A program made the translations under genes and the position numbers. Source: Methylophilus sp. QUAN (lineage in GTDB: Bacteria; Pseudomonadota; Gammaproteobacteria; Burkholderiales; Methylophilaceae). Taken from it: a stretch of DNA of 64,000 bases. Where the stretch lies: assembly GCF_015354445.1 (NCBI RefSeq), contig NZ_JADKYT010000001.1, positions 1,054,001 through 1,118,000 on the forward strand. Reading direction: 5' to 3'. Below the pieces are notes generated by a model that searched no databases, was not told the origin of the DNA, and saw nothing but the letters and a program-made list of their open reading frames with translations. Positions 1-64,000 of this stretch are shown piece after piece (position 1 is the stretch's first letter; each line of letters opens with the position of its first letter).

Positions 1-65
1 TTTTGTCATAAAAGCATCATGAGCTCTTGTTAAGCTATGTGAGATTTGTTAACTCGGAATCCTGC

Positions 66-1265
66 ATGAAAATATTGATGATTTCAGATGTGTATTTCCC
101 GCGCGTGAATGGCGTATCTACCAGCATCCGTACCTTTGCTGAAAGTTTGCGCGAGCAGGGCCATATCGTCCATCTGATTGCACCGCAGTATCCTGTCCAG
201 CCGGGCCAGCCACTGTCGGCAGACGAGGCCTGGATTACCCGCATAGACGCCCGCAAAATCGTGTTTGACCCAGAAGACTATTTAATGAAATGGTCGGCCT
301 TGGTGACTTACATCAACAGCCTGCATCCGGGCGACTATGACCTGGTGCATATCCATACGCCTTTTATTGCGCATTATGCCGGGCTCAAGATTGGCAAGCG
401 CTTGCAAGTGCCCGTGGTGGAAACCTACCACACCTTTTTTGAAGACTATATGCATCATTATTTGCCGTGGGTGCCACGCAAATGGGCAGTGCGCATTGCG
501 CAATCGGTGTCACGCAAGCAATGCCAGCAGGTGGATACCGTGGTATCTCCTTCAGCACAGATGCGCGAGGTCTTGCAGCAATACGGTGTTACCACGCCTA
601 TCACAGTCATCCCGACCGGGCTGGATGCTTCACGCTTTATCCCTGGTGATGGTGCGGCGTTCAGGGAGAAGTATGGTATCCCGGCACAACGTCCTTTATT
701 GATGTTTGTTGGCCGCGTGGCTTATGAAAAAAACATACAGTTCTTGCTCGAAATGCTATCGCTGGTGATTCAGGATCATCCTGAAGTATTGCTGGTGATT
801 ACTGGTGAAGGCCCGGCCGAGGCGATGTTGAAAAAAATGGCGCGTGATAACGGCTTGCAGTCGCACGTGATGTTCCTCGGTTACCTGGACAGGGCGGTTG
901 GATTAAACGCAGCTTATCAGGCGGCAGATATTTTTGTGTTTGCCTCCAAGAGCGAAACGCAAGGCCTGGTCTTATTGGAAGCCATGGCGCAGTCGACGCC
1001 GGTGGTGGCGATTGCCGAATTGGGCACCGCGTCCATTTTACGCCAGGAGCAGGGTGCCTTAATTGCGAAAGACGATGAGTTGCACTTTGCCGAGCAAGTA
1101 CAAACCTTGCTCATAGACCATCAATTGCGTGAGCGCGTTGGTAAGCAAGGCAAACGTTATGTGGAGCAAGTATGGTCCAGCGATGCACAGGCGAACAAAC
1201 TGCTTGAGTGCTATGAGCGCCTGATGCTGACGCATATGCCTATGGCCGCGTCTGCCGCGGCCTAA
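66..1265 (+). CDS. GT4-family glycosyltransferase
   Basis: Retaining GT-B glycosyltransferase of family GT4, probably acting at the cytoplasmic face on a lipid or glycan acceptor; donor and acceptor are not readable from sequence. The N-terminus (MKILMISDVYFPRVNG) is the typical first strand and loop of the family. The nucleotide-sugar binding motif EX7E is present (E297 and E305, in SETQGLVLLEA), after the GEGP loop near residue 247. Length 399 residues is usual. An in-frame TTG lies 39 bases upstream, but the ATG at 66 matches the family start. It resembles diacylglycerol or phosphatidylinositol sugar transferases, so a glycolipid role is possible but inferred. Confidence 0.85.
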   Translation: MKILMISDVYFPRVNGVSTSIRTFAESLREQGHIVHLIAPQYPVQPGQPLSADEAWITRIDARKIVFDPEDYLMKWSALVTYINSLHPGDYDLVHIHTPFIAHYAGLKIGKRLQVPVVETYHTFFEDYMHHYLPWVPRKWAVRIAQSVSRKQCQQVDTVVSPSAQMREVLQQYGVTTPITVIPTGLDASRFIPGDGAAFREKYGIPAQRPLLMFVGRVAYEKNIQFLLEMLSLVIQDHPEVLLVITGEGPAEAMLKKMARDNGLQSHVMFLGYLDRAVGLNAAYQAADIFVFASKSETQGLVLLEAMAQSTPVVAIAELGTASILRQEQGALIAKDDELHFAEQVQTLLIDHQLRERVGKQGKRYVEQVWSSDAQANKLLECYERLMLTHMPMAASAAA

Positions 1266-1678
1266 GTGTAGCGACCTCATTAAAATCCTGATTTTGTGCC
1301 GGGAGGCTTGACGGTCAACCGGCTGCCCGCCAAGATATGGGCAGACTTGTATTGATGCAAGCGCAACCCTATCAGGAGAAATTAACCATGTTTACCCCAG
1401 ACACCTGCTGCACGCTGGTTCCTTATTTTGAAGTGCCTGCCGAGAACCTGGCTGCATTTAAGGCGCTAGGTGCGCAGTTTTTAGACAAGACCCGCAACGA
1501 AACCGACTGTATGCACTATGCATTCTCATTCAGCGGCAATATTGCGCATTGCCGTGAAGGTTATGCCAGTGCAGCTGGCATTCTTGCGCATCTGGAAAAC
1601 GTGGCTGAGCCACTGGGGGAAGCGCTCAAACTGGCGAAGTTGATTCGCCTGGAAGTGCACGCACCGGCGGCAGAAGTG

Positions 1679-1683
1679 GAAAA
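1679..1683. repeat. Putative target-site duplication, left copy (GAAAA)
   Basis: GAAAA directly outside the left terminal inverted repeat, matched by GAAAA at 7507-7511. Removing the island plus one copy restores the ABM reading frame (GAA AAG CTC), which supports a duplication made on insertion. Five A/G-rich bases alone would be weak evidence. Confidence 0.7.
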
Positions 1684-1699
1684 TTTTCCAAACAACATA
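1684..1699 (+). repeat. Left terminal inverted repeat of the island
   Basis: TTTTCCAAACAACATA. Its last 12 bases are the exact reverse complement of 7490-7501; over 16 bases the two ends differ at one position. It begins exactly where the ABM coding sequence breaks off. Confidence 0.82.
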
Positions 1700-1765
1700 C
1701 ACAGTTCGTCAATTTTGCACTGATAAACCGCTTCAATAGTGAGTCTAGTTGGGGATGATCAATAA

Positions 1766-3160
1766 ATGTACCACTTCATGGTCACAACAGATACAGCGGC
1801 TTGGCAAAATGGCTGCGAAGAGTATTCCAAAAGTCGCTTTCTTGAATATACAACTGATGACATTGCATCAAAATTTCAGGCACTAAATTCCTCCACGATT
1901 GAAGAGTTAAAATCCTATCCTTGCTTATGTACCTACGAGGGGGAGTGGGAGCTCTGGGTCGCCAAGATAACAAGCATAGAGGTAGATAAGTTAAGAATAC
2001 GAGTTTTTGTTGAAATTGACCAAACAATTGATTCAATTCCTTTCGCCAGTTTTAAGTCGCAACAAAAGCGTTTTGGAGTTAGCGAGTGGGAGTTCTTCAG
2101 AACTCACTGGGCAATTAAAGAGGGTGATTTATTTGAAAAACTTCATTTCTCGGGTTTGAGTCCTCAAGCCACAGCTTCTCCAGCTATACCTCCGACGCCA
2201 ATACATCAAGCTGTTTCCGATGTTGAAACAATACCAACAATTAGCTCAGTAACTGAATATATCCAAACAGTTATGGGGATGAAGGAGAGCTTCGATCGTG
2301 AGTGCTTTTATCGTGGCCAGCCCGATGAAACATATCTGCTAAAACCTGGTATTTTTCGCACAGATCGAAAAACTGGTATACCTCTCTATCGTGATTATGA
2401 ACATGATATGTTTCGGGAGATTTTAATTTCTAATTCATTCGAGTTTAGAGAGGACAGTTCAACGCTCGATCGTCTTGTGAGAATGCAGCATCATTCCCTT
2501 CCAACGAGGTTGTTAGATATAACAATCAATCCTTTGATTGCCCTGTACTTTGCAGTCTGGACCGAGCTCACTGAAAAACGAAATGTGTCTGGACAGGTGG
2601 TACTCTTTTTCCCAAGCACTGAAAAAGTTAAATATTTTGATTCAGATACGGCGAGCTGTATCGCTAATCTTGCTTTAATGAGTGCTAGTGAGCGGGATCA
2701 AATTAAATTTGATTTAAAAGAAATTAACCAGGACTATGTTCCTGGTGAGAATAAAGAAAGCGATTTGGCGCTCTTTAATGACCAAGAGCAAATTAAACGA
2801 CTTTTGCATTACATAGGTAGTGAAAAGCCTTTCTTCAAGCCTAGAATTAGATCTGAAGATTTACGCTCAGTTATATGTGTGAAAAGTAAGCGTAGTAATG
2901 AGCGTATTTCTTCTCAATCAGGGGCGTTCCTACTCTTCGGGCACGATGTTGTGTTAAACGAGGATGGTACAGATGAGATCAAAGTGAAGCGTATACGAGT
3001 TCAAGATAAAGATAGAATTTTACGTGAGTTGGAGCAGTTAAATATCACGGAAAGTACTGTCTTTCCATCTATAGTCAATGCTGCGAACGATATAGCAAGA
3101 AAATACCGACGTAAAAGTGAAGAGTCACAAAGGGTTGAGCCACCAGTAGCCCCAAACTAG
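1766..3160 (+). CDS. FRG domain-containing protein
   Basis: 464 residues. The FRG domain covers roughly 160-270 and shows its naming motif (FYRGQ at 181-185), then the MQHHSLPTRLLD stretch (about 240-251) followed by NPLIALYFAVW, as in the family. The N-terminal ~140 residues are not recognised, and a proline/alanine-rich linker (about 132-150) joins the two parts. The biochemical activity of FRG proteins is not established. They occur often on mobile islands and beside defence genes, so a defence role is a reasonable guess only. The gene is AT-rich and starts 66 bases inside the left end of the island; no strong ribosome binding site is seen. Confidence 0.8.
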   Translation: MYHFMVTTDTAAWQNGCEEYSKSRFLEYTTDDIASKFQALNSSTIEELKSYPCLCTYEGEWELWVAKITSIEVDKLRIRVFVEIDQTIDSIPFASFKSQQKRFGVSEWEFFRTHWAIKEGDLFEKLHFSGLSPQATASPAIPPTPIHQAVSDVETIPTISSVTEYIQTVMGMKESFDRECFYRGQPDETYLLKPGIFRTDRKTGIPLYRDYEHDMFREILISNSFEFREDSSTLDRLVRMQHHSLPTRLLDITINPLIALYFAVWTELTEKRNVSGQVVLFFPSTEKVKYFDSDTASCIANLALMSASERDQIKFDLKEINQDYVPGENKESDLALFNDQEQIKRLLHYIGSEKPFFKPRIRSEDLRSVICVKSKRSNERISSQSGAFLLFGHDVVLNEDGTDEIKVKRIRVQDKDRILRELEQLNITESTVFPSIVNAANDIARKYRRKSEESQRVEPPVAPN

Positions 3161-3178
3161 ATATGTGGTCTTATTAAT

Positions 3179-3216
3179 CTGGTGCAATGAATTCACATGT
3201 TAATTCATTGCACCAG
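3179..3216. terminator. Perfect 15 bp hairpin between convergent genes
   Basis: CTGGTGCAATGAATT (3179-3193) and AATTCATTGCACCAG (3202-3216) pair perfectly around an 8-base loop, between the 3' ends of the FRG and DUF1330 genes. No run of T follows on either strand, so it is not a classical intrinsic terminator. It may protect 3' ends or act as a factor-dependent or structural site. Confidence 0.5.
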
Positions 3217-3242
3217 GTTGTCGCATTCAGTTGTAGCAGTCT

Positions 3243-3566
3243 TTATTTAGAAAGATAAGGAATGGTGCCTGCAACATCAGTATCATCTATCAATTGAAAA
3301 CGACTTTCGGTGCCATCTTGTCTAGCTTTGGAGTAGGGGGCGTATTCAGGATCATTGGCAAACGCTATTGCTGCATTTTTATCAGGAAACTGGATCAAAG
3401 CAATCAGCGTATTTCCCAATGGTTTACCTTCAAGCACGTCCACATTGGCGCTACGACTTAAATATCTTCCACCATGTTTTTCAGCAATAAGGTGAACATG
3501 TTTCGCATACTCAGGTATCCATTTATCATCTTTAACTAATACATCTGCAATCAAATACGCTGCCAT
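3243..3566 (-). CDS. DUF1330 domain-containing protein
   Basis: 107-residue cytoplasmic protein of the DUF1330 family, a small dimeric alpha/beta ferredoxin-like fold related to ABM proteins; biochemical function unknown. Family features seen: AAYLIADVLVKD at the start, HGGRYLSRS mid-protein and a FPDKNAAIAFANDPEY segment. An AAGGAG ribosome binding site stands at the right distance from the ATG at 3566. It is a single gene on the minus strand, separated by about 210 bases from lysE. As an ABM-like fold inserted within an ABM gene it might look related to the host gene, but sequence and composition show it is island cargo. Confidence 0.8.
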   Translation of the reverse strand: MAAYLIADVLVKDDKWIPEYAKHVHLIAEKHGGRYLSRSANVDVLEGKPLGNTLIALIQFPDKNAAIAFANDPEYAPYSKARQDGTESRFQLIDDTDVAGTIPYLSK

Positions 3567-3777
3567 TTTTCACTCCTTGAGTTTATTAAAAATATCAGTT
3601 CAAGTTCTAAGATTTTATCGATTAAAGTCGAGTGGTGATCATTATTACCCTGGATGACCTAATGTTCAAGAAAAGAGGCGCTGTTGAAAATTCGATGTTT
3701 GAGTAATTAAACGAACTACACGCCTAACACCATCTTCTACTTTTTGAGTCCGTCGGAAACTCACAGCTTTCAATTTT

Positions 3778-4395
3778 CTAAATAACAAATTTGAATAAAA
3801 TTGATATTCCCAGGCACAGCATAATTGCTCCTGAAAAACTCCCAACCCTTTTAGCAACCTTAGGCCTTGCCGATAAGAAATATCTCGATCCAACAGCTAC
3901 GAGTGTATAAACAACTGTGCAACTGGCAATGTGGATTGAAGCTAGTACGATGATTTGAGTTGAAATTTCCCAGTTGGACTCTGTAGAGGTCCAGGGAAGC
4001 AAGAATGCCATAAAGAACAACAGCGCCTTTGGATTAAATCCACTCACCAGAAAGCCTTTGGTAAACCATCTCATCGAGCTTTCTGTTGCAATAGGCGAGC
4101 CTGATGCATATGGCACTGGTGGGTTCCTTAGGGTTGTAACTCCCAGCCATGCAAGATAGCCCCCCCCTCCAATTGTCAGTAAGCTCATCAGCTGAGTGTT
4201 TTGCGAAACCATTAGGCCTATCCCTGTAGCAATAATCCCAGTTAGTACAACGTATCCTGTAAGAAGACCAACTACTGCTGGGATTATCCCTTTACCTCTA
4301 ATACCTGCGGAAATTGCATAAGCCCAGTCAGCACCAGGCGTGAAAACAAACACTAGCGAGAATGCCCAAAATGAAAACAATGTGGTGAACGACAT
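3778..4395 (-). CDS. LysE/RhtB-family amino-acid exporter
   Basis: 205-residue inner-membrane translocator with about six hydrophobic segments and the family signature FTPGADWAYAISAGIRGKG near the N-terminus. Members export amino acids or related small metabolites; the substrate here is unknown. It lies 11 bases downstream of the DUF2000 gene and in the same orientation as the AraC regulator, so the three look like one cassette in which the regulator controls the exporter. The downstream 3567-3777 stretch holds no gene I can support. Confidence 0.85.
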   Translation of the reverse strand: MSFTTLFSFWAFSLVFVFTPGADWAYAISAGIRGKGIIPAVVGLLTGYVVLTGIIATGIGLMVSQNTQLMSLLTIGGGGYLAWLGVTTLRNPPVPYASGSPIATESSMRWFTKGFLVSGFNPKALLFFMAFLLPWTSTESNWEISTQIIVLASIHIASCTVVYTLVAVGSRYFLSARPKVAKRVGSFSGAIMLCLGISILFKFVI

Positions 4396-4406
4396 AAGTA
4401 CCTAAG

Positions 4407-4814
4407 TTATTTGTGTAGTGAAAGGCCTTTGATCGCTTTATCGACTAATTTCTTGGGTCCTCTCAAAGCTAACCCGACAAGATTCAAATTGTATGGATCT
4501 TCTTTTCTAAAGACTTGGCGGTTGCTCTCATCATTGCTGGTGGTAAACATGGAGTGAACGTAGGGAAGCATTTTAATTTCTAGTTCCAAACCTTTTAGGT
4601 GAGCGGATTGAAGCTCATCTAAACCACCTTCAAAGATAAGCATGGGTTGGCCGGACATATTGCCGTAGGCATGCCCACTTGCATTTATGTAAAGCTCTCC
4701 CAAAACTTCAGGAGCAAGTGACGGGATTCCTGTGGCGAGGAAGGCAACTACGTTTAGGCGCTGCCACATGGCAAGATCATTTCTGACAATGATCGCTACT
4801 TTGGTATCAAACAT
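4407..4814 (-). CDS. DUF2000 domain-containing protein
   Basis: 135 residues matching the DUF2000 family (KVAIIVRNDLAMWQRLNV, then VAFLATGI). The function is unknown; the fold is thought to resemble peptidyl-tRNA hydrolase 2. It sits between an AraC regulator and a LysE exporter, a trio I know as recurring in other proteobacteria, so it probably acts on the same metabolite. The gap to the AraC stop is 48 bases. Confidence 0.8.
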   Translation of the reverse strand: MFDTKVAIIVRNDLAMWQRLNVVAFLATGIPSLAPEVLGELYINASGHAYGNMSGQPMLIFEGGLDELQSAHLKGLELEIKMLPYVHSMFTTSNDESNRQVFRKEDPYNLNLVGLALRGPKKLVDKAIKGLSLHK

Positions 4815-4862
4815 TTGGGTCCAATGAACATTGAAAACCCGATTATTTCAATTTTGTTTAGG

Positions 4863-5735
4863 CTAGTCTGTAAGATTTGTGCATTGCTTTTGATAGCTGG
4901 CTGGAGTCATGCGATATGCCCTGCGAAACCAAAGTCCCATATGGCTTTGATCTGCGAAACCAACTTCCATGGCGACTTGTACAGGAGAGAGTCCGAAGGC
5001 AAGCAGTGTTCTAGCTTTACGCAATCTCAGTCTGACTAAATAAGCGTGAGGGGATTGGCCAAATGCATTTTTGAACTGTCGGGTAAGTCTAAATCTGTCA
5101 ATGCCAGTATGATCAGCTACTTCTTCCAATCCAAAATCCTCTGCCATATGAGCATGAATATATTCCCTAGCTCTTTGGACCACTGCACGGGCATCGGATT
5201 TGATTGAAAGAGGCTTATGAAGATGTTTGGATAATTGAAACACCAATTGATCGAGACTTTGATCTCGGGCTAACTTTCCTTCATTGTGGTGGATGGATGT
5301 GAACGCATTCTGTATGGCGTAATGAAGAATTTGATCATCTGCTAAAGTATTTTTAAAAGCAGCTCCAATTGAGGATACATCTCCAAATCCAAGGCTCTGA
5401 GTCATTCCAGACATCCATGATTGAGGAATGTATAGCATTGCATAAGTAAACCCCTCTGGTTCCGGTGCATGACCATCATGCAAGGCACCAGGCTCAATCA
5501 GCATGGTTCTTCCTGGAGTGCTGGTGTGTATGGCACGCCCGCAATTAAATCTTTGAACACCAGTCTGTGTAAAGCCAACTAAAATCTCATCATGATCATG
5601 GGGGTCATACGCATGGCCTTTGAAATGGGCATGCACTGACTCAATGCCTGTCTCAGCATCTCGCTTGATTCTTACCCAGTCTTGATCGGCCAATTCGTTG
5701 TTCATAAAAGTAAATTCAGAAATTAATTCCTGCAA
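4863..5735 (-). CDS. AraC-family transcriptional regulator
   Basis: About 290 residues. The N-terminal cupin-like sensing domain (residues ~35-150, with the metal-site-like HAHFKGHAYDPHDHDE and EPGALHDGH stretches) is followed by a C-terminal pair of helix-turn-helix motifs (about 185-285, containing GLEEVADHTGIDRFRLTRQF and VAMEVGFADQSHMGLWFRR). It probably activates the downstream DUF2000-lysE genes in response to a small ligand. The start is unclear: a TTG at 5735 or an ATG at 5705 (280 residues), neither with a strong ribosome binding site. AT-rich like the rest of the island. Confidence 0.85.
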   Translation of the reverse strand: MQELISEFTFMNNELADQDWVRIKRDAETGIESVHAHFKGHAYDPHDHDEILVGFTQTGVQRFNCGRAIHTSTPGRTMLIEPGALHDGHAPEPEGFTYAMLYIPQSWMSGMTQSLGFGDVSSIGAAFKNTLADDQILHYAIQNAFTSIHHNEGKLARDQSLDQLVFQLSKHLHKPLSIKSDARAVVQRAREYIHAHMAEDFGLEEVADHTGIDRFRLTRQFKNAFGQSPHAYLVRLRLRKARTLLAFGLSPVQVAMEVGFADQSHMGLWFRRAYRMTPASYQKQCTNLTD

Positions 5736-5747
5736 TATTTAAGCTCT

Positions 5748-6623
5748 TTATTTCTTAAACATCAAATCCAATATTCTTTTGTTTTTAATACATCCTTCAT
5801 CAGTCATCGCTCTTGAGGATACTAAGTATTTTTGAGTTTGCTCAACAATTAGTGGATTATGAACCATTGAAAGTTTCACAAATATTTCCTCGTCAAACTC
5901 ATCTGAATCGGTATGCATTATGAGTAGCTTATTGGGTGAAAGGGCAATTGAAATGACATGAATAGGATATGTTTCAGACTGACCACCATTGATCACTACA
6001 GGGCAGTCACCAGTAAGAAAGTGATCTTCACCGCCTGTTAAATGTGTAATAGTCCAACGTAGATTAAAAAAATATTCCAAGGTTTTATGATCGCAAATTG
6101 AGTGGACCATTCCAGTCAGCACACTGTTCCTGGCAAGTGCAGGGATGTCGATATAGCTCATAGGAGGTGGTTGTCCGTACGGTGAACTATTCAATAGATT
6201 GCTCATAGATTGAATTAACTCTTCGGTATGAGCGTTTGCTTTTTCAAGAACTTCATTTATTCGAACGGGCCCTCGTTCTAGAAGGGAGTTTATAAACATA
6301 GACCATATTGTTCGTTCATCAGAATTTAAAGAGGCAACACCGGATTCAACCAATTTTTTATGAATTAAACTAGCGTCATTATCCAGTCGTTTAAAAAAAT
6401 TATCCTCAATATGATTCGAAGGTAAAGTTGGAAATGGGTGTTTTTCCGGTGAGCTTGTGTATAGTCCACGCAAATACGAAACTGAATATGGAGATTTTTT
6501 CCCAATGAACACCTTACCAAACTCATCTTTTGTATGGAGTAGCAACAAGTCTTCATTCTTTACACACCAATGGGCCAAATAAAACTTTGGAACATAATGG
6601 TGACGTTGCAGTTTCTCACTCAT
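5748..6623 (-). CDS. DUF4238 domain-containing protein
   Basis: 291 residues with the DUF4238 hallmark RHHYVPKFYLAHWC at residues 7-20 and the later FLTGDCPVVI segment. Biochemical function is not established; members are scattered, accessory, and often found near restriction and other defence genes. ATG at 6623; the gene ends 12 bases before the possible TTG start of the AraC gene, so co-transcription is possible. Together with the FRG protein it makes a defence role for the island conceivable, but nothing in the sequence proves it. Confidence 0.75.
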   Translation of the reverse strand: MSEKLQRHHYVPKFYLAHWCVKNEDLLLLHTKDEFGKVFIGKKSPYSVSYLRGLYTSSPEKHPFPTLPSNHIEDNFFKRLDNDASLIHKKLVESGVASLNSDERTIWSMFINSLLERGPVRINEVLEKANAHTEELIQSMSNLLNSSPYGQPPPMSYIDIPALARNSVLTGMVHSICDHKTLEYFFNLRWTITHLTGGEDHFLTGDCPVVINGGQSETYPIHVISIALSPNKLLIMHTDSDEFDEEIFVKLSMVHNPLIVEQTQKYLVSSRAMTDEGCIKNKRILDLMFKK

Positions 6624-6676
6624 GCGCTGACCTTTTACCAGTACAATCTTTAAAGAACAGATATTTCACCATAGGC

Positions 6677-6943
6677 TCAATTCACAACTAGCAACTCATC
6701 CCAGTCACCTGTGTAATTTGGGCTCTTAAAGTTACGCTGCATTGTCCAATCATTGGTTTCTTTAGCACCTTCTGATGCGAGCCAGATCGTCCCCCTGGAG
6801 TATTTATTATTGATCTTGTCCATGACATTCATTAGCGATTCTGACTTCTTATCTCGCTCAGTATATCCAAACAAATCAGTTTGTTGACCACCGGCAGCAA
6901 CGGTATCCAATAGCATGCCCCCGGCTTTCTGGTAATAAACTCC
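6677..6943 (-). pseudogene. umuC: umuC 3' fragment (DUF4113 domain of DNA polymerase V-like protein)
   Basis: The encoded stretch begins VYYQKAGGMLLD and continues with QQTDLF, ESLMNVMDKIN, RGTIWLASEG, SPNYTGDWDELLVVN. This is the C-terminal DUF4113 domain found at the end of many UmuC proteins (family: YQKAGVMLLD...GDLF...SPRYTTRWDEL). The catalytic polymerase part is absent. The fragment is fused in frame to a piece of a type III restriction subunit, so it is a recombination scar rather than a working gene. Confidence 0.75.
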
Positions 6944-7030
6944 AGACGTATCCTCAATCAACACAGCCCAATCTGGGTTGTAGGAGTCCAAAGGAGTAGC
7001 AACCTTAAACCACCCTGGTAGCTGGCTTTG
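6944..7030 (-). pseudogene. Fragment of type III restriction endonuclease subunit (Res) C-terminal region
   Basis: Open frame after a TGA at 7031-7033 reading QSQLPGWFKVATPLDSYN, then PDWAVLIEDTSG. The pattern LP-x-WFK-[IV]-x-TP-x(3)-YNPDWA resembles the C-terminal nuclease region of type III Res proteins (usually LPxWFKIxTPxGxYNPDWAV...). Only about 29 residues remain before the sequence switches to umuC at about 6943. Its identity rests on motif recall, not on a search. Confidence 0.6.
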
Positions 7031-7036
7031 TCATTT

Positions 7037-7291
7037 TTACCCTGCTTTTGGTCGCTCGACGACTTCCCAATGGTCCGATTGCTTGTGCCGTAGAAACGGA
7101 TCCATCTTGTCCGAAGTCACAAGTTCGACCCATAGACGGAATTTGGTGCCCAGCGGCTCGGCGCTACGCATTGCTCTTGAGCACTGGACCCGCATAGAAG
7201 GGTTGTAGACCTGACCCGGAATTGGTCTAACTCGATATACTGCGTTTGACCGTTCGCCGGGATTCAGGAACGTCTCAACAATGATATGCAT
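7037..7291 (-). CDS. Hypothetical 84-residue protein, possible captured cassette
   Basis: No function recognised. Features: MHIIVETFLNPGERSNAVYR at the start, conserved-looking RVRPIPGQVYNPSMRVQCSR, no signal peptide or membrane segment. The DNA is noticeably more GC-rich than the rest of the island, so it has a different origin. The ATG at 7291 has only a weak upstream purine stretch. The stretch immediately upstream (7308-7388) has features reminiscent of an integron attC site, so this may be a captured gene cassette; that is speculative. Confidence 0.5.
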   Translation of the reverse strand: MHIIVETFLNPGERSNAVYRVRPIPGQVYNPSMRVQCSRAMRSAEPLGTKFRLWVELVTSDKMDPFLRHKQSDHWEVVERPKAG

Positions 7292-7307
7292 ATTCTGAAA
7301 ATCCTAA

Positions 7308-7388
7308 CGACGTTACTAATGCGCATGCACCTTCGGACTAGACGCTCAACGTTGGAAGACGGTCCCGCTTGACCGAAGGGTTAGAGCG
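7308..7388 (-). other. Possible degenerate attC-like recombination site
   Basis: On the minus strand this GC-rich stretch starts CTCTAACCCTTCGGTCAAGC, contains AACGTTGAGC (a GTTRRRY match) and ends with GTTAGGA, and holds the inverted pair CCTTCGG / CCGAAGG. These recall the outer and inner boxes of integron attC sites, but the R'' box deviates and a matching L' box is missing. Treated as a weak candidate only. Confidence 0.22.
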
Positions 7389-7489
7389 CACTTGACTTCG
7401 GCGTGGTGAGTAGGCTCACAAAGTACCCAAAGCTCTCATTCTAGAATATATGTTATTGAAAAATAGGATTAAATCCAATTCTGACAAGA

Positions 7490-7505
7490 TATGTTGTTTG
7501 GTAAA
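7490..7505 (-). repeat. Right terminal inverted repeat of the island
   Basis: Read on the minus strand: TTTACCAAACAACATA, matching the left end with one mismatch. It ends one base before the GAAAA that precedes the resumed ABM coding sequence. Confidence 0.82.
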
Positions 7506-7506
7506 C

Positions 7507-7511
7507 GAAAA
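7507..7511. repeat. Putative target-site duplication, right copy (GAAAA)
   Basis: Right-hand partner of GAAAA at 1679-1683. One base (C7506) separates it from the symmetric end of the right inverted repeat. Confidence 0.7.
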
Positions 7512-7581
7512 GCTCAAAGCGCCTTTAGCCGCATTGAGCCCACTGTTCTTTGTATTAGAAGCAGGCATCCGCCGCCAGTAA
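7507..7581 (+). pseudogene. Quinol monooxygenase-like (ABM) gene, 3' part
   Basis: Codons from GAA (7507) to the stop TAA (7579-7581) read E-KLKAPLAAL...AGIRRQ, the typical C-terminus of putative quinol monooxygenases (family endings of the type ELETGFRR). Joined to the 5' part ending at 1681 with one copy of GAAAA, it restores an uninterrupted frame. It is followed within 22 bases by a bidirectional terminator shared with the pst operon, which is where the end of an intact gene would be expected. Confidence 0.82.
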
Positions 7582-7600
7582 GTATGGCTGCATAGCAATA

Positions 7601-7629
7601 AAAAAACGCCACATAGTGTGGCGTTTTTT
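7601..7629. terminator. Bidirectional intrinsic terminator (pst operon / ABM gene)
   Basis: AACGCCACA, a 3-base loop and TGTGGCGTT, with A and T runs on both sides so that it can act in both directions. It ends the pst operon on the minus strand (pstB stop at 7645) and, before the island inserted, would have ended the ABM gene on the plus strand (stop at 7581). Confidence 0.88.
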
Positions 7630-7644
7630 ATTCGAGCTTTTACA

Positions 7645-8424
7645 TTAACCAAACTTGCCGGTAATGTAATCTTCGGTTTCTTTACGGCCCGGATTGGTGA
7701 AGATTTTGTCGGTATCGTCATACTCGATCAACTCACCCAGGTACATATACGCGGTGTAGTCGGATACGCGCGCTGCCTGTTGCATATTGTGCGTTACCAC
7801 CAAGATCGTCAGCTTGCTGCGTAACTCGACCATCAGCTCTTCAATGTTAGCGGTCGCAATCGGGTCTAGGGCTGAAGTGGGCTCGTCAAACAGCATGATT
7901 TCCGGGTCAGTGGCCAAGGCGCGGGCAATACACAAACGTTGTTGCTGGCCGCCGGACAGGTTAAATGCCAGGTCGTGTAAGCGGTCTTTGACTTCGTTCC
8001 ACAACGCCGCACCTTTAAGTGCTTCTTCTACCTTGTCGTCCATGATGCGCTTGTTGTTTTCACCACGTACGCGCAGGCCATAAGCCACGTTTTCGTAGAT
8101 GGACTTTGGAAACGGGTTAGGTTTCTGGAACACCATGCTGATACGCATGCGTACTTCAATCGGGTCTACACCTGAATCCAGCACATTGGTGTTGTCCGGG
8201 TGCATCACAATCTCGCCCTGGTATTTATTGCCAGGATATAAATCGTGCATACGGTTAAAACAGCGCAGGAAGGTAGATTTTCCGCAACCGGATGGGCCAA
8301 TCAGCGCCGTGATTTTGTTTTCATACAAAGGCATGGAGATGCCTTTGAGTGCGCGTGCGCCGTTGCTATAAAAAAAGTTTAAATCGCGTGCTTCGGCTTT
8401 TATTGCAGTTGTGACAGTGGCCAT
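7645..8424 (-). CDS. pstB: Phosphate ABC transporter ATP-binding protein PstB
   Basis: 259-residue ATPase that powers high-affinity phosphate import by PstSCA at the inner membrane. Walker [10 protein letters not shown] at 43-51, ABC signature LSGGQQQR at 156-163 and Walker B with LMLFDE around 175-181 followed by the PTSALDP D-loop. Length is normal. It is the last gene of pstSCAB; 25 bases separate it from pstA. No phoU follows in the window: the operon ends at the hairpin at 7601-7629. Confidence 0.97.
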
Positions 8425-8449
8425 GGAGTTTCCTAAATCTTATGTGGCA

Positions 8450-9388
8450 TTACCATTTAATATTTTTACGAATTTTGTAGCGCAACCAGATGGCTGCACC
8501 GTTCATTAACAGCGTGACAACGATAATCAGTGCACCGGTGGCAGCCGCATTGACATGGAATGCATGATCAGGACGCGACAACCAGTTAAACATTTGAATC
8601 GGCATCACAGTAAAGCCTGAAGACAGCCATTCAAAGTTGAGAAATGGTGGTTCAGTTGTGATCGGGCTTGGTGGCAAAAAGGCGATAAACGTCAGTGCAC
8701 CAATGGTAATAATCGGCGCAGTTTCACCCAGGGCGCGTGCCATGCCGATAATGATACCGGTCAGGATGCCGCCGTAAGAGTATTTGAACACGTGATCGTA
8801 AACGACTTGCCATTTGGTTGCACCGACGCCATAAGCGGCTTCGCGGATAGACACCGGGATGGCGCGGATGGCCTCACGGGTCGAGACAATGACAATCGGC
8901 AGAATGAGCAGGCCCAAGGTTAAACCGGCGGTCAGAATGCTTTGGCCGAAGTCCAGCATGTAGACAAACAAGCCCAGTGCCAGCAAGCCGTAAATAATGG
9001 ATGGCACGCCAGCCAGGTTAGACACGTTGATTTCAATCAGGTCGGTAAACCAGTTTTTTGGTGCGTATTCTTCCAGGTATAAGCCGGCCGCGACACCAAT
9101 TGGTACGGCGGTCAAAAACGTGACAGACATTACTAGTAAAGAACCTACCCAGGCAGACAGTAGACCGGCGCGGCCAGCACGGCGCGAAGGAAATTCAGTT
9201 AAAAAATCCAGGTTGAATTTTGGATGTCCATCAGCGATCAATTGCCAGAACAGCAACATCAGTGTCATTAAACCCAGCATCAGGCAAATCAGACCCAGGG
9301 TGGCAAACAGTGTGTCATTGCGCTTGTGGCGTTTAATCATGGCGCGGACATCGGCCAGATTTTCGAGGACAGAAGCTTTATGTTCCAT
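8450..9388 (-). CDS. pstA: Phosphate ABC transporter permease PstA
   Basis: 312-residue inner-membrane permease forming the phosphate channel with PstC. A long cytoplasmic N-terminus is followed by about six transmembrane segments. The permease EAA-type loop is seen around VGATKWQVVYDHV, then GGILTGIIIGMARALGETAPI, which is typical of PstA. It lies between pstC (79-base gap) and pstB (25-base gap) on the minus strand. Confidence 0.96.
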   Translation of the reverse strand: MEHKASVLENLADVRAMIKRHKRNDTLFATLGLICLMLGLMTLMLLFWQLIADGHPKFNLDFLTEFPSRRAGRAGLLSAWVGSLLVMSVTFLTAVPIGVAAGLYLEEYAPKNWFTDLIEINVSNLAGVPSIIYGLLALGLFVYMLDFGQSILTAGLTLGLLILPIVIVSTREAIRAIPVSIREAAYGVGATKWQVVYDHVFKYSYGGILTGIIIGMARALGETAPIITIGALTFIAFLPPSPITTEPPFLNFEWLSSGFTVMPIQMFNWLSRPDHAFHVNAAATGALIIVVTLLMNGAAIWLRYKIRKNIKW

Positions 9389-9467
9389 GGTGTGTTATTT
9401 CCGCATTGGCCAGTAGTCTGGCTACTGGCAGTGTATGGTGGTTATATGTCAGTAATGAGACAGTTTA

Positions 9468-10409
9468 TTAGTAGCTTTCGCGGTATTTTTTGCGTACCCA
9501 GTGACCAAAAATATTGAATGACAGTGTCATCGCCATCAATACCAAGCCTGCAGCAAAAATACTTTGGTAACCAATGCTGCCATGCGGCAAATCACCCATG
9601 GCGACTTGTACGATATACGCAGTAATAGTCGCTGCACTATCCAGTGGGTTAAAGGTCAGGTTAGGTTGCTGACCAGCGGCAATTGCCACCACCATGGTTT
9701 CGCCCACTGCACGAGAAATCGCCAGGATATAAGCAGCCACAATGCCGGAAATCGCTGCTGGTGTGACCACTTTAATGGCTGTCTGGAAGCGCGTCGCACC
9801 CATGGCGTAAGAGCCTTCACGCATACTCATCGGTACGGCGCGCATGGCATCTTCAGACATGGAAGCAATGTACGGAATAATCATGATGCCCATCACAATA
9901 CCGGCACCCAGCATGTTGAAGCTCGGCAGGTCAGGGTAGATGCTTTGCAGCAAAGGTGTGACAAAAAACAGGGCGAAATAGCCAAACACCACAGTAGGTA
10001 CACCGACCAGGAGTTCCAGGATAGGCTTGATGATTTCGCGCGTTTTGTGTGAAGCGAATTCAGACAGAAAAATGGCTGAAATGGTACCAATTGGCACGGC
10101 AACTGCCAGTGCAATAGCCGAGGTGGTCAAGGTGCCGGATACCAGCGGCATAATGCCGTAGTGCGCATCTTCAAATAAGGGCGTCCATTGCGTGTCTGTA
10201 AAAAACTCGATGACGGACACTGTTTTGAAAAAACTCAGCGATTCGTACAGCAACACGCCGACAATGGCAAATGTGGTGGCGACAGCGACCAGGGCTGCCA
10301 TCATCAGGATCAGTTCAATAATCCGCTCTTTGACATTGCGGCGGATATTTTTCGCCAGTCTGGGGCTGATGGTCAGTTGCACGGGAGCTTGCATTGCTTG
10401 GGTCGCCAT
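9468..10409 (-). CDS. pstC: Phosphate ABC transporter permease PstC
   Basis: 313-residue inner-membrane permease with about six transmembrane segments. Typical elements are the loop MGATRFQTAIKVVTPAAISG and the motif ISRAVGETMVVAIAAGQQP. First of the three membrane/ATPase genes after pstS. An intrinsic terminator lies between pstS and this gene, so its transcription probably depends on partial read-through or its own promoter. Confidence 0.96.
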   Translation of the reverse strand: MATQAMQAPVQLTISPRLAKNIRRNVKERIIELILMMAALVAVATTFAIVGVLLYESLSFFKTVSVIEFFTDTQWTPLFEDAHYGIMPLVSGTLTTSAIALAVAVPIGTISAIFLSEFASHKTREIIKPILELLVGVPTVVFGYFALFFVTPLLQSIYPDLPSFNMLGAGIVMGIMIIPYIASMSEDAMRAVPMSMREGSYAMGATRFQTAIKVVTPAAISGIVAAYILAISRAVGETMVVAIAAGQQPNLTFNPLDSAATITAYIVQVAMGDLPHGSIGYQSIFAAGLVLMAMTLSFNIFGHWVRKKYRESY

Positions 10410-10500
10410 AGTGTGTTGATCTTTTACTAATGATCAAGAGTATTGATCTGCCAGGGAAGAATTTTAGCGGATAATCCGCAGTTCAGGCCGAGTCATCACT

Positions 10501-10529
10501 AAAAAAGGGGCATTGCAGCCCCTTTTTTA
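10501..10529 (-). terminator. Intrinsic terminator between pstS and pstC
   Basis: Stem AAAAAAGGGGC / GCCCCTTTTTT, with loop ATTGCA, four bases beyond the pstS stop codon. With T runs in both orientations it should end most pstS transcripts and so set a high ratio of binding protein to permease. Confidence 0.82.
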
Positions 10530-10532
10530 TGA

Positions 10533-11528
10533 TTACTTGATGCGGGATAACAAGTCAGTAATCTTGATGCCGACTTCTGAGGTCCCGTTAAAGCCAGTGC
10601 CTGGTTTCATCGCCTTGAAGTGTTCTTTCACGGCAGTGTAATCTGCTTTTGGCAGTGGCACATATTTCACTTCTTTCACCAGTTCTGGCGCATTTTCCAG
10701 ATAGTAGTTCACGAAAGCTTTGATCTCTGGTTTGAATGCTGCAGAAGTAGCATTCACGTAAATGAACAGCGGGCGTGACAGTGGTTGATAGGTACCATCC
10801 ATCACAGTCGCTTCGGATGGCAACACCGGTTTACCACCTTCTTTAGCCACTACAGGGACCGCTTTCAGCTTGTCCGTGTTTTCCAGGTAGTAAGCCAGGC
10901 CGAAGTAGGCCATGCCGCCTGCGTTACCGGCTACGCCTTGTACCAATACGTTGTCATCTTCTGATGGTGTGTAGTCTGTGCGGCTGGATTTTGCTTTGCC
11001 GTTAACTGCTTCGGTGAAGTAGTCAAAAGTACCAGAAGCGGTGCCTGGACCGTACAAGTTAATTGGCTTGTCTGGGTAAGTCGCATTCACTTCTTTCCAG
11101 CTTTTCACTTTGGAGCCTGGCTCCCAGATTTTTTTCAGTTCTGCGACGGTGATTTGTTTCACCCAGTCGTTTTTACCGTTCACGACTACGGTCAATGCAT
11201 CGTAAGCGATAGGCAGTTCAATAAACTGTACGCCGCCTTCTTTACACGCATCGATTTCTTTTTGTGAAATAGGGCGGGAAGCATCCGAAATATCAGTTTC
11301 GCCACGGCAGAACTTCTTAAAGCCGCCGCCAGTACCGGATTCGCCGACAGTGACCTTCACGCCTTTAGCGCGTTGGAATTCTTCAGCCACGGCCTCGGTA
11401 ATCGGGTAAACCGTGCTGGAACCATCAATCTTGATGATTTTGTCCGCAGCCGCTGCTGAGTGCGCGAAGCTAAATGCCTGAACGATCAGACCGGCCATTA
11501 AAGTATTGCGGAACAAACGGGTTTTCAT
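10533..11528 (-). CDS. pstS: Periplasmic phosphate-binding protein PstS
   Basis: 331 residues with a Sec signal peptide (cleavage probably after AHSAAAA, about residue 27). Phosphate-contacting motifs of the family are present: [42 protein letters not shown] (read in parts) and [13 protein letters not shown]. It captures phosphate in the periplasm and delivers it to PstCA. AGGAG precedes the ATG. A PhoB-type box lies 60-77 bases upstream of the start. Confidence 0.97.
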
Positions 11529-11587
11529 CTATACACTCCTGTGTTTGGTGTTGTCTGTTGTGATGCACGAAATCATAAAAACTTAAT

Positions 11588-11605
11588 ATGACAGAAATGT
11601 GACAA
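11588..11605 (-). promoter_or_regulatory. Pho box upstream of pstS
   Basis: On the minus strand: TTGTCAC, 4 bases, CTGTCAT. This is the two 7-base direct repeats at an 11-base period recognised by PhoB. It is placed correctly to drive pstS under phosphate starvation. Confidence 0.82.
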
Positions 11606-11610
11606 AAAAT

Positions 11611-11637
11611 AAAAAAGGCGCAGTCTGCGCCCTTTTT
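11611..11637 (-). terminator. Intrinsic terminator after pitA
   Basis: GGCGCA / TGCGCC stem flanked by A and T runs, 14 bases after the pitA stop. It separates the DUF47-pitA unit from the pstS promoter region. Confidence 0.8.
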
Positions 11638-11651
11638 ATCGTTGATTTTCC

Positions 11652-12653
11652 TTACAGCAAGCTTTCACCAATATGGTAGGCAATGGCGGCCATGATGGCG
11701 GCGCAAGGGATGGTCAGCACCCAGGCCCAGACGATGCGGGAAGCCAGTCCCCAGCGTACAGCCGTCATGCGGCGTGATAGGCCGACACCGACAATCGCAC
11801 CGGTAATGGTATGGGTGGTTGAGACCGGAATGCCTAAACTGGTCGCCAGGAATAAGGCAATTGAACCTGACGTTTGCGCGGCAAAGCCACCCGTGGGCCG
11901 AATTTTGGTAATGCCCATGCCCATGGTGCGCACAATACGCCAGCCACCAAACAGCGTGCCCAGGCCCATCGCCAGTTGGCATGAAATCACCACCCAGAAC
12001 GGGACGTGAAAGTCACCGTGCAGATAGCCATTGGCAAACAGCAACACAGTGATGATGCCCATGGTTTTTTGCGCATCGTTGGCGCCATGGCCCAGGCTGA
12101 ATAATGAAGATGAGATAAATTGTAGCTTGTTAAACCGGCTTTCGATTTTATAGGGCGATGATTTTTGAAACACCCACATAATGCCAATTGACAGCAGCAG
12201 TGCCAGTATCATGCCAAACAGTGGCGACAGGATAATGGCGATGCCGGTACTGATCAACTTGCTGCCTAAAATCACGCCTTTGGTGCCAGAATGTGCCATG
12301 CCTGCGCCAATCAGGCCGCCAATCAGTGCGTGAGATGAAGAAGAGGGGATGCCGAACCACCAGGTGATCACATTCCAGGCGATGGCGCCAAATAGCGCGC
12401 CAAAAATGACCGTGTTATTGACAATGTTGGGGTCAATAATGCCTTTGCCCACGGTGTCAGCCACGTGCAGGCCAAAAAACAAAAAAGCGACAAAGTTGAA
12501 AAAGGCAGCCCAGATCACGGCCGCCTGCGGGGTGAGTAAACGGGTGGACACCATGAGCGCAATCGAGTTGGCCGCATCGTGAAAACCGTTCATAAAGTCA
12601 AAAATCAGGGCGACGAAGACGAGCACCGCCATGACCAAAATCACATGATCCAT
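11652..12653 (-). CDS. pitA: Low-affinity inorganic phosphate transporter (PiT family)
   Basis: 333-residue inner-membrane symporter for (metal) phosphate. The duplicated PiT signature is visible: FDFMNGFHDAANSIA at the N-terminus and SLGHGANDAQKTMGII in the second half, each with the GxxDxxN-like core; about ten hydrophobic segments. It starts 9 bases after the DUF47 stop codon with an AGGA ribosome binding site, so the two form one operon. Phosphate or metal-phosphate specificity cannot be read directly. Confidence 0.94.
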   Translation of the reverse strand: MDHVILVMAVLVFVALIFDFMNGFHDAANSIALMVSTRLLTPQAAVIWAAFFNFVAFLFFGLHVADTVGKGIIDPNIVNNTVIFGALFGAIAWNVITWWFGIPSSSSHALIGGLIGAGMAHSGTKGVILGSKLISTGIAIILSPLFGMILALLLSIGIMWVFQKSSPYKIESRFNKLQFISSSLFSLGHGANDAQKTMGIITVLLFANGYLHGDFHVPFWVVISCQLAMGLGTLFGGWRIVRTMGMGITKIRPTGGFAAQTSGSIALFLATSLGIPVSTTHTITGAIVGVGLSRRMTAVRWGLASRIVWAWVLTIPCAAIMAAIAYHIGESLL

Positions 12654-12662
12654 GGCGGGTTC

Positions 12663-13319
12663 CTAAATACGCTCTAAGACGACGCCATGAATGACGTCGG
12701 CAACATCTTCACAGCTATCGACGGCTTCTTCAAACAGGTCATACAATTGTTTTGAGCGGATGAGTGTGCGCGCATCATGGTCTTCTTCAAACAGTCTGTG
12801 CATGCCTGAGCGCATGATATGGTCGGCTTCGCCTTCAATCTTGCTGATTTCTTCACAGGTGCGCAAAATACGCTCGGCATTTTTCATGTCGGACAGCATG
12901 TGCACTGCGTCCTGTACTTTTTCAGAGGCACGCAGCAGGATTTGCGCCAGCGCCACCATTTCTGGCGTGAATTTGCTGTTGCCGTAAATTTCGACGCTTT
13001 GTGGAATCGCTTCCATATAGTCGATGATGTCATCGAGTGCCATGGCCAGTTCGCGAATTTCGCGGCGGTCAAATGGCGTAATAAAGGTTTTATGCAAGGA
13101 CAGCAGAATTTCCTTGGTGTACTCATCTGCTTCAGACTCGATGTCGCGGATGTCAGAGAAATGTTTTTGAAAACTTGCCTGATCGACTTCTGCTGCCATC
13201 AGGGCCAGCACTTTGGAACCACGCACCGCACAATCGGCCAAACGGTTAAACAGTACAAAATAGTTATCGTTTCTGGGGCTGATTGCAGCCATGATGCGGC
13301 CAAAAGTGGCATTCGCCAT
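12663..13319 (-). CDS. DUF47 family PhoU-like protein, Pit accessory
   Basis: 218-residue all-helical protein of the DUF47/YkaA family, related to PhoU. Members are usually encoded directly before a pit gene and are thought to modulate Pit transport; that is family knowledge. Helical repeats with acidic metal-binding-type motifs are seen (ESEADEYTKEIL, KIEGEADHIM, DSCEDVADVIHGVVLE). GGGAG precedes the ATG. It is transcribed divergently from prfB with three TTGTCAC-type repeats in its upstream region. Confidence 0.9.
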   Translation of the reverse strand: MANATFGRIMAAISPRNDNYFVLFNRLADCAVRGSKVLALMAAEVDQASFQKHFSDIRDIESEADEYTKEILLSLHKTFITPFDRREIRELAMALDDIIDYMEAIPQSVEIYGNSKFTPEMVALAQILLRASEKVQDAVHMLSDMKNAERILRTCEEISKIEGEADHIMRSGMHRLFEEDHDARTLIRSKQLYDLFEEAVDSCEDVADVIHGVVLERI

Positions 13320-13348
13320 TGGGTACTCCCTAGTGGTTTCAAAGTTTT

Positions 13349-13389
13349 GTGACAGGGATTTTACTATTTTGTGACAATGTTTGTGACAA
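13349..13389 (-). promoter_or_regulatory. PhoB-type repeats upstream of DUF47-pitA
   Basis: Three minus-strand repeats: TTGTCAC at 13383-13389, TTGTCAC at 13371-13377 and CTGTCAC at 13349-13355. Start-to-start distances are 12 and 22 bases; the second equals two Pho-box periods of 11. The 12-base period departs from the consensus, so the call is tentative. Confidence 0.5.
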
Positions 13390-13452
13390 AAATCTGTATC
13401 TGAAATGGAATACCAGGCATGTTTTGGCGCTGAATCGGGGTTTTAGCTGCGG

Positions 13453-13458
13453 TATAAT
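13453..13458 (+). promoter_or_regulatory. -10 hexamer of prfB promoter
   Basis: Perfect TATAAT 32 bases before the prfB start. I do not see a good -35 at 16-18 bases distance, so only the -10 is called. Confidence 0.5.
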
Positions 13459-13489
13459 AGCGGTTTTTACACAATTTAAAATCAATCAC

Positions 13490-14594
13490 ATGGAAGCAGA
13501 ACAACTAAATGCCATCGCCAATGCGTTGAGCGATTTGACCCAACGTCACCATGCCCTCCGGGGGTATCTTTGACTACGAAAACAAAGAGCAACGTTTAGC
13601 CGAAGTCAACGGCCTGCTTGAAGATCCTAAAGTCTGGGATGACGCCGAAAAAGCGCAAAAGCTGGGCAAGGAAAAACGCATGCTGGAAACCGTGGTCACT
13701 ACACTGGATGCTGTCGCCCAATCGCTGACGGACAGCCAGGAATTGTTTGACATGGCACGCGAAGAAAACGACGACGATACGCTGCTGAGCGTGAATGAGG
13801 ACGTGCAAAAGGTTGAAAAAACCATCGCCGAGATGGAATTTAAACGCATGTTTTCGCAGCCGATGGACGCCAATAACTGCTTTATTGAGTTCCAGTCTGG
13901 CAGTGGTGGCACTGAAGCGCAAGACTGGGCGGGCATGTTGCTGCGCATGTATTTGCGTTATGTGGAGCGCAAAGGCTTTACCGTAGAAGTGCTGGAAGAG
14001 TCCGAGGGGGATATTGCCGGTATTAAAGGCGCCTCTATCAAAGTCAGTGGCGATTATGCATTTGGTACTTTGCGTACCGAGAGCGGCGTCCATCGCTTGG
14101 TGCGTAAGTCCCCGTTTGATGCTAACTCCAAACGCCACACCAGTTTCGCCAGTGTGCAGATATTCCCTGAGGTGGATGATTCGATTGAAATCGAAATCAA
14201 CCCGGCGGATTTGCGCATTGATACCTACCGTGCCAGTGGCGCCGGTGGCCAGCATATTAACAAGACCGACTCCGCGGTGCGTATTACCCACTTGCCAACG
14301 GGTGTTGTCGTGCAATGCCAGAATGACCGTTCACAGCATAGAAACAAAGAAGAAGCGATGAATATGCTGAAAGGGGCGTTGTATAACCTGGAGCTGAGCA
14401 AACGCAACGAAGAAAAACAGGCGCTGGAAGATGCCAAAACCGATATTGGCTGGGGGCACCAGATCCGCAGTTACGTGTTGGACCAGGGCCGTATTAAAGA
14501 CCTGCGCACCAGCGTCGAGATCGGTAATACGCAAGGCGTGCTCGATGGCGACCTGGATCCATTTATTATGGAAAGCCTGAAGCAGGGGCTGTAA
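13490..14594 (+). CDS. prfB: Peptide chain release factor 2 (programmed +1 frameshift)
   Basis: Class I release factor that reads UGA and UAA. The first 27 codons ([16 protein letters not shown]...) run into an in-frame TGA at 13571-13573; skipping T13571 (+1) continues as [14 protein letters not shown], giving 367 residues, normal for RF2. The GGQ peptidyl-tRNA hydrolysis motif is at [13 protein letters not shown], near residue 250. The frameshift makes RF2 synthesis self-limiting, as known from E. coli. No clear Shine-Dalgarno is seen before the ATG at 13490. It is divergent from DUF47-pitA. Confidence 0.97.
13559..13574 (+). other. RF2 programmed frameshift site
   Basis: CGGGGGTATCTTTGAC: an internal Shine-Dalgarno-like GGGGG, then CTT TGA C, the classical slippery codon plus poor-context stop. 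When RF2 is scarce the ribosome slips from CTT to TTT and continues in the +1 frame. Confidence 0.95.
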
Positions 14595-14605
14595 TTTGAC
14601 CTAAT

Positions 14606-14635
14606 AAAAAAGGCAGCGATTTCGCTGCCTTTTTT
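14606..14635. terminator. Bidirectional intrinsic terminator (prfB / ychJ-like)
   Basis: 14 bp perfect stem AAAAAAGGCAGCGA / TCGCTGCCTTTTTT with a 2-base TT gap, between the convergent prfB and YchJ-family genes. Confidence 0.9.
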
Positions 14636-14648
14636 ATTGCCGGGTCAT

Positions 14649-15029
14649 TCAATCAACCTGCCCGTCAATATATAGCCATTGCCCACTTTCACGGCTAAAA
14701 CGGCTGTGCTCGGTTAATTGCTCTTTCTTCTGCTGGCCACTCTGGAAGGTCGCGACAAACTTCACGAACGCAGTATCCGCATCCACTTGCATATGCGACA
14801 GCACTTGCAGCTTCAACCATTTAATACCCTTGAGGTCCTCTTGCGTGAGGTTTGCTGGTCGGGTATTCGCATGCCAGGTGTGCAAGATATAGTCTGGTAA
14901 CTTCAGTGCATAAGCGCTGTAACGTGATCGCATCAGGCGTTCTGCATCTGGCGCGGCCAGTCCATGATGTAATGGCTGGCAGCAGTCGGTATAGGTTTTT
15001 CCGCTATAACAGGGACAGGCGTTCTTCAT
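14649..15029 (-). CDS. YchJ-family SEC-C motif protein
   Basis: 126 residues, UPF0225/YchJ family. The N-terminal zinc-binding SEC-C-like motif is CPCYSGKTYTDCC (residues 5-17), followed by the YchJ domain (AERLMRSRYSAYALKLPDYILHTW, in parts). Function unknown; a metal-binding, stress-related role is often assumed. It starts 3 bases after the ASCH gene stop, so both probably share a transcript with prfC. Confidence 0.88.
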   Translation of the reverse strand: MKNACPCYSGKTYTDCCQPLHHGLAAPDAERLMRSRYSAYALKLPDYILHTWHANTRPANLTQEDLKGIKWLKLQVLSHMQVDADTAFVKFVATFQSGQQKKEQLTEHSRFSRESGQWLYIDGQVD

Positions 15030-15032
15030 GGT

Positions 15033-15509
15033 TTAAAACAACTCCGCTTGTGCTGCAGGCGGCGCAGCCCGCAGTTGGTCGATATCAATTTCGAAAATCC
15101 CCAGCTTGCCAGCGCAGGGCATCAGCGGTAACGGTGTCGCCTGCGCAAATAAAAAACCGTAATACTCCTGATGCACACCACCAAAATGCGCGCGTTGTTC
15201 GCGGCTAATGCCTGCTGGTAATTCTCCGGGCTTGCTGCACAAAACCAGTTTGGCTATGCCAACGACGCCACCATACTCCAGTTTGTCCCTGTCCGGGATA
15301 GGGACGTCAGTATGGGCTTTGATGTAGTGGTAATACTCCTCATACAGGCCTTTGCTGGCGTGAATGAGCATGGGGCCGCGATATTGCGTGCCCCAGCTGC
15401 GGTCGTCTACCAGTAAGTAACCGTTGGCGATTAACCAGGCAAACGGTTGCTTGAACGATAGGGCCTTGATTTTTCCTGACGGGCGGCCAGGCTGCGCGAG
15501 CGTTGACAT
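15033..15509 (-). CDS. ASCH domain-containing protein
   Basis: 158 residues. The ASCH (PUA-like, RNA-binding type) fold is recognised from IKALSFKQPFAWLIANGY, DDRSWGTQYRGPMLIHASK and GGVVGIAKL. Such proteins are proposed to bind RNA or modified nucleotides; the exact role is unknown. It sits 23 bases after prfC and 3 bases before the YchJ gene, so a translation-related context is plausible but not proven. Confidence 0.82.
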   Translation of the reverse strand: MSTLAQPGRPSGKIKALSFKQPFAWLIANGYLLVDDRSWGTQYRGPMLIHASKGLYEEYYHYIKAHTDVPIPDRDKLEYGGVVGIAKLVLCSKPGELPAGISREQRAHFGGVHQEYYGFLFAQATPLPLMPCAGKLGIFEIDIDQLRAAPPAAQAELF

Positions 15510-15532
15510 GGTCTGGCCGTCACTGCTTCAGC

Positions 15533-17107
15533 TTAGGCAATTTCCCGTGTTTCCATAAACTGGATATCCGGGTAACGCTCTTGTGCCATTTGCAGGTTAA
15601 CGCGGTTAGGCGCCAGGTAGACGTAGTCATCAGCACTATCCAGGCCGACGTTAAAGCCATACTTATCCGCAATCGCTTTCAGGTCGGCGTCACTGCCCTT
15701 GAGCCAGCGCGCGGTGTAGCAGTCATATGGTTCAAACACCATGTCGACCCCATATTCGTGTTCCAGGCGGTGCGCTACGACGTCAAACTGCAGCATACCT
15801 ACGGCGCCCAAAATCAGGTCGTTGGATAACAGCGGGCGGAACAGTTGCGCCGCGCCTTCTTCGGATAGCTGTTTGAGGCCGATTTGCAGCTGCTTCATTT
15901 TCATCGGGTTTTTAATACGTGCACGACGGAAAAATTCCGGTGCAAATGATGGAATGCCGATAAATTTGAGTGCTTCGTTTTCGGTAAACGTGTCGCCCAG
16001 TTTAATCGTACCGTGGTTAGGGATGCCGATAATGTCACCGGAATAAGCTTCGTCCATGATAGTGCGGTCTTGCGCCATAAACGTAATAGCGTTATTGACG
16101 TTAAGCATCTTGCCCGAAGCAACCTGCTTGATCTTCATGCCACGCTCGAAACGGCCCGAGCACACACGCAAAAACGCAATGCGGTCACGGTGTTTGGGGT
16201 CCATATTGGCCTGGATTTTAAATACAAAACCAGCAAATTTTTCTTCGTTAGCCGCCACAGCACGGGTGGCTGTTTTGCGGGCTTGTGGTGGAGGTGATAA
16301 GTCGACCACCGCATCCAGCAGCGATTGCACGCCGAAGTTATTCACTGCTGAGCCAAAAAATACCGGCGTTTGTTTACCGCTTAAATAGCGCTCTTGATTA
16401 AATTCATTGGAGGCACCACGTACCAGCTCAATATCTACACGCAGCTCTTGCGCCTGGTAGCCAATCAATTCATCCAGTCTTGGATTATCCAGGCCTTGAA
16501 TGGTCTCTGAAGTGCCTTTTTCAGCACGCGGATCAAAGAATAAAATGGAGTCATTGACCAGGCTATACACGCCGCGGAAGGTTTTACCCATACCGATTGG
16601 CCAGGTCATCGGTGCACATTCCATCCCCAATGTCGTTTCGATTTCATCCAGCAGTTCAATCGGCGCGCGGCTTTCGCGGTCCAGCTTGTTGATGAAAGTA
16701 ATAATTGGCGTGTCGCGCATGCGGCAGACGTTAAGCAATTTAATGGTTTGCGCTTCGACGCCGTTTACAGAGTCGATCACCATCACCGCCGAGTCCACGG
16801 CGGTCAGGGTGCGATAGGTATCTTCAGAAAAGTCATCGTGGCCGGGTGTGTCGAGCAGGTTGACCATATGTTCGCGATACGGAAACTGCATGACGGAGGA
16901 GGTCACTGAAATGCCGCGTTGCTTTTCCAGTTCCATCCAGTCTGAGGTGGCATGACGCGCCGCTTTACGGCCACGCACTTCACCGGCGACCTGAATCGCA
17001 CCACCAAACCACAGCAATTTCTCGGTGAGCGTAGTTTTACCCGCATCTGGGTGCGAAATGATGGCAAAGGTACGGCGGCGTTCAACTTCTTGCTGCAAAC
17101 TGGACAT
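15533..17107 (-). CDS. prfC: Peptide chain release factor 3
   Basis: 524-residue translational GTPase that removes RF1/RF2 from the ribosome after termination. G1 HPDAGKTT (19-26), G3 DTPGHDDF (86-93) and the NKLD G4 motif near residue 140 are present. Length is normal and the N-terminus fits the family, so the ATG at 17107 should be right. It has no visible Shine-Dalgarno, because a 13 bp hairpin with a T tail ends 3 bases before the ATG. It stands within 1 kb of prfB. Confidence 0.96.
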
Positions 17108-17108
17108 G

Positions 17109-17141
17109 AAAAAATAGCGCTTTGGGAAAAAGCGCTATTTT
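17109..17141 (-). terminator. Terminator-like hairpin abutting the prfC start codon
   Basis: Perfect 13 bp stem, AAAATAGCGCTTT (17111-17123) with AAAGCGCTATTTT (17129-17141), 5-base loop. Read on the minus strand it ends in six T and then C-ATG of prfC. It probably ends transcripts of the upstream acs gene, but it also covers the place of the prfC ribosome binding site. Confidence 0.78.
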
Positions 17142-17183
17142 AACCCAGATTTTACATTGGGCCGCATCATGCACCTGGCCGGA

Positions 17184-17246
17184 TTATTTTCGCATCAGGA
17201 AAATGGCTACTGCCGCGAACACAATCAGGATAATCAGGCCTTCCAC
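17184..17246 (-). CDS. Possible 20-residue membrane microprotein downstream of acs
   Basis: GTG start, reading (V/M)EGLIILIVFAAVAIFLMRK: a single hydrophobic helix with a basic end, starting 13 bases after the acs stop codon and followed by the 17109-17141 hairpin. No good ribosome binding site is seen. It could be a real small membrane protein or chance; no homologue is known to me. Confidence 0.3.
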   Translation of the reverse strand: MEGLIILIVFAAVAIFLMRK

Positions 17247-17259
17247 ATTCAGTCCAGTC

Positions 17260-19236
17260 TTAATTGATTGGCTGTTTCAATTGTTCCAGAATGGCGGGGT
17301 TGTCCAATGTGGAAATGTCAGAAGTGATTTCTTCGCCTTTCGCCAGGCTGCGCAACAAACGACGCATGATTTTGCCTGAGCGGGTTTTGGGCAGATTGTC
17401 GCCAAAGCGGATTTCGTCCGGTTTGGCAATCGGGCCAATTTCCTTACCTACCCATTCGCGCAGTTCAGCAACGATTTTTTTCGCTTCTTCACCTTCCGGG
17501 CGCTTGCCTTTGAGCACGACATAGGCCACCACAGACTCACCTTTGATCGGGTGCGGTTTACCCACCACGGCAGATTCTGCCACTAAATGATTGGCAACCA
17601 GGGCTGATTCAATTTCCATGGTGCCTAATCGATGACCAGACACGTTCAACACATCATCAATACGGCCCATGATGGTGAAGTTGCCGGTGTTGACATCACG
17701 TACCGCGCCATCGCCTGCCAGGTACAAGTTGCCGCCCAGTTCAGCCGGGAAGTAGCTGGTTTTATAACGCTCAGGGTCGTTATAAATAGTACGTATCATG
17801 GATGGCCAGGGTTTTTTAATCACCAACAGGCCGCCGCTGCCCCAGGGAATGTCTTTGCCTGTTTCATCCACCACGTCGATATCAATGCCGGGGAAGGGGA
17901 GAGTGCAGGAGCCTGGTACCAGTGGTGTCGCCCCTGGTAATGGGGTGATCACATGGCCGCCAGTTTCAGTTTGCCAGAAAGTGTCCACAATCGGGCAACG
18001 GTTGCCGCCGACTTGCTCGTAGTACCACATCCAGGCTTCAGGGTTGATCGGTTCGCCGACGGTGCCCAGCAGCCGCAGGCTGGATAAGTCAAAGTGGTTA
18101 GGATGGGTGGTGAAATCAGTTTCACCGGCTTTGATCAATGAACGGATCGCTGTTGGCGCGGTGTAAAACACGCTGACTTTGTGGCGCTGGATCATTTCCC
18201 AGAAACGGCCAGCGTTAGGGAAAGTCGGAATACCTTCAAACACAATTTGTGTGGCGCCCATAGCCAGCGGTCCGTAGGTCACATAGCTGTGGCCGGTAAT
18301 CCAGCCCACATCGGCCGTGCACCAGTAAATATCGTCAGGCTTAATGTCAAAAGTCCAGCGCATGGTATTCATGGCATGCAGCAAGTAACCGGCCGAGCTA
18401 TGTTGTACGCCTTTGGGCTTGCCGGTAGAGCCGGAGGTGTAAAGCAGGAACAGCGGATGCTCGGCATCGACCATCACCGGTTCACAGGTGTTGGCCTTGT
18501 CGGCAATCAGGTCATGCCACCAAACACATTTGCTATCCCAGACCACGTCCTGGCCGGTTTTCTTGAATACCACCATATGGCGGATGCTGTCACAGCCACC
18601 CATGGCAATGCCTTCATCGACCGCTTGTTTCAGTGGCAGGGTTTTGCCGCCGCGGTATTGACCGTCAGAAGTGATGACGGCGACTGCACCGGCATCGATA
18701 ATCCGTTCATTCAGGCTCTTTGCTGAGAAACCGCCGAATACCACGGAGTGGATAATGCCCAGGCGTGCACAGGCCTGCATGGCGACGATGGCTTCAATGC
18801 CCATCGGCAGATAGATAATGACGCGGTCACCTTTGACCAGATTGAGCGACTTCAAGCCGTTGGCGAACTGGCATACCTGGTGATACAGCGCTTTATACGT
18901 GACATTTTTAACGTCGCCGTTATCTGCTTCAAAAATAATGGCGGTTTTATTCGGGATGGTTTGCAGGTGCTTGTCCAGGCAGTTGGCGGAGACGTTCAGC
19001 TCGCCATCTTCAAACCATTTATAAAATGGCGCATTGTCCTGGTTCAGCGTTTTGCTGAATGGCTTGTGCCAAATCAATAACTCGCGTGCCAGTTTGGCCC
19101 AAAATCCTTCGTAATCCTGCAATGCTTCTGCATGCAGACGCTGGTATTCCTCCATGCTGCCCACGGCGGCCTGGCTGGAAAAAGCCTTGCCCGGCGCAAA
19201 TACGCGGTGTTCATGAAGTACAGATTCGATAGACAT
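17260..19236 (-). CDS. acs: Acetate-CoA ligase (acetyl-CoA synthetase)
   Basis: 658-residue AMP-forming ligase converting acetate, ATP and CoA to acetyl-CoA in the cytoplasm. Adenylate-forming signature [11 protein letters not shown], then the WQTETGG motif and the C-terminal [11 protein letters not shown], whose lysine (about 622) is the residue controlled by acetylation in the family. I chose the ATG at 19236 because GGGGGA lies 4 bases upstream; a TTG further out adds 4 residues. It is transcribed divergently from glnE. Confidence 0.96.
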
Positions 19237-19354
19237 AGCGTCCCCCAAAAATCAATGTCAAAAAATGAAAGTGTGAGCGAACCTCAGGTATTATTGTTTT
19301 GGTTCTGATTGACAAACTCTCCGAGCACACAACTCATTACAAGAGCAAAAACTC

Positions 19355-22078
19355 ATGCAACAGCTTGCACAAATTCTAACAGAAAAGCAGGTCGCGTCTA
19401 CAGAGGCCGCCTATTTGCTACATGCAGCAGCCTGCAGCCCATTTTTTGCCAGATTCGTTACGAAACATACAGATTTTATAACTGATTTGTTAGATAACTT
19501 ATATAAGACATATAAGACTGAAGATGTTAACACTTTGTTTTTATATGAAAAAGATATTGAAGAATCTGTTTTTTTGCAACAAATCAGACTGATCCGGCAA
19601 CGTTTAATGGCGCATATGATTGTCCGCGATTTGAATGGCCTGGCAGACTTTGCTGAAGTGGCAGAAACCACCAGTGCACTGGCAGAGTCTGCGATTACGG
19701 CTGCTGTGGACTTTTATCACGCCCGTTTGGCAGAAACCTATGGCAACCCGCGCGATGCCCAGGGGCAGGTGCAACGCATGATTGTGGTCGGCATGGGCAA
19801 GCTGGGTGGTCGCGAACTCAATGTGTCGTCTGACATTGACCTGATTTTTGCCTACGAGCAGGAAGGTGATACGGATGGTGCAAAGTCCATCAGCAACCAG
19901 GATTTTTTTACCAGATTAGGCAAAAAGGTCATTGCTGCGCTGGATGATGTCACGGCAGATGGTTTTGTGTTTCGTGTCGATATGCGCTTGCGGCCATTTG
20001 GCTCTGAAGGTGCCCTGGTGTGTAACCTGGATGCGCTGGAAGATTATTACCAGAATTATGGCCGCGAGTGGGAACGTTATGCCTGGATTAAAGGCCGTGC
20101 CGTGTGCGGGCCTGACGCAGCGCTGACCAAGGTCATGAAGCCTTTCGTGTTCCGCAAATACCTGGATTTCAACGCCTATGCGTCCATGCGGGATCTGAAA
20201 GTGCAGATTCAGCGCGATGTGGTGCAACGCCGTTTGTCGGACAATATCAAGCTGGGACGTGGCGGTATTCGCGAGGTGGAGTTTATTGCGCAGGTATTCC
20301 AGTTGATCCGAGGCGGGCAAGTCCCGGATTTGCAGATCAAACCCACATTGGCGGTGCTGGATTGTCTGGCAATGCGTGGCATGTTGCCAGCTAACGATGT
20401 CGCGGCGTTAAAAGAAAGCTATATTTACCTGCGCAACCTGGAACACCGCCTGATGTATATCGATGACCAGCAAACACAGGATTTACCAGACTCTGAGACT
20501 TACCGTGGCTATTTATTGCAAATGCTCAGGCAGTCAGATTGGGCCAGTTTTATTGCTGAGCTGAATATCCACCGTGACCGCGTGCAACGTTTTTTCGACG
20601 ATACATTTAAAGACGAGCAAAGCAATGACTTGCAGCAGGAAACGGCGCTGTGGCAAGGCACCGTGAGCGGCAACGAAGCCGGGCAATGGCTGGTCCAGCA
20701 CGGTTACACCCGGGCCGATGATATTGTGCATTTGCTGCAGCAAACGCGTAATAGCCAGCGTATCCAGCAGTTGCCTGAGCAGAGCCGTCGCCGCCTGGAT
20801 CAACTCATGCCTTTGTTGTTACGCGAAGCGAGCCAGCAGCAAAGCACTACGCCGGATATGGCACTGATCCGTACGCTGGATTTGCTGGAAAGCATCTGCC
20901 GCCGCGCCAGTTATCTGGCGTTGCTGGCCGAGTTTCCGGATGCGCTGGCTTTGATTGTGAAACTCTGTGCCGCCAGCCCGTGGATTGCGCAATATGTGTC
21001 TGCCCACCCGATTTTGCTCGATGAGTTGCTGAATAAGCAAACGCTGTTCAAGCGGCTGGATGCGGCGCAATTAAAGATTGAGCTCACGCGCCATATGCAT
21101 CAGCTGGCGGGCGATGTGGAGGCGCAAATGGACGCCATGCGCCATTTCAAGCATGCCAATGTGCTCAAAATCGCCGCTCAGGACTTGATGACTGCTTTGC
21201 CGCTGGAGGCGATTTCAGATGACTTGAGCGCGCTGGCGGATGTGATTTTGCAGGTGAGTGTGCAAACGGTGTGGCAAAACCTGTCGTTTAAGCATCTCGA
21301 AGTACCCAAGTTTGCGGTGATCGGCTACGGCAAACTGGGCGGCAAAGAGCTCGGTTACTTATCTGACCTGGATATTATTTTCCTGTTTGAAGATGAGGCC
21401 GACAGGGCACAGGAAATTTATGCGCGTTTTGCCCAGCGCCTGAATACCTGGTTTAACACGCTGACCAATGCCGGGTTGTTATATGAAACCGACTTACAGT
21501 TGCGGCCGGATGGTAACAGTGGATTGCTGGTGAGTACGGTGCAGGCGTTTGCCGAATACCAGCAACACAAGGCCTGGGTATGGGAGCACCAGGCCATTAC
21601 ACGTGCGCGGTGTGTGGCTGGCGATGCTGCGATTGGTGCATCGTTTGAACAGATACGCCGCCAGATTATGTGCCAGCCACGCGACACCTCTGCACTCAAG
21701 CAAGAGATTGCCCGGATGCGCGAAAAAATGCGCGAAGCGCATAAACCCAAAGCGGGGCGTTTCGACGTCAAACAGGGCGTCGGCGGTATTATTGATGTCG
21801 AGTTTATCGTGCAATACCTGGTGTTGGCACAATCGGCGCATTATCCTGAGTTGACCGACAATATTGGCAATATTGCCTTATTGCAGCGTTGTGCCCAACT
21901 GGGCTTGATTGCGTCAAGTGCGCTGGCTGAAAGCGTCGCGGATGCTTACCGTGAATATCGTACCTTGATCCATCATGCCAAACTGCAAGGTCAGGATGCA
22001 GTAGTGGCCGATGATCAATTGCAAGCCGAGCGGGCTGCTGTGGTGCAATTGTGGCAGGCCCTGTTCGCTGGCAATTAG
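19355..22078 (+). CDS. glnE: Bifunctional glutamine synthetase adenylyltransferase/adenylyl-removing enzyme
   Basis: 907 residues, slightly shorter than the E. coli enzyme. It adds or removes AMP on glutamine synthetase according to nitrogen status, in concert with PII. Two nucleotidyltransferase domains each carry the GxGKLGG...SD[IL]D motif: about 146-163 (de-adenylylating half) and 656-673 (adenylylating half). Its first ~85 codons are more AT-rich than the rest. Its 3' end faces the diguanylate cyclase gene with only 9 bases between stops and no obvious terminator. Confidence 0.96.
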   Translation: MQQLAQILTEKQVASTEAAYLLHAAACSPFFARFVTKHTDFITDLLDNLYKTYKTEDVNTLFLYEKDIEESVFLQQIRLIRQRLMAHMIVRDLNGLADFAEVAETTSALAESAITAAVDFYHARLAETYGNPRDAQGQVQRMIVVGMGKLGGRELNVSSDIDLIFAYEQEGDTDGAKSISNQDFFTRLGKKVIAALDDVTADGFVFRVDMRLRPFGSEGALVCNLDALEDYYQNYGREWERYAWIKGRAVCGPDAALTKVMKPFVFRKYLDFNAYASMRDLKVQIQRDVVQRRLSDNIKLGRGGIREVEFIAQVFQLIRGGQVPDLQIKPTLAVLDCLAMRGMLPANDVAALKESYIYLRNLEHRLMYIDDQQTQDLPDSETYRGYLLQMLRQSDWASFIAELNIHRDRVQRFFDDTFKDEQSNDLQQETALWQGTVSGNEAGQWLVQHGYTRADDIVHLLQQTRNSQRIQQLPEQSRRRLDQLMPLLLREASQQQSTTPDMALIRTLDLLESICRRASYLALLAEFPDALALIVKLCAASPWIAQYVSAHPILLDELLNKQTLFKRLDAAQLKIELTRHMHQLAGDVEAQMDAMRHFKHANVLKIAAQDLMTALPLEAISDDLSALADVILQVSVQTVWQNLSFKHLEVPKFAVIGYGKLGGKELGYLSDLDIIFLFEDEADRAQEIYARFAQRLNTWFNTLTNAGLLYETDLQLRPDGNSGLLVSTVQAFAEYQQHKAWVWEHQAITRARCVAGDAAIGASFEQIRRQIMCQPRDTSALKQEIARMREKMREAHKPKAGRFDVKQGVGGIIDVEFIVQYLVLAQSAHYPELTDNIGNIALLQRCAQLGLIASSALAESVADAYREYRTLIHHAKLQGQDAVVADDQLQAERAAVVQLWQALFAGN

Positions 22079-22087
22079 ACTGGTGCG

Positions 22088-24040
22088 CTAACTGTCTGGC
22101 GCATCCTCTTGTGGCGTTGGGCTTCCGCTGTAAGTGATCACCAGATTGCGGCCAGACTGCTTAGCTTCATAAAGCGCCAGGTCGGCATGCTTATACAGCA
22201 ACTCATAGGCATAAATAGTCTCTGTCGCACAAGAGATGCCGATGCTGATAGTGGTGTGGAAGCTTTGTATGCGTTGCGTGGTATAAAACGACAACTCGGC
22301 AATCCTGACACGGATGCGTTCGGCAATCACGCGTGCTTCTTCCAGGCTGGTGTTGGGCAAGACCACGGCGAACTCTTCGCCGCCCAATCTGCCCAGCAGG
22401 TCTTTTTCACGGATGGTGTTTTCTATGGTGCGTGCACAAGCGACCAGCACCTGATCGCCTTGCGGATGGCCGTAAGTGTCGTTGATGACTTTGAAAAAAT
22501 CTATATCCAGCATCAGGAAACATAACGGCTCGCCAGCATGATCTGCTTGTTGCAATAAGGCCTTGGCTCGATTGTAAAAAGAGTGGCGGTTGGGGATTTG
22601 CGTCAGGCTATCAATCGTGGCTTCTTTTTCTGCCTTGTCTTTTGCCCGTTGCAATTCACGCGTCCTCACCTTGACCTGGTCCTCTAGGGAGTGGGTCAGG
22701 CGCTGCATGTCGCTACGGAAGTGCTGCAAACTGCCAGACATACTTTTGAACAGTTTGGCCAGCTTGCCAATTTCATTATCCAGGTGGTCCGGTAAAGGCA
22801 GTGCATTGCTGGTGATTTTTTCGTACCGTTGCCCTTCAATGGCGCTGGATGCGTCCATAAAGGTTTCCAGCGGCTGCACAACTTTTTTCATCATTACCAG
22901 ATACAGCATGATGAGTTCAATCACCAGTGCAAACAGGCTGACAATCAGGATGAATTTCGCTGCCTTGAGCGATGGCGAGGAGAGCAGCGATTTGGGGTAG
23001 ACGGTGACAAACCACCAGCCCGGGCCGTCAATTTTGGTCACTGCAAGAAACTCTTCATCGGCCTCGACAATAAAGTAATCTTTTTGTTTTTTCTGGATAT
23101 GGGTTTGCAGCGTTTTAAAGTAATGTTGCAGCTGCGTGTCTTTTAGCTGTGAAATCATCAACATGCCGCGTGTGCGGTTCATCTCTTTGATTTTTTCCGG
23201 GTGTGCAATCAGGCGGCCGTCATCCCGGAAAATAAAGTTATAGGTGCCGGACAAATGGTCGTTAAACACGCGGTCAAACAAGGCGTTCAGCAAGATATCG
23301 TGGCCGATATTCAGGGTATTGGTCGGTGTGATATCAATCGGCGTTTCCAGTGACACCATCCATTCCAGCGCAGTTGGGTCGTAGTAGAGCCCGGTCCACA
23401 CGCTTTTGCGTTCGGGATTATTTTGCCGCGTGGTGATATAGACCCACTCTTCACTGAGCACGTTTAGCTTGCTGGTGGCGTTATCCGCCCATCTCACGCC
23501 TGGCCAATACACAATGTTGACGTTCTCAGGCATGGAGACGTAGAGGTTGGCAAACTGCTGGGTCCAGGCCACGCCAAAGTGGTCCACCATGGTGTAGGCA
23601 AGCAGCAGTTTCTTTCTAAAGGCATTGTTTTCAATCGGCGCATTGGCGCCAATATAGGCGGTGACATCCTTGCTGAGCAGGCCGGAGTGATTGAAATAAC
23701 CATCGTAGGCTTTTTTCTGTAAGCGGATGGTCTGGTCTGGTCTTCTTTCAAACGCATGCCAAAAGAATTGGTCGTTATAGAAGAAGTCCTGCTGCCAGTG
23801 CGCCAGGTAAGTCGCCCTGAATATCTGGTGATTCGATTCCGCCAGTTTGAAAATCCCGCTCTCCCGCTGCCCGCGCTCCTGAATGTAGTGCTCCAGGCCG
23901 TCTATGGTTGAACTGACCAGGGTTTTGTAAATGTGCCAATAGGTGAGGGCGCTGACGGCAATGATGACGATGCTGACCCTGACGGCCATCTGCAACATCA
24001 CATCCATGGTCAACGATTGTTTGTAGTTCGGGAAACGCAT
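22088..24040 (-). CDS. Membrane-bound diguanylate cyclase (sensor, HAMP-like linker, GGDEF)
   Basis: About 650 residues. A first transmembrane helix (~18-40), a long periplasmic region (~45-355, probably a Cache-type sensor), a second helix (~362-385), a HAMP/coiled-coil linker (~385-470) and a C-terminal GGDEF domain. The active site is GGEEF (553-557), and RxxD (REKD) five residues upstream is the inhibitory I-site, so it should make c-di-GMP and be feedback-inhibited. ATG at 24040 is taken; a TTG two codons earlier is possible. The signal sensed is unknown. Confidence 0.9.
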   Translation of the reverse strand: MRFPNYKQSLTMDVMLQMAVRVSIVIIAVSALTYWHIYKTLVSSTIDGLEHYIQERGQRESGIFKLAESNHQIFRATYLAHWQQDFFYNDQFFWHAFERRPDQTIRLQKKAYDGYFNHSGLLSKDVTAYIGANAPIENNAFRKKLLLAYTMVDHFGVAWTQQFANLYVSMPENVNIVYWPGVRWADNATSKLNVLSEEWVYITTRQNNPERKSVWTGLYYDPTALEWMVSLETPIDITPTNTLNIGHDILLNALFDRVFNDHLSGTYNFIFRDDGRLIAHPEKIKEMNRTRGMLMISQLKDTQLQHYFKTLQTHIQKKQKDYFIVEADEEFLAVTKIDGPGWWFVTVYPKSLLSSPSLKAAKFILIVSLFALVIELIMLYLVMMKKVVQPLETFMDASSAIEGQRYEKITSNALPLPDHLDNEIGKLAKLFKSMSGSLQHFRSDMQRLTHSLEDQVKVRTRELQRAKDKAEKEATIDSLTQIPNRHSFYNRAKALLQQADHAGEPLCFLMLDIDFFKVINDTYGHPQGDQVLVACARTIENTIREKDLLGRLGGEEFAVVLPNTSLEEARVIAERIRVRIAELSFYTTQRIQSFHTTISIGISCATETIYAYELLYKHADLALYEAKQSGRNLVITYSGSPTPQEDAPDS

Positions 24041-24403
24041 TATCAATCCGGGAAAGCTATATTTCTGAAGGCAGTGAAAAACTTTCTGAATATGAATTCA
24101 CGGAGAATGGCAGATGGTTATTGCAGACATACACGCTCAAATCTTGTATTTATGTTGTTTTGTTTTATATCAATCCGCCTGTGGCAAGGATTGTTTCACA
24201 GCTCTGAGAGTCAACATACTCCTGCGCTTGCAGGGATGCAATGACTAAATAAGACTAATTGCATTGCGTGTGGCGGATTGCTGCAATTATGCTGATTTTG
24301 TTGAAAACGAGCGGGAACGGGTATGGTTGACAGCGTCGGCCTGCGAATGAGCATACTTCATCCGCCAGGCTTAGCTGGTAGATCATGGTGGGTATGGCTG
24401 CTT
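24041..24403. other. Intergenic stretch without recognised gene
   Basis: 363 bases between the divergently oriented ends of the cyclase start and the dhaK stop. I see no credible ORF, RNA gene, strong terminator or clear promoter pair here. Confidence 0.5.
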
Positions 24404-25402
24404 TTAGCAGCCCCAGCGTAAACCGGCCGTATGTACGGGGCTGTCCCAGTGTTGTTTGATATCGTTATCCAGCAGGCACACGGTGAGTGAAGCACCTGCC
24501 ATGTCGATGGCGGTAATATAGTTACCGACCAGGCTACGGGCAATGCTGAATCCTTTTTCTGTGAGCAATTTCGCCGCCGTGTTGTAAATCAGGTATAGCT
24601 CCATGAGTGGCGTGGCGCCCAGGCCATTCACCAGCAGCAAAATGTCGCCTTGGGTCGGTAATTGTTTGGCCTCGAAGTCGTGCACGATGGCATTTACCAT
24701 GTCGGCAACAATGACATCCGCTGTACGCATCGCTTCGCGGCGACGGCCCGGTTCACCGTGGATGCCGACACCCATTTCGATTTCGCTATCGCTGATGTCG
24801 AAGGTGGGTCGACCGGCGGCAGGCACGGTACAGCTAGTGAGCGCGACGCCTATGCTGGAGGTAAGCAGGTTAATTTTATCGCCCAGCGCCTTGCAACTGG
24901 CGAGGTCGGCACCGGTTTCTGCCAGGCTGCCAACACATTTCTCAACAATGACTGTCCCTGCCACGCCGCGGCGGCCGGTGGTATAGGTGCTGTTGACGAC
25001 GGCACAATCATCCGAAGTGAGCACTGTGGCATGTTCAAATGGCAGCATTTCGGCAGCCATTTCAAAGTTCATGACATCGCCGGCATAGTTTTTAACGATA
25101 AATAGCACGCCTTTATCGGCATGCACCGCTTCGGCTGCAGCCAGCATCTGATCTGGTGTGGGGGAGGTGAATACCTGGCCAGGACAGGCCGCATCCAGCA
25201 TGCCTTTGCCTACATAGCCCGCATGTAGTGGTTCATGGCCGGAGCCACCGCCAGAAATGATAGCGACCTTCTGTTGTGATTTTTGTTTGCGGCTGACAAA
25301 GGTCGGGTCGAATTGCACTTCGACCAGGTCGCCGTGCGCCGTGGCAAAGCCAGTCAGGCTTTCAACCAGCATGTGATCAATATTGTTGACGAATTTTTTC
25401 AT
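24404..25402 (-). CDS. dhaK: Dihydroxyacetone kinase subunit DhaK
   Basis: 332-residue substrate-binding subunit that covalently holds dihydroxyacetone through a histidine; the GVGIHGEPGRRR motif carries that residue. SGGGSGHEPLHAGYVGKGML near residue 50 is the typical substrate loop. It works with DhaL, encoded 75 bases upstream. In this length class the phosphate usually comes from a PTS component (DhaM), which is not in the window. In a methylotroph it would feed C3 sugar phosphates. Confidence 0.94.
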   Translation of the reverse strand: MKKFVNNIDHMLVESLTGFATAHGDLVEVQFDPTFVSRKQKSQQKVAIISGGGSGHEPLHAGYVGKGMLDAACPGQVFTSPTPDQMLAAAEAVHADKGVLFIVKNYAGDVMNFEMAAEMLPFEHATVLTSDDCAVVNSTYTTGRRGVAGTVIVEKCVGSLAETGADLASCKALGDKINLLTSSIGVALTSCTVPAAGRPTFDISDSEIEMGVGIHGEPGRRREAMRTADVIVADMVNAIVHDFEAKQLPTQGDILLLVNGLGATPLMELYLIYNTAAKLLTEKGFSIARSLVGNYITAIDMAGASLTVCLLDNDIKQHWDSPVHTAGLRWGC

Positions 25403-25477
25403 ATCAATGCCCCTGTTCTTTGGTAAGCGTATGGCGTAATGTCCGGCTGGGAGTGGTTTGCTTGTGGTGGCCTTGTT

Positions 25478-26110
25478 TTATTGTTTCGATAGCACAAGGT
25501 CACAGATGGTATCTATCATCACCTGGCAGCTTTTTGCGCCAGCATCCAGGTGGCCGATGGCGCGCTCGCCCAAGCCTGAAGCACGGCCTTTGGTCGCCAG
25601 CATATTGCGGGTAGATTCCAGGCCGTCGCTGGCAATGGTTTTCAGTGCCGCAGAGATGTCTTTGCTGGATTGACCTTGCTCTGCCAGTTGCTTGAATGCC
25701 GTGGCCACCGGGATCAGCACATCCAACATGGTTTTTTCACCGGCTTGTGCCTTGCCGCGTTGCATGATCGCCTGCACGCCTGCCTCAAACGCAAGTGCGA
25801 TTTGCAGTGTGGTCATGGTGTCGCTGGTTTTAAGCGTTTTACTCATGCTCATAAAGAAACTGGCAAATAAAGGTCCGGAGGCGCCGCCAATGGTGCTGAG
25901 TAACTTCATGCCGATCTTGTTCAGTGCATCGGCGCTAGATAGGGTGCTGAGTTCATCTGCCAGGCCAGTAATCGCCTCGCAGCCACGCTTCATATTTATG
26001 TAATGATCGCCATCGCCGATCTCGCGGTCCAGACATTCAATATCAGCTTCATGGGCCAGGATGGCATCGCGGATGGCGGCGGCATAGTGATTGATGGCAG
26101 AACTGTTCAT
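25478..26110 (-). CDS. dhaL: Dihydroxyacetone kinase subunit DhaL
   Basis: 210-residue nucleotide-binding subunit. The metal/nucleotide site IGDGDHYINMKRG and the later GGASGPLFASFF loop are seen. It phosphorylates dihydroxyacetone held by DhaK, with ADP as cofactor re-phosphorylated by DhaM in PTS-type systems or ATP in others. I chose the ATG at 26110, since upstream codons do not resemble the family. First gene of dhaL-dhaK. Confidence 0.92.
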   Translation of the reverse strand: MNSSAINHYAAAIRDAILAHEADIECLDREIGDGDHYINMKRGCEAITGLADELSTLSSADALNKIGMKLLSTIGGASGPLFASFFMSMSKTLKTSDTMTTLQIALAFEAGVQAIMQRGKAQAGEKTMLDVLIPVATAFKQLAEQGQSSKDISAALKTIASDGLESTRNMLATKGRASGLGERAIGHLDAGAKSCQVMIDTICDLVLSKQ

Positions 26111-26232
26111 GGTATGGCAGCTTAACGAGACTGAAAACCGCATGTTACTCACAAGCCTGCTGCGTCGGCAAGTCTGATTTTGTTGTTTTCAGGGTAGGCG
26201 TTTTGGTCGCTTGCGTTTAAAATAGCGCCGCG

Positions 26233-26305
26233 GTCCTCGTGGTGAAACAGGATATCACCAGCCCCTCCTAAGGGCTAGTTTCAGGTTCGAGTCCTGACGG
26301 GGACG
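26233..26305 (+). tRNA. tRNA-Arg (anticodon CCT)
   Basis: Complete cloverleaf: acceptor GTCCTCG/CGGGGAC, D stem GTGA/TCAC, anticodon stem AGCCC/GGGCT with loop CTCCTAA (anticodon CCT at 26267-26269), T arm CAGG-TTCGAGT-CCTG. Reads AGG. The 3' CCA is not encoded directly (G followed by CCCAG). Confidence 0.95.
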
Positions 26306-26335
26306 CCCAGCACTGCTGTGAATGCAGTTAAGTGC

Positions 26336-26364
26336 TTGAAAGTAATTGATTAAAGCGCTATAAT
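26336..26364 (+). promoter_or_regulatory. Promoter of rpsB-tsf
   Basis: TTGAAA (26336-26341), 17-base spacer, TATAAT (26359-26364). It leaves a leader of roughly 105 bases before rpsB, long enough for the autogenous control known for S2 in other bacteria. Confidence 0.82.
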
Positions 26365-26476
26365 TTTGGATTGACTTTCGTGTCAATTAACTTGCATGTA
26401 ATCACATTGGGTGCCCTTTATGGGGTGTTTTTGATTGCATGTTAATGAATAACCCTTTGAATGGAAAGATAAAATC

Positions 26477-27220
26477 ATGTCCGTGACTATGCGTCAAATG
26501 CTGGAGGCCGGTGTTCACTTTGGCCACCAAACTCGTTACTGGAACCCAAAAATGGCCGAGTTCATTTTTGGTGATCGTAACAAAATTCATATCGTAAACC
26601 TGGAAAAAACACTGCCACTGTTTGAAGAAGCACAAAAATACGTGCGCACACTGGCAGCAAACAAGGGCCGTATTCTGTTCGTGGGCACCAAGCGTCAAGC
26701 CCGTGACATTGTTAAAGAAGAAGCGCAGCGCGCTGGTTGTGCATACGTTAATCACCGCTGGTTGGGTGGTATGCTGACTAACTTCAAAACAGTGAAGCAG
26801 TCTATCAAGCGTCTGAACGACTTTGAAGCCATGATCGAAGATGGCAGCATCGACAAGTTCGGTAAAAAAGAAGCTTTGGGCATCAAGCGCGAAATCGAAA
26901 AGCTGGAGCGTTCTATCGGCGGTATCCAGGAAATGGGTGGCTTGCCAGATGCGATTTTCGTGATCGACGTTGGTCATGAAAGCGGCGCGATTACTGAGGC
27001 ACGCAAACTGGGTATTCCAGTGATCGGTATCGTGGATACCAACAACTCTCCAGATGGCATCACTTATGTGATCCCTGGTAACGATGACTCCTCACGCGCA
27101 ATTCGTTTGTATGCACGTGGCATGGCTGATGCGGTATTGGAAGGTCGCGCAAACGCGATTTCTGAAATCGTAAAAGCTGCTCAGGAAGAAGCTGCACCAG
27201 CTGAGGCTGTTGCCGAGTAA
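26477..27220 (+). CDS. rpsB: 30S ribosomal protein S2
   Basis: 247 residues; conserved S2 start [20 protein letters not shown] and [20 protein letters not shown] late in the protein. Binds the 30S head/body junction. GGAAAG precedes the ATG. Co-oriented with tsf, from which it is separated by an intrinsic terminator, as is common for rpsB-tsf. Confidence 0.98.
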
Positions 27221-27233
27221 TTACTCGTAGCTT

Positions 27234-27258
27234 AAAAAGGGGCGATGCGCCCCTTTTT
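27234..27258 (+). terminator. Terminator between rpsB and tsf
   Basis: AAAAAGGGGCG, 3-base loop, CGCCCCTTTTT, 14 bases after rpsB. It should reduce tsf relative to rpsB transcripts. Confidence 0.88.
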
Positions 27259-27375
27259 CTATTGCATTTCATCATATGCCTGACACATGAATGGCATATG
27301 CTAAAAAGAATTTTTAAGATAAATCCGCAATGAGATAAATGCTCATGCAGGAATCCTAACAAAAGGAGCAAATAA

Positions 27376-28251
27376 ATGGCTGAAATTACCGCAAGCATGG
27401 TGAAAGACTTACGTGAGCGCACCGATGCCCCAATGATGGACTGTAAAAAAGCGTTGACTGAAGCTGAAGGCGACATGACCCGTGCGGAAGAAATTCTGCG
27501 TGTGCGTTTTGGTAACAAAGCCAGCAAAGCTGCTGGCCGTGTAGCGGCTGAAGGTACTGTTGGCATCAGTATTTCTGCTGATGGTAAACTGGGTACATTG
27601 ATTGAAGTCAACTCTGAAACTGACTTCTGTGCCAAGAACGAAGAATTCCTGAAGTTTGTGGGCGACTTGGCACAAACTGTGAACGAAAATAACCCGGCTG
27701 ATATTGAGGCTGTGGGTACATTGCCACTGCGTGGCGAGACCGCTGAAGCTGTGCGCGCGCAGTTGGTTGGCAAAATCGGTGAAAACATCACGCCACGTCG
27801 TTTTGTTCGCACGCCAGCAAAAGGCCAATTGTTTAGCTATGTACACGGCAGCAAAATCGGTGTGTTGCTGGACTTGGTTGGTGGCGATGAAGCATTGGGT
27901 AAAGATATCGCTATGCACATTGCTGCAGCTAAACCAAAATCACTGGATGCTAGCGGTGTAGACGCTGCGCTGATCGACGCTGAGCGTCGTGTGGCGATCG
28001 AAAAAGCCAAAGAAGCAGGCAAGCCAGAAGCGATGCTGGAAAAAATCGCTGAAGGTACTGTGCAGAAGTTCCTGAAAGAAGTGACTTTGCTGAGCCAGGC
28101 TTTTGTGAAAGATGACAAGCTGAGCATTGAGCAGTTGCTGAAATCCAAAGGTGCAAGCGTGGCTTCGTTCAGCATGTACGTGGTCGGTGAAGGCATTGAA
28201 AAAGCAGTGGTTGATTACGCTGCTGAAGTGGCTGCTGCTGCTAAAGTCTAA
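27376..28251 (+). CDS. tsf: Elongation factor Ts
   Basis: 291 residues; nucleotide exchange factor of EF-Tu. The N-terminal UBA-like module is [19 protein letters not shown], with MMDCKKAL; the core contains [11 protein letters not shown]. Strong AAGGAG ribosome binding site. Normal length for the family. Confidence 0.98.
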
Positions 28252-28274
28252 TTGACTTTTTAAAGCGGTATCCC

Positions 28275-28307
28275 AAAAAGTGGAATCCCAGGATTCCACT
28301 TTTTTTA
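28275..28307 (+). terminator. Terminator after tsf
   Basis: 14 bp stem AAAAAGTGGAATCC / GGATTCCACTTTTT, 2-base CA gap, followed by further T residues. Confidence 0.88.
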
Positions 28308-28386
28308 TGCCCAAAACGGGCGCAAGACGCCAAAGAAAGCGCGTTTTGTGATTAAATAAGCACATTTTGAGTTTGGGAAAATAATC

Positions 28387-29103
28387 ATGGCACAACCTGC
28401 TTTCAAGCGCATATTGCTCAAGTTGTCTGGTGAGGCGCTGATGGGCGATGATGCCTATGGCATTAACCGCGAAACAGTGACGGCCATTGTGGCGCAAGTG
28501 AAAGAAGTCGTCAGTATGGGCGTGCAAGTTGGCATCGTCATCGGTGGCGGCAATATTTTCCGTGGTGTGGCCCCAGCAGCTGAAGGTATGGATAGAGCAA
28601 CCGCCGATTACATGGGCATGCTGGCCACTGTGATGAACGCCATGGCTTTGCAGGATGCGATGAAGCACGCGGGTGTGGCTGCGCGCGTACAGAGTGCGCT
28701 GAATATTGAAGCGGTGGCTGAGCCTTATATTCGCGGCAAGGCGATTCGTTACCTTGAAGAGGGAAAAGTGGTGATTTTTGGTGCCGGCACCGGTAACCCG
28801 TTTTTTACCACCGATACTGCGGCAGCTTTGCGCGGTGTGGAAATCGATGCGGAAATCGTCTTGAAAGCGACCAAGGTCGACGGTATTTACACGGCGGATC
28901 CGAAAAAAGACCCGACGGCGACACGCTATGATATCGTCTCTTATGATGAGGCGATCAATAAGAACTTAAAAGTCATGGATGCCACGGCATTTACGCTGTG
29001 CCGTGACCAGAAAATGCCGATTGCAGTGTTCAGCATCTTTAAAGAAGGTGCATTGAAACGCGTGATTCTGGGCGAAAATGAAGGAACGCGTGTCATGGCT
29101 TAA
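28387..29103 (+). CDS. pyrH: UMP kinase
   Basis: 238 residues of the amino-acid-kinase fold; phosphorylates UMP to [22 protein letters not shown] at the N-terminus, GGGNIFRG and the C-terminal [10 protein letters not shown] segment are diagnostic. First gene after the tsf terminator and directly upstream of frr (24-base gap). Confidence 0.97.
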
Positions 29104-29127
29104 GCCTGGCATGAAGATTGGAGAGTA

Positions 29128-29688
29128 ATGATGGTTGAAGAAATTAAAAAATCTGCTGAGCAGAAAATGCATAGATCGCTGGAAGCGTTGAAAACCGATT
29201 TGGCAAAAATCCGTACAGGCCGTGCCCATACCGGTTTGCTGGATCACGTGATGGTGGAATATTACGGCTCTATGGTGACCGTTAGCCAGGTGGCCAACAT
29301 CAACTTGGGTGATGCGCGTACACTGAATGTGCAGCCTTACGAGAAAAACATGATTGCCAAGGTTGAGAAGGCAATCCGTGACTGTGACCTGGGTTTGAAC
29401 CCAGCCACCAATGGTGATTTGATCCGCGTGCCTATGCCGATGCTGACTGAAGAGCGCCGCCGTGATTTGACCAAAATTGTGCGCTCCGAAGGTGAGGGCG
29501 CCAAGGTGGCGATCCGTAACGTACGTCGCGATGCTAACGATGCCTTGAAAAAACTGATCAAGGATAAAGCGATTTCTGAAGATGATGAGCGCCGTGCGCA
29601 AGACGAAGTGCAGAAAATGACCGACAAGGCCGTGGCCGAAGTCGACAAAATTTTGCAGCAAAAAGAAACAGATTTGATGGCGGTTTAA
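29128..29688 (+). CDS. frr: Ribosome recycling factor
   Basis: 186 residues; splits post-termination ribosomes with EF-G. Family motifs [26 protein letters not shown] and [10 protein letters not shown] are present. Two adjacent ATG codons (29128, 29131) could serve as start, both near GGAGAG. Confidence 0.97.
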
Positions 29689-29714
29689 CCGCGATCAGGG
29701 AATCGGGTATCGAT

Positions 29715-30479
29715 TTGGGTTTATTTTCCAGTTCTACCAAGCAAGTTCCGCCTATTCAGGAGGTGCCGCAACATGTTGCGGTGATTATGGATGGCAATGG
29801 GCGTTGGGCAAAAAAGCGTTTTTTACCCCGCGTAGCTGGCCATCAGCGCGGTCTGGAATCTGTACGTGCGCTGGTGAAAGCCTGTGTCCGTCTCGATATC
29901 AAATACCTGACCCTGTTTGCTTTCAGTAGCGAAAACTGGCGCCGTCCGCCGGATGAAGTGACTTTTTTGATGGGCCTGTTCCTGGAAGCATTGGACAGGG
30001 AAGTCAGGAAATTGCATGAAGCCAATGTGATTTTGAAGCTCATCGGCGACCGCAGTCCGTTTAACGATGCTTTGCAGCAAAAAATGCTGGAGGCTGAGCA
30101 GCAAACGGCGGCCAATACCGGTTTGACGCTAACCATCGCCGTTAACTATGGCGGCCGTTGGGATGTGGTGCATGCAGTGAACCAGTTGCTGGCCGACAAG
30201 GGCAACGTGACTGAAATCAACGAAGCAGACCTGGCGCCTTATCTGTCCATGCCATATGCACCTGAGCCGGATTTGTTTATCCGCACCGGTGGCGAAACCC
30301 GCATCAGTAACTTCCTGTTATGGCAGTTGGCTTATACTGAGCTTTATTTTACGCCTACCTTGTGGCCGGACTTTGACGACGCTGCTTTTGAAGCTGCCTT
30401 GGCTTCGTATCACCAACGCGAAAGACGCTTTGGTCGCACCAGTGAACAACTGACTACCGATAGCGCTCCCTCTAAGTAA
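29715..30479 (+). CDS. uppS: Isoprenyl transferase (undecaprenyl diphosphate synthase)
   Basis: 254 residues; cis-prenyltransferase building the C55 lipid carrier for cell wall and LPS. Catalytic HVAVIMDGNGRWAKKR with the key Asp at 26, FAFSSENW and the RTGGETRISNFLLWQ end motif. The start is a TTG (29715) because no ATG precedes the catalytic motif closely enough; ribosome binding site weak. Four bases before cdsA. Confidence 0.95.
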   Translation: MGLFSSSTKQVPPIQEVPQHVAVIMDGNGRWAKKRFLPRVAGHQRGLESVRALVKACVRLDIKYLTLFAFSSENWRRPPDEVTFLMGLFLEALDREVRKLHEANVILKLIGDRSPFNDALQQKMLEAEQQTAANTGLTLTIAVNYGGRWDVVHAVNQLLADKGNVTEINEADLAPYLSMPYAPEPDLFIRTGGETRISNFLLWQLAYTELYFTPTLWPDFDDAAFEAALASYHQRERRFGRTSEQLTTDSAPSK

Positions 30480-30482
30480 ACT

Positions 30483-31310
30483 ATGTTAAAAACCAGAATC
30501 ATTACTGCAATTGTATTGCTGGGCTTGTTTTTGCCAGCCCTGTTTTGGTTGCCACTGATGGGTTGGGCAGCAGTGATGCTGGTGCTAACACTGGTCTGTT
30601 TGCGTGAATGGGCTGGCTTCTTGCAACTGAGTGTGACACAAACGCGTGTTTACTTGGCTGTGTCTGCGGTCACTGGCGTGGGTTTGCTGTGTCTTTTGCA
30701 GCAATTTGGGTTTCACTGGTTTTTTTATCGCGCCTTGCAAGTATTTGCCGCCGCTAGCCTGTTCTGGCTATGTGTGGTGCCTATCGCACTATTTTTTAAT
30801 GACTTTTCCAAACACAAATCACTGAACCTGGTATTAGGTTGGGGTTTGATGATGTCATTGTGGATGGCCTTGGTCACTGCCAAGGAAGTGAATCCATATG
30901 TGTTACTGGTGATTATTTCCACCATCTGGCTGGCGGACAGTGCGGCTTATTTTGCCGGTAAGCAGTTCGGGCGACACAAACTGGCACCTGCCATTAGCCC
31001 CGGCAAGACATGGGAGGGCGTGGCTGGCGCATTGCTGGCTGTCGCTGCCTATGCCGCTGGCTTGAAAATCACCGGTGCCGTTGCGACCTGGTGGGTGTTG
31101 CCAGGATTGTGGGTGGTGACCATCGCCGGTATTTATGGCGACCTGTTTGAGTCCTTTTTTAAACGTCGCGCCAATCTTAAGGATAGTGGCCAATTCTTGC
31201 CAGGCCATGGTGGCTTGCTTGATCGCGTCGATGGCGTGATTCCGGCGTTGCCTATTGGCATGTGCCTGCTGTTCTGGTTTCATTACTGGCAACAGTCTTA
31301 CTCGTTTTAA
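30483..31310 (+). CDS. cdsA: Phosphatidate cytidylyltransferase
   Basis: 275-residue inner-membrane enzyme making CDP-diacylglycerol from CTP and phosphatidate. Many hydrophobic helices and the CDS signature region ending GDLFESFFKRRANLKDSG, then LPGHGGLLDRVDG. Starts 3 bases after uppS. Confidence 0.95.
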   Translation: MLKTRIITAIVLLGLFLPALFWLPLMGWAAVMLVLTLVCLREWAGFLQLSVTQTRVYLAVSAVTGVGLLCLLQQFGFHWFFYRALQVFAAASLFWLCVVPIALFFNDFSKHKSLNLVLGWGLMMSLWMALVTAKEVNPYVLLVIISTIWLADSAAYFAGKQFGRHKLAPAISPGKTWEGVAGALLAVAAYAAGLKITGAVATWWVLPGLWVVTIAGIYGDLFESFFKRRANLKDSGQFLPGHGGLLDRVDGVIPALPIGMCLLFWFHYWQQSYSF

Positions 31311-31319
31311 GAGGTTATT

Positions 31320-32528
31320 TTGCAATACGTCACCATACTCGGCAGCACCGGTACCATCGGTCAGCAGACACTGGATGTGATTTCACAACATCCTGGCCGC
31401 TATGGCGTGTTTGCGCTGACGGCGCACAGCAATGTGGATGTCATGTTGCAGCAATGTGTGCAGTATCAGCCGCGTTATGCCGTGATGCAGGATGCCGCGT
31501 CTGCGCAATTGTTGCAGCAACGTGTGCAAGCTGAACAGCTCAAGATTGAGGTGTTAGCCGGTGTTGATGGGTTAACCGAAGTAGCTGCTCATGCCGAAGT
31601 CAGCATTGTGATGGCTGCCATTGTCGGTGCGGCAGGCTTGCTACCAGCGCTGGCAGCGGCAAAAGCAGGCAAAAAGATTTTGCTGGCGAATAAAGAAACC
31701 CTGGTGATGGCTGGCCAATTGTTTATGGATGCGGTCAAACAAGGGCAAGCTACCTTGTTGCCGATTGATAGCGAGCATAATGCGATCTTTCAGGTCATGC
31801 CAAGACAAGCTTACAGCGACTTGCGTGATGTCGGCGTTAACCAGATTATCCTCACGGCATCCGGTGGCCCTTTCCGTGGCTACACGCAGGCACAGTTGCA
31901 GGAAGTGACACCTGCCTTGGCACTCAAACATCCGAATTGGGTGATGGGGGCAAAAATCACCGTAGACTCGTCTACGCTCATGAACAAGGGGCTGGAAGTG
32001 ATTGAGGCGCACTGGCTGTTTGATGCGCGTCCCGAGCAGATCGAAGTCGTGGTGCATCCGCAGAGTGTGATTCACTCCATGGTGTCTTATGTCGATGGCA
32101 GCATTCTGGCGCAATTGGGCAATCCTGATATGCGCACGCCGATTGCCTATGGTCTTGCATACCCTGAGCGCATTGCCTCCGGTGTGAAACCGCTGAGTTT
32201 GATTGAAGTGGCCAAGCTGGAGTTTGAGGCGCCTGATACCCAGCGTTTTCCATGTCTGAGATTAGCTTATGACGCATTGGCCGCAGGCGGCACGGCGCCC
32301 GCTATCCTCAACGCGGCCAATGAGGTGGCGGTGGCTGCCTTCTTGCGTGAGCAAATTCAATATCTGGATATTCCACGTTTACTGGAAATGACTTTGCAGC
32401 ACCTGCCTGCTGATCATGTGCAATCGATTGAGCAATTGCTGGCGATTGATGCCGAAGCCAGAGCGTTTGTGACACAAGCGATTGCCAATATGACCACCAC
32501 CCCGGTACGCAAGGCTGTCAGCGTATGA
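31320..32528 (+). CDS. dxr: 1-deoxy-D-xylulose-5-phosphate reductoisomerase
   Basis: 402 residues; second step of the MEP isoprenoid pathway, NADPH-dependent. NADPH loop GSTGTIGQQTLDV at the N-terminus, LLANKETLVMAG, and the active-site region DSEHNAIFQ plus TVDSSTLMNKGLEVIEAHWL. TTG start at 31320, with GAGG upstream. Its stop overlaps the rseP start (ATGA). Confidence 0.96.
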   Translation: MQYVTILGSTGTIGQQTLDVISQHPGRYGVFALTAHSNVDVMLQQCVQYQPRYAVMQDAASAQLLQQRVQAEQLKIEVLAGVDGLTEVAAHAEVSIVMAAIVGAAGLLPALAAAKAGKKILLANKETLVMAGQLFMDAVKQGQATLLPIDSEHNAIFQVMPRQAYSDLRDVGVNQIILTASGGPFRGYTQAQLQEVTPALALKHPNWVMGAKITVDSSTLMNKGLEVIEAHWLFDARPEQIEVVVHPQSVIHSMVSYVDGSILAQLGNPDMRTPIAYGLAYPERIASGVKPLSLIEVAKLEFEAPDTQRFPCLRLAYDALAAGGTAPAILNAANEVAVAAFLREQIQYLDIPRLLEMTLQHLPADHVQSIEQLLAIDAEARAFVTQAIANMTTTPVRKAVSV

Positions 32529-33886
32529 CCTCCATCTGGGCATTTATCGTTGCCATTGGTGTGTTGGTCACCATTCATGAATTTGGCCATTACCTGGCAG
32601 CACGCAGCTGTGGCGTGCGAGTGCTTAAATTCTCTATTGGCTTTGGCAAGCCTATCTTCAAATATCAGGCGCATGCGCAAGCCACCGAGTGGGTATTGTC
32701 GTGGATTCCACTGGGCGGCTACGTCAAAATGCTGGATAGTCGCGAGACGGATGTGGAGCATGTGCCTGGCACTGACTGGTCGCAAGCGTTTGACAAGCAG
32801 TCGATCGCTGCGAAAATGTGGATCGTATTTGCTGGGCCTTTGGCTAACCTGTTGCTGGCATTTGTATGCTATTGGGGCTTGATTGCCCAGGGGGAAATCG
32901 GACTCAAGCCGTATATTGGCCCGGTAGAGCAGGGCTCGCTGGCGGCGGCCGCCAAATTACGCCAAGGCGACCTGATCGTATCATTGGATGCTAAACCTGT
33001 CGCCACTTGGCAAGAGGCACAATGGCAATTACTGGAAAGCTGGATGGTGCACAAGCCGGTAGCAGTCGTCACCAGAACGCCGCAAGGAGAGGTGCATCAG
33101 CAGGTGTTACCGCTGAACCAGCTAGCTGGCGAGCCGGATGGTGAAGTGATGCAGAAAACAGGCTTGGCAGTATTGATGCCTGTGGTACCGGCCGTGATTG
33201 GTGAGGTGATGTCGGATTCTGTGGCAGAGCAAAGCGGCTTGCAAACGGGAGACCGTATCCTCAAGGTCAACCAGAAGCCTGTGACGGATTGGCAGCAGTT
33301 TGTAAAACTGGTGCGTGCCAGCCCAGCCCAGCCGTTGAAAATTGAATATCAGCGCGGAGATCGCCTGGCGCAGGTGAAGTTGTTGCCGGAGGCCATACAG
33401 CAAGGCGGGCAAAAAATCGGTCGCTTGGGTGCCGCCGTCAATATGGATGCTGTGGATTTAACGCCATATCAGGTGGTTCGCCAGTACAGTGCATCACAAG
33501 CCGCTGTGCGGGCGCTGGATAAAATGCAGGAAACCATTGCATTTACCCTGAAAATGCTGGGCAAGATGATCACTGGCCAGGCGTCGCTCAAAGCCATCAG
33601 CGGGCCGGTCAGCATCGCTGATGCCGCGGGTGAATCGGCCGGGATGGGGCTTAAGCCTTACATCGGTTTTATTGCTTTGCTGAGTATCAGTATTGCCGTC
33701 ATGAATCTGCTACCGATTCCAGTATTGGATGGCGGTCATTTGTTGTATCATATGGCGGAATTGATACGAGGAGAACCATTACCTGACAAGGTGTTGGCGA
33801 TTGGGCAGCGTCTGGGTTTAGGTATTTTAGGGGCATTGATGGTGATTGCATTTTTTAATGACATCAATCGTTACCTGATAGGTTGA
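32525..33886 (+). CDS. rseP: Site-2 protease RseP
   Basis: 453-residue intramembrane zinc metalloprotease that cleaves anti-sigma factors and signal peptide remnants. Zinc site HEFGH (18-22) in the first membrane helix, two PDZ-like regions (~100-300) and the C-terminal NLLPIPVLDGGH motif. Overlaps dxr by 4 bases. Placed directly before bamA, the usual order. Confidence 0.96.
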   Translation: MTSIWAFIVAIGVLVTIHEFGHYLAARSCGVRVLKFSIGFGKPIFKYQAHAQATEWVLSWIPLGGYVKMLDSRETDVEHVPGTDWSQAFDKQSIAAKMWIVFAGPLANLLLAFVCYWGLIAQGEIGLKPYIGPVEQGSLAAAAKLRQGDLIVSLDAKPVATWQEAQWQLLESWMVHKPVAVVTRTPQGEVHQQVLPLNQLAGEPDGEVMQKTGLAVLMPVVPAVIGEVMSDSVAEQSGLQTGDRILKVNQKPVTDWQQFVKLVRASPAQPLKIEYQRGDRLAQVKLLPEAIQQGGQKIGRLGAAVNMDAVDLTPYQVVRQYSASQAAVRALDKMQETIAFTLKMLGKMITGQASLKAISGPVSIADAAGESAGMGLKPYIGFIALLSISIAVMNLLPIPVLDGGHLLYHMAELIRGEPLPDKVLAIGQRLGLGILGALMVIAFFNDINRYLIG

Positions 33887-33897
33887 AAGCATAGTTA

Positions 33898-36219
33898 ATG
33901 AGAATAAAATCCAGTTCCAAATTGTGGTTGTGTTTATTGGCGGGGGTGATGCACGTCAGCGCGTATGCCGCAGAGCCTTTTGTGATTACCGATATCCGTG
34001 TCGAAGGCCTGCAACGTACTGAACCAGGGACCGTATTTAATTACCTGCCGATGCAGGTAGGTGATGTCATGAGTGACGAAAAAGCCGCGCAGGCGATTAA
34101 ATCCCTGTATGCGACTGGTTTTTTTAAAGATGTGCGTATCGAAAATGAAGGTGATGTACTGGTCGTGACTGTGCAGGAGCGTCCTTCTGTCACGCAAATT
34201 GACTTTAGTGGTAATAAATCCTTCCAGACAGACAAAATCAAGGACGGCCTGAAGCAAATTGGTATCGCAGAAGGCCAGATTTTCGATAAATCCCAACTTG
34301 ACAGAGCCGAGCAGGAAATCAAGCGCCAATACTTGTCACAAGGTAAATACAGCGCGGAAGTAAAAGCAACGGCAAGTCCGTTAGAGCGTAACCGTGTGGC
34401 GATTCGCTTTGAAATTACCGAAGGTCCGGCTGCCAAGATCCGTGACATCAATATTGTCGGTAACCATTTATTCAAGACTGAAGATCTGCGCGCCAACTTT
34501 TTGCTGACGACACCAAACTGGATGAGCTGGTGGAATAAGGATGACCAGTATTCCAAGCAAAAGCTGACTGCTGACCTCGAAGCGCTGCGTTCGTTTTATA
34601 TGAACCAGGGCTATCTGGAGTTTTCGATTGATTCAACACAGGTCTCGATTTCCCCAGACAAGCGTGATGTGTATATCACCATCAACCTGACCGAAGGTGA
34701 AAAGTACAATATCAGCAAGACCAAACTGGCAGGCGACATGCTGTTGCCGGAAGAGGACTTGCGCAAGCTGATCAATATCCAGGATGGCGAAGTATTTAGC
34801 CGCCAGAAGGTGACGGATGCCAGCAAAAACATGAATGACAAGCTGGGTGAAGAGGGTTATGCGTTTGCTAACGTGAACGCGGTGCCTGAAATCAATAAGC
34901 TGGAGCATACGGTTGCCTTTACATTCTTCGTTGACCCAGGCCGCAAAGTGTATGTGCGACGGATTAACGTACAAGGTAACACCCGTACGCGCGATGCTGT
35001 GGTTCGCCGCGAAATGCGTCAACTGGAGTCTGCCTGGTATGCTGGCGACAAGATCAAACGTTCCAAAGAGCGTATCCAGCGCTTGAACTTTTTCGACTCG
35101 GTAGAGTTGGAGACGCCTGGGGTTCCAGGGATCAATGATCAGGTGGACATGAATGTGACCGTGGCTGAAAAAGCCACCGGCAGCGTGCAGTTTGGTGCAG
35201 GTTTGTCCAGTAGTGATGGCGTGGTGCTTGGTTTTAACATCAACCAGCCTAACTTCCTGGGGACTGGTAATCGCGTAGCCTTGCAAGTGAATACCAGCAG
35301 CTACAACACGGTGTATTCCTTGTCTTATACTGACCCGTATTACACGCCAGATGGTATCAGTCGTGGCTTTGATATCTATCGTCGTGACGTCGATACCAGC
35401 CGCAGGAACTCCAGTACCTTAAACGTGGGTACCTATAACAGCCAGTCTTACGGTGTGGGTGTGCGCTTTGGCATGCCGATGTCCGAGATGGACTTTATCA
35501 GTGCGGGCTTAACGCTGGACTTTACCGATGTTGAGCTGTCTGCCAGCAGCCCCATTCAATACCTGAACTTCTGCGGTAATAATAATGGTTGTAGCAGTAA
35601 CTCCATCGTGTTTAACGCAGGCTGGACGTATGACTCGCGTGACAATATCCTGTTCCCACGCCGTGGTGTATTGCAGCGTCTGTCAGGCGATGTTTCTATT
35701 CCCGGGCTGGATTTACAGTATTATAAAGTCAGCTACCAACATAGCTGGTACAAGGACCTGGGTAAAGACTTTACCCTGATGCTGAACGGCGAAGCGGGTT
35801 ATGCTGACAGTTATGGCGGCAAGAACTATCCGTTCTTCAAGAACTTCTATGCCGGCGGTGTGAACAGCGTACGCGGCTTCCTGAACTCCTCCTTGGGGCC
35901 GCGCCAAATCAACCCAAGCACAGGTTCAGACTTTGCCGTGGGTGGTACCAAACGCTTTGTGGGTAACGTTGAGTTGTTTATGCCGGTGCCATTTGTGTCG
36001 CAATCTAACCAGTTCAGGTTGAGTGCGTTTGTCGATGGTGGTGGTGTGTATGGTAAGGATGATTCGATCAACTCTGAGTACTTGAGATTCTCCACCGGTG
36101 TGGGCGTGACCTGGGTGTCACCATTCGGCCCATTGAAGCTGGTGCTGGCCAAGCCGTTGAACGATAAGAGTGGTGATGATACGCAAATGTTGCAATTCCA
36201 GTTTGGACAGCAGTTCTAA
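33898..36219 (+). CDS. bamA: Outer membrane assembly factor BamA
   Basis: 773 residues with signal peptide (cleavage probably after AYA, about residue 24), five POTRA domains (~25-425) and a 16-strand Omp85 barrel. The barrel VRGF motif appears in GGVNSVRGFLNSSLGPR, and the protein ends in phenylalanine (FQFGQQF), the outer membrane signature. Essential for inserting outer membrane proteins. Confidence 0.97.
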   Translation: MRIKSSSKLWLCLLAGVMHVSAYAAEPFVITDIRVEGLQRTEPGTVFNYLPMQVGDVMSDEKAAQAIKSLYATGFFKDVRIENEGDVLVVTVQERPSVTQIDFSGNKSFQTDKIKDGLKQIGIAEGQIFDKSQLDRAEQEIKRQYLSQGKYSAEVKATASPLERNRVAIRFEITEGPAAKIRDINIVGNHLFKTEDLRANFLLTTPNWMSWWNKDDQYSKQKLTADLEALRSFYMNQGYLEFSIDSTQVSISPDKRDVYITINLTEGEKYNISKTKLAGDMLLPEEDLRKLINIQDGEVFSRQKVTDASKNMNDKLGEEGYAFANVNAVPEINKLEHTVAFTFFVDPGRKVYVRRINVQGNTRTRDAVVRREMRQLESAWYAGDKIKRSKERIQRLNFFDSVELETPGVPGINDQVDMNVTVAEKATGSVQFGAGLSSSDGVVLGFNINQPNFLGTGNRVALQVNTSSYNTVYSLSYTDPYYTPDGISRGFDIYRRDVDTSRRNSSTLNVGTYNSQSYGVGVRFGMPMSEMDFISAGLTLDFTDVELSASSPIQYLNFCGNNNGCSSNSIVFNAGWTYDSRDNILFPRRGVLQRLSGDVSIPGLDLQYYKVSYQHSWYKDLGKDFTLMLNGEAGYADSYGGKNYPFFKNFYAGGVNSVRGFLNSSLGPRQINPSTGSDFAVGGTKRFVGNVELFMPVPFVSQSNQFRLSAFVDGGGVYGKDDSINSEYLRFSTGVGVTWVSPFGPLKLVLAKPLNDKSGDDTQMLQFQFGQQF

Positions 36220-36271
36220 TGTGTGAGCTGTATCAGGTTGCAATAGAGCAGGTACGGAAGGGAGTCATGGC

Positions 36272-36769
36272 ATGAGAAGTATTCTGGTAGGGTTGCTCGG
36301 CCTCTTGCTGTGTTGTGGCCAGGTGATGGCTGCTGATTTCAAGGTTGGCTATGTGCAAGTAGACAAGCTACTGCAGGAGGCCCCGCAAACGGCTGAAACA
36401 GGCAAGAAGCTGGAGAAAGAGTTCAGCCCGCGTTCACTGGAGCTGGATAAGTTGCAAAAGCAGATTCGCGACCTGGAATCACAACTGGATCATGACCGGG
36501 CCAATATTGTGGAAGCGGACCGCCGCCAAAAAGAGCGTCAGTTAAATAACCTGCGTCTTGAATTTCAAAGCAAGCAACGCGAGTTGCGTGAAGATATCAA
36601 CCTGCGCAAGAACGAAGAGCTGGCTTTGCTGCAGGAGCGTATTAACAAGGCTGTGCAAACCGTTTCTGAAAGCGAGGGCTATGACCTGGTCGCCTACAGT
36701 GGCGTGGCGTATGCCAGTAAACGTATCGATATTACGGATAAAGTTCTTAAATTGCTGGGTAAGAAATAA
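36272..36769 (+). CDS. skp: Periplasmic chaperone Skp/OmpH family
   Basis: 165 residues: signal peptide (cleavage after VMAA, about residue 21) followed by KVGYVQVDKLLQEAPQ and a long charged coiled coil (~45-125), the tentacles of Skp. Holds unfolded outer membrane proteins on the way to BamA, encoded just upstream. Confidence 0.93.
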   Translation: MRSILVGLLGLLLCCGQVMAADFKVGYVQVDKLLQEAPQTAETGKKLEKEFSPRSLELDKLQKQIRDLESQLDHDRANIVEADRRQKERQLNNLRLEFQSKQRELREDINLRKNEELALLQERINKAVQTVSESEGYDLVAYSGVAYASKRIDITDKVLKLLGKK

Positions 36770-36814
36770 CCAGCGACCACCGTTCTCAAGTTATTCTCAA
36801 GGGTAGTACTTCAT

Positions 36815-37873
36815 ATGGCGCAACACTTCACATTACAAGAGATTGTTGCGTCTCTGGGTGGACAGCTAGACATTGGCACACATGCCCGTGCAGCAGCGCT
36901 CAAGGTGGCTCGTATGGCCTCTTTGGCGCAAGCGCAACCTGATGCCATTGCTTTTTTTAATGACACCAAATACACACAATCATTGCAGGCCACGCAGGCC
37001 GCGGCAGTGATCCTGCGGCCTGAGCACCGTCATTTGTCAACGTTGCCCTGTATCCTGACGGATAATCCGTATGCTTATTTTGCCAAGCTGTCTGCATTGA
37101 TGAATCCACCCAAGCAGTATGTGAATCACGTACATGCCAGTGCTGCAATCGGTTTTGATACACATTTGCCTGCAGAGTTGACGGTAGATGCCATGGTGAG
37201 CATCGGTGATCGCGTGAAGTTGGGCCGTGATGTACGCATTGGTGCGGGTTGCGTAATTGAAGATGATGTGACGATAGGCGCACATACGGTGTTAGAGCCA
37301 CGTGTTGTCGTCAAGCATGGTACTGTCATCGGTAGCCATTGCCATTTGTTTTCCGGCTGTGTGATTGGAAATGATGGTTTTGGCTATGCAGAAGAACAAG
37401 GCCAATGGGTTAAAATACCGCAAATTGGCCGCGTAGTGATTGGTGATCATGTCGATATTGGTGCCAATACGACGGTGGATCGCGGTGCACTGGATGATAC
37501 CGTGATCGCAGACGGCGTGAAGTTGGACAATTTGATACAGGTCGCCCATAATGTTCGAATTGGCGCGCATACTGTGATTGCGGGCTGCGTTGGTATTGCG
37601 GGTAGTGCCGTGATCGGCGCGCACTGCAAGATTGGTGGGGCGGCCATGATACTGGGTCACTTGCACATCGTTGATGGTGTCACCATCTCACCAGGCTCCA
37701 TGATTATGCGCTCCATACAGCAAGCGGGTACTTATACAGCGGTGATGCCATTTCAGAAGCACGAAGACTGGCTACGGACGGCCGCAAACATCCGTCATTT
37801 GGAACAACATAACCTCAAGCTCAAACGGCTTGAGCAAGCAATAAGCAACATACAAAAACATTCGGAAGATTGA
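36815..37873 (+). CDS. lpxD: UDP-3-O-(3-hydroxyacyl)glucosamine N-acyltransferase
   Basis: 352 residues; third step of lipid A synthesis. N-terminal uridine-binding domain (~1-100), then left-handed beta-helix hexapeptide repeats (~105-310) and a C-terminal helix. Catalytic His in the [16 protein letters not shown] region. Start has AAGGG upstream. Its stop overlaps the start area of fabZ. Confidence 0.96.
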
Positions 37874-37881
37874 GAGATTTT

Positions 37882-38346
37882 ATGGCTGAAAACACAATGA
37901 ATAGCATGGATATTCATGAGATTTTGGAACACTTGCCGCACCGCTATCCATTTGTGCTGGTTGACCGTGTATTGTCCATGGAGTTGGGTAAAGAGATTAC
38001 TGCCGTGAAAAACGTCTCGGTCAATGAGCCTTATTTCCCTGGTCACTTCCCATACCATCCAGTGATGCCTGGCGTACTGATTGTTGAAGCCATGGCGCAA
38101 GCAGCAGCTTTGCTGTCTTTTAAAACCATGGGCACCAAGCCGACCAATGACTCGGTGTATTACTTTGCCGGCATTGATAACGTACGCTTTAAAAAGCCGG
38201 TATCACCTGGTGACCAGATTATTCTACACGTTAAGATTGACCGTATCCTCAAGGGGATCTGGAAATACATTGCCGTGGCCAAAGTGGGCGACGAAGTGGT
38301 GGCAGAAGCCAATATGATGTGTATCCTCAAAGCCATTGAAAAATAA
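37882..38346 (+). CDS. fabZ: 3-hydroxyacyl-ACP dehydratase FabZ
   Basis: 154-residue hot-dog fold enzyme dehydrating 3-hydroxyacyl-ACP in fatty acid elongation. [13 protein letters not shown], catalytic His in [11 protein letters not shown] and Glu in LIVEAMAQ. I chose ATG 37882, with GAGAGA upstream; a TTG 12 bases earlier overlaps the lpxD stop. Confidence 0.96.
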
Positions 38347-38388
38347 CCATAGATGCGCCTGCCTTAAAGGCTGGCTGTACAAGTAAAC

Positions 38389-39168
38389 ATGCAAAGCCTG
38401 ATTCATCCTACCGCACTCATTGACCCTAAAGCTGAGCTGGATAGCTCGGTGGAAGTAGGGCCCTATACCACCATTGGTGCGGGTGTCCGCATTGATGCAG
38501 GCACCAAGATTGCCGGACATGTGGTGATTGAAGGGCCAACCACCATAGGCAAGCATAACGAAATCTTCCAGTTTTCTTCCCTGGGCGCCAAGCCGCAAGA
38601 CAAGAAATTCAAAGATGAGCCAACGCTGCTGGAAATCGGTGACCACAATACAATCCGTGAGTTCTGTACCTTTAACCGGGGCACCGTGCAGGATAAAGGC
38701 ACCACCAAAATCGGCAACCATAACTGGATCATGGCTTATGTGCATATCGCGCATGATTGCATCGTTGGTAACCACACCATTATGGCCAACAACTCGTCGC
38801 TGGCCGGGCATGTGACTATTTACGATCACGCGATTCTGGGCGGCTTTACGCTAATTCACCAGTTCTGCCAGATCGGCGAACATATTATTACTGCCGTGGG
38901 GTCTGTCGTATTCAAAGACATTCCGCCTTATGTTACCGCGGCTGGTTATGATGCAGCGCCGCATGGCATTAATTCAGAAGGCCTCAAACGCCGTGGGTTT
39001 AGTGCCGAGACTATCCAACAGATCAAGCGCGCTTATAAGGTGTTGTACCGCCAGGGTTTGTCCTTGGAAGAGGCTAAAACGGCCTTGGCTGACATGGAAA
39101 AATCCTGCCCCGAAATTGGCTTGATGACCCGTTTTCTTGCGCAAACAACGCGCGGCATTGTACGTTAA
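38389..39168 (+). CDS. lpxA: UDP-N-acetylglucosamine acyltransferase
   Basis: 259 residues; first step of lipid A synthesis. Left-handed beta helix (~1-190) with hexapeptide repeats, HPTALIDPKAELDSSVEVGP at the start and the catalytic His region (NWIMAYVHIAHDC), plus a helical C-terminus. Located between fabZ and lpxB, the usual order. Confidence 0.97.
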   Translation: MQSLIHPTALIDPKAELDSSVEVGPYTTIGAGVRIDAGTKIAGHVVIEGPTTIGKHNEIFQFSSLGAKPQDKKFKDEPTLLEIGDHNTIREFCTFNRGTVQDKGTTKIGNHNWIMAYVHIAHDCIVGNHTIMANNSSLAGHVTIYDHAILGGFTLIHQFCQIGEHIITAVGSVVFKDIPPYVTAAGYDAAPHGINSEGLKRRGFSAETIQQIKRAYKVLYRQGLSLEEAKTALADMEKSCPEIGLMTRFLAQTTRGIVR

Positions 39169-39180
39169 TTCAAAGAGACT

Positions 39181-40344
39181 ATGGCTAAGATTGCAATGGT
39201 GGCGGGAGAGGCCTCCGGAGACTTGCTGGGCTATCATCTCATTCAGGAACTGAAATCGTTACAGCCTGAGGTCGAGATTTTCGGCATCGCGGGCCCCAAA
39301 ATGATGAGTTTGGGGGCTAAGTCCTTATTTCCGATAGAACGCCTGTCTGTGCGCGGTTACCTTGAGGTACTGCGGCACTTGTGGGGTTTATTGAAACTGC
39401 GCAAGCAGCTGTATAAACATATCCTCAAAGAAAGGCCTGATGTCTTTATTGGCATTGATGCACCTGACTTTAACTTCTGGTTGGAGCGCAAACTCAAAGC
39501 CAAAGGCATTGCGACCATCCATTACGTGAGCCCTTCAATCTGGGCCTGGCGGCAAAAGCGCATCCATAAAATCAAACGCGCGGTGTCACACATGTTGGCG
39601 CTGTTCCCGTTTGAGCCTGCGCTGTATCAGCAAGTTGGCGTGCCGGTAACTTATATCGGCCACCCTTTGGCAGATGCTTTGCCTATGGAACCGGATGTTG
39701 GTCAGGCCAGGGAAAAGCTCAAATTGAAGAAAAACCACGTGGTGATTGCCATGCTGCCCGGCAGCCGCCAGTCTGAGGTTACGTTCCACGCGGATTTATT
39801 GCTGGAAACGGCGATCGTCTTCGATCGCCTGATGCGCGAGAATGGTCAAAGCGTGCAGTTTCTGGTGCCACTGGTGACGCGCGAAACACGCGATATTTTT
39901 ACCAGCGCCTGGCATCAGCTGCTCACGCAAAAGCCGGATACTGCTATAGATCTGCAAATTATGTTTGGCCATGCGCATGATGCGATGACCGCAGCAGATG
40001 CTGTGTTGGTGGCCTCAGGCACGGCCACGCTGGAAGCGGCTTTGCTGAAAAAGCCGATGGTGATCACCTACAAAATGTCTAATATGAGCTGGCAGTTGCT
40101 TAAGCGCATGCGCTTGCAGCCTTATGTCGGCCTGCCCAATATTTTGGCTGGTGAATTTATTGTACCTGAGTTGTTGCAAAAAGAAGCGACGCCAGAAGGT
40201 GTTGCACAGACACTGTACAATTTGCTGGCAGATAAAACCGGTCTCGCCGTGTTGCAGGAAAAATACCGCCATATTCATGCACAACTTAAACAAAACAGCG
40301 CGCAGAAAGCTGCGGCTGTCGTCAAACAGTTCTTACAGGCTTGA
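39181..40344 (+). CDS. lpxB: Lipid A disaccharide synthase
   Basis: 387 residues; GT19 glycosyltransferase joining the two lipid A glucosamines. [16 protein letters not shown] at the N-terminus, [19 protein letters not shown] and LPGSRQSEV are family signatures. Stop overlaps the rnhB start (TGATG). Confidence 0.97.
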
Positions 40345-40925
40345 TGTTGATGCAGCGACTATGTGGCATTGATGAAGCGGGCAGGGGGCCATTGGCCGGT
40401 GCGGTGTACGCGGCGGCGGTGATTCTCAACCCGGAACGGCCAATTGCTGGCCTGGCGGACTCAAAAAAACTGTCTGAAGCCAAGCGTGATGCGTTGGCGA
40501 TTGAGATTAAGGCGCATGCACTGGCCTGGGGTATTGCTAGCGTCAGCGCGCAGGAGATTGATGAGATCAATATCCTGCAAGCCAGCCTGCTGGCCATGCA
40601 GCGCGCTTACCATGCGATGGTGGCGCAGTTCGGGGTGCATGCAACACTCATTCAGGTTGACGGTAATCGCCGCCCCAAATTTGAATTACCTTGTGAAGCG
40701 ATTGTAAAAGGCGATAGTAAGGTCGCTGAAATTTCTGCCGCTTCTATCCTCGCTAAAACCGCCAGGGATGCTTCCTTGCTGGTGCTGGATGCGCAGTATC
40801 CACAATATGGTTTTGCGCAGCATAAAGGCTATCCCACAGCGCTGCATCTGGCGAGGTTGGCGCAATATGGCATCACGCCGGAACATAGACGTAGCTACGG
40901 TCCGGTGAAAAAACTTTTAGGATAA
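40344..40925 (+). CDS. rnhB: Ribonuclease HII
   Basis: 193 residues; cuts RNA in RNA/DNA hybrids, including single ribonucleotides. First catalytic motif [13 protein letters not shown], later [25 protein letters not shown] 40344 overlaps the lpxB stop; ATG 40350 is an alternative. Last gene of the long plus-strand string. The 253 bases after it hold an AT-rich promoter-like region but no gene. Confidence 0.95.
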
Positions 40926-41072
40926 CTCTTAAGCTTCTTTGCTCGGGCTTCTTTGTCCGGGCTTTTGCGTCAATTGACCTATGCGCTTGTTGCGGGCGCT
41001 TCCTCGTAAAAAATCCAGTATGTAAAGCTTTTCTGACAATCCCCATGCGTGTTGCTAGGACATTCTCTGTCT

Positions 41073-41107
41073 ATTATTAACTTAAATTGTTAATTAAAGT
41101 TAATAAT
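41073..41107. repeat. AT-rich inverted repeat upstream of the small HTH gene
   Basis: ATTATTAACTT (41073-41083) and AAGTTAATAAT (41097-41107), an 11 bp perfect inverted repeat with a 13-base spacer, 72 bases before the HTH gene. May be an operator for the gene's own product. Confidence 0.45.
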
Positions 41108-41178
41108 ATTGTGTTATTGTATTTATTGGCATTGTATTTTGATGTGGATATACGCTTTAACCTGATTGAGAGAGCCAG

Positions 41179-41409
41179 ATGATGCACGACAATCCATTGA
41201 CCCCGGCGCTATCTGATTTAATGAAAGCCTGTCAGAAATTTAAAACCACTGAATCCAAAGTGTTGGCCATCCATTTAAACAAATCACCGGCCACCGTGCG
41301 CACCGAGTTTCAGCGTGCCATGGCGCTGATGAATGTTAACTCACGCTATGCTGCACTGAAAACCGCGGAAGAAAATGGATGGCTTGAGGTGACGTCAAAA
41401 CAACATTAA
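41179..41409 (+). CDS. Small stand-alone GerE/LuxR-type HTH protein
   Basis: 76 residues. The central segment TTESKVLAIHLNKSPATVRT, continuing EFQRAMALMNVNSRYAALK, resembles the LuxR C-terminal helix-turn-helix (family: SPATVKTHLKRIYRKLGVSNR). There is no sensor domain. It is probably a DNA-binding regulator, or a diverged relic. Two adjacent ATG codons mark the start, with GAGAGAG upstream. It sits ahead of the 702-residue protein gene (126-base gap) and may regulate it; that is inference. Confidence 0.6.
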   Translation: MMHDNPLTPALSDLMKACQKFKTTESKVLAIHLNKSPATVRTEFQRAMALMNVNSRYAALKTAEENGWLEVTSKQH

Positions 41410-41535
41410 ATGCGATAAATTGCGTTTATTTTCTTAGAAAATGTATGCAATTGCAGTATGGTGTTCTTGTGCGCGGTTGGGTAACTTGAGTGCTTCAAAC
41501 GCATTCAATCACAACCTGACCGAGGATGACGCGCC

Positions 41536-43644
41536 ATGCAAAATCAACCATTTAAACGCCCAGTCGTTTCCGCTGAACTTAGCAAATTGCGGAGCCGTTT
41601 TCAAACCCTGATTGTAGGCAATGCCAATTATTTTGGGCATTTATCGGGCGCTGGCTTGCCAAAAGCGGTGCAAAAGATACAGGGCAATATCCACTATGAG
41701 AATCTGGGTTGCCTGGGTTTGCAGCCGCAATTTAATCTGCTCAAGGCAGTGGTATATATCAACCAGGATAACGGTTACTCAGGTGGCTTGTGTTCCGCGG
41801 GTTCGCAAGAGTACGTCAGGTTTTATTTATCCTTTGACGATGGGATTACTTGGGTGGATCAGGGTCTGGCCAGTTTAAATGTCCACGATGTGAAGCATGA
41901 AGGTCGCTTGGAGTATTCGGTAGAGATGCCAGTGGATATCAAGCGTTATTCATGCAAAAAAGCCAATCAACTCCTGGCGCGCGCGATCTTGTCATGGGGT
42001 GTCGCGCCGCCTGCCAATACTCCACATTACACACCAGTGTGGGGCAATGTGGTGAATGCCCATATCCTGGCCCAGCCTGCACACAGTTTGCTGCTTAAAG
42101 ATGTGATTGATAGCGCAATCTTGAAAGACGTCAGTGAATTGATCGATCTGGATCTGAAAATTCCCACCGCCGTGTTGCCTGTCAATTATGTTGCCCTGGA
42201 GCAAAGCTATCACGAGGCGCAGTTAGCCCCACATCGTTTGGCTTATCCTTTAGTGCAAACATTGATGGCGCAGCCAGCCCAACTCAGTGCTTTGCAGGCC
42301 CAGGTCAAGCAATCGTTCGGACCTCTGAAGTTTGACTGGTCTAAAGTTGTAGAGAGTATTGCCAATACCGATGGCAATATCGATTTTGAAGAGCTTAATT
42401 GTATTGGCCTGCAACCCAGAGCAACGCTGGACCATTTGGTGGGTGTGTTAAAAATCAAGAAGTCACAGGGCTATTCGGGAAACTTGTGTACCAAGGGCAG
42501 CCAGGAGTATGTACGTTTCTACCTTGATTTTGGCGCGGGCTGGCAGGATATGGGCCTCACCTCGGTGCAAGTGCATGATATCCATAGCTTGCCCAAGGAC
42601 GGCTTTAATTATGCGGTGTTTTTGCCTGTCGATTTAAGTAAATATAAGAAGCCCTGCAAGCAGGGGCCGGTGTACGCGAAAATGCGCGCTATCCTTTCCT
42701 GGAGTTCACCGCCACCAGCCAATACCCCTGACTATAAACCAGTGTGGGGCAATACTGAAAACACCACGATCATGTTAACACCGGGCATGATTGATCAAAA
42801 CTGGAAGCCAGCTCCGATGATTACGGCCGTTTGTGGGCAAAGTATTGCCGATATTCATCCGGCGGCGGGTACATTGACAAACGCGGCGTTTAGCGATGCA
42901 CCGTTTGGCAACAGTCTCTGGATTAGTGGTCATATTGGCAATGCGCCAGATGCCAGCAGTGGGGTAGCCAAGCTCAAGTACCGCTTGAACTACAGCACGG
43001 ATGGTATTCACTTTAATCCCGTGACGAATCCGTTTAAGCTGGCGTTGGAACAACTAAGTGGCGGTACCTGGAGCTTTCCGGCACCCGTCACACAAGCGCC
43101 GCTGGCGGACGGCTATATCGAGTACCAGGAGGACTTGGTTGCGCCGCTACAAACCTTTGTAAACCTGGATATTCTAGGTGTTTTGCACACGGCAGGCGAT
43201 GCCAGTCCTTACCGTTGGCTGCAGATGGAAGTCGTGGATCCTTTAAATCCGGCGACCACTTATTTATCGAATACGATTAAAGTGAGGGTGGATAACACTG
43301 CCCCGACTGCCGCCATTACCATGGATCAAGGGCCTTGTTCGGATATTAAGGTCGGCGATGCCATTACCGGCAGCTATAGCGCGGCAGACGATTTTCTGGG
43401 GGGCGTCTCGATTGCGATTCTTGGTAATCCGGGGGGCGTGCTAACCAAAACACCTGTGACCCTCACGGCTAGCAATGAGTCTGGCACCTGGCGCTTAGAA
43501 ACCACAGGCATGACCAAGTGTGGATATGTTGTGCAATTGACTAGTTCGGATCGTGCCCTGATTGGCTATGCCAGTGGCACCGCGTATTACACAGGGGGCG
43601 GGCATCAATTTCAACCCACGGCTATCGGTTTTTGCTTAAGATAG
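41536..43644 (+). CDS. Conserved hypothetical protein with a duplicated ~130-residue domain
   Basis: 702 residues, no signal peptide or membrane helix seen. Two similar blocks, about 50-178 and 280-413, share GCLGLQPQ/CIGLQPR, GYSG(G/N)LC, GSQEYVRFYL, VHD, ILSW and PPANTPxYxPVWGN. A third region (~420-700) is different and looks like beta-sandwich modules (VDNTAPTAAI at about 590). I know similar PPANTP...PVWGN proteins as uncharacterised families. Cys residues are conserved between the blocks. Function unknown; a binding protein or part of a larger surface or enzyme assembly is possible. GAGGA precedes the ATG. Confidence 0.75.
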   Translation: MQNQPFKRPVVSAELSKLRSRFQTLIVGNANYFGHLSGAGLPKAVQKIQGNIHYENLGCLGLQPQFNLLKAVVYINQDNGYSGGLCSAGSQEYVRFYLSFDDGITWVDQGLASLNVHDVKHEGRLEYSVEMPVDIKRYSCKKANQLLARAILSWGVAPPANTPHYTPVWGNVVNAHILAQPAHSLLLKDVIDSAILKDVSELIDLDLKIPTAVLPVNYVALEQSYHEAQLAPHRLAYPLVQTLMAQPAQLSALQAQVKQSFGPLKFDWSKVVESIANTDGNIDFEELNCIGLQPRATLDHLVGVLKIKKSQGYSGNLCTKGSQEYVRFYLDFGAGWQDMGLTSVQVHDIHSLPKDGFNYAVFLPVDLSKYKKPCKQGPVYAKMRAILSWSSPPPANTPDYKPVWGNTENTTIMLTPGMIDQNWKPAPMITAVCGQSIADIHPAAGTLTNAAFSDAPFGNSLWISGHIGNAPDASSGVAKLKYRLNYSTDGIHFNPVTNPFKLALEQLSGGTWSFPAPVTQAPLADGYIEYQEDLVAPLQTFVNLDILGVLHTAGDASPYRWLQMEVVDPLNPATTYLSNTIKVRVDNTAPTAAITMDQGPCSDIKVGDAITGSYSAADDFLGGVSIAILGNPGGVLTKTPVTLTASNESGTWRLETTGMTKCGYVVQLTSSDRALIGYASGTAYYTGGGHQFQPTAIGFCLR

Positions 43645-43677
43645 CCTCGATGGTAAGTTAAGGTCAGGCATCAAACA

Positions 43678-43702
43678 AAAAGCCGCTCAATGAGCGGCTT
43701 TT
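43678..43702. terminator. Bidirectional intrinsic terminator
   Basis: AAAAGCCGCTCA / TGAGCGGCTTTT, 12 bp stem with a one-base centre, between the 702-residue protein gene and fdxA. Confidence 0.85.
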
Positions 43703-43728
43703 ACGTGTTTGGCTTGAGCGCTAACGGC

Positions 43729-44052
43729 TTATTCAATCAACTGTGCTGTTTTGCCTGCTTTACCATTCATGGCATCTGCATCTGGCAGCGGCTCTTTACG
43801 TGCCGTGATGGTTGGCCAAACGGTAGAGAGGCGCGCATTGAGTTCAATAAAATGCTGCTGGTCTGCAGGTACGTCATCTTCAGAGAAAATGGCTTCTGCC
43901 GGGCATTCAGCCACGCACAGCGTGCAGTCAATACACTCATCCGGGTTGATTGCCAGGAAGTTAGGGCCTTCAACAAAGCAATCTACCGGGCATACATCGA
44001 CGCAGTCGGTATATTTGCACTGAATACAATTCTCGGTTACTACATAAGTCAT
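43729..44052 (-). CDS. fdxA: Seven-iron ferredoxin FdxA
   Basis: 107 residues, 7Fe type: N-terminal [14 protein letters not shown] binds one cluster, [12 protein letters not shown] the other, with a C-terminal extension typical of FdxA. Electron carrier; it may serve the ferredoxin- or flavoprotein-dependent reductases nearby such as CysI, which is inference from position only. Minus strand, 101 bases after cysN. Confidence 0.94.
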
Positions 44053-44153
44053 GTTTTAAATCCTTTGCAGGCTATGTCAGCCAAAACGATATTTTATTGC
44101 AATTTAGACAAATTGACGATGCGTTGCTTTGTCTTTCGTCAGCTTCTGCTGAA

Positions 44154-45428
44154 TTAAACAATCATGCCAGCACCAACGGTGTTGTTGCTGCTTTCGTCAA
44201 TGACAATAAAGGCACCGGTGGCGCGGTTCTTGTCGTAGCTGTCGACCATCAGTGGTTGCGCCAGTTTGAAGCTAACACGCGCGATATCATTCATTTTGAG
44301 GTCGGCTGTGGCTTGTTGCTCCAGCGTATTCACATCCACCTTGTATTGAATACTGCCAATTTTGGCTTTGGATTCACGTGTGGTGTGGCGCACGATGTAA
44401 GTGCGGGCAGGGGAGAGCGGTGTCTCGGACAGCCAGCACACATGTGCCTCAATTTGTTTGACTGCTTCTGGCGCTTCACTGGTTTTGACGATCATGTCGC
44501 CACGTGAGGTGTCAATTTCATCTTCCAGCAACAGCGTAATGCTTTGTTCTGTTTGTGCTGTTTGCAGTTGATCGTTGCCCAATTGAATGGCTTTAACTTT
44601 AGACTGGTAGCCATTGGGTAAGACGGTCACCGCATCGCCGACAGCGATTGAACCAGATTCCACACGGCCCATAAAGCCACGGAAGTCGTGCAGCTCTGGG
44701 TTGGCAGAGTCGTGCGGACGGCAGACAAACTGCACCGGGAAGCGGAAAGCTTCTGCTTGTTCGCTGTGCGCTGCTGGCGCTGCTTCCAGGATATCCAGCA
44801 AGGTTTCGCCCTGGTACCAGTCCATATTGTCCAGACGGTCTACCAGCATGTCTCCATTGAGGGCTGACATTGGGATAAACTTGATGTCACGTGCCTGTGC
44901 CAGGCCAATTTCAGTCGCAAAGGCAATGTAGTCAGCTTTGATCTTTTCATAAGTGGCTTGGTCATAACTCACCAGGTCCATCTTGTTCACGGCCACCACG
45001 ATATGTGGAATGCCCACCAGGTGCGCCAGATAGCTGTGGCGGCGTGTTTGCGTCAGTACGCCCTTACGCGCATCAATCAAAATGATCGCCAGATTCGCGG
45101 TAGAAGCCGCGGTGACCATGTTGCGTGTGTATTGCTCATGGCCAGGGGCATCAGCAATGATGTACTTACGCGTGCCAGTGCTGAAGTAGCGGTAAGCGAC
45201 GTCAATGGTAATGCCTTGCTCACGCTCGGCTTGCAGGCCATCTGTCAGCAATGACAGGTCAACCGCTTCCATACCGCGTTTTTTCGAGGTGCGCTCAATG
45301 TTGTTCAGCGTATCGGCCAAAATGGTTTTGGTGTCGTACAGCAAGCGGCCAATCAGCGTGCTTTTGCCATCATCCACGCTGCCGCAGGTCATAAAACGCA
45401 GCAAGGAGTCGTTATGTTGTGTCGTCAT
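44154..45428 (-). CDS. cysN: Sulfate adenylyltransferase subunit 1
   Basis: 424-residue GTPase subunit of ATP sulfurylase; with CysD it makes APS from sulfate. G1 GSVDDGKST (16-24), DAPGHEQYTRNM as G3 and NKMD as G4. The ATG at 45428 starts one base after the cysD stop and has AAGAAGG upstream. There is no CysC kinase fusion at the C-terminus. Last gene of the sulfate assimilation operon. Confidence 0.95.
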   Translation of the reverse strand: MTTQHNDSLLRFMTCGSVDDGKSTLIGRLLYDTKTILADTLNNIERTSKKRGMEAVDLSLLTDGLQAEREQGITIDVAYRYFSTGTRKYIIADAPGHEQYTRNMVTAASTANLAIILIDARKGVLTQTRRHSYLAHLVGIPHIVVAVNKMDLVSYDQATYEKIKADYIAFATEIGLAQARDIKFIPMSALNGDMLVDRLDNMDWYQGETLLDILEAAPAAHSEQAEAFRFPVQFVCRPHDSANPELHDFRGFMGRVESGSIAVGDAVTVLPNGYQSKVKAIQLGNDQLQTAQTEQSITLLLEDEIDTSRGDMIVKTSEAPEAVKQIEAHVCWLSETPLSPARTYIVRHTTRESKAKIGSIQYKVDVNTLEQQATADLKMNDIARVSFKLAQPLMVDSYDKNRATGAFIVIDESSNNTVGAGMIV

Positions 45429-45429
45429 A

Positions 45430-46359
45430 TTAGAAATAACCTTCTTTCTTACGCTGCTCCATGGAGGCATCAGACGTTTGATCGTCCAGGCGAGTCGCGC
45501 CGCGCTCGGTAATGGTGGTGGTGGCGGTTTCTACCACAATCTTGCTCACGTCATCGGCATCGGAAATCACCGGTGCGGTGCACGTCACATCGCCCACAGT
45601 ACGGAAACGTACCTGCATATTGATGACTTCTTCACCTGCTTTTGGCTGGTTAATCAGCTCGCCGGAGGCCAAAGGCACATTCACCGGGAAGATGGCACCG
45701 TGACGCATGACGATGTCACGCTGGTGGGCAAAGTAAATGCTAGGCAGTTCGAGTTTTTCGCGTTCGATATACTGCCATACGTCCATCTCGGTCCAATTGG
45801 AGATCGGGAAAGCACGAATGTTTTCGCCTTTATGTACACGGGCGTTATACAGGTTCCAGAGTTCAGGACGCTGGTTTTTCGGGTCCCACTGGCCAAATTC
45901 ATCACGGAAACTCATGATGCGCTCTTTCGCGCGGGCTTTTTCTTCGTCACGACGAGCACCGCCGATGCAGCAATCAAAGCCAAACTCTTCAATGGCTTCG
46001 AGCAAAGTCACCGACTGGTGCTTGTTGCGCGGTTCATCGGGTGTTTTCAATACCACGGTACCGCGCTTCATGGAGTCTTCAACCGAACGCACAATCAGGC
46101 GCTCGCCAAGCTCAGCCGCACGCTGGTCACGGAAGTTAATTACCTCCTGATAGTTGTGACCGGTATCGATATGCATGAGCGGGAAGGGGAAGCGGCCAGG
46201 TCGGAATGCTTTTTCTGCCAGTCGCAAAATGCACAGGGAATCTTTGCCGCCCGAAAACAGCAATACCGGGTTGGCGCATTGGCCTGCCACTTCACGCAGA
46301 ATATGGATGGCTTCAGCTTCCAGCCAGTCCAAATGACTTAAAGGTTGTTTTGTAGACAT
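45430..46359 (-). CDS. cysD: Sulfate adenylyltransferase subunit 2
   Basis: 309 residues; catalytic PP-loop subunit of ATP sulfurylase. PP-loop FSGGKDS (35-41), HIDTGHNY and GGARRDEEKARAKER are diagnostic. ATG 46359 fits the family; longer readings upstream run through the cysH end. 22 bases after the cysH stop. Confidence 0.95.
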   Translation of the reverse strand: MSTKQPLSHLDWLEAEAIHILREVAGQCANPVLLFSGGKDSLCILRLAEKAFRPGRFPFPLMHIDTGHNYQEVINFRDQRAAELGERLIVRSVEDSMKRGTVVLKTPDEPRNKHQSVTLLEAIEEFGFDCCIGGARRDEEKARAKERIMSFRDEFGQWDPKNQRPELWNLYNARVHKGENIRAFPISNWTEMDVWQYIEREKLELPSIYFAHQRDIVMRHGAIFPVNVPLASGELINQPKAGEEVINMQVRFRTVGDVTCTAPVISDADDVSKIVVETATTTITERGATRLDDQTSDASMEQRKKEGYF

Positions 46360-46381
46360 GATTATTTCAATCGTTACGAAT

Positions 46382-47140
46382 TTATTTTTTGACGTGCAAG
46401 CCGCACTCTTTGCTGTCAGGGTTTTCCCACCACCAGCGGCCCGCACGGATATCTTCACCCATGGCCACTGATCTTGTGCAAGGCGCGCAACCAATACTGG
46501 GGTAGAACTGGTCGTGCAGGGCGTTGTAAGGGACTTCAAACAGGCGGATGTAGGCCCAGACTTCTTTCTCTGTCCAGTCACTCAGCGGGTTGAATTTTTC
46601 CAGTTGGTTGCCTGCATCGTATTCGCGGGTTGGCAAATGGCTACGCGTCGCGGCTTGCTCGGCACGCATGCCGGTAATCCAGGCTTGCTTGCCAGCCAGC
46701 GCGCGCTGCAATGGCTCCACTTTACGCATATGGCAGCAGGCTTTACGCAGGTCTATGCTCTCGTAGAATGCATTGATGCCTTGTGTACGCACATAACTTT
46801 CCACTGCCTCGTGTTTAGGGAAAAACACCAGTGGTTTAATGACGTAGGTTTGCTCAACATCTGCCATCAGCGTGTAGGTTTCCGCAGGCAGGCGGCCAGT
46901 ATCCAGCGAGAAAATCTCGATCGCCAGTTTTTCTTTGGCAATGAGGTCGGTCAGCACCATGTCCTCTGCGCCATAACTGTTGGCGAAAGTGATGGCCGGG
47001 AACTCAGCCGCAGCTGCTTGCAGCAATGCCAGCACTTGCGCACGTTTGGCGTGTACGCTGGCAACCAGAGCATCGGTCAGTTCTGGCCGCGTGGCCGGGT
47101 TGCTGGCCGCTGGTTTGAGCATGCTGACGCCGAAACTCAT
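46382..47140 (-). CDS. cysH: Assimilatory APS reductase (CysH family, 4Fe-4S type)
   Basis: 252 residues. In addition to the catalytic ECGLH near the C-terminus it has the CC pair (KACCHMRKVEPL) and CxxC (GCAPCTR) that bind a [4Fe-4S] cluster, the known mark of APS reductases rather than PAPS reductases. It reduces APS to sulfite with thioredoxin. This agrees with the lack of cysC here. The ATG (47140) overlaps the stop of the DUF934 gene. Confidence 0.94.
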   Translation of the reverse strand: MSFGVSMLKPAASNPATRPELTDALVASVHAKRAQVLALLQAAAAEFPAITFANSYGAEDMVLTDLIAKEKLAIEIFSLDTGRLPAETYTLMADVEQTYVIKPLVFFPKHEAVESYVRTQGINAFYESIDLRKACCHMRKVEPLQRALAGKQAWITGMRAEQAATRSHLPTREYDAGNQLEKFNPLSDWTEKEVWAYIRLFEVPYNALHDQFYPSIGCAPCTRSVAMGEDIRAGRWWWENPDSKECGLHVKK

Positions 47141-47754
47141 GCGCGGTTCACTCTGCGCCACACAGGCACGTCTGCAACGCCACCCTGGTAAGGCTGGCTG
47201 AAATCATTCAGGCTGGCCAGTGCGTCTTCAGCGGAGCGGTCGGCACGGATTAAAAAGCTATTGAAACCAGCACGCTTGTGGAAGAACAATTGGTCACGTA
47301 ATACGTCACCAATCGCACGCAATTCGTTTTTAAAGCCGAAGCGTGTGCGCAACCAGTTGCCCAAGGTGAAGATACGGCCATCGGCAAAACGCTCTACAAA
47401 AACGGCAATCAGCGGCAGTGTGTTGAGGTCAGTAAACTCTGCCTGCAAGGCTTCGGCCGTTTCGTTGGTTGCCAGGATGATACCCAGTTCACCAGCCGCC
47501 AGGCGTGATTGCAGCTCAGCTTTACGTGCTTGCCAGATGGTCAGCGGGACCAGAATCTTGCCTGTGGCAGGGATCTCTGTATTGGCAATTTGTTCAGCCG
47601 TATAAGTTTGTTCGCCTGTGAGTTTAAACAGGACGACTTTACCGGCTTGTTTGCGTACAGACTCTTCGCCAGCCGCTGGCGGCACGATGCGGGTCCATGT
47701 ATCTGCCACAATGCTGGCTTGGCCATCGGCGGCCAATTGGATCAGTTGGCTCAT
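47137..47754 (-). CDS. DUF934 family protein
   Basis: 205 residues of DUF934, a family found next to cysI and cysH in proteobacteria. Typical stretches: NTLPLIAVFVERFADGRIFT and LRAIGDVLRDQLFFHKRAGF. Thought to help sulfite reduction; function not proven. Coupled to both neighbours: its ATG overlaps the cysI stop (TAATG) and its stop overlaps the cysH start (ATGA). Confidence 0.9.
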   Translation of the reverse strand: MSQLIQLAADGQASIVADTWTRIVPPAAGEESVRKQAGKVVLFKLTGEQTYTAEQIANTEIPATGKILVPLTIWQARKAELQSRLAAGELGIILATNETAEALQAEFTDLNTLPLIAVFVERFADGRIFTLGNWLRTRFGFKNELRAIGDVLRDQLFFHKRAGFNSFLIRADRSAEDALASLNDFSQPYQGGVADVPVWRRVNRA

Positions 47755-49418
47755 TATGCAGTTTCCTTTTCAGCGTAAACGTGGGCTTTGAACGGGGCGA
47801 CGCCTAAACGGCGTACGGTATCAATAAAGCGCTCATCGTCCTGGCGTTCACGCACGTAGACTTCGATCAGGCGCTGTACCACGCCCGGCATTTCTTCTGC
47901 CGAGAATGAAGGGCCAATCACAGCGCCGATACTGGCGTCATTGCCTTGTTTACCACCAACGGTGACCTGATACCATTCGGAACCATCTTTATCCACACCC
48001 AAAATGCCGATATGGCCAACGTGGTGGTGGCCGCAAGCGTTCATGCAGCCGGAGATGTTGAGTTCCAGGTCGCCAATCTCATACAGGTAATCCAGGTTGT
48101 CGAACTGCATTTGAATCGCTTCGGCAATTGGGATGGACTTGGCGTTAGCCAGGCTGCAGAAGTCGCCGCCCGGGCAGCAGATAATGTCAGTCAGCAAGCC
48201 GATGTTTGGTGTTGCCAAACCAGCCTCGCGGGCTTTTTCCCACACGGCAAACAGGTCAGAAACTTGTACGTCTGCCAGAATCAGGTTTTGCTCATGTGAA
48301 GAACGCAATTCGCCAAAACTGTAAGCATCGGCCAGGTCTGCTACCACATGCATTTGCTCGCTGGTGATGTCACCAGGCGCTTTGCCGTGTGGCTTGAGTG
48401 ACAGCGTCACGGCACGGTAGCCAGGCACGCGGTGCGGTTGTACGCAACGTTTGACCCAGGCGGCAAATGCCGGGTTGCTGGCCACGGCTGCGTCAAACGC
48501 GGCATCATGTGCTGGCAGCGTTTTGTAGGGCATAGGCTCAAAGTATTTAGCCACGCGATCCAGTTCATTTTGTGTGATAGTCAATGGGCCATCTTTCAAA
48601 TGCGCCCATTCTTCTTCCACTTGGCGTTTGAACTCTTCAATGCCCAGGGCTTTAACCAGAATCTTGATACGCGCTTTGTAAGCGTTGTCGCGACGACCGT
48701 GAATGTTATACACACGGATCACGGCTTCGCAGTAAGACAGCACATGTTGCCACTCGAGGTGTTCGCGAATCACGGTACCCAGAATAGGCGTACGGCCCAG
48801 ACCACCACCGACCCAGACTTTAATCGCCATCTGGCCTTGTACGTCTTTGTAAAACTCGAGACCGATATCGTGTGCTTGCACAATCGCACGGTCTTTTTCG
48901 GTGCCTGATACGGCGATTTTGAATTTACGTGGCAGCAGGGCGAACTCAGGGTGGAAGGTGCTCCACTGGCGCATGATTTCTGCAATCGCGCGTGGGTCTA
49001 TGATTTCGTCTGGTGCAATACCGGCAAACTGGTCAGTCGTAATGTTACGAATGCAGTTGCCTGAGGTTTGAATGGCGTGCATTTCAACCGTTGCCAGTTC
49101 AGCCAGAATCTCTGGGGTGTCTTCCAGTTTGGGCCAGTTCAATTGCAGGTTCTGGCGGGTGCTGAAGTGACCGTAGCCACGGTCATATTTTTTTGCAATG
49201 TCGCCGAGTTTGCGCAATTGTTTGCTGGATATCAGGCCATAAGGCACGGCGATACGCAACATGGGCGCATGGCGTTGAATATACAGGCCGTTTTGCAAAC
49301 GCAGCGGGCGGTATTCCTCATCAGTTAACTCGCCTGCGAGGTAGCGGCGGGTTTGGTCGCGGTATTGGGCGACACGTTCATTGACAATCTGTTGGTCTAT
49401 AGGGTCGTATTTGTACAT
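47754..49418 (-). CDS. cysI: Sulfite reductase hemoprotein subunit
   Basis: 554 residues; siroheme and [4Fe-4S] enzyme reducing sulfite to sulfide. Cluster ligands in CCPGGDFC and SGCMNACGHH (C-x5-C and C-x3-C), and two ferredoxin-like/nitrite-sulfite reductase halves. No cysJ flavoprotein is in the window, so the electron donor must be encoded elsewhere or be a ferredoxin. Located 41 bases downstream of the TauE gene. Confidence 0.93.
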   Translation of the reverse strand: MYKYDPIDQQIVNERVAQYRDQTRRYLAGELTDEEYRPLRLQNGLYIQRHAPMLRIAVPYGLISSKQLRKLGDIAKKYDRGYGHFSTRQNLQLNWPKLEDTPEILAELATVEMHAIQTSGNCIRNITTDQFAGIAPDEIIDPRAIAEIMRQWSTFHPEFALLPRKFKIAVSGTEKDRAIVQAHDIGLEFYKDVQGQMAIKVWVGGGLGRTPILGTVIREHLEWQHVLSYCEAVIRVYNIHGRRDNAYKARIKILVKALGIEEFKRQVEEEWAHLKDGPLTITQNELDRVAKYFEPMPYKTLPAHDAAFDAAVASNPAFAAWVKRCVQPHRVPGYRAVTLSLKPHGKAPGDITSEQMHVVADLADAYSFGELRSSHEQNLILADVQVSDLFAVWEKAREAGLATPNIGLLTDIICCPGGDFCSLANAKSIPIAEAIQMQFDNLDYLYEIGDLELNISGCMNACGHHHVGHIGILGVDKDGSEWYQVTVGGKQGNDASIGAVIGPSFSAEEMPGVVQRLIEVYVRERQDDERFIDTVRRLGVAPFKAHVYAEKETA

Positions 49419-49459
49419 GCTTGAGTCACTTTGTTCGCAAAAAGCGAAGAGGCAATATT

Positions 49460-50230
49460 TTAATGGAAAACTAGCTTAAAGCCTACAAAAATCAATATCA
49501 TAGCCAGTGCAATGCGTACCCAGTGTTCGGCCACGCGTGAACTCATGTGGCTGCCAAGATAGATGCCTGGAATGGAGCCTATCAGTAAGGTCCCCAATAA
49601 TTGATAGTCTATGGTGCCCAAAGAGGCATGTCCCAAACCAGCCACCAGTGTGAGGGGGACGGCGTGAGCAATATCACTCCCGACGATGGTGGTGATTTTT
49701 TCCTTGGGGTAGAGCAGAATCAGCGCCGTCACGCCCAGGGCACCTGCACCCACTGAAGTCAGTGTAACCAGGGCACCTAGCACGATACCTAGTACCACGG
49801 TTGCGCCGGGCACATAGCGTGCTGGAATCCACTCCTCTTTTGCGACCAGAGACATCAGTTTGTTGCGCAATAGCACGGCGACGGACGTCACAATCAGCGC
49901 AATCCCTAGCCAGAATTTGATGGTAGAGACCACGTTGCTTGATTGCAGATCCATACTGTGCAGTGCCCACAGTGTGAGCATGGAGGCGGGCACACTACCT
50001 GCGGCCAGGCGCTTGACGATGGTCCAGTCAATGTTGCCCAGTTTGCCGTGTGCAAAAATGCCTACAGATTTAGTCACCGAGGCGTACAGTAAATCTGTGC
50101 CTACGGCGACTGCCGGTTTAATGTTGTAGAGTAATAAGAGGATGGGCGTCATTAAGGAGCCGCCGCCTACGCCTGTTAACCCTACCAAAAAGCCAACCAC
50201 AAATCCTGCGAGTATGTATCCGAATTCCAT
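49460..50230 (-). CDS. TauE/SafE-family sulfite/sulfonate exporter-like permease
   Basis: 256-residue membrane protein with about eight hydrophobic segments. The duplicated family motif shows as GLTGVGGGSLMTPIL near the start and LVTLTSVGAGALGVTALI in the middle. Members move sulfur oxyanions or organosulfur compounds. First gene on the minus strand of the cys cluster, so it may export excess sulfite or import a sulfur source. Confidence 0.88.
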   Translation of the reverse strand: MEFGYILAGFVVGFLVGLTGVGGGSLMTPILLLLYNIKPAVAVGTDLLYASVTKSVGIFAHGKLGNIDWTIVKRLAAGSVPASMLTLWALHSMDLQSSNVVSTIKFWLGIALIVTSVAVLLRNKLMSLVAKEEWIPARYVPGATVVLGIVLGALVTLTSVGAGALGVTALILLYPKEKITTIVGSDIAHAVPLTLVAGLGHASLGTIDYQLLGTLLIGSIPGIYLGSHMSSRVAEHWVRIALAMILIFVGFKLVFH

Positions 50231-50280
50231 GAGGAGTATCTTGAGAAATATAACCGCGGGATAATATCAGTCTTTTAATG

Positions 50281-50298
50281 ATTGATTTAATAATCAAT
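50281..50298. promoter_or_regulatory. Palindrome in the divergent TauE / cysB-like region
   Basis: ATTGATTTAATAATCAAT, 7 bp arms around TAAT, 39 bases before the LysR-type regulator and in the divergent intergenic region. LysR-type proteins bind such sites, so it is a candidate operator. Confidence 0.45.
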
Positions 50299-50336
50299 TG
50301 TTCTATTATATAGCATTTGGTTATATGGGGTTGGCA

Positions 50337-51263
50337 ATGAAGTTTCACCAGTTACGTTATGTGCATGAGGTTGTCCGGCAACAATTAAATATCTCTGCGG
50401 CGTCTGAAGTATTGCATACATCGCAACCCGGCGTCAGCAAGCAGATCCAGTTGCTCGAAGAAGAGCTGGGGTTGCAGATTTTTCAGCGTAACGGTAAACG
50501 TTTGATAGGCGTGACTGAGCCTGGCCGCAAAATTGTCGAGCTATCAGCACGCGTCATGCTGGATATGCAAAATATCAAGCGCGTGGGTGACGAATATAGC
50601 CGTGAGGACACGGGCGAGTTGACCATTGCGACCACACATACGCAGGCGCGCTACCGCTTGCCCTCGGCGGTGAAGCAGTTTATTGCCCAATATCCCAATG
50701 TCAAACTGACTATCCATCAGGGCAACCCGGCGCAGGTGACTGAGTTAGTGGCCTCTGGTGAGGCTGATGTCGGTATTGCGACAGAAAACATCAGCCATGA
50801 CGAGCGTTTGTCTTGCCTGGCCTGCTATGAGTGGAACCGTTGCCTGGTGGTGCCTCCTGAACATGCATTGTTAAAAGCAAGCAAGCTAACCTTGAGCGAT
50901 TTAGCGAGTTACCCCTTGATTACCTATGACTTCGCGTTTACCGGCGGCACTTTGGTCTCCAAGGTGTTTCACGACGCTGGCTTACAGCCGAATGTGGTGT
51001 TTACCGCGATTGATGCCGACGTCATTAAAACCTATGTCAATTTAGGCTTGGGCATCGGCCTGATTGCGAATATGGCGTATGAAGAAACCCGTGACGCGCC
51101 GCTCAAAAGCCTGGATTGCAGCCATTTGTTCCCTAATAGCACGACTTATTTGGGGGTGCGCCGCGATGCGTTCTTGCGCGACTACATGTTGAACTTTATT
51201 ACCATGCTGTCACCACAATACGATAAACGCACCGTGCAGCGTGCGTTGCACCAGGACTTGTGA
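50337..51263 (+). CDS. cysB: LysR-family regulator, CysB-like
   Basis: 308 residues. Winged HTH (~1-60: MKFHQLRYVHEVVRQQLNIS, EVLHTSQPGVSKQIQLLEEE) and a periplasmic-binding-type ligand domain (~90-300). The N-terminus is CysB/Cbl-like, and the position divergent to the sulfate genes supports control of cysteine synthesis with a thiosulfate/acetylserine type signal. ATG 50337 is chosen; extra codons upstream do not fit the family. Confidence 0.88.
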   Translation: MKFHQLRYVHEVVRQQLNISAASEVLHTSQPGVSKQIQLLEEELGLQIFQRNGKRLIGVTEPGRKIVELSARVMLDMQNIKRVGDEYSREDTGELTIATTHTQARYRLPSAVKQFIAQYPNVKLTIHQGNPAQVTELVASGEADVGIATENISHDERLSCLACYEWNRCLVVPPEHALLKASKLTLSDLASYPLITYDFAFTGGTLVSKVFHDAGLQPNVVFTAIDADVIKTYVNLGLGIGLIANMAYEETRDAPLKSLDCSHLFPNSTTYLGVRRDAFLRDYMLNFITMLSPQYDKRTVQRALHQDL

Positions 51264-51335
51264 TGAGAGTCACACGGCAGTGATGGCTAACATGCTGTAA
51301 TGCACTGGTCTGTGTAGAAGATGAAGAGGGGTGTC

Positions 51336-51878
51336 ATGCGCTTATACCTGTTGAGAGTGCTGGGTTGTCTGGGCTTGATCATGAGCATGCAGGTGTGCGC
51401 AGCCCCTGCGCATGTGCGTGTCATCGGCCATGGCATGCCGGATGTAGACCTGGATAACGCGATTTATGAGGTGCCAGTGAAGGAGGGGGTGACTTATCAG
51501 GACTTAGTTGATAGCCTGAAGTCGATCTCTGAAGGCATGAATTTCGTCAATCCGGCCAATTTCCCGATTGGAGACCATATGAAGCAACGTGGCCAGGATC
51601 CGCAAGGCGTGAAAGAAGTACGCACCTTTTGTAATTTAAGTATGGGCAACGAGATTATTCTCGATCACCCCGAGTTTCTGGTATTTGCACCTTGCCGCCT
51701 GGCTATTTATGAAAAGCCGGATGCCAGTGGCAAACGCCAGCTCTATCTTGGTCTGGACCGGCCTACGCATGATTTGAAAAATATCAAACACCCCACCGCT
51801 AGGGCGCAAGCCTCGGCACAGCAACTTGAAGATGCATTGATCGAGTTGATGGAAAAAGCGCGGCGCGGCGATTTTTAA
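51336..51878 (+). CDS. DUF302 domain-containing exported protein
   Basis: 180 residues. Signal peptide (cleavage after VCAAP, about residue 25) followed by a DUF302 fold with FVNPANFPIGDHM and LVFAPCRLAIYEKP. Function unknown; DUF302 proteins are small periplasmic or cytoplasmic alpha/beta proteins. ATG 51336 has AAGAGGGG in front and is preferred to the ATG five codons upstream. Confidence 0.75.
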   Translation: MRLYLLRVLGCLGLIMSMQVCAAPAHVRVIGHGMPDVDLDNAIYEVPVKEGVTYQDLVDSLKSISEGMNFVNPANFPIGDHMKQRGQDPQGVKEVRTFCNLSMGNEIILDHPEFLVFAPCRLAIYEKPDASGKRQLYLGLDRPTHDLKNIKHPTARAQASAQQLEDALIELMEKARRGDF

Positions 51879-51895
51879 TATTTACAAAGACATTC

Positions 51896-51994
51896 TTTAA
51901 GCCACAGAGGAGATCTCTGCAACATGCGATTTCTGATGCTTTTATAGCCGTAGTACAAACCAAGGGCTTGTCTCTGTGCGCTCTGTGGCTAAAA
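51896..51994. repeat. 99 bp REP/MITE-like element with terminal inverted repeats
   Basis: TTTAAGCCACAGAG (51896-51909) is matched in inverted form by CTCTGTGGCTAAAA (51981-51994), one mismatch in 14. The inner right side repeats the unit (CTCTGTGCG CTCTGTGG). Such CCACAGAG repeats recur in intergenic DNA of several bacteria. There is no coding sequence inside. Confidence 0.55.
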
Positions 51995-52092
51995 TTTTTA
52001 AATCATTTCGCCCTTCCGGCAAAACAACAATCTTCCTCTTTTATCAGCCATCGCCTATACTCAACTTAACTTTAATTGTTTGAGTACACGCC

Positions 52093-53586
52093 ATGGTTCA
52101 ACCTATGCTTATCGCAAAAAATAATGATGTCGACAGCGTGATGCTGCCAAAAATGGCCAACCGCCATGGCCTGATTGCAGGCGCCACCGGCACGGGTAAA
52201 ACGGTGACCTTGCAAAGTTTGGCTGAGCAGTTTTCACGTATAGGCGTGCCGGTATTTATGGCTGACGTTAAAGGTGATTTATCCGGCATGAGCCAGGTTG
52301 GCGGCGGGAATGCCAAGGTTGACGCGCGGGTGCAGCAATTAGGGCTGACTGATTATGCCAATAAAGCTTATCCGGTGATGTTCTGGGATATGTTTGGCGA
52401 AAAAGGCCATCCGGTACGTACCACACTAAGTGAAATGGGGCCGCTATTGTTGGCGCGCATGCTTAACCTGAATGACGTGCAGGCCGGTGTGTTAAATGCG
52501 ATTTTCAAGATTGCAGATGACAATGGCATGCTGTTGCTGGATATGAAAGATCTGCGCGCGATGGCGCAGCATTGTGCTGAAAATTCAGCCACTTACCAAA
52601 CCCAGTATGGCAATATTTCCACCGCTAGCGTCGGCGCGATTCAGCGTGCTTTGCTGCAACTGGAAACCGAAGGTGGCGATATCCTGTTTGGTGAGCCCGC
52701 GTTGAACCTGGAAGATATGATGCAAACCGATGCCAAAGGATTGGGGTTTATCAATATCCTGGCAGCGGACAAACTACTCAATTCGCCACGCGTATACGCG
52801 ACCTTGTTGTTATGGATATTGTCCGAACTGTTTGAAAAGCTGCCAGAAGTCGGCGATATGGAAAAGCCCAAACTGGTGTTTTTCTTTGATGAGGCGCATT
52901 TGTTGTTTAACGACGCGCCTGCAATCCTCATGCAAAAAATCGAACAAGTGGTGCGTCTGGTGCGCTCTAAAGGCGTAGGTGTTTATTTCGTCTCACAAAA
53001 CCCGCTGGATATCCCGGATGTGGTACTGGGCCAATTGGGTAACCGTGTGCAGCATGCCTTGCGTGCATTTACGCCGCGTGACCAAAAAGCGGTGCAGGTG
53101 GCGGCGCAAACCTTCCGCGCGAATCCCAAATTGAATGTGGCAACGGCGATTACCGAGTTGGGCGTGGGTGAGGCGCTGGTCTCATTTTTAGATGAAAAGG
53201 GCGCGCCGACACCAGTTGAGCGCGTGTTTATTTGTCCGCCGGAAAGCCGGGTTGGCCCGGCAACTGATGCCGAGCGCAAGCAGGTGATGACGCAGTCGCT
53301 GGTGGCTGGTGTCTATGACAAACTGGTCGACCGCGAATCGGCCTACGAGATTCTCAAGCAGCGGGCAGACCAGGCGGCCTCGGCCACGCAGGCGCAAACG
53401 CAAAAAGAGGAAGAAGGCTCAGGCTTTGATTTAGGTGGCATTCTGGGAGGCAAAACCAGCCGTTCAGATTCGGTGCTGGAGTCTGCGGCCAAATCTGCGG
53501 CGCGAGCCATTGGCTCTCAACTGGGGCGTGCCATTATCCGCGGTGTGCTGGGCTCGATTCTCGGGGGCAGCAAGACCAAGCGTTAA
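52093..53586 (+). CDS. HerA-like DUF853 ATPase (YjgR family)
   Basis: 497 residues. Walker A GATGTGKT (30-37) and Walker [13 protein letters not shown] (~260-271) within a HerA/FtsK-type AAA fold, with [20 protein letters not shown] as the sensor region. Glycine-rich C-terminal end. Predicted DNA-translocating or nucleic-acid-remodelling ATPase; function unknown. It does not sit beside a NurA nuclease. Confidence 0.88.
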
Positions 53587-53618
53587 TCTAACCTCGTCAG
53601 CCCAATCAGGACATCTGC

Positions 53619-55262
53619 ATGTTAAGTGATATCGACATCGCCCAGGCCGCCACGCTAGAGCCCATTGTAGAGATTGCTGCCAAAGTCGGTTTGTCGTCAC
53701 ATGAGTTGCATGCCTATGGCCAGTATATGGCTAAATTGACGCAGGCGACTGTCAATCGGCTACATGCACAGCCTGCCAAAGCCAAGCTTATTTTGGTCAC
53801 GGCAATCAATCCGACACCTGCCGGAGAAGGAAAAACCACCACCACTGTTGGTCTCACCGATGCCTTGAATCAGGCGGGCTATCATGCACTGGCTTGCTTG
53901 CGTGAACCTTCGCTGGGGCCAGTGTTTGGCATGAAGGGCGGCGCCACTGGCGGCGGCTATGCGCAAGTGGTGCCGATGGAAAATATTAACCTACATTTTA
54001 CTGGCGACTTTCACGCGATTAGTGCGGCCAATAATCTGCTCGCAGCCCTCATCGATAACCATATTTATCATGGTAATGCATTGCAGTTTGATACCGTGAG
54101 TTGGCGCCGTTGCATGGATATGAACGACCGTGCCTTGCGGCGCATCACGCTGGATAATGATGTGCATACTGGCTTTGATATTACGGTGGCTAGCGAAGTG
54201 ATGGCGATTTTCTGCCTGGCAACTGACCTGGCGGATTTAACACGCAGGTTGGGTCAGATTCAGGTGGGGCTAAATCAGCAAGGAACTCCCATTCTGGCCG
54301 GTGACTTACAGGCCGAGGGCGCCATGACCGCCTTATTGAAGGATGCTTTTCAGCCTAACCTGGTGCAAACGCTGGAAGGCTCGCCAGCGTTGTTGCATGG
54401 CGGCCCCTTTGCTAATATCGCGCATGGCTGTAACTCATTGGTGGCGACTAAAACGGCGTTGCGCCTGGCCGACTATGTGGTGACTGAGGCCGGGTTTGGC
54501 GCTGACCTGGGTGCTGAAAAATTTATGGATATCAAATGCCGCCAGTCAGGCTTGCGGCCGGATGTGGCGGTGATTGTGGCCACCGTGCGTGCCTTGAAAT
54601 ATAACGGCGGTGTGGAAGTCGCCGATTTGAATACGGAAAACCTGTCAGCATTAGCCATTGGTGTTGCCAATCTGGAAAAACATATTACAAACTTGCGCCA
54701 GCATTTTGACTTGCCGGTGGTCGTTGCGCTGAATCACTTTACTGCCGACACTGAGGCTGAAGTGGCGTTGGTGCAAGTTGCCGTGGAGTCGCTGGGGGCC
54801 AGTCTGCATGTGTGCAGGCACTGGGCGCAAGGCGGGGCGGGGGCGTTGAGTCTGGCGCATGCTGTGGCTGCCCAGGCGCAACAAGGGGCGGCGCCACGTT
54901 TGCTGTATGCAGATGATTTACCATTGGCAGAAAAACTGGCCACCATTGCGCAGGCCATTTATGGCGCCAGTGGTGTGACTTACAGTGCATTAGCCCAGCA
55001 GCAATTAACGCAGATGGCAGAGGCTAGCAAGGGCTTCCCAGTGTGTGTGGCCAAAACGCAGTATTCGCTCTCTTGTGATGCCAAGTTGCGCAATGTGCCA
55101 GAACATCATGTGTTGCATGTGCGTGAGTTACGCCTGTCGCGCGGTGCTGGCTTTGTGGTGGCGATTTGTGGTGACATCATGACCATGCCGGGCCTGCCTA
55201 AGCAGCCGGCCAGTGCACGCATCGGTGTCGATGCCAGTGGTAGAATAAGCGGCCTTTCCTGA
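53619..55262 (+). CDS. fhs: Formate-tetrahydrofolate ligase
   Basis: 547 residues; makes 10-formyl-THF from formate, THF and ATP. ATP loop TPAGEGKTT (66-74) and TVGL follow; [20 protein letters not shown] is the conserved family block. It links formate to biosynthetic one-carbon units in methylotrophs. Length is normal. Confidence 0.96.
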
Positions 55263-55272
55263 AGTATGTGCC

Positions 55273-55833
55273 ATGCTCACTTTTAGTCAACTCGGCCAGG
55301 CCGACCACACCATTAACAAATCCCGTTTTATTGCGCGCGCCATGCGCTGTGAAAATGAACGTGAACTCGCCTTGTTTTTGCGCCAGTTTGCCAGCGAGCA
55401 CCAAACAGCAGGGCATCTGGCCTATGCGTTTAGAATGAAAACGGCAGAAGGCATCGTGGCGCGATTTTCGGATGCAGGTGAGCCTGCAGGGACTGCGGGC
55501 AAGCCGATTATGCAAATGCTGGACGGGCAGAATTATGTCAATTGCTGCGTGGCCGTTGTGCGTTATTATGGCGGCATTAACTTGGGCACCGGTGGCTTGG
55601 TGCGTGCTTATGGCGGCACCGCCAAGCAGGCCATGGAGCAGGCGGGAAGCATGCCATTTGTGGAAATGGTGCAATTAAAAATATCCACCACCTATAAGCG
55701 AGTGGATGAACTCACGCGAGAGGTGCAGAAGCTGCATGGTGAAGTGCTGGACAAGCAGTTTGGCGAAAGTGTCCAGTTTCTGCTCAAGTTGCCGCTGGAT
55801 GCTGCCAGGCAATTGCAAGCCAGATTTGAGTGA
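55273..55833 (+). CDS. YigZ/IMPACT family protein
   Basis: 186 residues; N-terminal IMPACT domain with HQTAGHLAYAFRM, DAGEPAGTAGKPIMQ and VAVVRYYGGINLGTGGLVRAY, then a C-terminal DUF1949-type part. Conserved protein of unclear function, possibly binding RNA or translation factors. 10 bases after fhs. Confidence 0.9.
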   Translation: MLTFSQLGQADHTINKSRFIARAMRCENERELALFLRQFASEHQTAGHLAYAFRMKTAEGIVARFSDAGEPAGTAGKPIMQMLDGQNYVNCCVAVVRYYGGINLGTGGLVRAYGGTAKQAMEQAGSMPFVEMVQLKISTTYKRVDELTREVQKLHGEVLDKQFGESVQFLLKLPLDAARQLQARFE

Positions 55834-55860
55834 TAGACCCAATAATAGACCGGAGCCTGT

Positions 55861-56865
55861 GTGACCCAAACCCAACGATTTGAAATCGCCACCTATATTC
55901 TGATGGCAGTGTTGATGTGGCTGGTATTGCAGGTGCAATTGTTGCCTGCCTTGCTGGCTGGCTTGTTGGTGTTTGAGTTAATTCACGTCATTTCGCCGTT
56001 AATTGCGCGTAAATTGCCCGGAAAATATGCCAAGTGGCTGGCTGTGGTGCTGATTGCGACTTTGGTCATTGGTCTGCTGGTGGCGTTGGGCATGGGGATT
56101 ATTACCTTGATACGCAGCGATGCCGGAGGCCTGGCCGTGTTGTTCGATCAACTGGCCAAGATTATTGAAGATTCGCGCAAGGTATTGCCGCCATGGCTGA
56201 ATGAGCGCCTGCCGGATGATGCCATTACCTTGCAACAAACTGTGATTGATTGGTTGCGCGCGCATTCTGCTGACTGGCAATTGCTGGGCAAAGAAGCCGG
56301 ACATCATTTAGCGCATATCCTCATCGGCATGGTGATAGGCGCGATGATTGCCTTGCATGACGTGCAAACCAAAGTGAATCATAAACCGTTTGCGCAAAGC
56401 CTGTTGCAGCGCATCACCTTGTTTGCACAAGCCTTTAAAAATATCGTGTTTGCACAGGTGAAAATTTCTGCAGTGAATGCGGCGCTCACCGGTATTTATC
56501 TAGCCGTGATCTTGCCTTTATGTGGCGTGCATTTGCCGTTTACCAAAACCATGATTGCCATTACTTTCCTGGTTGGTTTGTTGCCTGTGATTGGTAACCT
56601 GATTTCCAATACCGTGATTGTGATTGTGAGTACCAGTCATTCATTTATGGTGGCCATGGGTTCGCTGGCGTTTTTAATCTTGATCCATAAGTTTGAATAC
56701 TTCCTCAATGCGCGCATCGTCGGCGGCCAGATTCGCGCCTATGCCTGGGAGCTACTGCTGGCTATGCTGTTGATGGAGGCGACGTTCGGCTTGCCGGGCA
56801 TCGTGGCGGCACCGGTATATTATGCGTATATCAAGAGTGAGTGCCGTGAACGCGGCTGGGTATAG
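55861..56865 (+). CDS. AI-2E family transporter
   Basis: 334 residues, about seven hydrophobic segments, and the family end region (FLVGLLPVIGNLISN and AYAWELLLAMLLMEATFGLPG). Substrates in the family vary (autoinducer-2 export, ions), so none is assigned. GTG start at 55861 with GGAG upstream. Followed by a strong bidirectional terminator. Confidence 0.88.
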   Translation: MTQTQRFEIATYILMAVLMWLVLQVQLLPALLAGLLVFELIHVISPLIARKLPGKYAKWLAVVLIATLVIGLLVALGMGIITLIRSDAGGLAVLFDQLAKIIEDSRKVLPPWLNERLPDDAITLQQTVIDWLRAHSADWQLLGKEAGHHLAHILIGMVIGAMIALHDVQTKVNHKPFAQSLLQRITLFAQAFKNIVFAQVKISAVNAALTGIYLAVILPLCGVHLPFTKTMIAITFLVGLLPVIGNLISNTVIVIVSTSHSFMVAMGSLAFLILIHKFEYFLNARIVGGQIRAYAWELLLAMLLMEATFGLPGIVAAPVYYAYIKSECRERGWV

Positions 56866-56880
56866 AGTCGCTGATCAAAT

Positions 56881-56910
56881 AAATAAGGCTCGCCGTGGCG
56901 AGCCTTATTT
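56881..56910. terminator. Bidirectional intrinsic terminator
   Basis: 14 bp perfect stem AAATAAGGCTCGCC / GGCGAGCCTTATTT with 2-base GT centre, between the AI-2E gene and the M48 protease gene. Confidence 0.85.
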
Positions 56911-56924
56911 ATTTACCACAGTAC

Positions 56925-57830
56925 TTATTTCAATTTATATAAACGGTTTTCCAGGGTTTTGCCACCACTGATCTTATCCATCTGGTCACCGCTGACCAGG
57001 CTGAGTTGCGCCAGCCTGTCGTCCGGGTGGGGGTGGGTCTGGAACAATAGGGCCACGCTGCCATCATTATTGTTAATGGTTTCCATGTCCTGAAGTACTT
57101 CTGCCAGGCCATAAGCTTCGTAACCTGCGCGGGCTGCCAGCACCGTGCCCATGCTGTCGGCTTCAAATTCGGCGCTTTTGTCCAGGTTGCGTGCACTGAT
57201 TTCTGCGCCGGTAGACACCGCCCGTTGTGTCAGTTTGTTTTTGCTAATTTTTTCTTTGAGAAAAGAAGTACCTGCATCCAGCAGCGCCTGTTTTTGCATC
57301 ACTTTCAGGTGGTGTTTTTGCACCACATGCGCGATTTCATGCCCCAGTACACCTGCCAGTTGTGCCTCACTGGTCAGGCGCAGGTACAGGCCTTTGGTGA
57401 TCAGCACATAGCCGCCAGGGGCGGCAAAGGCATTGACATCATTGCTATCAATCACGCCAAAATGCCAGGGTAAATCGGCACGCTCGGATTGGCTGGCGAC
57501 CCAGCGACCAACCTTGTTCACGTATTGCTGTAGTTGCGCGTCATTCACCAGTGGCGCAGCACCGAGTATGGTGCCGGTGACATTGCGGCCGACTGCAATT
57601 TCGTCTTCGCGGCTAGGGTTTTTCCAGTTAATGTTGGCCAGCTTGTCTTGTGTCGAGGCGTTACTCTGCGTGTCATTATTTGCAGTGGTAGGTTCTGTTT
57701 TGCTGCCCGTGCCCAGTTGATCGTTGACTGCATCTTTGAGTACGCCTTTGAGGTCCAGCGCAGAAGCGGTGCCCCATGCTAGGCTGCTGCACAACGCAAG
57801 CGCGATGGCCTGTTTCAAGGTCTTGTTCAT
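56925..57830 (-). CDS. M48-family metalloprotease (exported)
   Basis: 301 residues with an N-terminal signal (cleavage after ASA, about residue 24). Zinc site HEIAH (164-168), a third ligand in the EFEADSMG segment, and an M48 core like LoiP/BepA. It should act in the periplasm on envelope proteins. Its ATG overlaps the stop of the SH3 gene, so it is translationally coupled in the CHASE2-SH3-M48 operon. Confidence 0.9.
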   Translation of the reverse strand: MNKTLKQAIALALCSSLAWGTASALDLKGVLKDAVNDQLGTGSKTEPTTANNDTQSNASTQDKLANINWKNPSREDEIAVGRNVTGTILGAAPLVNDAQLQQYVNKVGRWVASQSERADLPWHFGVIDSNDVNAFAAPGGYVLITKGLYLRLTSEAQLAGVLGHEIAHVVQKHHLKVMQKQALLDAGTSFLKEKISKNKLTQRAVSTGAEISARNLDKSAEFEADSMGTVLAARAGYEAYGLAEVLQDMETINNNDGSVALLFQTHPHPDDRLAQLSLVSGDQMDKISGGKTLENRLYKLK

Positions 57831-58318
57831 TGTGCGCTCCCGGTAAAGTAAGGATAGGTGCGGTTACTGAGTCCACCGTTGCTGGCAAACTGTTTCGCAT
57901 CGTCCGCATTGACAGTGTAGCTTTCCAGTTTTTTGGTTTCTGCTTCGTTAAATTGCGCGGTTTTGAGGTCTTCTGCACTCAGGCCACGGATACCGGTCGT
58001 CGACACGACTTTGCCCGTGCCACTACGGCCAGTGGCAACGCCCACCACGCCTGCCACATTATTGCCGCCTGTGTTATTGCGTTTAACGGTGAGCAACCGC
58101 ACCCAGCCGGTTTTGCCTGCCGATTTAATCTGCAGCCAGGCACCTTTTTTATTGAGGATTTCCACAGCATCGTTTTTATTGACGCTGCCGACCACTTTGG
58201 CATCGCTAAAGGACTCTGCACGTAGCTGGTCTGCTTTGAGGGCGACCCCGGTCTCCGCAGCGGCTGCCTGACTGCATGCAAATGCCGTCAGTAGCCACAG
58301 GATGTGTTTTTTGATCAT
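57827..58318 (-). CDS. Exported bacterial SH3 domain protein
   Basis: 163 residues with a signal peptide (cleavage after AAAA, about residue 21) and an SH3-type domain (~23-80: RAESFSDAKVVGSVNKNDAV, GAWLQIKSAGKTGWVRLLTV), then a low-complexity Gly/Val-rich stretch. Probably binds cell wall or a protein partner. Overlaps the genes on both sides. Confidence 0.82.
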   Translation of the reverse strand: MIKKHILWLLTAFACSQAAAAETGVALKADQLRAESFSDAKVVGSVNKNDAVEILNKKGAWLQIKSAGKTGWVRLLTVKRNNTGGNNVAGVVGVATGRSGTGKVVSTTGIRGLSAEDLKTAQFNEAETKKLESYTVNADDAKQFASNGGLSNRTYPYFTGSAQ

Positions 58319-60039
58319 GCTTTATTCTCCTGTTGATTGTGATGTGCACTGGTTGTTGAATCTGCTAAAGCACTCATTTCCAGTTGTATCATGGCTTGTG
58401 CGAACAATATACGCCACTGTGCGGCCAGTTGCGGCGCATGGTTGGCAATCTTGCCCTGATGTGTGCTGTAACGCACGACAGGTGCGCCAGGTAGACTCAA
58501 TTGATTGAGTAATGTTTGCAGTTGCGCAGACAATTGCTGGGCGTCTTGTTGCGCCGCCTCACGGTAGGTGGTTTCAGGCGCATATTGCCAACTGACCATG
58601 ACCATATCGCCAAACAAACCCCAGATACCGCTTTGGGTGCCAGTTAAAATATCAATTTGCGTCGGTGCGCGGCAGGCTTGTTCAATTTCGCGACGAATGC
58701 GTTTCATGGCCGCATCGCCCAATGTTTCCGGGCTTTCAATTGCAATTGGCATCAGCAGTACCTCCAGCTCTGCGCTGTTGGAGGTGAGGCCAAACGCCAG
58801 CCAGCGTTGCAAGGCACGGTCGGTGGCCAGTGCGTAGATTTTAGCCACGCCAAAATAAGCCACTGCCCAGAAAATAGGCGCGGCCAAATCCAAGTAGGTA
58901 TGAAACAGGTTGATGGCCAGGTAAGACAACACCAGCAAACCAATCTGGCTGCCAGTAAACACGCCGTTAAAGCGGTCGCGATCAACCTTGAAATAAAACG
59001 CCAGCGTGGTGAGCCACACCAGTAAGAAACTCAGCAGGATATAAGGCAGTTTGCCGCGCCAGACCTTGAGGTAATCCTGATGCAGGCTGTTATCCAGCGC
59101 GGTGGCCAGAATCTCCACGCCAGGGAACTGCTTGTCCATGGCCGTCGGCTTGATGTCAAACAATGCCGGCGCGGTGGAACCGATGATGACAATTTTGCCT
59201 TTAAACTCATCTTTTACACGCGTCGGCTTGGCGCTGCTGAGGTCGCGATACACATCGCTAAAACTCACGTAGTGGTAGGTAAATGGTTTACCACGCCAGT
59301 TGAGCAACATTTCATCCGGGGTGTTGCGGCTAATCTCTGCCTGGGCTTCGGCAACCACCAATGGTAGGGCAGGCAAAGTCCAGCCACGGTCCTGGTGGCG
59401 CATGCGATATTGGCGCACCACGCCATCGTTATCCGGGTACACATTATGTGTGCCCAGGCGGCCCGGTTTCCAGGCACCTTTGAAGTAGGGTGGGATCGCG
59501 GCAAAGGTGGCTTGTTTGTCTGCATCGGCAGCCGCAACCAGCCCGGGAATTTGCGCATAGGTCAGTTGGCTTTGGCTATCCTGGCTGGTGTCCAGGCGCA
59601 GCAATGGAAAGAAGCAATGCTGGCATTCGGTGATGACATCGTTGAAATAGCTGTCGCTATCCGGGTTGTAGACGTCGGCATCCGAAAACACAATATCAAA
59701 CACGATGGCTTTAGGCTGTTGTTGCTGGATATTTTCCACCAGCTCGCCTATCACCTGGCGCGGCCACGGCCAGCGGCCATATTCCTTGGCCATGGCATCC
59801 AGACTGGCTTCATTGATATCAACAATGACGATAGATGGGTCAACTGCGGGTTTGAGAATGCGGTTCTTGACCATCAGGTCAAAGGCTTTGTCGCGCATGT
59901 TTTGCCCGACATGAAACACGGCGGCGTCGAGCAAGATCACCACGCTGAATAACAGGGCCAGATACAGGTAAAAGTTATTCTTTAGTTTTCGGGTCAGGCT
60001 GGCCAGCCAAAAGCCCAGCATCAATTTGAGTTTTAACAT
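58315..60039 (-). CDS. CHASE2 domain membrane sensor without a visible effector domain
   Basis: 574 residues: an N-terminal membrane helix (~24-44), a CHASE2 extracellular sensor (~45-320: IVIVDINEASLDAMAKEYGR, WPWPRQVIGELV, IVFDIVFSDAD), then three membrane helices (~330-405) and a cytoplasmic tail (~410-574) that I cannot match to a cyclase, kinase or GGDEF domain. GGGAG precedes the ATG. Starts the operon with the SH3 and M48 genes, so it may regulate envelope proteolysis. Confidence 0.85.
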   Translation of the reverse strand: MLKLKLMLGFWLASLTRKLKNNFYLYLALLFSVVILLDAAVFHVGQNMRDKAFDLMVKNRILKPAVDPSIVIVDINEASLDAMAKEYGRWPWPRQVIGELVENIQQQQPKAIVFDIVFSDADVYNPDSDSYFNDVITECQHCFFPLLRLDTSQDSQSQLTYAQIPGLVAAADADKQATFAAIPPYFKGAWKPGRLGTHNVYPDNDGVVRQYRMRHQDRGWTLPALPLVVAEAQAEISRNTPDEMLLNWRGKPFTYHYVSFSDVYRDLSSAKPTRVKDEFKGKIVIIGSTAPALFDIKPTAMDKQFPGVEILATALDNSLHQDYLKVWRGKLPYILLSFLLVWLTTLAFYFKVDRDRFNGVFTGSQIGLLVLSYLAINLFHTYLDLAAPIFWAVAYFGVAKIYALATDRALQRWLAFGLTSNSAELEVLLMPIAIESPETLGDAAMKRIRREIEQACRAPTQIDILTGTQSGIWGLFGDMVMVSWQYAPETTYREAAQQDAQQLSAQLQTLLNQLSLPGAPVVRYSTHQGKIANHAPQLAAQWRILFAQAMIQLEMSALADSTTSAHHNQQENKA

Positions 60040-60108
60040 ATCGCTCCCTTGTTATTGTTTGCCTGTTTCAGGTGATGCTTGTTCCTGGTTTCTTGCGACT
60101 AGCGCCGG

Positions 60109-60126
60109 ATGACCCGAACGGGTCAT
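60109..60126. promoter_or_regulatory. 18 bp palindrome, candidate operator
   Basis: ATGACCCGAACGGGTCAT: 7 bp arms and GAAC centre. It touches the -35 hexamer of the RNA promoter at 60126 and lies 70 bases upstream of the CHASE2 start, so it could bind a dimeric regulator of either unit. Confidence 0.5.
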
Positions 60127-60154
60127 TGTGACCACCAGGCATCGTCAGTATTCT
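60126..60154 (+). promoter_or_regulatory. Candidate promoter of small RNA
   Basis: TTGTGA (60126-60131), 17-base spacer, TATTCT (60149-60154). Transcription would start near 60161, where the closing stem of the RNA begins. Confidence 0.5.
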
Positions 60155-60160
60155 AGCAAC

Positions 60161-60322
60161 ATCACAAGGACGCAGCGATGATCACTTGCTGAAATCTGAA
60201 AATCATGTAGTTTCGATTTCTGCTTTTGCTCATCTTTGGCATCGTAGATGCCTTGGTGTGATTGTGGCGTGTTTTTCAAGTTTAAAGTCTCTTTATAGCC
60301 CCGCCAGTGCGGGGTTTTTTCT
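60161..60322 (+). ncRNA. Candidate structured small RNA
   Basis: No known RNA family recognised. ATCACAAGG (60161-60169) pairs with CCTTGGTGTGAT (60252-60263, three bases bulged); GCGATG (60174-60179) can pair with CATCGT (60241-60246); GCTGAAATC and GATTTCTGC form an inner stem with one mismatch. An intrinsic terminator follows at 60299-60322. About 162 nt, with a candidate promoter placed exactly upstream. No other plus-strand gene needs this terminator. Confidence 0.5.
60299..60322 (+). terminator. Intrinsic terminator of small RNA candidate
   Basis: CCCCGC, loop CAGT, GCGGGG, then seven T. The T tail is only on the plus strand, so it works in the plus direction. Confidence 0.85.
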
Positions 60323-60371
60323 TTTTTAATCCCTGCATTATTTTATTTTCTCGGCGGCGGCGTAGTCAGGC

Positions 60372-60389
60372 CCGTCATATAAGCTTCAT
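60372..60389 (+). promoter_or_regulatory. Pho-box-like repeat upstream of the PEP-CTERM/alkaline phosphatase genes
   Basis: CCGTCAT, 4 bases, GCTTCAT: two imperfect 7-base repeats at 11-base period, 114 bases upstream of the PEP-CTERM gene. Fits PhoB control of the alkaline phosphatase cluster. Confidence 0.55.
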
Positions 60390-60502
60390 GCCAGTGAAAA
60401 CTTTCTGACATACAGTTTTTCAAGAATGCTCAAGGTGACACAGCGCTCACAAAGTGCTGTGGCAGACAATATTTAATTAAGCATTCAGAGAGGATGTTCA
60501 GA

Positions 60503-61246
60503 ATGAAGCTAAAACCATGGGTGTTGGCTGGTTTGCTCGGCGCAGCAGCACTGTCTCAGGCGCAGGCAGCAGAGTTGATTCAAAACGGTGGGTTCGAGGT
60601 GCAGGGCGTAGATAGTTACGATATCTCTGGCTGGCAAGTCGGCGAGCAAGGCTTTTTAGGTGGCGTGTTGTCACAATCCGGTACGGTGTCAGAAGTGACA
60701 GGCAACACAACGGTTGGCGCTTATCAAGGCAGCTATTATGGCTTGCTGGATAACTATGGCCTCGCGGCTAGTGTGTTGTATCAGTCATTTACAACCACGG
60801 CAGTCAGCCAGGCGACCTTGTCATTCCAGATGTTTGTGAATAACCAGAATGCGACGACCGAGATCGATGCCGCAGGCCTGGATTACAGCGTCGATGCGAC
60901 TGACCATGCTAACCAGCACGTGCGTGTAGATGTGCTCAAGGCCGGTAGCGATCCATTCTCGACCAATAGCGCAGATATCTTGCAAACACTGTATGTCGGT
61001 GGCGCCAATGGCGGCCTGGCAGCGAACGATTATATCAACTACCAGTTTGACCTTTCATCCAGCCTGGCGGCCGGTGGTAGCTATGTGTTGCGTTTTGCCA
61101 CGGTGGCTAACCAAAGCTCATTGCAGTTGGGCCTGGACAACGTGAGCTTGCAGACCGTGTCATCTGTGCCAGAGGCGGATACCAATGCGCTGATGCTGGC
61201 CGGCCTGGGTGTGATCGCGGCAGTGATGCGCCGTCGTTATTCATAA
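60503..61246 (+). CDS. PEP-CTERM sorting domain protein
   Basis: 247 residues. Signal peptide (cleavage after AQAA, about residue 23), a beta-rich middle (LIQNGGFEVQGVDSYDISGW: a DUF642/carbohydrate-binding-like start) and a C-terminal sorting signal of VPEAD, a hydrophobic helix and RRRYS. The exosortase system should process and anchor or release it at the surface. ATG 60503 with GAGAGGA is preferred to the ATG three codons upstream. 33 bases before the alkaline phosphatase, so probably co-transcribed. Confidence 0.85.
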   Translation: MKLKPWVLAGLLGAAALSQAQAAELIQNGGFEVQGVDSYDISGWQVGEQGFLGGVLSQSGTVSEVTGNTTVGAYQGSYYGLLDNYGLAASVLYQSFTTTAVSQATLSFQMFVNNQNATTEIDAAGLDYSVDATDHANQHVRVDVLKAGSDPFSTNSADILQTLYVGGANGGLAANDYINYQFDLSSSLAAGGSYVLRFATVANQSSLQLGLDNVSLQTVSSVPEADTNALMLAGLGVIAAVMRRRYS

Positions 61247-61279
61247 CTTACAATATTAAAAGCTGATAAAGGAATCAAC

Positions 61280-62818
61280 ATGCAACTGTTTAACTTGAAA
61301 CGCACGGCCATGGTCGCCATGCTGCTGGGCTCACAACTTCTTTCTAACGCGGCGATGGCTGAGGATGCCCAGTTCTGGCTGAACGATGGCGCTGCCAGCC
61401 TGAATGACAGCAAGAAGCTGGTACCTAATGCCAAAAAAGCCAAAAACGTGATTTTGTTTGTCGGTGACGGTATGGGTATCTCTACCGTGACTGGCGCACG
61501 TATTTTTGAAGGTCAACTGAAAGGCATTGATGGCGAACGTCATAAGCTGTCCTTTGAAGAGTTCCCATATGTTGCCTTGTCTAAAACATATTCTACCAAC
61601 CAGCAAACGGCTGACTCTGCACCAACCATGACGGCCATGATTTCTGGTGTAAAAACCAACGATGGTATTTTGTCACTTAACCAGTCTGTGGCGCGTAATG
61701 AGCCTAGCCCAACAGTATTGAACGCTAACAAAGTGACGACATTGCTGGAGCAAGCCGAGCAGGCAGGCAAATCCACTGGTGTGGTTTCAACAGCACGTAT
61801 CACACACGCAACACCAGCAGCTACTTACGCGCATATCTCTAACCGTGACTGGGAAGCGAATGCAAACCTGTCAGCCGCCGCTGCCAGCAATGGTGTGAAA
61901 GATATCGCTGCACAACTGATCGACAACTTTGGCACTGGCAAAATCGGTGACGGCGTGGACGTGGTATTTGGTGGTGGCCGTAGCTATTTCTTGCCTAACA
62001 GCGTGACTGACATCGAAGGCACTAAAGGCCGCCGTACGGATGGCCGTAACCTGACCCAGGAATACGTGAGCAAGTTTGGTGGCGTGTATATCGAAAACCA
62101 GACCGCATTTAATGCGCTGAACCCGGCAACAACTACCAAAGTATTGGGCCTGTTCAATCCATCACATATGGAATACGAGCAAGACCGTCCTAACGATATC
62201 GCTGGCGAACCTTCACTGGCCGAGATGACCGGTAAGGCCGTGGATATCCTGAAGAAAAACCAGAACGGTTACTTCCTGATGGTAGAAGGTGGTCGTATCG
62301 ACCACGCGTCCCACGCCGGTAACGCTTACCGTACGTTTAAAGATGCGGTGGCATTGTCTGATGCGGTACGTGAAGCGGTGTCTAAAGTGAACCTGAACGA
62401 TACCCTGATCATTGTGACGGCTGACCATAGCCACACCTTGACTATTGGCGGTTACCCAAAACGTGGCAACCCGATTTTGGGCAAAGTGGTTGAACCAGGC
62501 AAAACGACGCCAACCTTGGCAGCAGATGGCAAGCCTTACACCACAGTGAGCTTCGCCAACGGCCCAGGCTACCATGTGAACTCTCCAGGCGATGCCGTGT
62601 ACAACGAGTCTATCGCTGCTGGCCGTGTGGTAGATATGTCTGGTGTGGATACTGAAGATCCTGATTTCCACCAGGAAGCTTTGGTACCATTGAGCTCAGA
62701 AACCCATGCTGGTGAAGAGGTTGCGATTTACGCGATTGGCCCTAAAGCCTACCTGGTGCACGGTGTGCAAGAGCAGAGCTATATCTACCAAGTGATGAAA
62801 GATGCGTTTGGCTTCTAA
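61280..62818 (+). CDS. phoA: Alkaline phosphatase (PhoA family)
   Basis: 512 residues with signal peptide (cleavage after AMA, about residue 27). Metal ligand Asp63 in LFVGDGMG, the nucleophile Ser113 in TADSAPTMTAM, GGRIDHASHAG and the ADHSHT metal site. Hydrolyses phosphomonoesters in the periplasm or outside. Near the Pho box and PEP-CTERM gene, it belongs to the phosphate-starvation response. Confidence 0.94.
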   Translation: MQLFNLKRTAMVAMLLGSQLLSNAAMAEDAQFWLNDGAASLNDSKKLVPNAKKAKNVILFVGDGMGISTVTGARIFEGQLKGIDGERHKLSFEEFPYVALSKTYSTNQQTADSAPTMTAMISGVKTNDGILSLNQSVARNEPSPTVLNANKVTTLLEQAEQAGKSTGVVSTARITHATPAATYAHISNRDWEANANLSAAAASNGVKDIAAQLIDNFGTGKIGDGVDVVFGGGRSYFLPNSVTDIEGTKGRRTDGRNLTQEYVSKFGGVYIENQTAFNALNPATTTKVLGLFNPSHMEYEQDRPNDIAGEPSLAEMTGKAVDILKKNQNGYFLMVEGGRIDHASHAGNAYRTFKDAVALSDAVREAVSKVNLNDTLIIVTADHSHTLTIGGYPKRGNPILGKVVEPGKTTPTLAADGKPYTTVSFANGPGYHVNSPGDAVYNESIAAGRVVDMSGVDTEDPDFHQEALVPLSSETHAGEEVAIYAIGPKAYLVHGVQEQSYIYQVMKDAFGF

Positions 62819-62907
62819 ATTGCAGTACGCTTGTGAGTATTGAGTATAGTGAGTAATGGCAGGGCAGCTTGAAGCTGCCCTGATCCCTTTGGTTGGAATG
62901 GAAAAAC

Positions 62908-63651
62908 ATGATATTGAAAAAATCCGCTGGATGTCTGGCACTGTTATTCATGAGTGCTGTTGCCATGGCAGATGACGTAGTGAATGCGCGTTATGAAACG
63001 GTGCAATGCGCACAACCATGCAAAGCAGAAGAGGCCAAACATGTGCAGTGGTGGCTGATGCGTGACACCAATCAGGTCGAGATACGCAATCTGTATCAAA
63101 ACGGTGAGCCTGCACATCACAGCAGCCTGTGGTTGAAAAAACCAGCCGGGCAAATGAATTATGTGTATTTGATGCATGACGAGCGCCGCGCCATTGATTA
63201 TGCCGATGTCGATTTGAAATTGTTGTCTATCAAGACCGATGAGCAGTTCTGGCAACTGAAATCACAATTGGTGACGGATAGCGAACTGGCCAGTCTGCAA
63301 AAAGTAGACGCAGCACCTGCGACGCAATACGGTTACCCGGTAGAAAAATATGAGGGTACATTGGGCGATGGCATTCGCAGCGAAGTCTGGTGGATTCCGG
63401 CATTAAAATTACCTTATAAAGTGGCTTATACCTATCCGCAGCACATGGTGAATATCCAGTTGCGATCACTGCAACCAGCCGCCAAGGCAGATCAGCCGGT
63501 AGAGATTGCGCCTGCCACTTCGCTGACGGCACTGAGCAACTACCAGCACGTGGATTATGCTGACCTCGGCGATATGGAGCACAACCCTTCTGAAATGCAG
63601 TGGCTGGCCAAAGCGCACGGCGCGCCTGGTTTGCATGCGCATGAGCATTAA
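62908..63651 (+). CDS. Exported hypothetical protein with His-rich C-terminus
   Basis: 247 residues, function not recognised. Signal peptide (cleavage after AMA, about residue 20). Mature part contains two Cys early (VQCAQPCKAEE), a WWIPALKLPYKV segment and ends HAHEH, possibly metal-binding. ATG 62908 has GGAATGG upstream. 89 bases after phoA on the same strand, so it may be part of the phosphate cluster. Confidence 0.65.
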   Translation: MILKKSAGCLALLFMSAVAMADDVVNARYETVQCAQPCKAEEAKHVQWWLMRDTNQVEIRNLYQNGEPAHHSSLWLKKPAGQMNYVYLMHDERRAIDYADVDLKLLSIKTDEQFWQLKSQLVTDSELASLQKVDAAPATQYGYPVEKYEGTLGDGIRSEVWWIPALKLPYKVAYTYPQHMVNIQLRSLQPAAKADQPVEIAPATSLTALSNYQHVDYADLGDMEHNPSEMQWLAKAHGAPGLHAHEH

Positions 63652-63684
63652 CCTACTCGTTTAATATCCGTTTCAAGCACGCAT

Positions 63685-63718
63685 ACATCGACGCAGCGAA
63701 TTTGTGCTACGTCGATGT
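63685..63718. repeat. Inverted repeat upstream of the rmuC-like gene
   Basis: ACATCGACG (63685-63693) and CGTCGATGT (63710-63718), 9 bp arms, 16-base spacer. No T run follows, so it may be a regulatory site or weak terminator. Confidence 0.45.
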
Positions 63719-63737
63719 GGCGTACACGCTCATCGGC

Positions 63738-63743
63738 TATAAT
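63738..63743 (+). promoter_or_regulatory. -10 hexamer close to the rmuC-like start
   Basis: Perfect TATAAT ending 6 bases before the ATG at 63750. If used, the transcript would start at or next to the start codon (leaderless). No good -35 is seen. Confidence 0.4.
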
Positions 63744-63749
63744 GCCGCC

Positions 63750-64000
63750 ATGACGCTTCAAATTATTCAGTTACTCCTGTTGCTGTTAGTGATTGCCATG
63801 CTGGTCTGGCAGTGGCGTACGCAACAACAAGCTGCACAGCAGGCATTGTCGCAACTACTTTCCCAACAGCTTGAAGAAAAACATCGCCTGATGATGAGCG
63901 AGATGCATCAATCACTTAATCAACTGGCTGACCGATTACAAAGCTTAAATAACGACCAGCAGGATCGCTTGCGTGCGCAGTTGTCGCAAGAACTCACCGC
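63750..64000 (+). CDS. RmuC-like DNA recombination protein, N-terminal part
   Basis: 83 residues before the window ends. Starts with one membrane helix (MTLQIIQLLLLLLVIAML, in part) and continues as a Gln-rich coiled coil (QQLEEKHRLMMSEMHQSLNQ, LADRLQSLNN), as in RmuC proteins before their nuclease-like domain. The catalytic domain is outside the window, so the name is provisional. Confidence 0.5.
   Translation, partial: MTLQIIQLLLLLLVIAMLVWQWRTQQQAAQQALSQLLSQQLEEKHRLMMSEMHQSLNQLADRLQSLNNDQQDRLRAQLSQELT

Follow-up and report, generated by a model that had tools for sequence, protein, structure and literature searches.

What kind of element has the ends of a transposon, occupies the interior of a gene and encodes no recognisable enzyme for its own movement? 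This question is raised by positions 1684-7505 (~5.8 kb) of the window, the whole 64,000-nucleotide stretch of DNA that was analysed. Since searches take the enzyme as their starting point, elements that lack their own are difficult to spot; the present unit is defined by its ends instead of a protein, and its boundary is proven by empty sites. It is bounded by 16-bp inverted repeats, an inward-facing, RTTTWCCAAACAACATA-like pair, which match at 15 of 16 positions and share a perfect core of 12 bp, as described in the initial annotation (the repeat search returned 16 nt with 94% complementarity). This score of 15/16, the best for the end pair, was reached by none of 200,000 shuffles of both ends, among which the maximum was 14 (in 2). 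At equal spacing, 2 of 58,176 placements in the window reach 15; their starts, 1683 and 1684, represent one site in two registers. Outside the repeats, the similarity of the two ends is no higher than in shuffles (p 0.42).

The interrupted gene encodes a MupZ-like protein (E 2.5e-34 to MupZ, PDB 6fxd, by phmmer), which is 121 aa long in its intact form in the relative G007; in the window, the reading frame enters the element and meets a stop at 1723. For the empty-site comparison, 13 loci with homology to the flanks were taken from congeneric relatives, with the own copy left out. Nine of them (G007, G008, G005, G021, G004, G001, G018, G003, and G002) are continuous across the junction and carry no insert, the closest being G007 at 97%. 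The remaining four are short partial matches, among them G011, where the gene at this locus is decayed. Two relatives, G007 and G005, have GGAAAA as the 6 bp at the insertion site; G018 has CGAAAA. The inverted ends and the nine straight-through loci, the closest at 97%, indicate a single clean insertion into the small MupZ-like gene. Empty sites without a clean junction had been named beforehand as grounds for abandoning the transposon-like reading; those found are clean.

GAAAA is indeed present at both sides of the element, as had been claimed. It does not abut both repeats, however, since an extra C intervenes at the right. Owing to this C at 7506, a 5-bp duplication is not the sole reading: it places the repeats one base out of register, a 4-bp duplication yields a 17-bp repeat that differs at the outermost base (A/G), and 16-bp arms can be read in register around CGAAAA in this single copy of the element. 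A 4-bp duplication with 17-bp repeats and 6-bp tyrosine-recombinase spacers (GGAAAA/CGAAAA) fit the junctions equally well. The initial description of a transposon-like cargo unit without a recombinase is supported by the ends, the repeated flank, and the nine empty sites, whereas a DDE mechanism that duplicates 5 bp is not established.

No transposase or integrase was found among the ORFs scanned (10 against Pfam, 8 against NCBIfam, and 8 against PADLOC), in agreement with the initial annotation. With regard to strand-biased circularizing integrative elements (SEs), the scanned ORFs include no tyrosine recombinase, and the core genes tfp and srap are without a known profile in the Pfam and NCBIfam libraries. 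For three-integrase genomic islands (GInts), neither ginABCD nor a GInt integrase was recognised among the ORFs scanned against Pfam and NCBIfam. IS1380-type transposases produce 4-5-bp duplications. Their profile matched 7 of 187 genomes of the family at E<=0.001 (4 above the Pfam cut-off) and none in the own genome, and 8 IS1380 transposase loci showed no pair of element-like ends. IS1380 is unsupported as the parent, given that the own genome has no transposase match and the relatives' loci no paired ends.

A second pair of these ends in other genomes, anticipated by the initial annotation as the mark of a family, did not appear in the sampled searches, among the matches listed. The own genome held 74 end sites at <=3 mismatches, versus 70 in a reversed control, and no other pair. 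Across the 22 genomes of the genus, the own pair alone was found at <=1 mismatch; at <=2 mismatches, the matches listed (up to G020) include no further inward pair spaced within 20 kb. In 187 genomes of the family (<=2 mismatches), end counts resemble the control; the inward pairs within 20 kb in G026, G034, and G029, seen by eye among the matches listed (G022-G044), have no repeated flank. The 399 genomes of the order yielded no other pair of ends at 1 mismatch. In 369 genomes of the class, also at 1 mismatch, the lone inward pair within 20 kb (G748, 3.07 kb) is without a repeated flank, and the ends of a pair in G812 lie 92 kb apart; by end similarity, the best foreign match in the class (369 genomes; G587, E 4.6e-4) lies within coding sequence and is unpaired. 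Among the pairs listed from at least 120 stretches of viral contigs, none combined close ends with an in-register flank repeat, and the circle-joint pattern occurred 0 times in viral contigs. Some distant viral pairs share 4-6 bases through chance offsets (e.g., L062). In at least 116 stretches of genome contigs (loci <=8 kb), the best partner listed, L191, has 1 mismatch in 12 and outer bases that misfit. Recurrent end matches in Colwellia and others resemble one conserved gene, with identical sequence context. Comparison of the ends with plasmids at E<=10 returned 30 records, every one at E 2 or above, and the core CAAACAACATA was not found in the literature in the context of an inverted repeat and transposon. 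No autonomous parent with these ends was seen in the own, genus, family, order, class, viral, and contig searches (sampled, among the matches listed).

Table 1. Features of the element and of the gene that it interrupts (window coordinates).
Feature	Position	Strand	Detail and evidence
5' part of interrupted MupZ-like gene	1388..1683	+	First 296 of 366 nt; intact G007 protein, phmmer
GAAAA, left flanking copy	1679..1683	.	6 bp beside repeat GGAAAA (1678-1683); sequence, empty sites
Left terminal inverted repeat	1684..1699	+	TTTTCCAAACAACATA; sequence, repeat search
FRG-domain protein	1766..3160	+	464 aa; candidate phage-defence family PDC-S15; Pfam FRG E 3.5e-18, PADLOC PDC-S15 E 7e-97
Perfectly abutting 22-nt palindrome	3176..3219	.	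Terminator-like, between FRG and DUF1330; repeat search
DUF1330 protein	3243..3566	-	107 aa; profile and DNA comparison
LysE-type translocator	3778..4395	-	Pfam E 9.5e-25
DUF2000 protein	4407..4814	-	Pfam E 3e-38
AraC-family regulator	4863..5735	-	Pfam; DNA comparison with plasmids
DUF4238 protein	5748..6623	-	Pfam E 4e-26
Fused gene fragments	6677..7020	-	UmuC C-terminus and helicase-like; Pfam, NCBIfam, DNA comparison
84-aa ORF	7037..7291	-	Distant plasmid-borne homologues (7 plasmid records, <60% identity)
Presumed shortened integron attC-like site	7343..7386	-	By eye
Right terminal inverted repeat	7490..7505	-	TATGTTGTTTGGTAAA (reverse complement TTTACCAAACAACATA); sequence, repeat search
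Extra C at right repeat/GAAAA boundary	7506..7506	.	Sequence; decides among junction models
GAAAA, right flanking copy	7507..7511	.	6 bp beside repeat CGAAAA (7506-7511); sequence, empty sites
3' part of interrupted MupZ-like gene	7512..7581	+	Last 70 nt; sequence, empty sites

The cargo is a mosaic (Table 1). The FRG protein is rare in the family, being found in 2 of 187 genomes including the own (E<=1e-20), and the AraC-DUF2000 gene pair also occurs on enterobacterial plasmids with 62-67% DNA identity. In 400-base windows, G+C is mostly ~36-46% inside the element (~48-52% at 6801-7400), versus ~49-54% upstream. The rare FRG gene and the plasmid-borne pair are accessory genes of other origin; they speak for a mobile cargo element, as does the lower G+C. 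Toward the right end, a UmuC fragment (DUF4113, ~6677-6950) matches positions 336-421 of the 422 in the UmuC profile, and the helicase-like fragment (~6960-7020) has 61 bp at 79% to a DEAD/DEAH helicase gene. The segment at 7343-7386 that we take by eye to be a shortened attC-like site shares 34 bp at 97% with an attC-like site in G008 that is longer. Together with the UmuC and helicase fragments, this remnant indicates that the cargo was assembled piecemeal, before or after insertion. An Rfam search of window positions 1-12000 gave no match.

The DUF1330 gene of the element shows 79-85% DNA identity to DUF1330 genes of G006, G010, G011, G015, and G016, and a similar hairpin adjoins DUF1330 in G006, G015, and G016. 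In these five relatives DUF1330 sits in the same chromosomal slot, and an intact MupZ-like gene was not found in them; nor was DUF1330 found in the nine relatives that keep the MupZ-like gene. Across 15 genomes, of which 6 have DUF1330 and 9 the intact gene, the two were never seen together. With DUF1330, the element may carry a replacement for the MupZ-like gene that it breaks. Profile comparison, with shallow profiles, revealed no sequence relation between DUF1330 and the broken protein. Single-sequence fold models reached a mean pLDDT of 66 for the broken protein and 62 for DUF1330, and the best Foldseek match to the former had an E of 0.21.

A DDE-type origin is favoured here over a tyrosine-recombinase element that lacks its recombinase. 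The account that we prefer has about an even chance of being correct: a transposase acting in trans moved a non-autonomous, cargo-carrying element of the DDE type, which inserted into the MupZ-like gene in a single step. The directly observed part of this account is the inverted ends, the repeated flank, the clean empty sites, and scanned ORFs without a recombinase. A DDE-type transposase encoded elsewhere would have recognised the ~16-17-bp ends (core CCAAACAACATA), excised or copied the unit, and inserted it where GAAA(A) had been cut with a stagger of 4 or 5 bp; repair of the cut would then have left the flanking repeat. The unit would then behave like a mobile insertion cassette (MIC), with its own transposase missing (lost or never there) and with accessory genes that include the candidate phage-defence FRG gene. 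Random DDE insertion does not account for the DUF1330 coincidence. That coincidence, the mutual absence of DUF1330 and the intact target gene in 15 genomes, speaks for an SE-, GInt-, or Tn554-like tyrosine-recombinase element that has lost its recombinase genes and whose 16-bp arms face each other across a 6-bp spacer in perfect register, a reading that is possible but clearly less probable. The arms are symmetric around CGAAAA alone, and this would explain the extra C; a comparable end and spacer structure is published for SEs (PMC10214605). Tentatively, the left GGAAAA would be the target's own 6 bp, and the right CGAAAA would come from the site occupied before, which may have been this gene in a different species. 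Both hexamers occur as site alleles in the relatives, although CGAAAA is the allele in just 1 of 9 intact orthologues and a 5/6 flanking match equals an ordinary target duplication. It is likewise conceivable that DUF1330 substitutes for the broken gene, as the bcp copy does on SE-6283 entering bcp; DUF1330 and the broken protein are, however, without a sequence relation or a reliable fold match. Moreover, the element has no tyrosine recombinase in Pfam or NCBIfam scans and was found in one copy, by eye the target arms bear no visible likeness to the repeats, and there are none of the 10-17-nt imperfect direct repeats that GInts have (PMC5385486). The composite version, in which a recombinase-less SE-like element with orphan ends is specific for the Glu-Lys codons of a MupZ-like gene, retains in its right junction the CGAAAA of that gene from an earlier host species, compensates through DUF1330, and is served by recombinases in trans, is unlikely.

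Slightly more unlikely still, a small MITE-like inverted-repeat element came first and genes were added inside it later, so that the 5.8 kb were never mobile as a unit. The DUF1330 gene and hairpin, which resemble the same chromosomal slot in relatives, the fused UmuC and helicase fragments, and the attC-like remnant near the right end are consistent with such a history, but no short version was found in the own genome or at the nine empty sites. Five shared bases suffice for illegitimate integration, and a DNA circle could have entered through GAAAA microhomology with inverted ends arising by chance; the quality of those ends, unmatched in 200,000 shuffles, makes this highly improbable. As a DDE derivative, the element would be a cargo cassette of an ordinary kind, orphaned and equipped with a candidate defence gene. 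Should the junction prove to be a 6-bp recombinase spacer, the element's previous home would be written in its right junction, and the tie between the broken gene and DUF1330 would be a natural example of an element making good its own damage.

MICs and TIMEs are non-autonomous derivatives of DDE elements without a transposase. Like MICs, the element has inverted ends and a short flanking repeat, and it carries accessory genes in place of a transposase. To our knowledge, known MICs have the same ends as a named IS or transposon that is their parent; such parent-shared ends are not seen here, where no second pair of ends was found and the parent may be unsampled. Tn3 and Tn7/Mu-like elements make 5-bp duplications; Tn3 has 38-bp repeats that start with GGGG and encodes TnpA, and Tn7/Mu-like elements have TGT...ACA ends and a TnsB/MuA-type transposase. 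As had been noted from the outset, the ends studied here differ from both, starting with neither GGGG nor TGT, and the ORFs include neither TnpA nor a TnsB/MuA-type transposase. GInts, which are reported from Betaproteobacteria and have variable cargo and proposed 6-nt staggered cuts (PMC5385486; PMC10214605), resemble the element in their variable cargo; it differs from them in its 5-bp direct flanking repeat, versus 10-17 nt imperfect, and in having no ginABCD. For SEs, 13-19-bp imperfect inverted repeats and a 6-bp spacer have been described, with the target's 6 bp at one end and the old 6 bp at the other (PMC10214605), as have a centre rich in A or T and the entry of SE-6283, itself a carrier of bcp, into bcp (PMC9345347). 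PMC10214605 reports SE homologues to be absent from Alpha- and Betaproteobacteria; the present host is presumably a betaproteobacterium. The SE core genes intA, CDS2/tfp, intB, and CDS4/srap were not recognised in the element, which is like SEs in its 16-bp imperfect inverted ends, a 6-bp spacer that can be read at each end, its insertion within a gene, and a possible substitute gene aboard.

A 5.8-kb insert cuts a MupZ-like gene after 296 of 366 nt in the window genome (window G000:C1:1054001-1118000; genome size 3.15 Mb). Gene content points tentatively to a methylotrophic betaproteobacterium (Methylophilaceae) as host. This gene comprises 121 codons in relatives, lies between glycosyltransferase-like and pstB-like genes, and matches MupZ of PDB 6fxd (E 2.5e-34). 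With the genome's own copy left out, 13 relatives' loci match the left flank. At nine of them the right flank follows without an insert (69-97% identity), so the boundary of the element is fixed by comparison and not by its repeats alone. The closest uninterrupted relative, G007, carries GTGGAAAAGCTC, versus GTGGAAAA-insert-CGAAAAGCTC in the window. The remaining four loci are partial matches: G011 retains a decayed piece of the MupZ-like gene at the same locus, and the matches in G005 (a second hit), G015, and G016 are located elsewhere.

The two ends of the insert agree at 15 of 16 positions. Among 58,176 placements with equal spacing in the window, this score occurred only at the true site, in two registers, and it was reached in none of 200,000 shuffles of both ends. 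Together with the nine empty sites, these controls bear out the bounded insert with inverted ends described in the initial annotation, and the clean empty sites it had set as a check are present at 9 of the 13 loci. The annotation also placed GAAAA beside both repeats; this holds on the left, where GAAAA abuts the end directly, but on the right one extra C intervenes. Its report that a recombinase is absent was confirmed for the profile-scanned ORFs, among which no transposase or integrase was found. A single insertion of an end-defined, non-autonomous unit is almost certain.

Coordinates of the element and associated features in the window
Feature	Position	Strand	Remarks
Glycosyltransferase-like gene	27-1265		Left neighbour of MupZ-like locus; name assigned by eye
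Left junction	1678-1689		GGAAAATTTTCC; perfect 12-bp palindrome, part target, part element
Insert	1684-7505		Starts with TTTTCCAAACAACATA, finishes with TATGTTGTTTGGTAAA
Element, if 4-bp duplication	1683-7506		17-bp repeats RTTTWCCAAACAACATA, outermost base unlike
Fused ORF	6677-7020	-	Last 86 UmuC positions plus helicase-like stretch (profiles, DNA match)
attC-like stretch	7343-7386	-	Presumed shortened attC site
pstB-like gene	7645-8424		Right neighbour of MupZ-like locus; name assigned by eye

The cargo includes an FRG protein (Pfam profile; PADLOC profile PDC-S15), and Pfam profiles identified DUF1330, LysE, DUF2000, an AraC regulator, and DUF4238. The sole relative of the FRG gene among 187 family genomes outside its own (46%; L282:9073-10374, in another genus of the family) adjoins a type IIG restriction-modification gene, a neighbourhood consistent with a defence role. 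Seven plasmids carry distant homologues of an 84-aa ORF. The UmuC C-terminal and helicase-like fragments are joined in frame in one ORF of 104 aa, plus an upstream remnant; the helicase-like stretch shares 79% identity with 61 bp of a helicase gene from a Providencia plasmid. Another stretch looks like an integron-cassette attC site in shortened form; 34 bp of it match at 97% within a longer attC-like site of G008 (L284), and short matches in about 10 other family genomes suggest cassette arrays there.

Besides the window, DUF1330 DNA turned up in five of the 22 genus genomes (G006, G010, G011, G015, and G016), each time between the same two flanking genes, with the window's orientation in three relatives and inverted in two. 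No MupZ-like gene was seen in this interval of G006, G015, and G016, and in G010 and G011 a decayed MupZ-like remnant is followed by DUF1330. Where the MupZ-like gene is intact (nine genomes), no DUF1330 match was obtained, and neither gene was found in the remaining seven; only two candidates were scored per genome, so absence is weaker evidence. DUF1330 and an intact MupZ-like gene were not seen together in the 22 genomes, with the genomes counted as independent. The interval is variable in the genus, holding either the MupZ-like gene or DUF1330 in both orientations (L283, L288-L291, and L293). An additional MgtC-like gene (named by eye; 240 aa) occurs there in G008, G015, and G016, with an earlier start in G016 (266 aa). 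Homology extends over DUF1330 itself, roughly 50 bp of upstream sequence (G006 matching best), and a hairpin on the downstream side resembling those of G006, G015, and G016. On this distribution, the element carries the gene that elsewhere in the genus fills the slot of the gene it breaks. It is tempting to regard DUF1330 as a substitute, as in the case of SE-6283, which inserts in bcp with a bcp gene on board (PMC9345347). However, no sequence relation between DUF1330 and the MupZ-like protein was found, and their folds predicted from single sequences were of poor quality.

The junctions of the single copy fit three readings. A 5-bp duplication, GAAAA, would leave the repeats one base out of register; a 4-bp duplication, GAAA, would lengthen them to 17 bp. 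Alternatively, symmetric 16-bp arms would be bordered by 6-bp spacers, GGAAAA on the left and CGAAAA on the right. In G007 and G005 the target has the sequence of the left spacer; the right spacer would be left over from a previous insertion site. At the orthologous position, the nine intact genes read GGAAAA (2), AGAAAA (1), CGAAAA (1, G018), CGAGAA (2), TGAGAA (1), and TGAAAA (2). Non-autonomous cassettes moved by DDE transposases occur commonly, and the flanks resemble a duplication; for these reasons we see an even chance that a DDE transposase acting in trans would move the unit. Movement by a tyrosine recombinase is less likely, and is considered because no other reading accounts at once for the extra C, the register, and the substitute gene. 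Most of the remaining probability falls to genes accreted later within a small element, with chance taking a small share. A search for further pairs of these ends, proposed in the initial annotation, returned no second pair among the matches listed from contig collections, family, order (399 genomes sampled), and class (369 sampled).

Two types of tyrosine-recombinase elements invite comparison. GInts, genomic islands with three integrases, are described with 6-nt staggered cuts plus 10-17-nt imperfect direct repeats (PMC5385486), and such direct repeats were not seen at our element. Strand-biased circularizing integrative elements (SEs) have 13-19-bp imperfect inverted ends and junctions with 6-bp spacers (PMC10214605), and the 6-bp-spacer reading of our element's junction would match this behaviour.
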